Assembly: GCA_947630085.1 (NCBI GenBank)
Contig: CANRGP010000018.1
Location: 1 to 33,713, forward strand
Length of the DNA: 33,713 nucleotides
DNA from: an uncultured Lachnospiraceae bacterium
GTDB lineage: Bacteria > Bacillota > Clostridia > Lachnospirales > Lachnospiraceae
Direction of reading: 5' to 3'
Shown in pieces: positions 1 through 33,713 of this stretch. The notes under the pieces were generated by a model. The model was not told the origin of the DNA. It worked only from the letters and a program-made list of their open reading frames with translations, and made no database searches. The position numbers were made by a program, and so were the translations under genes. Numbering within the stretch: the first letter of the stretch is position 1; every line of letters starts with the position of its first letter.

Positions 1-80
1 ATACGCGCCGGGGCATGACTCGCACCTCCGGACATACGCGCCGAGGCATGACTCGCACCTCCGGACATACGCGCCGGGGC
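1..80. repeat. 33-bp tandem repeat, two full copies plus a partial third, truncated by the window edge
   Basis: 1-33 atacgcgccggggcatgactcgcacctccggac; 34-66 identical except g->a at unit position 11; the third copy begins at 67 (atacgcgccggggc) and then diverges. Confidence 0.9.
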
Positions 81-109
81 GGCACGCACTTCCGTGCGGC
101 CGCCCCGGC
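73..109. terminator. Very strong hairpin, probable terminator or 3' end structure
   Basis: GCCGGGGCGGC-A-CGCAC-TTCC-GTGCG-GCCGCCCCGGC: 11 bp + 5 bp stem with one bulged A. No long T-tract follows, so terminator function is inferred. Confidence 0.55.
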
Positions 110-157
110 ATTCCGTATCTTCCGTATTTGCAGTTTCGGATCCTGTATCTGACATCC

Positions 158-241
158 GGGCAGTCTGCCTCCGCCCGTCTCTGTTCTGCTTTCACACATC
201 TCTGTCCTGCTTTCGCCCGCCTCTGTCCTGCCTCCGCCTCG
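158..241. repeat. Imperfect 21-bp pyrimidine-rich tandem repeat, about 3-4 copies
   Basis: ctctgttctgctttcacacat (179-199), ctctgtcctgctttcgcccgc (200-220), ctctgtcctgcctccgcctcg (221-241), with a degenerate copy before them. Lies downstream of the pfkB stop. Confidence 0.65.
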
Positions 242-279
242 TCCCTCCTGTCTCCGTCGCCGGGCGCCGGACCCGCGGA

Positions 280-1227
280 TCAGCCCGCGATCTCGTCGAG
301 CGTGGGCATAGCCGGGATCGCTCCGTGACGGCTTGTCGTAATGCTCGCAGCGCGATTGGCGAACGCCAGGATCCTTTCCAATTTGCCCACCTCCGGAGCA
401 GCGGGGTCCGAAAGGGCCGACAGCTGGGAAAGAGCCGCTCCAAAGAACGTGTCCCCCGCCCCGTTTGTATCTCCTACCTTGCAGGGAACACCGGGGATCC
501 GCCCGGTATTCCTGCCCATGCGGTAAAAGGCCCCTTTTGCCCCGAGAGTGACCAGGACAAGGCGGATCCCGTAGCGGGCCAGCTCCGCCGTCCCCTCCTC
601 CAGATCCCCGCTTCCTCCGAGAAGCGCCAGCTCCTCGTCGGATACCTTGATCACATCCGCCAGCTCAAGCGGCTCCCTCATGCGGGCCACAGCGGTCTTC
701 TCATCCGGCCACAGAGCCGGGCGGTAGTTCGGATCATAGCTTATAATTGCGCCCAGATCCTTTGCCCTCTTTACCGCGTACAGGGTCGCTTCTCTCTCCG
801 GCTCCGCGGTAAGGCTCACACTTCCGAAATGAAGGATCCTGGTATCTCTCAGCAGATTCTCCGGAACATCGTCGATACCCAGGTTCACATCGGCCCCCGG
901 GTTCCGGTAAAAGGCGAACTGCCTTTCGCCTCCCGCATCCACCGATACAACGGCCAGCGTGGTGCGGAGGAGCGGATCCGTCACGAGTCCCGATATGTCC
1001 ACTCCGTTCTTCCGAAGACATTCCCGGAGCATATCCCCAAAGCTGTCATTTCCGACCTTTCCGATAAACGCGGTCTTCGCCCCCAGCCTGGAGGCCGCCA
1101 CCGCCAGATTCGCCGGCGCTCCTCCCGGATTGGCGTCATAGCAGGGGATCCCCTGCCCGTTTATTCCGCTCTGCGTCAGGTCAACCAGTATCTCACCAAT
1201 AGCCGTAATGTCCGTCATATCATTCAC
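280..1227 (-). CDS. PfkB-family carbohydrate kinase, probable fructokinase
   Basis: N-term ITAIGEILVDLTQSG, NPGGAPANLAVAASRLG and C-term GDTNGAGDTFFGAAL are PfkB signatures. Neighbouring GH32 supports fructokinase. Confidence 0.9.
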   Translation of the reverse strand: MNDMTDITAIGEILVDLTQSGINGQGIPCYDANPGGAPANLAVAASRLGAKTAFIGKVGNDSFGDMLRECLRKNGVDISGLVTDPLLRTTLAVVSVDAGGERQFAFYRNPGADVNLGIDDVPENLLRDTRILHFGSVSLTAEPEREATLYAVKRAKDLGAIISYDPNYRPALWPDEKTAVARMREPLELADVIKVSDEELALLGGSGDLEEGTAELARYGIRLVLVTLGAKGAFYRMGRNTGRIPGVPCKVGDTNGAGDTFFGAALSQLSALSDPAAPEVGKLERILAFANRAASITTSRHGAIPAMPTLDEIAG

Positions 1228-1979
1228 TCCAATCCTTTCTCCTTGATCTGTTCTTCCACGCGAAAAGCCTCATTCAGCCTGTCATACAGCAGAAAAAGCG
1301 ATACGAACATAATATACCATACTCCCAGGAACGGGACTAGAAAAGCCGACCAGGGAAGCAGAAGGACGGTGACCGTCCACCAGACCATCTGCAGAAGAGA
1401 AGCCCCCAGGACCCGCAGGGGATATTTGAGGATAAACAAAATGCAGTTTTTAAGCTGCAGGGACGGTCTCTGCTCAAACAGGACGGTCTGCGGCCACCAC
1501 ACCGAATAAACCATCAGGACCAGGAGGCAGGAGGCGGCCAGAAGGGCCACGTTTCCGGCGCTCACCGTGCCGGTGCGCCACATTACCATTCCCGAGAAGA
1601 GAAGGAATCCTAGGAAGACTCCGCCTGTCGCCCCGGGAAGCAGGCTGCTTCGCCAGTTCTGCTTCATGGATCTGACAAAAGCGAACCAGAACCAGATCTC
1701 GGAATCGCGCATCCTCCGCAGCAGGAAGTCATACATGGCGGCGATCCCCCAGGAGGCGATCATGCCTCCCAGGGCGGCGGCGGGGATCAGGACCAGAAGG
1801 CTCCCGCAAAGCAGCGCATATCCGACTCCCAGCGCATAGGGGATACACAGTCCCAGCGTGATGAAATCCATCAGGATCATCTGCTTGAAATCCCGTTCCA
1901 GAAGTTCACGGTAGCGGGCAAAGCCATACCGTCTCCCCGGCGGGAGCCGGCTGTCGTCGTCCGGGAAAAAAAGTCCCAT
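1224..1979 (-). CDS. YesL-like (DUF624) integral membrane protein
   Basis: Multiple hydrophobic segments with YesL-like N-term (RELLERDFKQMILMDFITLGLCIPYALGV). Start of pfkB overlaps its stop (ATGA). Confidence 0.7.
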   Translation of the reverse strand: MGLFFPDDDSRLPPGRRYGFARYRELLERDFKQMILMDFITLGLCIPYALGVGYALLCGSLLVLIPAAALGGMIASWGIAAMYDFLLRRMRDSEIWFWFAFVRSMKQNWRSSLLPGATGGVFLGFLLFSGMVMWRTGTVSAGNVALLAASCLLVLMVYSVWWPQTVLFEQRPSLQLKNCILFILKYPLRVLGASLLQMVWWTVTVLLLPWSAFLVPFLGVWYIMFVSLFLLYDRLNEAFRVEEQIKEKGLE

Positions 1980-1982
1980 ATC

Positions 1983-2585
1983 TCACTCCTCCTCTCCCGC
2001 GTAATGGAGCCCCGAAAGAAATTTTTCCAGAAGCGCGGACGGCTCTTCGTCGCCTTCTTCACGGAAAAGAAGCTCCGCGCAGACCGCCGTATCCCCGTAT
2101 GTGCCGAAAGCCGCCGCTCCACGGGTATACGGGTTATCCTCTCCGCTCTCCAGAAGCGGAAGGATCCTGTACGTCTTTCCGGCACAGACAACGGAAGCGG
2201 AATCGCCGCAGCGGTAATTTTCCTCCTCGCGCAGCTGCCAGTCCTCAATCTGTGCTTTCGCTCTGTCCTCGTCCCCGCTCCGGCTGATGAGAAGCCAGAT
2301 CTGCGCGTCATACAGAACGGCGTCCTCGCCGTCCGCATTTTCGATGCTCTCCCCTTCGCCCCGCGTCCATGTCACATAATACAGGCCCGATGCGCCGAGC
2401 ACATCTTTATTTTCGCTGACAGCAAAGCCCTCTATGGGTTCCACAGCCAGCACATCTCCTACCGCGGTCCACTCTTCATTCCATTCCACGGAGCCTTTCC
2501 CGTCCGGGGCGCTGCATCCGCCCAGGATCGCGGTCAAAAGGAGGAAAAGCGGAAGCATTCTGAGTATGTAACGTTTCATTTTCAT
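1983..2585 (-). CDS. Uncharacterised lipoprotein
   Basis: Signal/lipobox MKMKRYILRMLPLFLLLTAILGGCS. ATG overlaps upstream stop (ATGA), so start is set at 2585 rather than 2630. Confidence 0.75.
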   Translation of the reverse strand: MKMKRYILRMLPLFLLLTAILGGCSAPDGKGSVEWNEEWTAVGDVLAVEPIEGFAVSENKDVLGASGLYYVTWTRGEGESIENADGEDAVLYDAQIWLLISRSGDEDRAKAQIEDWQLREEENYRCGDSASVVCAGKTYRILPLLESGEDNPYTRGAAAFGTYGDTAVCAELLFREEGDEEPSALLEKFLSGLHYAGEEE

Positions 2586-3319
2586 GGCAGCACAGCCCCT
2601 TCCGTCAGTTTTTTCCACAGGCGTTCGCACGCCTGCCTGTTCGCATCATCCTTCTCATCGACAAATCCCCGTCTCCCCAGGTAAAGCCCCTCTACCAGGC
2701 TGCTGTTCTCTCCCGTCCGCCTTTGCCCGAAGATCTCGCTGGTATACTCTCCCAGCTCCATTTCCGAAAGAACCGGGCAGGAAGACCAGAGATATGCCTT
2801 GTCGGAGACGTCATAATCTCCGTCCTCCGGCAGATGTCCGTCCGGTCCCGCCAGGACCTGGTAAGCCAGCTGCAGTCTGCGGGGATCGTCGGTCAGGAAA
2901 AAATAGCTTTCGCCGGAAGTAATGTCCGCCGCCAGGGTCACGCTGGCCGCGGCTCCGTATTCCGCGCTCTGCAGATCATCCGGAGAGCCTGTGATATAAG
3001 AGCGGATCTCCACCGTCACACTGCCGTCCCCGTTCACGTCCTCCCCGAAAGCGGCAAGTCCTTTTTCCAGCGCCTCGACCGTGCTGTCAGGCAGCGGATA
3101 TTCCGCCACATAAGCTACCAGATAATCCGGTTTTATTTTTCCTATCCCCAGCGCGTTCCACAAGATCCCGCCCACGATCAATACGGCCGTAACGCCTGCC
3201 GCGATCCAGAGCTTATTGTAATAGAACCAGTTGGCCGCTTTTTCCTTGGGTGTGAGCGGCGGAGGCGGCGGGGCCGGTTTCACATCCCGGCACTGCCATT
3301 TCATATACTCGCTTGCCAT
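2582..3319 (-). CDS. Uncharacterised single-pass membrane protein
   Basis: MASEYMKWQCRDVKPAPPPPPLTPKEKAANWFYYNKLWIAAGVTAVLIVGGILWNAL: short cytoplasmic N-term with one TM segment. Start 4 nt after the lacI stop, with AAGGAG RBS inside lacI. Confidence 0.75.
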   Translation of the reverse strand: MASEYMKWQCRDVKPAPPPPPLTPKEKAANWFYYNKLWIAAGVTAVLIVGGILWNALGIGKIKPDYLVAYVAEYPLPDSTVEALEKGLAAFGEDVNGDGSVTVEIRSYITGSPDDLQSAEYGAAASVTLAADITSGESYFFLTDDPRRLQLAYQVLAGPDGHLPEDGDYDVSDKAYLWSSCPVLSEMELGEYTSEIFGQRRTGENSSLVEGLYLGRRGFVDEKDDANRQACERLWKKLTEGAVLP

Positions 3320-3323
3320 ATCG

Positions 3324-4313
3324 TTACTCCTTCGTTGTGCCGCCGCAGGCATAATGCACCGGAAGGCATATCAGGGACGGCGCGCTGGTCTGTCCCTTTT
3401 CCAGGACCAGATTCACACAGGTCTCGGCGATCTCGTCCAGCGGCTGGACGATCGTGGAACAGAACAGATCCAGATCTCCGAAGCTCCTCACGCCGTCAAA
3501 GCCGATCAGCTGCACGTCCTCCGGAACCCGGACGCCCATTTTCCGCAGAGATCCCAGGATCTGATAGGCCAGGGTATCGGTAACGCAGAAGATCCCGTCG
3601 AAGTCCAGCTTTCCTTCATGGAAGTGCTCGTTCAGAAAATCTTCAAACGCGGAATACGGAGTGCCGTCATCCACGATCTTCAGCGTATACGGAACATCCA
3701 TAGCCTCGCAGGCGCTGATAAAGCCTTCCTTTCTCTTATTGGGTTCATTGGTCAGGCGGGAACCGATCCTCATAAACGCCAGGCTCCGGCATCCGTTCTC
3801 CACCAGCTTCTCGGCCGCCATACGTCCTCCGCCATAATTGTCAGAGGCCACGCAGGGAATATGGGCCCCGAAATACCGGTCGATGGACACCAGCGGCAGA
3901 TTCTCGGAAACCTTGAGGTCCGGGTTATAGGACAGGCAGATGATCCCGTCCACCTTCTGCTGCTCGGCAAGGATCACATACTCCTGCTCCTGGGTGGGGT
4001 CATAGTCCGTAGCATAAAGAAGCATCCGGTGCCGCCTGGCCGTAAGGGCTTTGTTGATGCAGTTCACCAGCTTTGCGAAAAACGGACTGATAAGATTGGG
4101 AACCATAACGGCCACCGTAAAGGTCTTGTTGGTCTTTAAGCCCTTGGCGTAGCTGTTCACCCGATAATTCAGCTTGGCGACCGCCTCCTCCACCCTTACC
4201 CTGTAGCTCTCCCCTACGGGAATGCCGTTGATGACCTTTGATACGGTCCCCAGCGCCACTCCGGCCTCGCGGGCCACGTCCTTCATAGTAGGGGCAGAAT
4301 TGATCTCAGACAT
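3324..4313 (-). CDS. LacI-family transcriptional regulator
   Basis: N-term HTH PTMKDVAREAGVALGTVSKVING and periplasmic-binding-like sugar-sensing domain. Confidence 0.95.
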   Translation of the reverse strand: MSEINSAPTMKDVAREAGVALGTVSKVINGIPVGESYRVRVEEAVAKLNYRVNSYAKGLKTNKTFTVAVMVPNLISPFFAKLVNCINKALTARRHRMLLYATDYDPTQEQEYVILAEQQKVDGIICLSYNPDLKVSENLPLVSIDRYFGAHIPCVASDNYGGGRMAAEKLVENGCRSLAFMRIGSRLTNEPNKRKEGFISACEAMDVPYTLKIVDDGTPYSAFEDFLNEHFHEGKLDFDGIFCVTDTLAYQILGSLRKMGVRVPEDVQLIGFDGVRSFGDLDLFCSTIVQPLDEIAETCVNLVLEKGQTSAPSLICLPVHYACGGTTKE

Positions 4314-4438
4314 TCACTTCACCTCGTTCATTCTCTTCTCACAGGCCACGCTCCCCTGTGAAATGAAATACGCGCACGATTTCATGAAATGAGTGTAGCA
4401 TATTTCACCGCATTTGTAAAGAGGTTTTGTCATTTTTT

Positions 4439-4453
4439 ATGAAACGTTTTCGC
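4439..4453. promoter_or_regulatory. Candidate LacI-type operator 1
   Basis: ATGAAACGTTTTCGC: near-palindrome around a central CG, in the divergent lacI/ABC intergenic region. Confidence 0.45.
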
Positions 4454-4471
4454 TCTGAGAGGGTCGTTATA

Positions 4472-4528
4472 TTGCACAATTACTGTTGACTTTTTTGTGC
4501 AATCTGTCAAAATATCAGATTTGCACAA
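4472..4528. promoter_or_regulatory. Three TTGCACAA/TTGTGCAA boxes
   Basis: TTGCACAA 4472-4479, TTGTGCAA 4495-4502, TTGCACAA 4521-4528. Confidence 0.5.
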
Positions 4529-4547
4529 AAAGTTTTCCAAATAATGA

Positions 4548-4577
4548 TTGACTTGACCGGGCATTATGTGCTATTGT
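4548..4577 (+). promoter_or_regulatory. Candidate sigma-A promoter for the ABC-GH32 operon
   Basis: TTGACT (4548-4553), 18-nt spacer, TATTGT (4572-4577). Confidence 0.4.
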
Positions 4578-4593
4578 TTATGTGTTCAGGAAA

Positions 4594-4605
4594 TAACGTT
4601 TCACG
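4594..4605. promoter_or_regulatory. Candidate LacI-type operator 2
   Basis: TAACGTTTCACG contains AACGTTTCA, the reverse complement of the TGAAACGTT core at 4440-4448. Confidence 0.4.
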
Positions 4606-4713
4606 CAAAGCAGCCTTTTCTCCGGTACAGGCCGGTGACCCGGCCGGAGGAAGGAGGCACAACCCGGAACCGAAGGGGATTTTCCCATTTCCCCGGAGGT
4701 TACTTTAATCATT

Positions 4714-5694
4714 ATGAAGGAGGGAGTTTTCAGCGTGACTAATCCATCAGCAATTACCAAACAGCGCGGCGCCGGTCCCGGCTCGCCCGCTCCCCACGGC
4801 AAGACCCTGGGAAAACGAATCATTCAGTCATGGCAGCTTTACCTTTTGCTTCTGGTCCCTGTCGTGATCACGATCATTTACAAGTACATACCCATGTACG
4901 GCATACAGATCGCCTTCCGCGATTATGTGCCCAGCAGAGGATTTTTCGGCAGCGAATGGGTAGGGCTGGAATGGTTTGAGCGTTTTTTCACCGCCCCCAC
5001 GTTCAAGCGGATGATTGTTAATACGGTGAAGCTGAGCCTGTACGGCCTGCTCTGGAGCTTTCCGATGCCGATCATCCTGGCGCTTGCCATCAACCAGCTC
5101 CGCTTCAAGCGTTTTAAGCGCGTGGTGCAGACCGTTCTCTATGCGCCCCACTTTATCTCAATCATGGTGGTCTGCGGTATGCTTCGCATCTTTCTCTCCC
5201 CCTACGGCGGACTGATCAATCTGCTTCTGGGCGGACAGCATATCGACTTTATGACCGACCCGGGATATTTCCGTACCATCTATATCGCCTCAGGGATCTG
5301 GCAGGACGCAGGATGGGGAACCATCATCTATCTGGCCACGCTCTCCGCGGTGGATCCCGGGCTGTACGAAGCAGCCAAGATCGACGGTGCCTCCCTGTTC
5401 CAGCGCATCAAGAGCATCGACATCCCCATGCTGGTCCCCATGATCGTTCTCCAGCTCATCATGAGCGCGGGCGGCATCATGAGCGTAGGCTTTGAAAAGG
5501 TCTTCCTGCTTCAGACTCAGCTGAACAAGGCGACAAGCGACGTGATCGCGGTCTACGTTTACGAACAGGGTATCGTAAATCACGCATACAGCTACTCTAC
5601 GGCAATCGGCCTGTTCAACACGGTCATCAACATCATCCTGCTGCTGGTCGTCAACAAGATCGCCAAAAAAGCGGCTGACGTGAGCTTTGTATAG
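4714..5694 (+). CDS. ABC sugar transporter permease, LplB-like
   Basis: Permease family; EAAKIDGASLFQRIKSIDIPML EAA loop. GTG at 4735 with AAGGAGGG upstream may be the real start. Confidence 0.9.
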   Translation: MKEGVFSVTNPSAITKQRGAGPGSPAPHGKTLGKRIIQSWQLYLLLLVPVVITIIYKYIPMYGIQIAFRDYVPSRGFFGSEWVGLEWFERFFTAPTFKRMIVNTVKLSLYGLLWSFPMPIILALAINQLRFKRFKRVVQTVLYAPHFISIMVVCGMLRIFLSPYGGLINLLLGGQHIDFMTDPGYFRTIYIASGIWQDAGWGTIIYLATLSAVDPGLYEAAKIDGASLFQRIKSIDIPMLVPMIVLQLIMSAGGIMSVGFEKVFLLQTQLNKATSDVIAVYVYEQGIVNHAYSYSTAIGLFNTVINIILLLVVNKIAKKAADVSFV

Positions 5695-5705
5695 GAGGTG
5701 ACGGC

Positions 5706-6596
5706 ATGAAAGCAAAAGCAAAAACCCTCGGACTCTCCGACAGAGTCAGCGACATTATCCTGGTGGTCCTGTGTTCCCTGATCCTTCTGATCGTCGCCTA
5801 TCCGCTTTATTATGTGCTGGTAGCCTCGGTCTCCAACCCCTATGACGTATACGCGGGCAAGACCTTCCTCTTCCCCAGCCAGTTTACGCTGGAGGGATAT
5901 GCTTCGGTGTTCTCCGACCCTCAGATCTTCAACGGGCTCAAGAACTCCATTATCTACACGGTGATCGGGACCGTTTTTTCCGTGGTCATGGTATACTGCG
6001 TCGCATTCCCGCTCAGCCGAAAGGATCTGCCCGGACGCAAATGGATCAGTATCTTTTTCATCATTACCATGTACTTCGGCGGCGGTCTGATCCCCACCTA
6101 TCTGGTCGTCCGCGATACCGGCCTTCTGAACAATATGTGGGCCCTGTTCCTTCCCGGCGGCGTTGCGATGGGAAATGTAATCCTTGTGCGGAACTTCTTT
6201 GAGAACAACATCCCCAACGAGCTGATGGAGGCCGCCAAGATCGACGGTGCGGACAACATGACGGTCTTCCTGCGGGTCATCATCCCCTTAAGCCGTCCCA
6301 TCATGGCAGTTATGGTGGTGTTCTCCATGGTTGCCTTCTGGAACGACTGGTTCACCGCCCTGATCTATCTGAAGCCCGAGCAGGCGCCGCTTCCCCTGGT
6401 ACTCAGAAGCCTGCTCATCGCGAGCTCGGCTTCCAAGGAGGCAGTGACCGACGTAGGATACGCGGAGCTGAACCGCATCACGGAAATGATCAAGTTCTCC
6501 TCGATCATCGTAGCGGCGGCCCCGATGCTCATCATCTATCCGTTTGTCCAGAAATACTTTGAGCAGGGCTTTATGAGCGGAGCCGTAAAAGGCTGA
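5706..6596 (+). CDS. ABC sugar transporter permease, YtcP/LplC-like
   Basis: EAAKIDGADNMTVFLRVIIPLSRPIMAVM EAA loop and C-term FVQKYFEQGFMSGAVKG. Confidence 0.93.
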   Translation: MKAKAKTLGLSDRVSDIILVVLCSLILLIVAYPLYYVLVASVSNPYDVYAGKTFLFPSQFTLEGYASVFSDPQIFNGLKNSIIYTVIGTVFSVVMVYCVAFPLSRKDLPGRKWISIFFIITMYFGGGLIPTYLVVRDTGLLNNMWALFLPGGVAMGNVILVRNFFENNIPNELMEAAKIDGADNMTVFLRVIIPLSRPIMAVMVVFSMVAFWNDWFTALIYLKPEQAPLPLVLRSLLIASSASKEAVTDVGYAELNRITEMIKFSSIIVAAAPMLIIYPFVQKYFEQGFMSGAVKG

Positions 6597-6647
6597 TCCG
6601 CAGTCCGTTTCCCGAATGTTATTCATCAAAATAAGGAGAGAATAAAA

Positions 6648-8300
6648 ATGAAAAAGACTACGACGGCAACGATCAAAAAAACAGCAGGCATCGCGGCTGC
6701 CCTTCTCCTCGCGGCATCCTCCGTTACCGGATGCGGCGGAGGCGGAGCCGCCACACGCGGTGATGAAAACCAGACCGACTTCCTTCTGGTAGGAGGAATG
6801 TCCGTTTTAAGCGGCGGTTACGATTCCAATCCGGTCCTGACGCAGCTCGCGGAAAATGCGGGCGTCACCATCGAATGGGATACCATGTCCGACTCACTGA
6901 GCGAGCGCGTAGGCGTTCTCATCGGCGGCCAGCAGCTTCCGGACGCTTTCATCGCCGTGGGCTTCAGCCAGTTCGATATTACCAGCTACGGTGAGGACGG
7001 CACCTTCATCGATCTGACAGACTACCTGACCCCCGAGATCATGCCTAACCTCTGCAAGATCCTGGATGAGTATCCCGAGATCCGTTCGGCCATCACAATG
7101 TCCGACGGCAAGATCTACGGCCTTCCCTCGGGAGAGATGATGGGAACCGCGGCGGTAGGATCCGAGGAAAACTTCTCGATCTACGCGGTACCGGAATTCT
7201 CCATGATCAACAAGACCTGGCTGGATGAGCTGGGGCTCGATGTGCCGACCAACCTGACCGAGCTTCATGACGCTCTGGTCGCCTTCAAAGAAAACGATAT
7301 GGCCACCCGCAACGGCAATGCCGCCGGATCCACCATTCCCATGTCCACCGGTTACGACCAGTGGTGCTGGGGCCAGGAAATATTCTACTCCGGCTTCGGC
7401 TTCACCAACTTCACCAGCGACGTCTGCTTTGACCTGCTGGTGGATCCCGACGGAAGCGTCGAGTTTGTGAGTGCTTCCGACAAATACCGGGACGCCGTCT
7501 CCTATTTCCATGACTGGTATGAGGAAGGGCTTATGGATCTGGAAATGTTCTCCCAGGATACCAACCAGCTGATCGCCAAGTGTTCGGCGGGGCGTGTCGG
7601 TGTCACCACCTGGTGGGAAAAGGAAGAGATCCTCGGGGATTACGCCGACGATTATGTGTTCCTTCCGCCGCTCAAAGGGCCTGAGGGAACAAAATATGCC
7701 GATACCTGCGGTCTGAATCTGCGTGCGGCCCCGCCCATCACCTCCGGCAACCTCAACATCACCAGCGCCTGCGGAAATCCCGAAGCCCTGCTGAAATATT
7801 TTGACCAGTGGTATGACGGAGAAACGGTCATGCAGCTGCAGTACGGCCCCATCGGCATATATTTTACCGAAAAGGATGAAAACGGCGTCTGGAAATCCAT
7901 CACGGACGAGGAAGCCCGCGAGAAGTTCGGAAAGAGTTCCGGAGAGCTGAAGGGTCTCTATGAGGTCTACGGACCGCGTCTGGTTCTTCCGGAATACTAC
8001 AACAGCGTTTTCTATATGGAAGACCGCGCCACCGAGCGTCTGGAGTACCTGGTCAACGACTGGATCCCCTATGCGGAGAACAAGCTCACCTATCCCAACG
8101 ACGTGACATTCACCTCCGACGAGCTGGATACCATCGACCGCTACAAGGCCGATTTCTCCAGCCAGGTAGCCGAATATGAGGGAACCTGGATCAAGAACGG
8201 CGGACCCACCGATGAGGAGTGGAACAGCTATCTGTCCATGCTGAAGGACAACTGCGGAATGGACCGTCTGCTCGCCGTCTACCAGGATGCCTACGACTGA
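6648..8300 (+). CDS. Extracellular solute-binding lipoprotein of the sugar ABC transporter
   Basis: Lipobox AASSVTGCGGGG; family-1-like SBP about 550 aa directly after the permeases. Confidence 0.9.
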   Translation: MKKTTTATIKKTAGIAAALLLAASSVTGCGGGGAATRGDENQTDFLLVGGMSVLSGGYDSNPVLTQLAENAGVTIEWDTMSDSLSERVGVLIGGQQLPDAFIAVGFSQFDITSYGEDGTFIDLTDYLTPEIMPNLCKILDEYPEIRSAITMSDGKIYGLPSGEMMGTAAVGSEENFSIYAVPEFSMINKTWLDELGLDVPTNLTELHDALVAFKENDMATRNGNAAGSTIPMSTGYDQWCWGQEIFYSGFGFTNFTSDVCFDLLVDPDGSVEFVSASDKYRDAVSYFHDWYEEGLMDLEMFSQDTNQLIAKCSAGRVGVTTWWEKEEILGDYADDYVFLPPLKGPEGTKYADTCGLNLRAAPPITSGNLNITSACGNPEALLKYFDQWYDGETVMQLQYGPIGIYFTEKDENGVWKSITDEEAREKFGKSSGELKGLYEVYGPRLVLPEYYNSVFYMEDRATERLEYLVNDWIPYAENKLTYPNDVTFTSDELDTIDRYKADFSSQVAEYEGTWIKNGGPTDEEWNSYLSMLKDNCGMDRLLAVYQDAYD

Positions 8301-8324
8301 TATACGGCCGCATCCAAATAGATT

Positions 8325-8353
8325 TTGACAAATCTGACGGAAATCGTTATTAT
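8325..8353 (+). promoter_or_regulatory. Strong sigma-A-like promoter upstream of GH32
   Basis: TTGACA (8325-8330), 17-nt spacer, TATTAT (8348-8353). Confidence 0.75.
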
Positions 8354-8388
8354 GATGTCGGGGCCGAAGGATCTTCAGCCCCGGCATC
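8354..8388. repeat. Strong inverted repeat / 5' leader hairpin
   Basis: GATGTCGGGGCCGAAG-GAT-CTTCAGCCCCGGCATC: 16-nt arms, one G-U pair and one mismatch. Confidence 0.8.
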
Positions 8389-8420
8389 ACATCATTCCAA
8401 TGCTTGAGGGAGGCAGCTTC

Positions 8421-9908
8421 ATGACCAGTGAGACTCTTCAAAAAGCCCGCGAATACGAAGAACGGTTCGGGGTCTATATTCAGCCGCAGGAGCGGCCGGC
8501 TTTCCACCTTTCCACGCGCGTAGGCTGGATGAATGATCCCAACGGTTTTTCCTTTTACAGGGGAAAATACCATCTCTTCTATCAATACCACCCTTATTCC
8601 ACCAAATGGGGGCCCATGCACTGGGGCCACGCGGTAAGCGACGATCTTATCCGGTGGGAATATCTTCCCGCGGCGCTGGCCCCGGACCAGCCCTATGACG
8701 ATGCCGGCTGTTTTTCCGGATCCGCCCTGGAACTTCCCGACGGCTCCCAGCTCATAATGTATACGGGAGTCCGCAGCCTTCTCAACGAAGACGGGACCCG
8801 GAGCGATCTGCAGACCCAATGCCTCGCGGTAGGGGACGGGCTGGATTATGAAAAGTACCGCTTCAATCCGGTGCTCTCCGAGGACGACCTTCCCCGGGGG
8901 TTCAGCCGGACCGATTTCCGCGACCCCAAGATGTTTAAAAATCCCGACGGGACCTACGGATGCGTCGTAGGGTGCCGCACGGACGACGACAGCGGAGCCA
9001 TCCTGCTTTTTGAGAGCAGCGACGGATTCAGCTGGCATTTCTCCACCGTTCTCGACAGATGCTACAATGAATTTGGGAAAATGTGGGAATGCCCCGATTT
9101 TTTTGAACTGGGCAGGAAGCGCGTCATCATGTGCAGTCCGCAGGACATGAGCGCCCTGGGACTGGAATTTCACAATGGGAACGGGACCATGTTCCTGATA
9201 GGCGATTATAATGAAACCACCCGCACGTTTCGCCGGGAAACCGTGCAGGCGGTAGATTACGGTCTTGATTTTTACGCTCCTCAGAGTACCCTCACGCCCG
9301 ACGGCCGGAGGATCATCGTAGGGTGGATGCAGAACTGGGATACCTGTGTCAGTCAGCCTGCTTCCGTCAAATGGTTCGGACAGATGACTCTGCCAAGAGA
9401 GCTGTCCGTTCGGGACGGGCGGATCGTGCAGGCACCCGTGCGGGAGCTGGACGGATTCCACAGCCGGCGGATCTCCTATTCCGATATCCCTGTCCGGGAG
9501 GAGACCACGCTTCGGGGAGTATACGGACGCACCATCGACATGACTGTAACCGTAAAGCCCCTTCCCGGCGAGTGCTATACGCAGTTCCGGATGAAGGTCG
9601 CCGCGGGAAGCCAGCACTACACCTCGGTCACCTATACTCCTCAGACCTCCACGCTCCGGGTCAGCCGGGACCATTCGGGCTCCAACCGGGACTTCGTCCA
9701 TGTCCGCGAATGCCTGGTGAGGGACCGGGGAGGATGCCTGAAGCTGCGCATCATCCTAGACCGCTACAGCGCCGAGATCTTCGTGAACGACGGAGAGCAG
9801 GTCCTGACTCTCACCTTCTATACCGCTCTCTCCGCGGACGGGATTTCTTTCCAGTGCCACGGCAAAGCCGCCCATATCAGCGTGGAAAAATACGATATCA
9901 TACTCTAA
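8421..9908 (+). CDS. GH32 beta-fructosidase / sucrose-6-phosphate hydrolase-like
   Basis: WMNDPNG, FRDPKM and WECPD catalytic motifs. No signal peptide; RBS gagggagg before ATG 8421. Confidence 0.95.
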   Translation: MTSETLQKAREYEERFGVYIQPQERPAFHLSTRVGWMNDPNGFSFYRGKYHLFYQYHPYSTKWGPMHWGHAVSDDLIRWEYLPAALAPDQPYDDAGCFSGSALELPDGSQLIMYTGVRSLLNEDGTRSDLQTQCLAVGDGLDYEKYRFNPVLSEDDLPRGFSRTDFRDPKMFKNPDGTYGCVVGCRTDDDSGAILLFESSDGFSWHFSTVLDRCYNEFGKMWECPDFFELGRKRVIMCSPQDMSALGLEFHNGNGTMFLIGDYNETTRTFRRETVQAVDYGLDFYAPQSTLTPDGRRIIVGWMQNWDTCVSQPASVKWFGQMTLPRELSVRDGRIVQAPVRELDGFHSRRISYSDIPVREETTLRGVYGRTIDMTVTVKPLPGECYTQFRMKVAAGSQHYTSVTYTPQTSTLRVSRDHSGSNRDFVHVRECLVRDRGGCLKLRIILDRYSAEIFVNDGEQVLTLTFYTALSADGISFQCHGKAAHISVEKYDIIL

Positions 9909-11131
9909 TTTCCGAAGTAATTGTTTACGCCCGCAAGCAGGCCGTCTGCCAGGACGTCCAGATGGGACCCGGAATAATCGGATACCCTGTCTCCCAGCTC
10001 AATGTCAACGGAGGGGATCGTGGAGTACGAGGTCTGCGTCAGATCCATCTCCATGGCTCCGTTGGAAAAGATCTTGACCCCCGCGCCCTTCAGGCCGGCG
10101 ATCAGGCTCTCGCCCAGTGCATTGTGCAGCTGCCAGTGGCTCTTCACCGGCTCCATGTTCCGATACGTGGAATTGCTGGGGACGCTCATGAAAAAGGCGC
10201 CCTTATCCGTAGTAGTGGAATCCCAGTGGAGCGCGATATGGCAGTCGGCCACGTTGTTGGCGATAACCGTCCTCGCGATATTGTCAAGCTGCACATCGTC
10301 GCTTTCCCGGATCATCAGCACATCATATCCGGCTGCCAGGAGCTTTTCCTTGAGCCGCAGAGCCAGTGCCAGCGTCACGCTGGCCTCCGGGGTCCCGTCG
10401 GTGAATGTGGTCCCGCTGGAAACGGCCGTGGCCCGGGTCGCTCCCGCCGCGGTGCTTCCCCCCGTCACCTTTTCGGTTCCGTCCGGGTGGCACTGCGTGG
10501 TCACCGAGCTTCCCCCTCTGGTTCCGTGTCCCGCGTTGACGCACACCGTGATCCCCCTGCGGTTTTGCGCGCCCGTCCGGTAAAGGACGGCCGCCCCGGA
10601 ATTGATCTTGGAAAACTCGGCATACTGCCAGGCGGAGTTAAGGCGCACCTCTCCCGCGACAGGCTCCGGTTCCGTCTCCGGCTCTTCCGTGGAAACGAAC
10701 TGCGAAGAAATATAGCACTCGGTCCCGTCATAAACGATGCGGCTCCACTGCTCTCCGATCCCTGTTCTCTTTACGGATTCTCCCCGTGTGAGTACGGTCA
10801 CCACCTCGCTCTCGGTAGAGGCGGATCGGCGCACATTCACCTTATCTCCCGTCACATAGACCGTATCGTCCGCGTCGTCAAAAACCGGCGCCGTCTCGGC
10901 GGGTTCCGTATTCTCCAAAGCCGTCTCGGCCGACGGTTCCTCCGGCGCGGAGGTCTCCGCCGCACCGGGCCCGCCGCTGATATCGATCAGGCCGGGCTGT
11001 TCCTGGACGCCTGTGGTCTCACCGTTCTGAGCCGCATTGATCTCAATGGGCTCGTGCCTTCCCCGGCATCCCGTCACCATGACCAGTGTCAGAAGCATGA
11101 CCGCTGCTTTTAAAAGATTCCTGTTTTTCAT
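9905..11131 (-). CDS. Lipoprotein with SH3 domain and N-acetylmuramoyl-L-alanine amidase (Amidase_3-like) domain
   Basis: Lipobox LVMVTGCRG; SH3b (VTGDKVNVRRSASTESEVVTVLTRGESVKRTG); VCVNAGHGTRGG, E in TPEASVTLALALRLKEKL, CHIALHWDS, VDIELGDRVSD. Confidence 0.85.
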   Translation of the reverse strand: MKNRNLLKAAVMLLTLVMVTGCRGRHEPIEINAAQNGETTGVQEQPGLIDISGGPGAAETSAPEEPSAETALENTEPAETAPVFDDADDTVYVTGDKVNVRRSASTESEVVTVLTRGESVKRTGIGEQWSRIVYDGTECYISSQFVSTEEPETEPEPVAGEVRLNSAWQYAEFSKINSGAAVLYRTGAQNRRGITVCVNAGHGTRGGSSVTTQCHPDGTEKVTGGSTAAGATRATAVSSGTTFTDGTPEASVTLALALRLKEKLLAAGYDVLMIRESDDVQLDNIARTVIANNVADCHIALHWDSTTTDKGAFFMSVPSNSTYRNMEPVKSHWQLHNALGESLIAGLKGAGVKIFSNGAMEMDLTQTSYSTIPSVDIELGDRVSDYSGSHLDVLADGLLAGVNNYFGN

Positions 11132-11234
11132 ATTTTTCCCCTTTCGCCGGCTGCGCGCCTGTTCTCATTACGTCAGTACGCAGGAATGTGTGCCTGCGGC
11201 GCGTCTTCTGCATGGTAAGCGAAAACGCATTTCC

Positions 11235-12332
11235 TCATACCGCGAGCGTGCCGGACGCGTCGATGACGCCCCCGCCCAGACAGTATCCGTCCTCGTAAAA
11301 GACCACGGCCTGTCCCGGCGTAACCGCTCTCTGCGGATCCGCAAAACGGACATCCACCCGGTCCTCGCCTGCTTCCCTGATGGTACAGGGGGCGCCTTTA
11401 TGCGAGTATCGGATCTTTGCCGTCACGTTTCTCTCCTCTCCATGTAACCCGTCTATTGCCATCCAGTTAATATGGTTACAGGTTAAATGGTCCGAAAAAA
11501 CATCATCGGCGTCCCCGATGACCACTTCATCGGACTCCGGGCGTATCTCCGTCACAAAGACCGGACGCCCCATGGGCAGATTCAGCCCCTTCCGCTGACC
11601 CACCGTGTAGTGCGTGATCCCCTTATGCCGCCCCAGGATCCTTCCGCCGGCATCGACGAAATTGCCCGGAGGGGGAACCTGCTTCCTGTTCCTCTCTATG
11701 AATCCCGCATAATCATGATCCGGGATAAAACAGATCTCCTGGCTGTCCGGCTTGTGGGCGACCGCTATTCCGATCTCCTCCGCGATCTGCCGGATCTGTT
11801 CCTTCCGGTATTCCCCCACCGGCATGAGCGTATGGGCAAGCTGTTCCTGCGTCAGATTATACAGCGCATACGTCTGATCCTTCCGGTCGGTCACGGAATT
11901 CCGGACGGCGTATCTTCCGTTCGCGAGACGCTCGATCCGGGCATAGTGGCCCGTGGCGATGTAATCGGCGCCGATCTCCCGGCTCCGGCTGAGAAGCGAT
12001 TCCCATTTGACAAAGCGGTTGCAGGCGATACACGGGTTCGGGGTGCGTCCCCGGACGTACTCGTCGACGAAATAGTCGATGACCTTCGTTCTGAACTCCT
12101 CCCGAAAATTCATTACATAGTGGGGAATGTTCAGCTTCCAGGCCACTCTCCTGGCGTCCTCGACGGCGCTCAGTCCGCAGCAGCCGTCTTCCGCCCGGCC
12201 GCTCTCCTCGTCCTGCCAGATCTGCATGGTGACACCCACCACGTCATATCCCTGCTTCAGGAGCAGCCAGGCGGCCACCGAAGAATCCACGCCGCCGGAC
12301 ATCCCGACGACTACTCGTTCTTTTCTTCTCAT
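11235..12332 (-). CDS. mnmA: tRNA-specific 2-thiouridylase MnmA
   Basis: VVVGMSGGVDSSVAAWLLLKQGYDVVGVTMQIW, ATGHYARIE, SQEICFIPD motifs. Confidence 0.96.
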   Translation of the reverse strand: MRRKERVVVGMSGGVDSSVAAWLLLKQGYDVVGVTMQIWQDEESGRAEDGCCGLSAVEDARRVAWKLNIPHYVMNFREEFRTKVIDYFVDEYVRGRTPNPCIACNRFVKWESLLSRSREIGADYIATGHYARIERLANGRYAVRNSVTDRKDQTYALYNLTQEQLAHTLMPVGEYRKEQIRQIAEEIGIAVAHKPDSQEICFIPDHDYAGFIERNRKQVPPPGNFVDAGGRILGRHKGITHYTVGQRKGLNLPMGRPVFVTEIRPESDEVVIGDADDVFSDHLTCNHINWMAIDGLHGEERNVTAKIRYSHKGAPCTIREAGEDRVDVRFADPQRAVTPGQAVVFYEDGYCLGGGVIDASGTLAV

Positions 12333-12389
12333 ATCAAGTCCCCGCATCTTCCGGCGTTCCGGTCACCGCGTCCCTGTCTGCGCGCCGCA

Positions 12390-12827
12390 TCAGTATTCTT
12401 CTTCTTCCTCGCCCTCGCTGATGTCGGACTTCGGTTTCTTCAGTCCCTCGATCTCGATCCCGTTCTTCTGGGCATAATCCCAGAGAGCCGCGTGTATCGC
12501 CTCCTCCGCAAGGAGCGAGCAGTGCACCTTCACCGGAGGAAGTCCGTCCAGAGCCTCCATGACCGCTTTATTGGTGACCTCAAGCGCCTCCTGAACGGTC
12601 TTTCCCTTCACCATGGTCGTCGCCATACTGCTGGTGGCCACCGCGGCCCCGCAGCCGAAGGTCTTGAACTTTACGTCCTGTATCACCTGGTTCTCGTCAA
12701 TATCCAGATACATCCTCATGATATCGCCGCATTTGGCGTTCCCAACCGTTCCCATTCCGCTGGGATTCTCAATTTCACCCACATTTCTCGGGTTCTGGAA
12801 ATGATCCATTACTTTCTCTGAATACAT
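12390..12827 (-). CDS. nifU: Fe-S cluster assembly scaffold NifU/IscU
   Basis: MYSEKVMDHFQNPRNVGEIENPSGMGTVGNAKCGDIM and C-terminal VHCSLLAEEAIHAAL: IscU-type scaffold with conserved cysteines. Confidence 0.95.
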   Translation of the reverse strand: MYSEKVMDHFQNPRNVGEIENPSGMGTVGNAKCGDIMRMYLDIDENQVIQDVKFKTFGCGAAVATSSMATTMVKGKTVQEALEVTNKAVMEALDGLPPVKVHCSLLAEEAIHAALWDYAQKNGIEIEGLKKPKSDISEGEEEEEY

Positions 12828-12911
12828 GGTAGCTTCTTCCTTTCCTTTCCGTTGTGGTCGGCACCCGTCCGGATATGCACCCGGCATATCCGCGGTCATC
12901 CGCGCTTTTAT

Positions 12912-14096
12912 TTATCTTCCGTTTTTCTTCACAAAGTCCTCATACAGCGGCGACATACTGCGAAGTCTCGCCACAATGGCTTTGATCGTGTCCACCACGA
13001 AGTCCATCTGCTCCTTTGTATTTTCTTCGCTGAGCGTCAGCCGAAGGGAGCCGTGGGCAATCTCATGGGGAAGCCCGATCGCCAGGAGCACATGGGACGG
13101 GTCCAGGGAACCGGAGGTGCAGGCAGAGCCGCTCGACCCGCAGATCCCTTCCATATCCAGCATGATCAGCATGGATTCTCCCTCAACAAACTGAAAAGCA
13201 AAGTTGGCATTATTGCTGAGACGGTTAACCGGATGGCCGTTCAGCCGGACATAGGGAATCTCCTTCATGACGCGCCCGATCAGGTAATCGCGCAGCTCCC
13301 TCTCCTTGTCCGCTCTCTCCCGGAGATCGGCCATTGCCATCTCCACCGCCTTGCCAAGCCCCGCGATGGCGGGTACGTTCTCCGTGCCGCCCCTGCGCTT
13401 GCGCTCCTGCGCGCCTCCGTGCATGAAGGAGCGGTTCTTGACCCCGGTGCGGATGTAGAGAAAGCCGATGCCCTTCGGTCCGTTCAGCTTGTGCCCGCTG
13501 GCACTGAGCATATCGATGTTGTACTCATTCACGTCGATCGGCACATGGGCATATGCCTGAACCGCGTCTGTGTGGAACAGGATGCCGTGCTCTCTGGCAA
13601 TCTGGCCGATCTCCCGGATGGGCTGGATGGTCCCGATCTCATTGTTGGCAAACATGATGGAAATCAGGATCGTGTCCGGCCGTATCGCCTTCTTCAGTTC
13701 GTCCAGCTTTACCGTACCGAATTCATCCACGTCCAGATACGTAACCTCAAAGCCCCTCTTCTCCAGGTATTCACAGGTATGCAGAACCGCGTGATGCTCG
13801 ATCCTGCTTGTAATAATATGCTTCCCCTTCTCCTGATAAGCCTCCGCAGCCGCCTTGATGGCCCAGTTGTCGGATTCGGTTCCGCCGGATGTGAAATATA
13901 TCTCGTTGGCCTTGGCGCCAAGGGATTCTGCTATGGTCTCCCTCGCTTGGGCGATCGCCTGCTTGCAGGGAGTAGAAAACTCGTACACCGAGGATGGGTT
14001 TCCGTAATGCTCGGTGAAATACGGCAGCATGGCCTGGACCACTTCCGGTCTGGTTTTTGTCGTCGCCGCATTATCCAAATAAATCAACTGCTTCAT
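12912..14096 (-). CDS. nifS: Cysteine desulfurase NifS/IscS
   Basis: MKQLIYLDNAATTKTRPEVVQAM; SASGHKLNGPKGIGFLYIR; GSSGSACTSGSLDPSHVLLAIG. ORF start at 14429 is over-extended. Confidence 0.96.
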   Translation of the reverse strand: MKQLIYLDNAATTKTRPEVVQAMLPYFTEHYGNPSSVYEFSTPCKQAIAQARETIAESLGAKANEIYFTSGGTESDNWAIKAAAEAYQEKGKHIITSRIEHHAVLHTCEYLEKRGFEVTYLDVDEFGTVKLDELKKAIRPDTILISIMFANNEIGTIQPIREIGQIAREHGILFHTDAVQAYAHVPIDVNEYNIDMLSASGHKLNGPKGIGFLYIRTGVKNRSFMHGGAQERKRRGGTENVPAIAGLGKAVEMAMADLRERADKERELRDYLIGRVMKEIPYVRLNGHPVNRLSNNANFAFQFVEGESMLIMLDMEGICGSSGSACTSGSLDPSHVLLAIGLPHEIAHGSLRLTLSEENTKEQMDFVVDTIKAIVARLRSMSPLYEDFVKKNGR

Positions 14097-14150
14097 CTGT
14101 GTAATCCGCCTTTCCGTAGTATGAATGCAGAACATTTCACCTACCTTTCT

Positions 14151-14185
14151 ATTATATATAATATTCCTAGTATTGCAATAGGAAT
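14151..14185 (-). promoter_or_regulatory. Candidate nifS operon promoter with overlapping inverted repeat
   Basis: Minus strand TTGCAA (14178-14173), 16 nt, TATAAT (14156-14151); ATTCCTA-N9-TAGGAAT at 14163-14185 spans the -35. Confidence 0.55.
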
Positions 14186-14276
14186 TCTTTATTTTTTTTA
14201 AAACCGATATTGTTCTACCGCGGCGGCCCGCCTCATAGCATAAAATGAATCTGCTTGCGGGGGCGTTCACCCGTCT

Positions 14277-15824
14277 ATGACCGATTTTTTCAAAAAACAC
14301 ACCCTGATCACCGGAACGCTTCTCCTGACCGCCACCGGTTTTATAACAAGGGTCCTGGGGTTCTTCTACCGGATCTTTCTCTCCCGCACCATCGGGGCGG
14401 AGGGTCTCGGACTTTATAATATGGTACATCCCATCTACGGCATCTGCTTCGCCGTCTGTGCCGGTTCCATCCAGACGGCCATATCCCGATGCGTGGCCTC
14501 CGATACCGCCCGGGGAAAAATGATCTTCCGGACGGGGCTGTGCATCTCTTTAACGGTCGGGTGCGCCCTGGCCTTCCTGATCTGCCGTTTTTCCGGCCCT
14601 CTGGCCTCCCTGGTCCTCATGGAGGAGCAGTGTGCCCCCCTTCTTCCCGTCATTGCCGTCTCCGTCCCGTTTTCCGCCGTTCACGCCTGCATCAACGGCT
14701 ATTACTACGGGATCCAGAAAACGCGGGTCCCCGCTCTGGCGCAGATAGCGGAGCAGCTGATCCGCATGGGGGCCGTTTTTCTGATCGCCGACATTCTCAC
14801 GCAGCGGGGAGAAGCCGTCACTGTCGGGCTTGCCGTCGTCGGACACCTGATCGGAGAGATCGCCTCCTGCCTGTATACCGCCTTCTGCTTTACATTCCTG
14901 TCCGGGGGAGACCCCGAGGCGTCAGCGCGTCCGAAGAAAAGCCGTTTCAGCCTGGCGGCCTTCGCCTCTCTTGCGTCCCCGCTCATGTCTATGGCCATTC
15001 CCCTCATGGGGACGCGCCTGGTCATCAATGTCCTCTCCACCGCGGAATCCATCTGGATCCCCAACCGGCTCGAGGCATACGGCCTGACGGCCTCCCAGGC
15101 GTTCAGTATCTACGGCGTCCTGACCGGAATGTCCATGCCGTTTATTCTTTTTCCCTCCGCCATCACCAACTCCATGGCGGTTCTCCTTCTCCCCACGGTG
15201 GCGGAGGCCCAGTCCGGAGGGCAGAAGGAGCGGATCGCCCAGACCGTCTCCATGTCCCTGCGCTACAGCCTGTATATGGGGATCCTCTGCGTCGGCGTGT
15301 TCACTCTGTTCGGAGACGTTCTGGGAACCAGCGTCTTTCATAATGCGTCGGCCGGAACCTTTATGCAGATCCTGGCCTGGCTGTGTCCCTTCCTCTATCT
15401 CTCCACCACCACGGGCAGCATCCTGAACGGGCTCGGAAAGACCAGAACCACCTTCCTGCAGAGCGCCGCGGCCCTGATTCTCCGGATCCTGTTCGTTTTT
15501 GTGGGGATCCCCCGCTTCGGGATCACCGCGTATCTGTGGGGAATGCTGGTGTCCGAGATCTTCCTGGCATATCTCCATCTCCGCTCCCTGTCTCATGCCG
15601 CGGTTTTCTCCTGGAACGTGTGGGAAATGGTCCTCCGCCCCGCCCTTTATCTGGCGCTCTCCGTCGGCGTACTGTTCTTCCTGCGCGGGGCGTTTTCGGC
15701 TCTTTCTCTTCCGCTCCGCATTTCTCCGTTTATGCTCACGGCCCTTCAGGCCGCCTTCCTCTCCGCCGTCTACGGCGGGCTTCTCCTTCTGACGCATCTT
15801 GCCAGGCGGGAGCCGGCAGGATAA
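14277..15824 (+). CDS. Polysaccharide flippase / stage V sporulation protein B-like (MATE/MVF superfamily)
   Basis: About 12-14 TM segments; KHTLITGTLLLTATGFITRVLGFFYRIFLSRTIGAEGLGLYNMV is SpoVB-like. Confidence 0.9.
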   Translation: MTDFFKKHTLITGTLLLTATGFITRVLGFFYRIFLSRTIGAEGLGLYNMVHPIYGICFAVCAGSIQTAISRCVASDTARGKMIFRTGLCISLTVGCALAFLICRFSGPLASLVLMEEQCAPLLPVIAVSVPFSAVHACINGYYYGIQKTRVPALAQIAEQLIRMGAVFLIADILTQRGEAVTVGLAVVGHLIGEIASCLYTAFCFTFLSGGDPEASARPKKSRFSLAAFASLASPLMSMAIPLMGTRLVINVLSTAESIWIPNRLEAYGLTASQAFSIYGVLTGMSMPFILFPSAITNSMAVLLLPTVAEAQSGGQKERIAQTVSMSLRYSLYMGILCVGVFTLFGDVLGTSVFHNASAGTFMQILAWLCPFLYLSTTTGSILNGLGKTRTTFLQSAAALILRILFVFVGIPRFGITAYLWGMLVSEIFLAYLHLRSLSHAAVFSWNVWEMVLRPALYLALSVGVLFFLRGAFSALSLPLRISPFMLTALQAAFLSAVYGGLLLLTHLARREPAG

Positions 15825-15844
15825 AACGGTCCGGGAAAACCAAA

Positions 15845-15902
15845 GAGGGCGTTCCGGGCCGCGGCTTTCACAGTCCGCGGTCCGGAGCGCCCTCCGTTTT
15901 TC
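15845..15902. terminator. Strong, probably bidirectional terminator between spoVB-like and oppF
   Basis: GAGGGCGTTCCGGGCCGCGG-loop-CCGCGGTCCGGAGCGCCCTC followed by cgttttt on +; convergent flanking genes. Confidence 0.85.
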
Positions 15903-15912
15903 CTGCGTTCGC

Positions 15913-16863
15913 TCAGTTTCCGAGCTCCTTCCGGTATCCTTCCAGTTCTTTCCAGTTGGCAAGTACAAAATGTCCTTCCTCCGCCCGGCACCAGGACGGC
16001 TTATCCTCGCTGTAATCGTGGCAGGACGGATCATAGACCAGGAGCTTCTTATTGCGCTCCACGATAGGATCCGGCTGCGGAATAGCGGAAAGCAGCGCTT
16101 TGGTGTAGGGATGGAGCGGATGTGCAAAAAGCGTCTCGCTCTCGGCCAGCTCCACGATCTTTCCCTTATGGATCACGGCGATCCGGTCACAGATAAAGCG
16201 GACCACCGAAAGGTCATGGGCGATGAACAGATAGGTGAGGCCGTACTCCTTCTGCAGAGACGACAAAAGGTTCAGCACCTGCGCGCGGATGGAAACGTCC
16301 AGGGCCGATATGGGTTCATCGGCCACGATGAACTTGGGATTCAGGATCAGCGCCCTGGCAATCCCGATCCTCTGGCGCTGCCCGCCCGAAAATTCATGCG
16401 GAAACCGGCTTGAAAATTCCGTCAGAAGGCCCACGTCCAGAAGAGCCTTGTCCACCAGCTCGCGCCGCTCCTCCTCGCTCACATGGCGTCCCGGGGCATA
16501 AAGGCCCTCGGCCACGATATAGCCGACCTTTGCGCGCTCATTTAAGGAATCCATGGGATCCTGGAAGATCATCTGGACATCCCGGGTCACCTGGCGGTCA
16601 TCCGCCGTAGACAGACGGCCGGAGATGCGTTTTCCGTCGAGACGGATCTCACCGGAGGCCAGGGGATTGGCACGTATGATGGCACGGCCTATGGTGGTCT
16701 TTCCGGAACCGGATTCGCCTACCAGGCCGAACGTTTCGCCCTGATAAATATCAAACGAAACATCATCGACCGCCACAAACGGACGACGCTTTTTGCCGAA
16801 ATGGACGCTGATGTGATCCACCTCCAGCATCTTTTTTCGCGTATCAGCCGCTTTCTCAGCCAT
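15913..16863 (-). CDS. oppF: Oligopeptide ABC transporter ATP-binding protein OppF
   Basis: Walker [17 protein letters not shown]-type [15 protein letters not shown], Walker [14 protein letters not shown]. Confidence 0.94.
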
Positions 16864-18037
16864 TGGAGATCACCTCCCCGCTCTTTTCCGGCTTATCGCC
16901 GAGTATCGGACGGCCGGTTTCCCCGGCCATATCCTCGTCCGTCAGATGCTGCGCGGCGCCAGTTGCCATCGCACTCTCCGCGGCGGCCTTCGCCACCAGA
17001 TCCTTTCCGCGCTCCCGGAGCGCCAGGATGTGTTCCGGCGGATCCGTCTTCGGCGCCCGCGGGTCCAGAAGCCAGGTCCGCGCACTGTGAGTGGTTGTGA
17101 CCGCAAACATCGGAGGCCGTTTTACATAGTCGATCTTCAGCGCTTTCGGGTTCCTGGGTGCAAATGCGTCGCCACGCACCTCCCGGAACAGGTTCGGGGG
17201 CGTCCCCTCGATGGAGTAAAGAGGCTCTCCTTTGACTCCCAGCTGGGGAAGGCTTGACAGAAGGGCCCAGGTATACGGATGGCGCGGGTCGTAAAAGACC
17301 TCGTCGCTGGTCCCGACCTCCACGATCTCGCCCGCGTACATGACCGCGATGCGGTCCGCCACATTGGCGACGACGCCTAGGTCGTGGGTGCTGTAGATCG
17401 TCGTCACATTATATTTCTTCTGCATCTGCCGGATCAGATTCAGGATCTGAGCCTGGATCGTCACGTCCAGAGCCGTCGTGGGCTCATCGCAGATCAGGAT
17501 CTCAGGGCGGCAGGCCATAGCAATGGCAATGACCACTCTCTGGCGCATCCCGCCGGAAAATTCATGGGGGTACTGCTTCGCGCGGCGCTGGGGATCGGAG
17601 ATCCCTACCTCCTCCAATATACCGTATACGGCCTTCCTCGCGTCGGCCCCTTTCAGCCCCTGGTGGAGCTTCACCGCCTCCTCGATCTGCCATCCCACGG
17701 TCTTGAGAGGGTTCAGGCTGGTCATCGGATCCTGAAGTACCATGGCGATCCTGCTTCCCCGGATGTTCTTCCAGTCCGCGTCCGTTTTCAGCAGGGTCAG
17801 GTCCTTTCCGTCATATTCGATGCTTCCGCTCTCCACATATCCGTTCCGGTCATTTAAGCCCATCAGGCACTTGACGAACACGCTCTTTCCGGAGCCGGAT
17901 TCCCCGACAATGGCCAGGCTCTCGCCCGGATATACATCCAGGGAGATGTCGCGAAGAGCGTGGAGCACCTGGCCCCGAAGAGTGAATTTAAAATTCAGGT
18001 CGCGGACGGAAAGCAGGGGCTCTGTATATTTTCTCAT
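16856..18037 (-). CDS. oppD: Oligopeptide ABC transporter ATP-binding protein OppD
   Basis: [54 protein letters not shown]. Confidence 0.94.
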
Positions 18038-18052
18038 CCCGTATGCCCTCCT

Positions 18053-19081
18053 TTATACATGATTCTTCGGATCGGCGGCATCCGCAAAGGAGTTGCCGAC
18101 AATGTACATGGAAATCGTAATGAGCGCCAGGACCGCCGTGGGGAACAGCAGCTGGTAGCGCAGGGATGCCTGGCTCATGAGGGCGCGGCCCGCCTGCACA
18201 AGGTTTCCCAGGGACGGGATATCCGTGGGGAGCCCGATGCCGATGTATGTGACGAACACCTCGTTGCCGATGGCGGACGGAACCGCCAGGGAGACCCGCA
18301 GGGCAATGACCGACACCAGATACGGAAGCAGGTTCCGGGTGATGATCCTGAACGTGCCGATCCCCAGGGTCCTGGACGCCAGGTTGTAATCGCGGTCGCG
18401 GATGATCACGATCTGGTTGCGGATGAAGCGTGCCATCCCCAGCCATCCGGTCAGGCAGAGCGCGAATATAATGGTCCCAACACCGGGTCTCATCACATAG
18501 GATACCAGGATCAGCACCAGCGTCTGGGGAACGTTGTCAAAGATATTGTAGATCTCCGTAAACAGTCCGTCCAGCTTCCTTACATATCCCCAGAGGGTTC
18601 CGATCAGGGCTCCGAACAGGGCCTCAAAGCAGGCGACGGCAAAGCCGATCCCCAGAGAAGTCCTGGTCCCTGCCCAGGTCCTTGCCCACAGGTCCTGCCC
18701 TATGGCATTCGTCCCGAACCAGAACTCTCCGTCCGGCAGACGGTTGATGTACTGCCTGCCGCTCACCGGATCGTTATAGATCGTCTTGGGATCGTGCTGT
18801 CCCGGCAGAAACGGCTGGATAAAAGTAAAGAGCAGAACGAAAACGATCACGCACAGGAAGAACACGGCCGTCTTGTTCTTAAAGAACGCGCGGAATGTCG
18901 CTCCCCAGTAAGAATAATTGGAATACCCGCCTCTCTCCGCCGACGCGCGGTCAAAATCAGCAGGGACAAACAGTTCGTCTTCGGGAAGGTCCCCGTATGC
19001 TCCCGCCGGATCCAGCTTCTCCTCCATATGCCTGGTCAGCGCCTCTTCGAGCTCCCGCTCCTTCATGCCTCGAAACGTCAT
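18053..19081 (-). CDS. oppC: Oligopeptide ABC transporter permease OppC
   Basis: DPVSGRQYINRLPDGEFWFGTNAIGQDLWARTWAGTRTSLGIG motif and BPD permease fold. Confidence 0.93.
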   Translation of the reverse strand: MTFRGMKERELEEALTRHMEEKLDPAGAYGDLPEDELFVPADFDRASAERGGYSNYSYWGATFRAFFKNKTAVFFLCVIVFVLLFTFIQPFLPGQHDPKTIYNDPVSGRQYINRLPDGEFWFGTNAIGQDLWARTWAGTRTSLGIGFAVACFEALFGALIGTLWGYVRKLDGLFTEIYNIFDNVPQTLVLILVSYVMRPGVGTIIFALCLTGWLGMARFIRNQIVIIRDRDYNLASRTLGIGTFRIITRNLLPYLVSVIALRVSLAVPSAIGNEVFVTYIGIGLPTDIPSLGNLVQAGRALMSQASLRYQLLFPTAVLALITISMYIVGNSFADAADPKNHV

Positions 19082-20031
19082 CAGCGCGCACCTTCTTTCT
19101 TGACAAAACTGATGCGTGGGTCTGCCAGCGCCATTGCCAGATCGCCGAACAGAAGACCAAGCACCGATACCGCCGAATAGATCAGCACCAGGGCCTGGAC
19201 CATGGTGTTGTCCTGTCTCTTGATGACCTCGATCAGCAGGCCGCCCATCCCGGGAATCGAATACAGGCTTTCCACATACAGCGAACCCATGAGCGTCAGC
19301 AGGATCGAGTTGGGAATGTACTGGACCAGCGGCACCACCGCGTTGCGGAATATGTGTCTGCGGCTGATCTTTCCCGAGGAAACGCCCTTTGCCCGCGCCA
19401 GACGGATATAGTCCTTGTTTGCCTCATCCACCATATATCTGCGCAGCCACATGGCATAATATGCAATGTTTCCGATAGCCAGGGAAAACACCGGCAGGAT
19501 CCATGTCCGCGGATCGTTCTCTTTAAACAGCATGGATACTCCCAGAAGATTGCTTCCGTAAAGCTGGATAAGGAGATGGTAGACCGCCGACGGAACCGCC
19601 TGTACGATCACAATAATCACCGTTCCGAACCTGTCCCAGAACTTCAGCCGGGTTCGTGTGGAGCGGGCCATCAGGATGCCGAGGGACATCCCTGCCACAA
19701 GCGACACTCCGAGGCTGAGAAGCCCGAGCTTAATGGATACGGGGGCTTTGTCCGCCACGATCTTGGCGATGGGATACCCTTCACGGAACTTGTTCGAGGT
19801 CCCGAGGTCCCCCTGGAAAACCTGGCTCAGATAGTTCCAGATCTGGACGGGCATGGGCCGTGTCAGCCCCAGTCTCGTCAGTCCTGCCTGGATCTGGGCC
19901 TCCGTCAGCTTGTCCATATTGTTGAAATAGCCCTCGATGGGCATCTGCCGGAGCAGGATGAATACAATGCTTATAACGACCAGCAGGGTAAAGCACGCAT
20001 GAAGTACGCGCTTTATTATGTATTTTACCAA
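19081..20031 (-). CDS. oppB: Oligopeptide ABC transporter permease OppB (TTG start)
   Basis: VKYIIKRVLHACFTLLVVISIVFILLRQMP N-term; GGAAGGAGG then TTG at 20031. The ORF start at 20286 is over-extended. Confidence 0.92.
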   Translation of the reverse strand: MVKYIIKRVLHACFTLLVVISIVFILLRQMPIEGYFNNMDKLTEAQIQAGLTRLGLTRPMPVQIWNYLSQVFQGDLGTSNKFREGYPIAKIVADKAPVSIKLGLLSLGVSLVAGMSLGILMARSTRTRLKFWDRFGTVIIVIVQAVPSAVYHLLIQLYGSNLLGVSMLFKENDPRTWILPVFSLAIGNIAYYAMWLRRYMVDEANKDYIRLARAKGVSSGKISRRHIFRNAVVPLVQYIPNSILLTLMGSLYVESLYSIPGMGGLLIEVIKRQDNTMVQALVLIYSAVSVLGLLFGDLAMALADPRISFVKKEGAR

Positions 20032-20071
20032 TAGTAGATCCTCCTTCCCCCGGCTGTCCTGGCTCCGGGAT

Positions 20072-20133
20072 ATACGGATTTGCCGGGTAACCCGTGCGGC
20101 GCGCGCTCCACAGGCGATCCGGCAAATCCATAT
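20072..20133. repeat. Intercistronic hairpin 1 between oppA and oppB
   Basis: ATAcGGATTTGCCGG (20072-20086) / CCGGCAAATCCaTAT (20119-20133), 11 bp perfect core. Confidence 0.8.
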
Positions 20134-20137
20134 GGAC

Positions 20138-20198
20138 GGGGGCGTCCCAAAACATTTCGGCTGTTCTGTCACAGACGGCTTCTGTTTCGGGACACCCC
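20138..20198. repeat. Intercistronic hairpin 2 between oppA and oppB
   Basis: GTCCCAAAACA (20144-20154) / TGTTTCGGGAC (20183-20193) with one non-Watson-Crick pair, extended by GGGG/CCCC. Confidence 0.65.
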
Positions 20199-20230
20199 GC
20201 GCAAAATCAATCTGCGGTTTCAGAAGAAGA

Positions 20231-22252
20231 TCAGTCGGCAGCGGAAGACGAGCGCTCCTCTTCCCACTTCTCGTATGCCTCCTCAAACTCCTCCATGCTC
20301 ATGGAAGTATCGTAAAGCTTCTGGTACTTATAGCGGTACTGAGACACGCCGAACGGCGAGTATTCGCCCTCAAGCGGATTCAGGTTGGAAATGCTGTAGG
20401 TGCTCCCCTGGGAAATGCTGTAGGGAACCACAATGGCATTTTCGATCAGCAGGGCCTCCGCCTTGGCAAAGGCGTTGTAGCGGTCAGTGTCGTTCTCATA
20501 GATCTCGGCCGCGCCCCGGATCTCCTCGCCGCCTTCCTCCTTCAGGCCCTTCTCGACGGCTGCCTTGGTCCCGTATACAAGCTCATACCACTGGGCAAAC
20601 AGGGCCTTCGTCTCCGGATCCTCGCTCTTGTCCCAGAAGCCGTAGCTGTTGTCCAGTCCGAACGGCTCGGTCCAGGTCTGCGGGTCTGCATAGTCGGCTC
20701 CCCAGTTCGTGCTCATGAACGCATATTTTCCGCTGCGGCGGACGGCAGTAAGGAATGAGGTTTCCGGTCCTGCCTCGATGATGATATCAATGAAATCCGT
20801 TCCCAGAACGTTCTCGATCTGCTGCTCCACAAGCTGGCACTCATCATCCATTCCGGAGGAGGTGGGGTTGTAGCTCATAAGGACCTTGATCGGGAACGTA
20901 ACTCCCTCGGCCTCCAGCTCCTCGCGGGCCTTGTCGCGGTAAGCCACAGCGGCGTCGGCGTCAAAGCTGTCCCCGTCGGTATAGGGCTTTAAAGGCTCAA
21001 ACTGGGTGTAATCCACTCCGTCTCCCAAAACGAAATCTGCCGGCGTAATGGTGTTGTTGATGTAGCGTTCCGGAGCAAACGGATCATGAGCCATAAATGC
21101 ACGGACGCGGTCCATGGACGCCATAACGGCCTTGCGGAAGTTCAGATTGTTGACCGCTTTTCTCCAGTTCTCCGGCTCATATATCTCGTCGAACTGCGGG
21201 TCAAAGTTGAAGGAATAAAAGTAGCTGTAGGAATTGTCGATGCGGCCCCCGTGGATCAGGCTGCCCGTCGTCTCATCGGCAAGCATACTGTCAAGCAGAT
21301 TGGTATCGACGGTGGCGTTGTCGATCTCGCCGTCCAGGTACATCTTCACCTCGATGCTGGCCGCCTCCGCGTTGTAGGTCTGGCGGATCTCGTCAATGTA
21401 TACGTTCCCGGCATCCCAGTAGGTCGGATTCTTGGTCAGGACCCTCTCCTGCTGCGGCTCATAAGAGGAAAGTATGTACGCGCCGCAATACAGAAGGCTC
21501 TCATTGTCCAGGCCGAACTGGCTCCCCTGTTCCTCAAGGAAGGGGCCGTACACCGGCATGAACGCCGTATATGCCAGGGCGCTCAGGAAGAAGGAGCAGG
21601 GCTGCTCCAGCGTGAACACCAACGTGGAATCGTCCACCGCCTTTACGCCGATGCTGTCCGGATCTACGGGATCCACCGGTTCAATGGGATTGCCCTCATC
21701 GTCCACGGCGTTCACATCGCCCTCCTCAAAACCGTATGTCTCACAGTCGAGAAGGTATGCGGTATAGTCATAATACGCGTTCGCGTTGACCACAACGGAG
21801 CCGTTGCTGTACATATACTGGTTGTCGGAAGCGTTGCGGGCATCATTGACATAATGTGCCGTAGATACCCAGTCGTTGGCCGTCACGTCGGCGACCTCAT
21901 TGCCGTCCTTGTCCACCCACTTGACGCCGGGGCGGATGTGGAACGTCCACTCCGTCATATCGTCGTTATGCTCCCAGCTCTCCGCAAGGGCCGGAAGCAG
22001 ATTGCCGTAGCGGTCATATTCCACAAGGTTGTCTACCACATTGGCTCCGATCGACCAGTTGTTGGTCAGACCTGTGGTCAGATAATTCAGCGTAGTCACC
22101 TCGCTGGCATACAGGGTCCGATATACTACCGCGTCGGCCGTATCGCTGTTCCCTCCCTCCTGCGGGGCCTGTCCCGAACCGCCGCAGGCAGTAGCGCTGA
22201 GCACCATCGCCCCTGCCAGAAGAAGCGCCGCCAGTCTCTTGTTCTTGCACAT
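20231..22252 (-). CDS. oppA: Oligopeptide-binding lipoprotein OppA (SBP family 5)
   Basis: MCKNKRLAALLLAGAMVLSATACGGSG lipobox; ALAESWEHNDDMTEWTFHIRPGVKWVDKDG. AAAAGGAGG RBS supports start at 22252. Confidence 0.93.
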   Translation of the reverse strand: MCKNKRLAALLLAGAMVLSATACGGSGQAPQEGGNSDTADAVVYRTLYASEVTTLNYLTTGLTNNWSIGANVVDNLVEYDRYGNLLPALAESWEHNDDMTEWTFHIRPGVKWVDKDGNEVADVTANDWVSTAHYVNDARNASDNQYMYSNGSVVVNANAYYDYTAYLLDCETYGFEEGDVNAVDDEGNPIEPVDPVDPDSIGVKAVDDSTLVFTLEQPCSFFLSALAYTAFMPVYGPFLEEQGSQFGLDNESLLYCGAYILSSYEPQQERVLTKNPTYWDAGNVYIDEIRQTYNAEAASIEVKMYLDGEIDNATVDTNLLDSMLADETTGSLIHGGRIDNSYSYFYSFNFDPQFDEIYEPENWRKAVNNLNFRKAVMASMDRVRAFMAHDPFAPERYINNTITPADFVLGDGVDYTQFEPLKPYTDGDSFDADAAVAYRDKAREELEAEGVTFPIKVLMSYNPTSSGMDDECQLVEQQIENVLGTDFIDIIIEAGPETSFLTAVRRSGKYAFMSTNWGADYADPQTWTEPFGLDNSYGFWDKSEDPETKALFAQWYELVYGTKAAVEKGLKEEGGEEIRGAAEIYENDTDRYNAFAKAEALLIENAIVVPYSISQGSTYSISNLNPLEGEYSPFGVSQYRYKYQKLYDTSMSMEEFEEAYEKWEEERSSSAAD

Positions 22253-22438
22253 AGTTCTCATCCTCCTTTTTATTCTGATAACTGCCCGGACCTTCGGATG
22301 CCCGAATATACAAAAGGGCAAACATCCTGCATCCCTTTATGCGTGGTCTGTTTGCTCCGGCAGTCCGATTCCGCCTGTTCCCCGGAAGATACCCTTCTCT
22401 ATCCCGCAGGACAGGCAAATTTGCAATTACAATTAAGT

Positions 22439-22467
22439 TTTATACCAGATTTCAGGCAATTTGTCAA
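22439..22467 (-). promoter_or_regulatory. Sigma-A-like promoter for opp operon
   Basis: Minus strand TTGACA (22467-22462), 17-nt spacer, TATAAA (22444-22439). Confidence 0.75.
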
Positions 22468-22496
22468 TAAATCCGGAGAAATCCGGAAAATAATCT

Positions 22497-22522
22497 GCGC
22501 CCGGCAGTGTTCTGCCGGGCGC
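22497..22522 (-). terminator. Rho-independent terminator after yebC
   Basis: GCGCCCGGCAG-4 nt-CTGCCGGGCGC perfect 11-bp stem; minus strand continues AGATTATTTTCC. Confidence 0.8.
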
Positions 22523-22537
22523 TCCGATCCGTATGTC

Positions 22538-23266
22538 CTATTCGTCCCAGTTGTGATAGACGCCCTGGACATCGTCGTCTTCCTCCAGGATATCCAGGAT
22601 CCGGTTCAGCTTCTTGACCGTCTCCTCGTCGGAAACCTCCACCCAGGTCTGCGGGATCATGGTCACCTCCGCCTCAAGCATGGGGAGACCCGCGGCCTCA
22701 AGAGCTTCCCGCACGGTGCTGAAATCATCAGGGGCGGTATAGATCTCATAGCTTTCCTCCTCCTCGGAGAAATCCTCCGCTCCCGCGTCAAGAGCCGCCA
22801 TCATCAGCTCGTCCGCGTCCATCTCACATTCTTCCTTATCGATAATGATCTGGCCCTTCTTGTCAAACAGATAGGAGACGCTTCCCTGGGCGCCCACGTT
22901 TCCGCCGCCCTTGGTAAAGGCCGCGCGCACATTTGCCGCGGTACGGTTCTTATTGTCGGTCAGCGTGTCCACGATGATCGCCACTCCGCCGGGGCCGTAC
23001 CCCTCATAGGTCAGGCTCTCGTAATTGACGGATCCCGCGTCGCCGGCAGCTTTCTTAATACCCCTGTCAATGGTATCGTTGGGCATATTGTTGGCCTTCG
23101 CCTTCGCGATGGCGTCGCGCAGCTTGGAATTGCTGGCCGGGTCGGCGCCGCCCTCCTTGACCGCCACGGCGATCTCACGTCCTATGATCGTAAAAATCTT
23201 CCCCTTGGCGGCATCGTTCTTCTCTTTCTTTCTTTTGATATTTGAAAACTTTGAATGTCCGGACAT
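22538..23266 (-). CDS. yebC: YebC/PmpR-family regulatory/translation-associated protein
   Basis: [73 protein letters not shown]. Confidence 0.96.
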
Positions 23267-23325
23267 AACAACACTCCTTTACTCTTCTACTTTCATTTCC
23301 GTATCCGGTTTTTCGCATCTGTACT

Positions 23326-23354
23326 ATCTTAACACCGATCGGCCGATCTGGCAA
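23326..23354 (-). promoter_or_regulatory. Candidate yebC promoter with palindrome in spacer
   Basis: Minus strand TTGCCA, 17 nt, TAAGAT; GATCGGCCGATC (23337-23348) perfect palindrome abuts the -35. Confidence 0.45.
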
Positions 23355-23359
23355 GCGGT

Positions 23360-24745
23360 TCATTCCGGATCGTTCTCCGCTTCTTCTTTTTCCCCCGCCT
23401 CCCGCGGAAGGGGCACGGCCTTCACGGTCCGGATGATCTTGCTCTCCATGCTCTCGATCTCGAACCGGTAGCCCAGGGCGTCCACCTGCGGCTTCTCGTC
23501 CTCCCTGGGTATGCGGTTGAGCCGGGAAATCAGGAACCCGTTGATGGTGTCGAAGCTGTCAAGATCCTCCTCCGGGAAGCGGATCCCCAGCGCTTCGCCG
23601 ACCTGGTCAAGAGGGGCCATTCCGCTGATGAGGAAGCCGCCGTCCGTCTCGGTGATATATTCCTCCTCCTCGTCATCGTATTCATCCAGGATGTTCCCCA
23701 CGATCTCCTCCAGAATGTCCTCCATGGTAACGATGCCGGAGGTCTGGCCGTATTCATCCACCACCACGGCCATATGGACCTTCCGGGACTGCATCTCCTT
23801 GAACAGGGAATCCAGTCTCCGCGTCTCGGGAATAAAATGCGCCTCCCGCAGAAGACCAGGAATGCTTCCTACCGGCTGGGCCAGCCGCCCCTGCTTCTCG
23901 GCAAAGATCATGGCGTCCTTCATGTGGAGGATCCCGATGATGTCGTCCACATCCCTGCGGTACACCGGATACCGGGAGTTCGTACCTTCGGTCAGGATAA
24001 AATCAATGGCGTCCTTCAGAGACATCTCCGCGTCGATGGCCACCAGGTTTTTGCGATGCGTCATGATGTCTCCCGCATCCTTATCTCCCATCTGGAAAAT
24101 ATTGGTGATCATCTCCGCTTCACTGGCTTCCAGAACTCCCTGCTCATGGCCTTCATTGACCATGGACATGATATCCTCCTCCGTCACATTATCGCCGTCC
24201 ATATCCATATCCGTCCTCAGAAGTCTGAGGATCCCTCTGGCGATGAACGTATTCGCCGTGCTCAGCGGCGTGAGGAGGAACATGACCGCGCCGACCGCCG
24301 GGTACAGCCTCCGGCACCATGCCTCGGGCTTCCTGGCCGCATACCGTTTGGGAATGATGATCCCCAGCGCCACGGTAACAATCAGCAGCAGCGCCGCGGT
24401 AACGGCGACCACGGCCGCGATCCTGCACCATATGCCGAAATCCCGGGCGGCAGACACCCCCGGAAGCCACCGGGCGGCGAGCCTTCGCCCAAGCCCGGCC
24501 AGCACACAGGCCCCGACCGCCATTCCCGACCCGTGAACCACCAGCTGGATGGTATTGATAAACTTTGCCGGGCGCTCCGCGACCGCGAGGAGCTTTGCGG
24601 CTCTTTTGTCTCCTTCCTGCGCCTCTTTCTCAAGAGCCGCCGTATTTATGTTCTGAATTGCCGCTCCGAAACCAAAAAATATCGCCTCCAGGATCAACAG
24701 GATCAAATACACCATGATACCGTATGGAGGATAGCCGTCGTCCAT
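23360..24745 (-). CDS. CNNM/CorC-type CBS-domain membrane protein (hemolysin family)
   Basis: Hydrophobic N-term, DNVTEEDIMSMVNEGHEQGVLEASEAEMITNIFQMGDKDAGDIMTHR, paired CBS motifs and HMAVVVDEYGQTSGIVTMEDILEEIVG. Confidence 0.93.
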   Translation of the reverse strand: MDDGYPPYGIMVYLILLILEAIFFGFGAAIQNINTAALEKEAQEGDKRAAKLLAVAERPAKFINTIQLVVHGSGMAVGACVLAGLGRRLAARWLPGVSAARDFGIWCRIAAVVAVTAALLLIVTVALGIIIPKRYAARKPEAWCRRLYPAVGAVMFLLTPLSTANTFIARGILRLLRTDMDMDGDNVTEEDIMSMVNEGHEQGVLEASEAEMITNIFQMGDKDAGDIMTHRKNLVAIDAEMSLKDAIDFILTEGTNSRYPVYRRDVDDIIGILHMKDAMIFAEKQGRLAQPVGSIPGLLREAHFIPETRRLDSLFKEMQSRKVHMAVVVDEYGQTSGIVTMEDILEEIVGNILDEYDDEEEEYITETDGGFLISGMAPLDQVGEALGIRFPEEDLDSFDTINGFLISRLNRIPREDEKPQVDALGYRFEIESMESKIIRTVKAVPLPREAGEKEEAENDPE

Positions 24746-24799
24746 GAAACTTCTCTTTCTCCTTCTTTCAAGATTCTTTTGCAAAAACCGTTATGGCCT

Positions 24800-24828
24800 A
24801 TTATATCAAATATCACCGGATTCGTCAA
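24800..24828 (-). promoter_or_regulatory. Sigma-A-like promoter for the CBS-domain gene
   Basis: Minus strand TTGACG (24828-24823), 17 nt, TATAAT (24805-24800). Confidence 0.7.
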
Positions 24829-24909
24829 CGACCGGCTCCGGCAGGATGCGCCGCCGTTTCTCCGTGAAATCCAAAATCGGATCACACAGCGGATCTTATT
24901 TTGAAAATT

Positions 24910-24935
24910 AAGAAGCTGCGCTTCTTTTTTTATGC
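24910..24935 (+). terminator. Rho-independent terminator-like hairpin
   Basis: AAGAAGC-TGC-GCTTCTT followed by TTTTT on the plus strand. No intact plus-strand gene precedes it. Confidence 0.55.
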
Positions 24936-24995
24936 TCTTTTGCTGTAAAAATGGTGTGGCGATTGAATCGCGCAAGCAGTATAATGTACATATGA

Positions 24996-25121
24996 GTTTT
25001 CCTCGGCTGCCCGGATTCTGCCATCGGAGAGGGACTTGTTATTCTCGGCAGCACCGCGCAGAACGACCGCGGCAGCGCCAAAGAGAGCGTGACGAAACGG
25101 CTGTCCGACAGCGGGTATTAA
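24996..25121 (+). pseudogene. Possible flavodoxin-like C-terminal relic
   Basis: Open reading VFLGCPDSAIGEGLVILGSTAQNDRGSAKESVTKRLSDSGY* between stops with no start codon; resembles the tail of small flavodoxins. Weak. Confidence 0.3.
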
Positions 25122-25170
25122 AAGCATACATTGAAGAAATAAAGATAAAAGTCATGAAGGAGGAAAAACA

Positions 25171-26286
25171 ATGTCTGATTATTTTGGCAAGGAAACGCCG
25201 AAGCTGGGCTTCGGGCTGATGAGGCTCCCCAGGAAGGTACTGAGCACCGACATCGAACAGGTCAAAAAGATGGTCGATCTCTTTATGGAGGCGGGATTTA
25301 CATACTTTGACACCGCCTTTGTGTACGGCACCTCGGAACAGGACATCAAAAAGGCGCTGGTGGACCACTACCCGCGGGATTCCTATACCCTCGCCACCAA
25401 GCTCAACGCCTTTCTGATGTGCCACAACGAAAAGAGCGCCAAGGAACAGTTTTATAAGAGCCTGGAGCGCACCGGCGCGGGGTATTTTGATTATTATCTG
25501 CTGCACGCTCTCATGGCAAACAACTATGCAAAGTACGACAAGTACCACATCTGGGACTTTGTGAAGGAGCGCAAGGCGGAGGGACTGATCCGTCATTTCG
25601 GGTTCTCCTTCCACGCGGGCCCGGAGCTTCTGGACAAGCTGCTCACCGAGCACCCGGAGGTAGATTTCGTCCAGCTTCAGATCAACTACGCCGACTGGAA
25701 CAACCCTGGAGTGAATTCCCGCTTAAACTATGAGGTGGCGAGAAAGCACGGCAAATCCATCGTTGTGATGGAGCCGGTGAAGGGCGGCAAGCTGGCCGAC
25801 CCGCCGAAGGAAGTAAAAAAGCTGTTCCATGACTACGCCCCGGATATGTCCCCGGCATCCTGGGCGATCCGCTTTGTGGCGTCCCTGGACGGCATTATCA
25901 CGGTGCTTTCGGGAATGTCCAGCGTCGCTCAGATGGAAGATAACCTCTCCTACATGAAGAACTTCCAGCCGCTGAACGCCGAGGAACAGAAGATCATCCG
26001 CGAGGCGCAGAAAATCCTCGGAAACTCCGCAGAGATCCCCTGCACTGCCTGCCACTACTGCACGGACGGCTGCCCGAAACAGATTCCCATTCCCGACATC
26101 TTCGCTGCCGCAAACTTACAGCTCGGCAGCGGCCAGACAGCCGAGGCGCGGGAACGCTGCGCGGCTATCCCGGAGGGACACCGTGCCTCCGACTGTATCG
26201 AATGCAAACAATGTGAGCTTGCCTGCCCGCAGCATTTGAAGATCACGGACTTTTTGAAGCAGTGCGCCCAGATGTTGGAGCAGTAA
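25171..26286 (+). CDS. Aldo/keto reductase with C-terminal double [4Fe-4S] motif
   Basis: LGFGLMRLP, YFDTAFVYGTSE, HFGFSFH; CTACHYCTDGCP and CIECKQCELACP. Confidence 0.94.
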   Translation: MSDYFGKETPKLGFGLMRLPRKVLSTDIEQVKKMVDLFMEAGFTYFDTAFVYGTSEQDIKKALVDHYPRDSYTLATKLNAFLMCHNEKSAKEQFYKSLERTGAGYFDYYLLHALMANNYAKYDKYHIWDFVKERKAEGLIRHFGFSFHAGPELLDKLLTEHPEVDFVQLQINYADWNNPGVNSRLNYEVARKHGKSIVVMEPVKGGKLADPPKEVKKLFHDYAPDMSPASWAIRFVASLDGIITVLSGMSSVAQMEDNLSYMKNFQPLNAEEQKIIREAQKILGNSAEIPCTACHYCTDGCPKQIPIPDIFAAANLQLGSGQTAEARERCAAIPEGHRASDCIECKQCELACPQHLKITDFLKQCAQMLEQ

Positions 26287-26448
26287 AGGACGACAGCCTA
26301 TGAGAAAAATCCCGGTGCTGCCTGCCCCCGTCCGGAGCTGACGGCGCGGGTGGAGAACATGGACGAAGGGCTTGCCGTGAGCGGCGGCAACGCCGTGACC
26401 TGCGGCCGGGAACTTGAAAAATGGGTGAAGAAAATCGGTTTGAAATAG
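26287..26448 (+). pseudogene. C-terminal relic of a flavodoxin-like protein
   Basis: Frame ...ELTARVENMDEGLAVSGGNAVTCGRELEKWVKKIGLK*: flavodoxin-like tail lacking its N-terminal FMN-binding part. Confidence 0.5.
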
Positions 26449-26553
26449 GAGGGAGAAGAAACCAAACAGGCATGCCTTTCGGCGCTCCGCATGGGCTATC
26501 GTCACATTGACACCGCCCACGCATACCAGAATGAGCGAGGCTTTTCCGACTGA
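26449..26553 (+). pseudogene. Internal relic of an aldo/keto reductase
   Basis: EETKQACLSALRMGYRHIDTAHAYQNERGFSD*: the GYRHIDTA..Y.NE motif is diagnostic of the AKR N-terminal region; the rest is missing. Confidence 0.75.
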
Positions 26554-26594
26554 GCCCCGGCAGACTGAATCAAACCATGCGGACAGGAGCAGAG

Positions 26595-26708
26595 ATGAAA
26601 GCTAAAAAGATCATAAAGATCATTATAGACACGGCTATGCTCATTCTTCTGCCCCTGCTCATGGCGTATTCTTTCAGCGATAAGCGATCGCATTCGGATA
26701 TCGGATGA
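26595..26708 (+). pseudogene. Truncated N-terminal relic of a small membrane protein, DUF4405-like
   Basis: MKAKKIIKIIIDTAMLILLPLLMAYSFSDKRSHSDIG*: first TM segment only. Confidence 0.5.
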
Positions 26709-26744
26709 GCTGATGAAGTAATCCAGCCTCTCTTCTCCGCTCCT

Positions 26745-27113
26745 TCAGTTTTCATATTCAGAGCCGTATGTAGGCAGCTCAAGACTTACCTTCAGAGCGC
26801 AGTCCACCTTTTTCAGCAGATCGTCGTCGATGTGGCAGATCTTTTCCTTCAGCCTCTGTTTATCAATGGTCCGAAGCTGCTCCAAAAGGATCACCGAATC
26901 CTTTACCATATCGCATTTCCGGGTATCCAGCTCCACATGGGTCGGCAGCTTGGCCTTGTTCATCCGCGAAGTGATGGCGGCACAGATCACCGTAGGACTG
27001 TGCCTGTTTCCCACATTGTTCTGTATAATAAGTACCGGCCTGACGCCTCCCTGTTCGGAGCCGATCACCGGCCTGAGGTCCGCATAATAAATGTCTCCCC
27101 GCCTGATAATCAT
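26745..27113 (-). CDS. MazF/PemK-family endoribonuclease toxin (NdoA-like)
   Basis: [62 protein letters not shown]; lies downstream of alr as ndoA does in B. subtilis. Confidence 0.94.
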
Positions 27114-27260
27114 ACATCTCACTCTCCGTCCGTCATATTTCGTTCATGTGACTAGTATTTACTGTTTTTCTTCCACATATTCACAACAGTCCCATGATTA
27201 TAATATGATGCGGACATCAAAAAGTCATGCGGCGGATGCGCGGAGGATGCGCAAAGCGCA

Positions 27261-27290
27261 AAACGGCCGCTCCGTCACAGGGAGCGGCCC
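27261..27290 (-). terminator. Hairpin downstream of alr, candidate terminator
   Basis: GGCCGCTCC-7 nt-GGAGCGGCC followed on the minus strand by GTTTTGCG. Confidence 0.6.
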
Positions 27291-27301
27291 TCCGCCTCAG
27301 G

Positions 27302-27392
27302 CAGAATCTTCACGCAAAATCCTTATGCAAAATCTTCACACAAAGTCTTCACGCAAAATCTCCATGCAAAGTCTTTATGCAAAATCTTCATA
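27302..27392. repeat. 13-bp tandem repeat, seven degenerate copies, overlapping the alr 3' end
   Basis: cagaatcttcacg / caaaatccttatg / caaaatcttcaca / caaagtcttcacg / caaaatctccatg / caaagtctttatg / caaaatcttcata. Confidence 0.92.
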
Positions 27393-28556
27393 CGGATCGT
27401 CAAAATAATCCTTCGTGCCGATCACGTTTCCGTCACATACGTACACCCTGGGCACACGCTTGCCGATGTCGCAGACGATCTCATAGTGGAAGCCTCCGCA
27501 CAGCCTGGCCAGGTCCTCCACAAGAATACATTCGTTTCCGTCCCTGCCGATGAGCGTCACCTCATCCTCCTCACGCACGCCGGGAATGTCCGTCACATCC
27601 ACCATAAACTGGTCCATGCAGATCCTCCCCAGGATCGGAGCCCTCTTCCCGTGGATCAGGACATATCCCTTTCCCGAAAGGTTCCTGGGATATCCGTCTC
27701 CGTAACCTACCGGCACGGTTGCAACCTTTGTAACCCTATCAGTCACAAAAGTACCTCCGTAGCTGATTTCTTCGCCGGTTCCGATCTCCTTTACATAGGT
27801 TACGCGGCTCAGAAGGGACATGGCGGGCCAAAGAGGAACACGGCTTTTATCCACCTCGTCGGAGGGGTACATCCCATAGATGGAGATGCCGGCCCTCACC
27901 ATATCGTAATGTGTTCCCGGCATATCCAGGATCCCGGCACTGTTGGATATGTGCCGGACGGGAACCGTCAGCCCTCTTGCCCGCGCCATCTCCAGAAAAT
28001 CCGCATAGCGCTTCATCTGCCGGCGGGCAGAGGTCTTATCCGATTCATCCGCCCGGGACAGATGGGTAAAGATCCCCTCCACAAAGATCCCGGGAAGTTC
28101 GCCGATCGCCGCCGCCAGCTCCGCCCCTTCGGGGCCGCAGCTCATGCCGATCCGGTTCATGCCCGTATCCACCGCCAGATGGATCATGGCCGTCTTTCCC
28201 ATTCCGACCGCGGCAGAAGAAAGAAGCTGCGCCTGCTCCATGGTAAAAACGGAAGGGCGGATCCCGTTTTTGATCAGGCGCCCGTAATCGTCCGGATGGG
28301 TAACCCCCAGGATCAGGATCGGTTTCTCCGTCCCGTGTCTCTGGAGATTGCGCGCCTCCTCAATGGTCGCGACGGCATAGCCCGACACATACGGTTCGAT
28401 GGCCTGTGCGACCGGCACCGCGCCGTGCCCGTACCCGTCGGTCTTCACCACCCCCATGATCTTTACATCATCCTCCAGCGCGGCTCTCATGGAGCTCATA
28501 TTCCGTTTCACCGCGTCGAGATCAATCCTCGCATATACTCTCGTATACTGACGCAT
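27375..28556 (-). CDS. alr: Alanine racemase
   Basis: YTRVYARIDLDAVKRNMSSMR, VVKTDGYGHGAVPVA (PLP lysine motif), GRICMDQFMVDVTDIP. Confidence 0.96.
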   Translation of the reverse strand: MRQYTRVYARIDLDAVKRNMSSMRAALEDDVKIMGVVKTDGYGHGAVPVAQAIEPYVSGYAVATIEEARNLQRHGTEKPILILGVTHPDDYGRLIKNGIRPSVFTMEQAQLLSSAAVGMGKTAMIHLAVDTGMNRIGMSCGPEGAELAAAIGELPGIFVEGIFTHLSRADESDKTSARRQMKRYADFLEMARARGLTVPVRHISNSAGILDMPGTHYDMVRAGISIYGMYPSDEVDKSRVPLWPAMSLLSRVTYVKEIGTGEEISYGGTFVTDRVTKVATVPVGYGDGYPRNLSGKGYVLIHGKRAPILGRICMDQFMVDVTDIPGVREEDEVTLIGRDGNECILVEDLARLCGGFHYEIVCDIGKRVPRVYVCDGNVIGTKDYFDDPYEDFA

Positions 28557-28578
28557 CGGTCATTCCCTCCCAGGCAAT

Positions 28579-30156
28579 CTATTTTGCGCCGCAGTCAGGC
28601 AGCGGGATCCTTCCCACCTGATCCGCAAGCTCTCTTGCGAGCATCCCGTATGCCCCCTGCCTCCTGCGCACCGCGTCCCCGGCGAGTCCGTGCAGATATA
28701 CGCCGAGGGTGCCGGCATCCCACGGCTCCAGCCCCTGGGCGAGGAGCCCGGCGATGACCCCGGTAAGCACATCCCCGGAGCCGGCCTTCGCCATACAGCT
28801 GTTTCCGCTTCCATTCACATAACACTGCCCGTCCCTGCCGCTGACCACGGTCACCGCGTCTTTAAGCACGCAGACGATCCCATGGCGGCTGCTGTAGTCG
28901 GCGGCAGCCGCCGCCGGCTCCTTCTTGATATCCTCAGCCGAAATGCCTGTCAGCCGGGACATTTCCCCCACATGAGGCGTGACGATAATATTCTCCGTAA
29001 AATATTGAGTCAGCTCCGGATGGCGGGCCGTGACGTTCAGGCCGTCCGCGTCCAGAACGACCGGCACATAGGCGCTTGTCAGGAATCCCCGGACCAGCTC
29101 GAACGTTCCTTCCCCCTGGCCGATGCCCGGCCCCAGGACGATCACGTCCGCCCACGCACATTCTCTCTCGATCGCTTTCCGGAACGCCTCCGGATCCTCC
29201 CGGGCATCCTCCGGCCGGTACGCGGCAAGGATCGCCTCCGGCAAAAGCTGCTGCATCCTGTCCCGGTTCTCCTCCGCCGTCATGATCTTTACCAGGCCGG
29301 CCCCCATACGGTAGGCGGCCAGGGCGCTCAGATAAGCGGCTCCGCCCATGTCGGCGCTTCCCGCCGCCACCAGCACCTTCCCGAAGGTTCCCTTGTTCCC
29401 GCTTTCCGGCCTTTTGGGGATCCGCTTCAGATCCTCCCCGTCATACGTCACGGCGGGGATCTCCTCCCCGATATGTCCGTGGCTGTCTGCCGGAAAGCCG
29501 ATATCCCACAGCTTCAGTTCCCCGCAGTATTCCTTTCCCGGATAAAAAGCGCTCCCCAGCTTCCGGTAACCGAAGGTCACCGTCACATCGGCCCTGACGG
29601 CTTCCCCCATGACCTGCCCGTGATCGCTGTGGATCCCCGACGGCATATCCACCGCCACCACGCGCTTCGCACCCGCGCCGTTTATCATGCGGACCGCCTC
29701 GCGGTACTGTCCCTCCACGGGTCTCCAAAGGCCCACCCCGAAAATGGCGTCGATGATAATGTCATATTTCCCGGGAATGAAATCCTTCCATTCCACCAGA
29801 TCCATGCCCAGCTTCTCGGCGATCCGGCACTGCAGGCAAAACTCCTCGGACTGCCTTTGCCTGTCCCCGGCTATAACCGCTATAACCCTGTAACCTCTAT
29901 TATGCAGTATCCTGGCCGCGGCGATGCCGTCGGCCCCGTTGTTTCCCGTTCCGCAAACCGCGCAGATCCGGACAGCTTTCGCGTTTTCCGAAGCTTCCGC
30001 TCCCTGCCCGGCGCACAGCTCCCCGGCCAGCGCCTCCACCGTACCGGCCACTCCAAGGGCCGCACGCTCCATCAGGACTGCCGCGGGGATCCCGATCTCC
30101 TTCATGGCATACCGGTCGATCATCTTCATCTGGCCGCCGGTCATCAGATATTTCAT
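28579..30156 (-). CDS. Bifunctional NAD(P)HX epimerase / ADP-dependent dehydratase (NnrE-NnrD fusion)
   Basis: N-term MKYLMTGGQMKMIDRYAMKEIGIPAAVLMERAA (YjeF_N), VCGTGNNGADGIAAARIL; C-term VVLDADGLN, ITPHVGEMSRL-like, NGSGNSCMAKAGSGDVLTGVIAGLLAQG. Confidence 0.95.
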   Translation of the reverse strand: MKYLMTGGQMKMIDRYAMKEIGIPAAVLMERAALGVAGTVEALAGELCAGQGAEASENAKAVRICAVCGTGNNGADGIAAARILHNRGYRVIAVIAGDRQRQSEEFCLQCRIAEKLGMDLVEWKDFIPGKYDIIIDAIFGVGLWRPVEGQYREAVRMINGAGAKRVVAVDMPSGIHSDHGQVMGEAVRADVTVTFGYRKLGSAFYPGKEYCGELKLWDIGFPADSHGHIGEEIPAVTYDGEDLKRIPKRPESGNKGTFGKVLVAAGSADMGGAAYLSALAAYRMGAGLVKIMTAEENRDRMQQLLPEAILAAYRPEDAREDPEAFRKAIERECAWADVIVLGPGIGQGEGTFELVRGFLTSAYVPVVLDADGLNVTARHPELTQYFTENIIVTPHVGEMSRLTGISAEDIKKEPAAAAADYSSRHGIVCVLKDAVTVVSGRDGQCYVNGSGNSCMAKAGSGDVLTGVIAGLLAQGLEPWDAGTLGVYLHGLAGDAVRRRQGAYGMLARELADQVGRIPLPDCGAK

Positions 30157-30527
30157 ACCTCTCCCCCTTCCGACTCCGCCACTGCAAATGCTGCCGCCAG
30201 GTCCGCCGTATCCGTGATCGAAACAAAGACGGAAGCAACGCCGCGTTCCCTGGCCGCCTCCTTCGCCGGGCCGTGCAGATTCACATAGGGCTTCCCGAGC
30301 GGATCCCTAAGCACCTCGATATCCTTCGGAAAAAATCCGCGGAACCCCGTCCCCAGTGCTTTCGCCACCGCCTCCTTCACAGCAAAATCGCCGGCTAGAC
30401 GGGAAACCCTGTCCCCCGACTGCCGGCGCTCCTCATCCGTATAGACGTGGGTGAGAAAAGCCTGCCTTTCACAGGCCCTTTTCACACGGCCGATCTCCAC
30501 CATATCCGTACCCACACCGACGATCAT
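30153..30527 (-). CDS. acpS: Holo-[acyl-carrier-protein] synthase
   Basis: MIVGVGTDMVEIGRVKRACE, FAVKEAVAKALGTGFRG. Confidence 0.96.
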   Translation of the reverse strand: MIVGVGTDMVEIGRVKRACERQAFLTHVYTDEERRQSGDRVSRLAGDFAVKEAVAKALGTGFRGFFPKDIEVLRDPLGKPYVNLHGPAKEAARERGVASVFVSITDTADLAAAFAVAESEGGEV

Positions 30528-31192
30528 GATTCTTCCATGCCTCCAGTCCGCTTGTGTTTTCCGTCCCGCTTGCTGCAGAACAGATACGAAAGGCGCATCA
30601 GGCTCTCCGAAAGATGCACGTTCTCAACCACCACATCATCCGGAACCGTCAGATCGATATGCGCAAAATTCCAGATTGCCTTGACTCCGGCCGCTACCAG
30701 CCGGTCCGCCACGGCGGGAGCCTGCGTTTTGGGAATCGTAAGGGCTGCGATCTGCACGTCGTTGTCCCGGATAAAATCCTCCAGCTCTTCCATGCCCCGT
30801 ATCCGGATCCCGCGCACCGTGCTTCCGATCAGCTCCCTGTCCACGTCGAACATTCCGTTGACCACGAATCCTCTGCGCTCAAAATTGCCGTAATTGGCGA
30901 TGGCCTGGCCCAGATTCCCGGAGCCGATGATGATAAGGCTGTGTCTGCGGTCCAGCCCCAGTATCTTCCCGATCTCCTCGTAGAGATACTCTACATTATA
31001 TCCGTATCCCTGCTGTCCGAATCCGCCGAAATTATTCAGGTCCTGGCGGATCTGAGAGGCCGTGACCTTCATCCTCTTGCTGAGTTCCCCGGAGGATATC
31101 CTCTCGACTCCCTCCTCCAGAAGCTCATCCAGATAGCGATAATATCTCGGAAGCCTGGTGATGACTGCTTTTGATATCTCCTTGCGTTCCAC
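30524..31192 (-). CDS. rex: Redox-sensing transcriptional repressor Rex
   Basis: ISKAVITRLPRYYRYLDELLEEGVERISSGELSKRMKVTASQIRQDLNNFGGFGQQGYGY and GSGNLGQAIANY NADH-binding motif. Confidence 0.97.
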   Translation of the reverse strand: MERKEISKAVITRLPRYYRYLDELLEEGVERISSGELSKRMKVTASQIRQDLNNFGGFGQQGYGYNVEYLYEEIGKILGLDRRHSLIIIGSGNLGQAIANYGNFERRGFVVNGMFDVDRELIGSTVRGIRIRGMEELEDFIRDNDVQIAALTIPKTQAPAVADRLVAAGVKAIWNFAHIDLTVPDDVVVENVHLSESLMRLSYLFCSKRDGKHKRTGGMEES

Positions 31193-31224
31193 GCCGCCCC
31201 ATCCTTTCTGTCCGGGTTTCTTTT

Positions 31225-31253
31225 ATTATACCGGTCCGGAAAATAATTGTCAA
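31225..31253 (-). promoter_or_regulatory. Perfect-consensus sigma-A promoter for rex operon
   Basis: Minus strand TTGACA (31253-31248), 17-nt spacer, TATAAT (31230-31225). Confidence 0.88.
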
Positions 31254-31286
31254 ACTCCTGACCGGACGTTTCTGAGGATCCGTCCG

Positions 31287-31946
31287 CTATGAAATCTTTT
31301 TCAGCAGATCGTCCACGATCTCCGGACGTCCCACGACCATCAGATGCTCGTCCGAGCGGATCACATAATCGGCAGGCGGCATCAGGTTGGTCCGCCCGTT
31401 CCATTTGATCCCCAGCACCAGCACATGGTAACGATTCCGGATATCGGATTCCCTCAGGCTTTTTCCCACCCATTCCGCGAGCGGCGGGATCTCGTATATG
31501 GAAAATTCGTCGGAAACCTCGATATAGTCAAAAACATGGTTGGCGCTGTAGCGGACCGCCGTCTTCTCCGCGATGTCCCGGTCCGGATAGACCACGTCGT
31601 CCGCCCCGTTGCGCAGAAGAAACTTGGCCTGTATGTCCCGGCTGGCCTGGCTGACCACCTTCTTTGCCCCATTTTCCTTCAGCAGGCTCGTGATCTCCAG
31701 ACTGCTCTGAAAGTTGGAGCTGATGCAGACGAAGCACACGTCAAAGTTGGAGACGCCCAGGCTTTCCAGCACGACAGGATTGGTACAGTCGCCGATCTTG
31801 GCGCTGACGACGAGCGGAAGCATCTCCTCCATGTTTTCCTCCACGATATCCACCAGCATGATCTGGTTGCCCAGCTCCGCCATTTTCCTGCAAAGATGGC
31901 GGCCGAATTTTCCGCTTCCGATGATCAAAATCGATTTCATATCCAC
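31287..31946 (-). CDS. K+ uptake regulatory subunit TrkA/KtrA (RCK domain)
   Basis: SILIIGSGKFGRHLCRKMAELGNQIMLVDI Rossmann RCK_N and TrkA_C. Confidence 0.94.
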   Translation of the reverse strand: MDMKSILIIGSGKFGRHLCRKMAELGNQIMLVDIVEENMEEMLPLVVSAKIGDCTNPVVLESLGVSNFDVCFVCISSNFQSSLEITSLLKENGAKKVVSQASRDIQAKFLLRNGADDVVYPDRDIAEKTAVRYSANHVFDYIEVSDEFSIYEIPPLAEWVGKSLRESDIRNRYHVLVLGIKWNGRTNLMPPADYVIRSDEHLMVVGRPEIVDDLLKKIS

Positions 31947-31971
31947 TCACCTTTCCCGGGGGTCTGCCCCG

Positions 31972-33357
31972 TCAGCCAATGTTCACCGTTTCTGCCGGGT
32001 TCTGCACCGGAACCACACGTTTTTTCTCTGTAAATGCCAGCGCGAACGACATACTTCCCAGCCGGCCGCAGTACATCAGGAATATGATGATCACTCTTGA
32101 CGCCGGAAGAAGCTGCCGCGTGATGCCCGTAGAGATCCCTACGGTGCTGATCGCCGAGAATGTTTCAAAAAGAATGTCTCCCATGGAAAACGGCTGGATC
32201 AGCATGATCAGGATCGCGGCCCCCAGCGCCAGCGTGGCATTGATGGCGACCACCGCCGACGCGCGGCGGACGTCCGATTCCTCGATCCGGCGTCCGAATG
32301 CATTGACGCTGTACGTCCTGCCCAAAAGGGCGCGGATGTGGAGGAAAAGAACCACGACGCTGGTCGTCTTGATTCCTCCCGCCGTAGAGCCGGGGCTGCC
32401 TCCGATAAACATCAGGATCAGCATGACAAGCTTGCTCCCGTCCGTCATGGCCGCCGAATCCGTGGTATTAAAGCCAGCCGTTCTGGCCGTGACCGAGCTG
32501 AACAGCGAAGACCATATCGCGCCCTGCGCCGACATATCCGCGAACAGATTGTTTCTCTCGAAGAGCCAGAAAAGAGCGGCTCCTCCCAGGATCAGAACGG
32601 CTGTGGAAACCAGAACGATCTTCGTCTGAAGGAGGTATTTGCGGAAATGGAGCCGGTGCTCGCTGATATCGTCCCAAACGATAAAGCCGATGCCTCCGAT
32701 CACGATGAGCCCCATGATCACCACATTCACCAGCCAGTCGTCGTAATAGGAGACAAGAGAGTTATAGGGGGCCTGGTGCCCCATCAGATCGAAGCCCGCG
32801 TTGCAGAAGGCCGATATAGAGTGATAGATCCCATAGTAGAGCCCTCTCCAGAAGCCGTACTGGGGAACAAAGCGAAACGCCAGAAGAAGCGCTCCCGCTC
32901 CCTCAAAGACCGCCGTTCCTATAACGATCTTTTTGGCAAGCCGGACCACGCCTCCGATCTGAAGCGCGCTGCTGCTCTCCTGCATCAGTCCCCGCTGCTT
33001 CAGTCCGATGCGGCGTCTCAGCACGATGGAGAAAAACACACCGATGGTGACAAAACCCAAACCTCCGATCTGGATCAGCAGCAGGATCACCAGCTGTCCG
33101 AACAGCGACCACTGTGTCCAGGTATCCCGGACCACAAGCCCTGTGACGCAGGATGCACTGGTGGAGGTAAAAAGACAATCGAGAAACGCCGTCCAGTGTC
33201 CGTCCCTGGAGGAGACAGGAAGCATCAGAAGAAGCGTTCCCGTCAGGATCAATAGGAAAAAGCCGACGGCGATATACTGGGTCTGCGAAAGCGAAGGCCG
33301 TATCCCGCGCTTTCCGGCGCGGCCAAACTCTCTGTTCTCCCATTTTCTGCCGCTCAT
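31972..33357 (-). CDS. K+ uptake membrane subunit TrkH/KtrB
   Basis: SASCVTGLVVRDT, ISAFCNAGFDLMG, GGSPGSTAGGIKTTS selectivity-loop motifs. GGGGAGG RBS then ATG at 33357; ORF start 33528 is over-extended. Confidence 0.95.
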   Translation of the reverse strand: MSGRKWENREFGRAGKRGIRPSLSQTQYIAVGFFLLILTGTLLLMLPVSSRDGHWTAFLDCLFTSTSASCVTGLVVRDTWTQWSLFGQLVILLLIQIGGLGFVTIGVFFSIVLRRRIGLKQRGLMQESSSALQIGGVVRLAKKIVIGTAVFEGAGALLLAFRFVPQYGFWRGLYYGIYHSISAFCNAGFDLMGHQAPYNSLVSYYDDWLVNVVIMGLIVIGGIGFIVWDDISEHRLHFRKYLLQTKIVLVSTAVLILGGAALFWLFERNNLFADMSAQGAIWSSLFSSVTARTAGFNTTDSAAMTDGSKLVMLILMFIGGSPGSTAGGIKTTSVVVLFLHIRALLGRTYSVNAFGRRIEESDVRRASAVVAINATLALGAAILIMLIQPFSMGDILFETFSAISTVGISTGITRQLLPASRVIIIFLMYCGRLGSMSFALAFTEKKRVVPVQNPAETVNIG

Positions 33358-33380
33358 CTTTTCTACCTCCCCTCCCCGCT

Positions 33381-33713
33381 TCATTTCGTCTGCCTTCGGG
33401 TACCTGCCGCCCGTATGACGGCGCCTGCCGCTCCGAATAAAAGGAATGCCGCAAGATCCGCCAGGACCACGCTGGCGCCCGCAGGCGTGGAGATCCCATA
33501 AGACAGGGTCATTCCCACGATAAAACACACAACTGACAGGACGGCGGACGACAGGACCACTCCCCGGAAGCTTTTAAAGATCTGCATGGAGGTCAGCGCC
33601 GGGAAAATGATCAGGCTGGATATCAGCATGGCTCCCATCATCCGCATCCCCAGCACGATCGTGACCGCCGTAAGCACCGCGATCATCACATTGTACAGGG
33701 AAACCCGGACACC
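33381..33713 (-). CDS. Metal (Zn/Mn-type) ABC transporter permease, 5' end outside the window
   Basis: VTIVLGMRMMGAMLISSLIIFPALTSMQIFKSFRGVVLSSAVLSVVCFIVGMTLSYGISTPAGASVVL is ABC-3 family; open to the window edge. Confidence 0.88.
   Translation of the reverse strand, partial: GVRVSLYNVMIAVLTAVTIVLGMRMMGAMLISSLIIFPALTSMQIFKSFRGVVLSSAVLSVVCFIVGMTLSYGISTPAGASVVLADLAAFLLFGAAGAVIRAAGTRRQTK

Follow-up and report, generated by a model that had tools for sequence, protein, structure and literature searches.

The seven-copy tandem repeat that overlaps the end of the alanine racemase gene alr is, very probably, an ordinary minisatellite specific to its lineage, which arose out of the last part of that gene. 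It was studied in a window of 33,713 nucleotides, the whole stretch of DNA analysed, where it lies between alr and a gene for a mazF/PemK-type endoribonuclease (Table 1). It would clearly exemplify the birth of a tandem repeat out of a gene's final codons, with the protein left unchanged because the copies bring stops of their own. No evidence was found for a functional role of the array. The sections below describe the repeat and its origin, the corresponding spacer in other members of the genus, and the alternative explanations.

Table 1. Features in and around the alr-mazF spacer, with spacer arrays of three congeners
Feature	Position	Strand	Basis and remarks
alr, alanine racemase, 393 aa	27375..28556	-	ORF and Pfam; C-terminus ...DPYEDFA-TAA
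Seven-copy 13-bp tandem array	27300..27390	-	Consensus TGAAGATTTTGCA; unit 1 coding, unit 2 starts with the stop, remainder 3' UTR
GC-rich 9-bp hairpin and weak T-tract	27265..27289	-	Sequence; fold of 27250-27305
Promoter-like blocks before mazF	27153..27212	-	mazF upstream alignment, 29 genomes
mazF/PemK-type endoribonuclease gene	26745..27113	-	Pfam PemK_toxin 3e-36
G001 spacer array, 22-bp unit			Start overlaps the alr stop codon
G013 spacer array, 12/23-bp unit
G009 spacer array, 45-bp unit

Extent and statistics of the array

Read on the minus strand from 27390 to 27300 (91 bp), the array consists of seven imperfect 13-bp units placed head to tail: TGAAGATTTTGCA, TAAAGACTTTGCA, TGGAGATTTTGCG, TGAAGACTTTGTG, TGAAGATTTTGCA, TAAGGATTTTGCG and TGAAGATTCTGCC, the first and fifth being identical. 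All seven units of the original prediction were found letter for letter, and the array is present where it had been placed, although the coordinates then given (27302-27392) are about 2 bases off. The units differ from the consensus at 12 places, comprising 11 transitions and one transversion, and divergence between most copies is 15-30%, with all seven still recognisable. Tandem Repeats Finder (TRF) reported the array both with a period of 13 (7.3 copies, 76% matches, score 106) and with a period of 26 (score 124). When the whole window was shuffled 200 times in a dinucleotide-preserving manner, the top score of each shuffle had a median of 40, a 95th percentile of 54 and a maximum of 64, so the array is not a product of chance, and it has the head-to-tail copies beyond chance expectation that characterise a minisatellite, or tandem repeat locus.

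Tandem repeats are common both in this genome and in its genus, as indicated by the number of arrays with a TRF score of at least 60, which was 16 in 354 kb sampled from the genome itself and 41 in 341 kb from its relatives. Separate rates for coding and noncoding DNA were set aside because ORFs were called mechanically, so that spurious antisense ORFs, which cover GC-rich repeats as well as the present array, are scored as coding. At the far end of the sequence, the contig (which is the whole window) starts inside a 33-bp tandem repeat at positions 1-80 (2.4 copies, score 153), a likely assembly break.

Origin from the coding end of alr

The alr product matches the Pfam families Ala_racemase_N (6e-68) and Ala_racemase_C (3e-50), the match stopping at residue 372, and the terminal YEDFA lies beyond it. 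Unit 1 of the array encodes this (Y)EDFA terminus, and unit 2 opens with the TAA stop codon (27377-27375). Among 25 congeners with the alr-mazF gene order, most protein tails are YEDF or a near variant, often with the codons TAT-GAR-GAT-TTT, and in several of them alr ends in almost the same codons, for example in G020 (TATGAGGATTTTGTATAA), whose protein is 70% identical. The 13-bp array is absent from all 25. With the YEDF codons conserved in members of the genus that have no array, this end of the coding sequence is the ancestral state, and it seeded the array in the present lineage; judged by these sequences, it did so after the species split. Growth from the coding end of alr had been anticipated by the original prediction, as had the position of the array in the 3' UTR ahead of a hairpin, and both are borne out. 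When two relatives were aligned in search of the empty site, the flank past the array was too diverged to set its right-hand boundary. Elsewhere in the gene, low-complexity insertions of about 20-50 residues occur in the alr of four congeners (L027, L029, L030 and L031), all near residue 122, and the insertion of L031 seems to contain an internal near-duplication.

A plausible course of events can be proposed. The seed would have been the 13-bp stretch GAA GAT TTT GCA T, i.e., the last alr codons with the initial T of the stop codon, which was presumably duplicated head to tail through replication slippage, after which the copies would have drifted, mostly by transitions. Gain or loss of copies would be tolerated, leaving the alr protein unchanged and altering only the length of the 3' UTR. 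Most copies present EDFA-like codons followed by TAA or TGA in the alr frame (EDFA-TAA, EDFV-TGA, EDSA-TGA), with the next unit supplying the AA or GA. The array may well be tolerated because most copies carry such codons and then a stop, so that the protein is unaffected, and because the mazF promoter sits further downstream; similarly, a period not divisible by three would be harmless because unit 1 alone is read as alr coding sequence. This account of tolerance is drawn from the sequence, and the array is probably neutral. Two points can be listed against a neutral minisatellite. Seven recognisable copies persist despite their divergence, which could hint at retention, and nearly all of the changes (11/12) are transitions.

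The alr-mazF spacer in the genus

The order alr-mazF is common to the congeners, and no mazE antitoxin gene was seen between the two genes, either in this genome or in the congeners read. Spacer length in the 25 congeners ranges from 58 to 424 bp, and TRF found tandem arrays unrelated to the present one in three of these spacers (Table 1), as well as arrays immediately upstream of alr in four other congeners (G021, G008, G006 and G012). From the genus-wide rate, about 0.6 arrays would be expected in 25 spacers where three were observed (Poisson P 0.02), a modest excess, as weaker constraint on spacers would by itself lead one to expect. The original prediction considered it unusual for a period of 13, not a multiple of three, to grow from coding sequence, a view weakened by the 22-bp array that lies over the alr stop in G001.

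Possible effects on alr and mazF expression

Among the alternatives, the least improbable, though still unlikely, is that the array is a slippage VNTR that tunes the expression of alr or mazF through the length or structure of the 3' UTR. The position between the two genes would suit such a role, as would a predicted property of the array RNA, which can fold into a long, wobble-rich hairpin of 23 pairs. Compared with dinucleotide shuffles this fold has a z of -2.9, which looked suggestive of a selected RNA hairpin, but the signal disappeared under controls that are themselves arrays, and that candidate was rejected. A perfect consensus array folds better than the actual one (-24.6 against -23.5 kcal/mol), and the share of controls reaching a minimum free energy at least as good as that of the actual array was 26% for unit-order permutations, 12% for column permutations, 24% for arrays mutated at random with the same kind of substitution, and 47% for arrays built from shuffled units. 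The hairpin comes from a unit that is partly self-complementary, and the permuted, mutated and shuffled-unit controls gave no sign that selection has arranged the copies for pairing. A search of Rfam returned no match in the region; its only score, snoRNA-like, fell far short of the threshold. What was found, then, does not have the character of a structured regulatory RNA, the fold being no stronger than in controls, conserved in no congener and matched by no Rfam family.

The comparison across the genus also speaks against tuning, as congeners with the same gene order do without the array over the whole range of spacer lengths given above. Furthermore, a conserved mazF promoter block, TGAATA-N18-AATACTA (27183-27153, minus strand), is found in nearly all of the 29 aligned genomes; it lies more than 90 bp past the array, downstream of both array and hairpin, and is untouched by the array. 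A second promoter-like block, CATATTATAATCATGG, is conserved in part of the genus. The 3' UTR-tuning role put forward in the original prediction thus finds no support, with sister species carrying unrelated arrays or none at this place and a fold no better than controls. A related idea, that copy number varies between strains and alters how stable alr mRNA is or how far transcription reads through into mazF, is very improbable; were it true, strain-varying copy number would link the supply of cell-wall precursors to an endoribonuclease through slippage.

The GC-rich hairpin that follows the array reads GGCCGCTCC-CTGTGAC-GGAGCGGCC at 27289-27265 and is succeeded by the weak T-tract GTTTTGCG. 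From its sequence it is possibly a weak alr terminator. This hairpin and T-tract were not listed by the terminator scan, and no equivalent hairpin was seen at the corresponding place in the congener spacers read by eye. As for the conserved block ahead of mazF, its sequence appears to resemble a sporulation-type promoter more than a sigma-A promoter, and its spacing is about 2 bases off that of the TGTATT...CATAATA element found ahead of SASP genes in the same genus. SASP genes are present in the genome itself, as is a sigma-G-like gene scoring below the family cut-off. In C. difficile, alr2 and mazEF belong to the sigma-E regulon (PMC3789822).

Occurrence of the unit elsewhere

Seven similar sites at regular spacing could also be bound repeatedly by an sRNA or an RNA-binding protein that recognises GAAGAUUUUGC. 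However, the rest of the genome has only three copies of the consensus unit with at most one mismatch, all of them isolated, none of the 25 congeners searched keeps the unit in tandem even with up to three mismatches allowed, and the lack of an Rfam match applies here too, making such binding highly unlikely. In a family sample of 299 genomes the tandem unit was absent apart from the genome itself, the other matches being isolated single 25-base matches with two or three mismatches. A wider scan of genome_contigs (about 85,000 genomes, where near-identical genomes may be left out) with two exact degenerate patterns gave no match to the first, and to the second two isolated two-unit matches in Lentimicrobium and Shewanella, which are unrelated bacteria and presumably represent chance. 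None was found in viral contigs or in a phage collection, and literature searches on repeats of this sort, in Lachnospiraceae or next to alanine racemase, turned up nothing relevant. The search for the unit elsewhere that the original prediction proposed therefore shows no further tandem occurrence in the genus or in the part of the family sampled, and its suggestion of a repeated protein or sRNA binding site is unsupported.

Dispersed tandem repeat elements do exist in bacterial genomes (PMC2884548), but it is just as improbable that the array belongs to a dispersed or mobile family and came to land behind alr. This reading was rejected on all of these searches, which covered the genome itself, its genus, the family sample, genome_contigs and the viral and phage collections, since unit 1 is accounted for by the ancestral alr tail and no second tandem locus appears in the genus or in the genome, whose assembly is 79% complete. 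Such families, of the MIRU or palindromic-unit kind, place one unit at several loci per genome, whereas in this 79% complete assembly the tandem copies are at a single locus.

Comparison with known systems

A minisatellite that grew out of alr could provide a typing marker for the species if strains vary, and would otherwise be ordinary. Its closest likeness is to the bacterial minisatellites, or VNTR loci, used in MLVA typing, with which it shares short, imperfect head-to-tail copies in or beside genes, lineage specificity and a plausible manufacture by slippage. The copies at MLVA loci are near-identical, however, while those of the present array are about 70-100% alike and known from one genome. 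The MIRU elements of Mycobacterium are tandem repeats at gene ends that touch stop codons in operon-like gene pairs, and they form a dispersed family with longer units and many loci. The present array resembles them in lying at a gene end and touching a stop codon inside an operon-like gene pair, but differs in that its unit is found at one locus.
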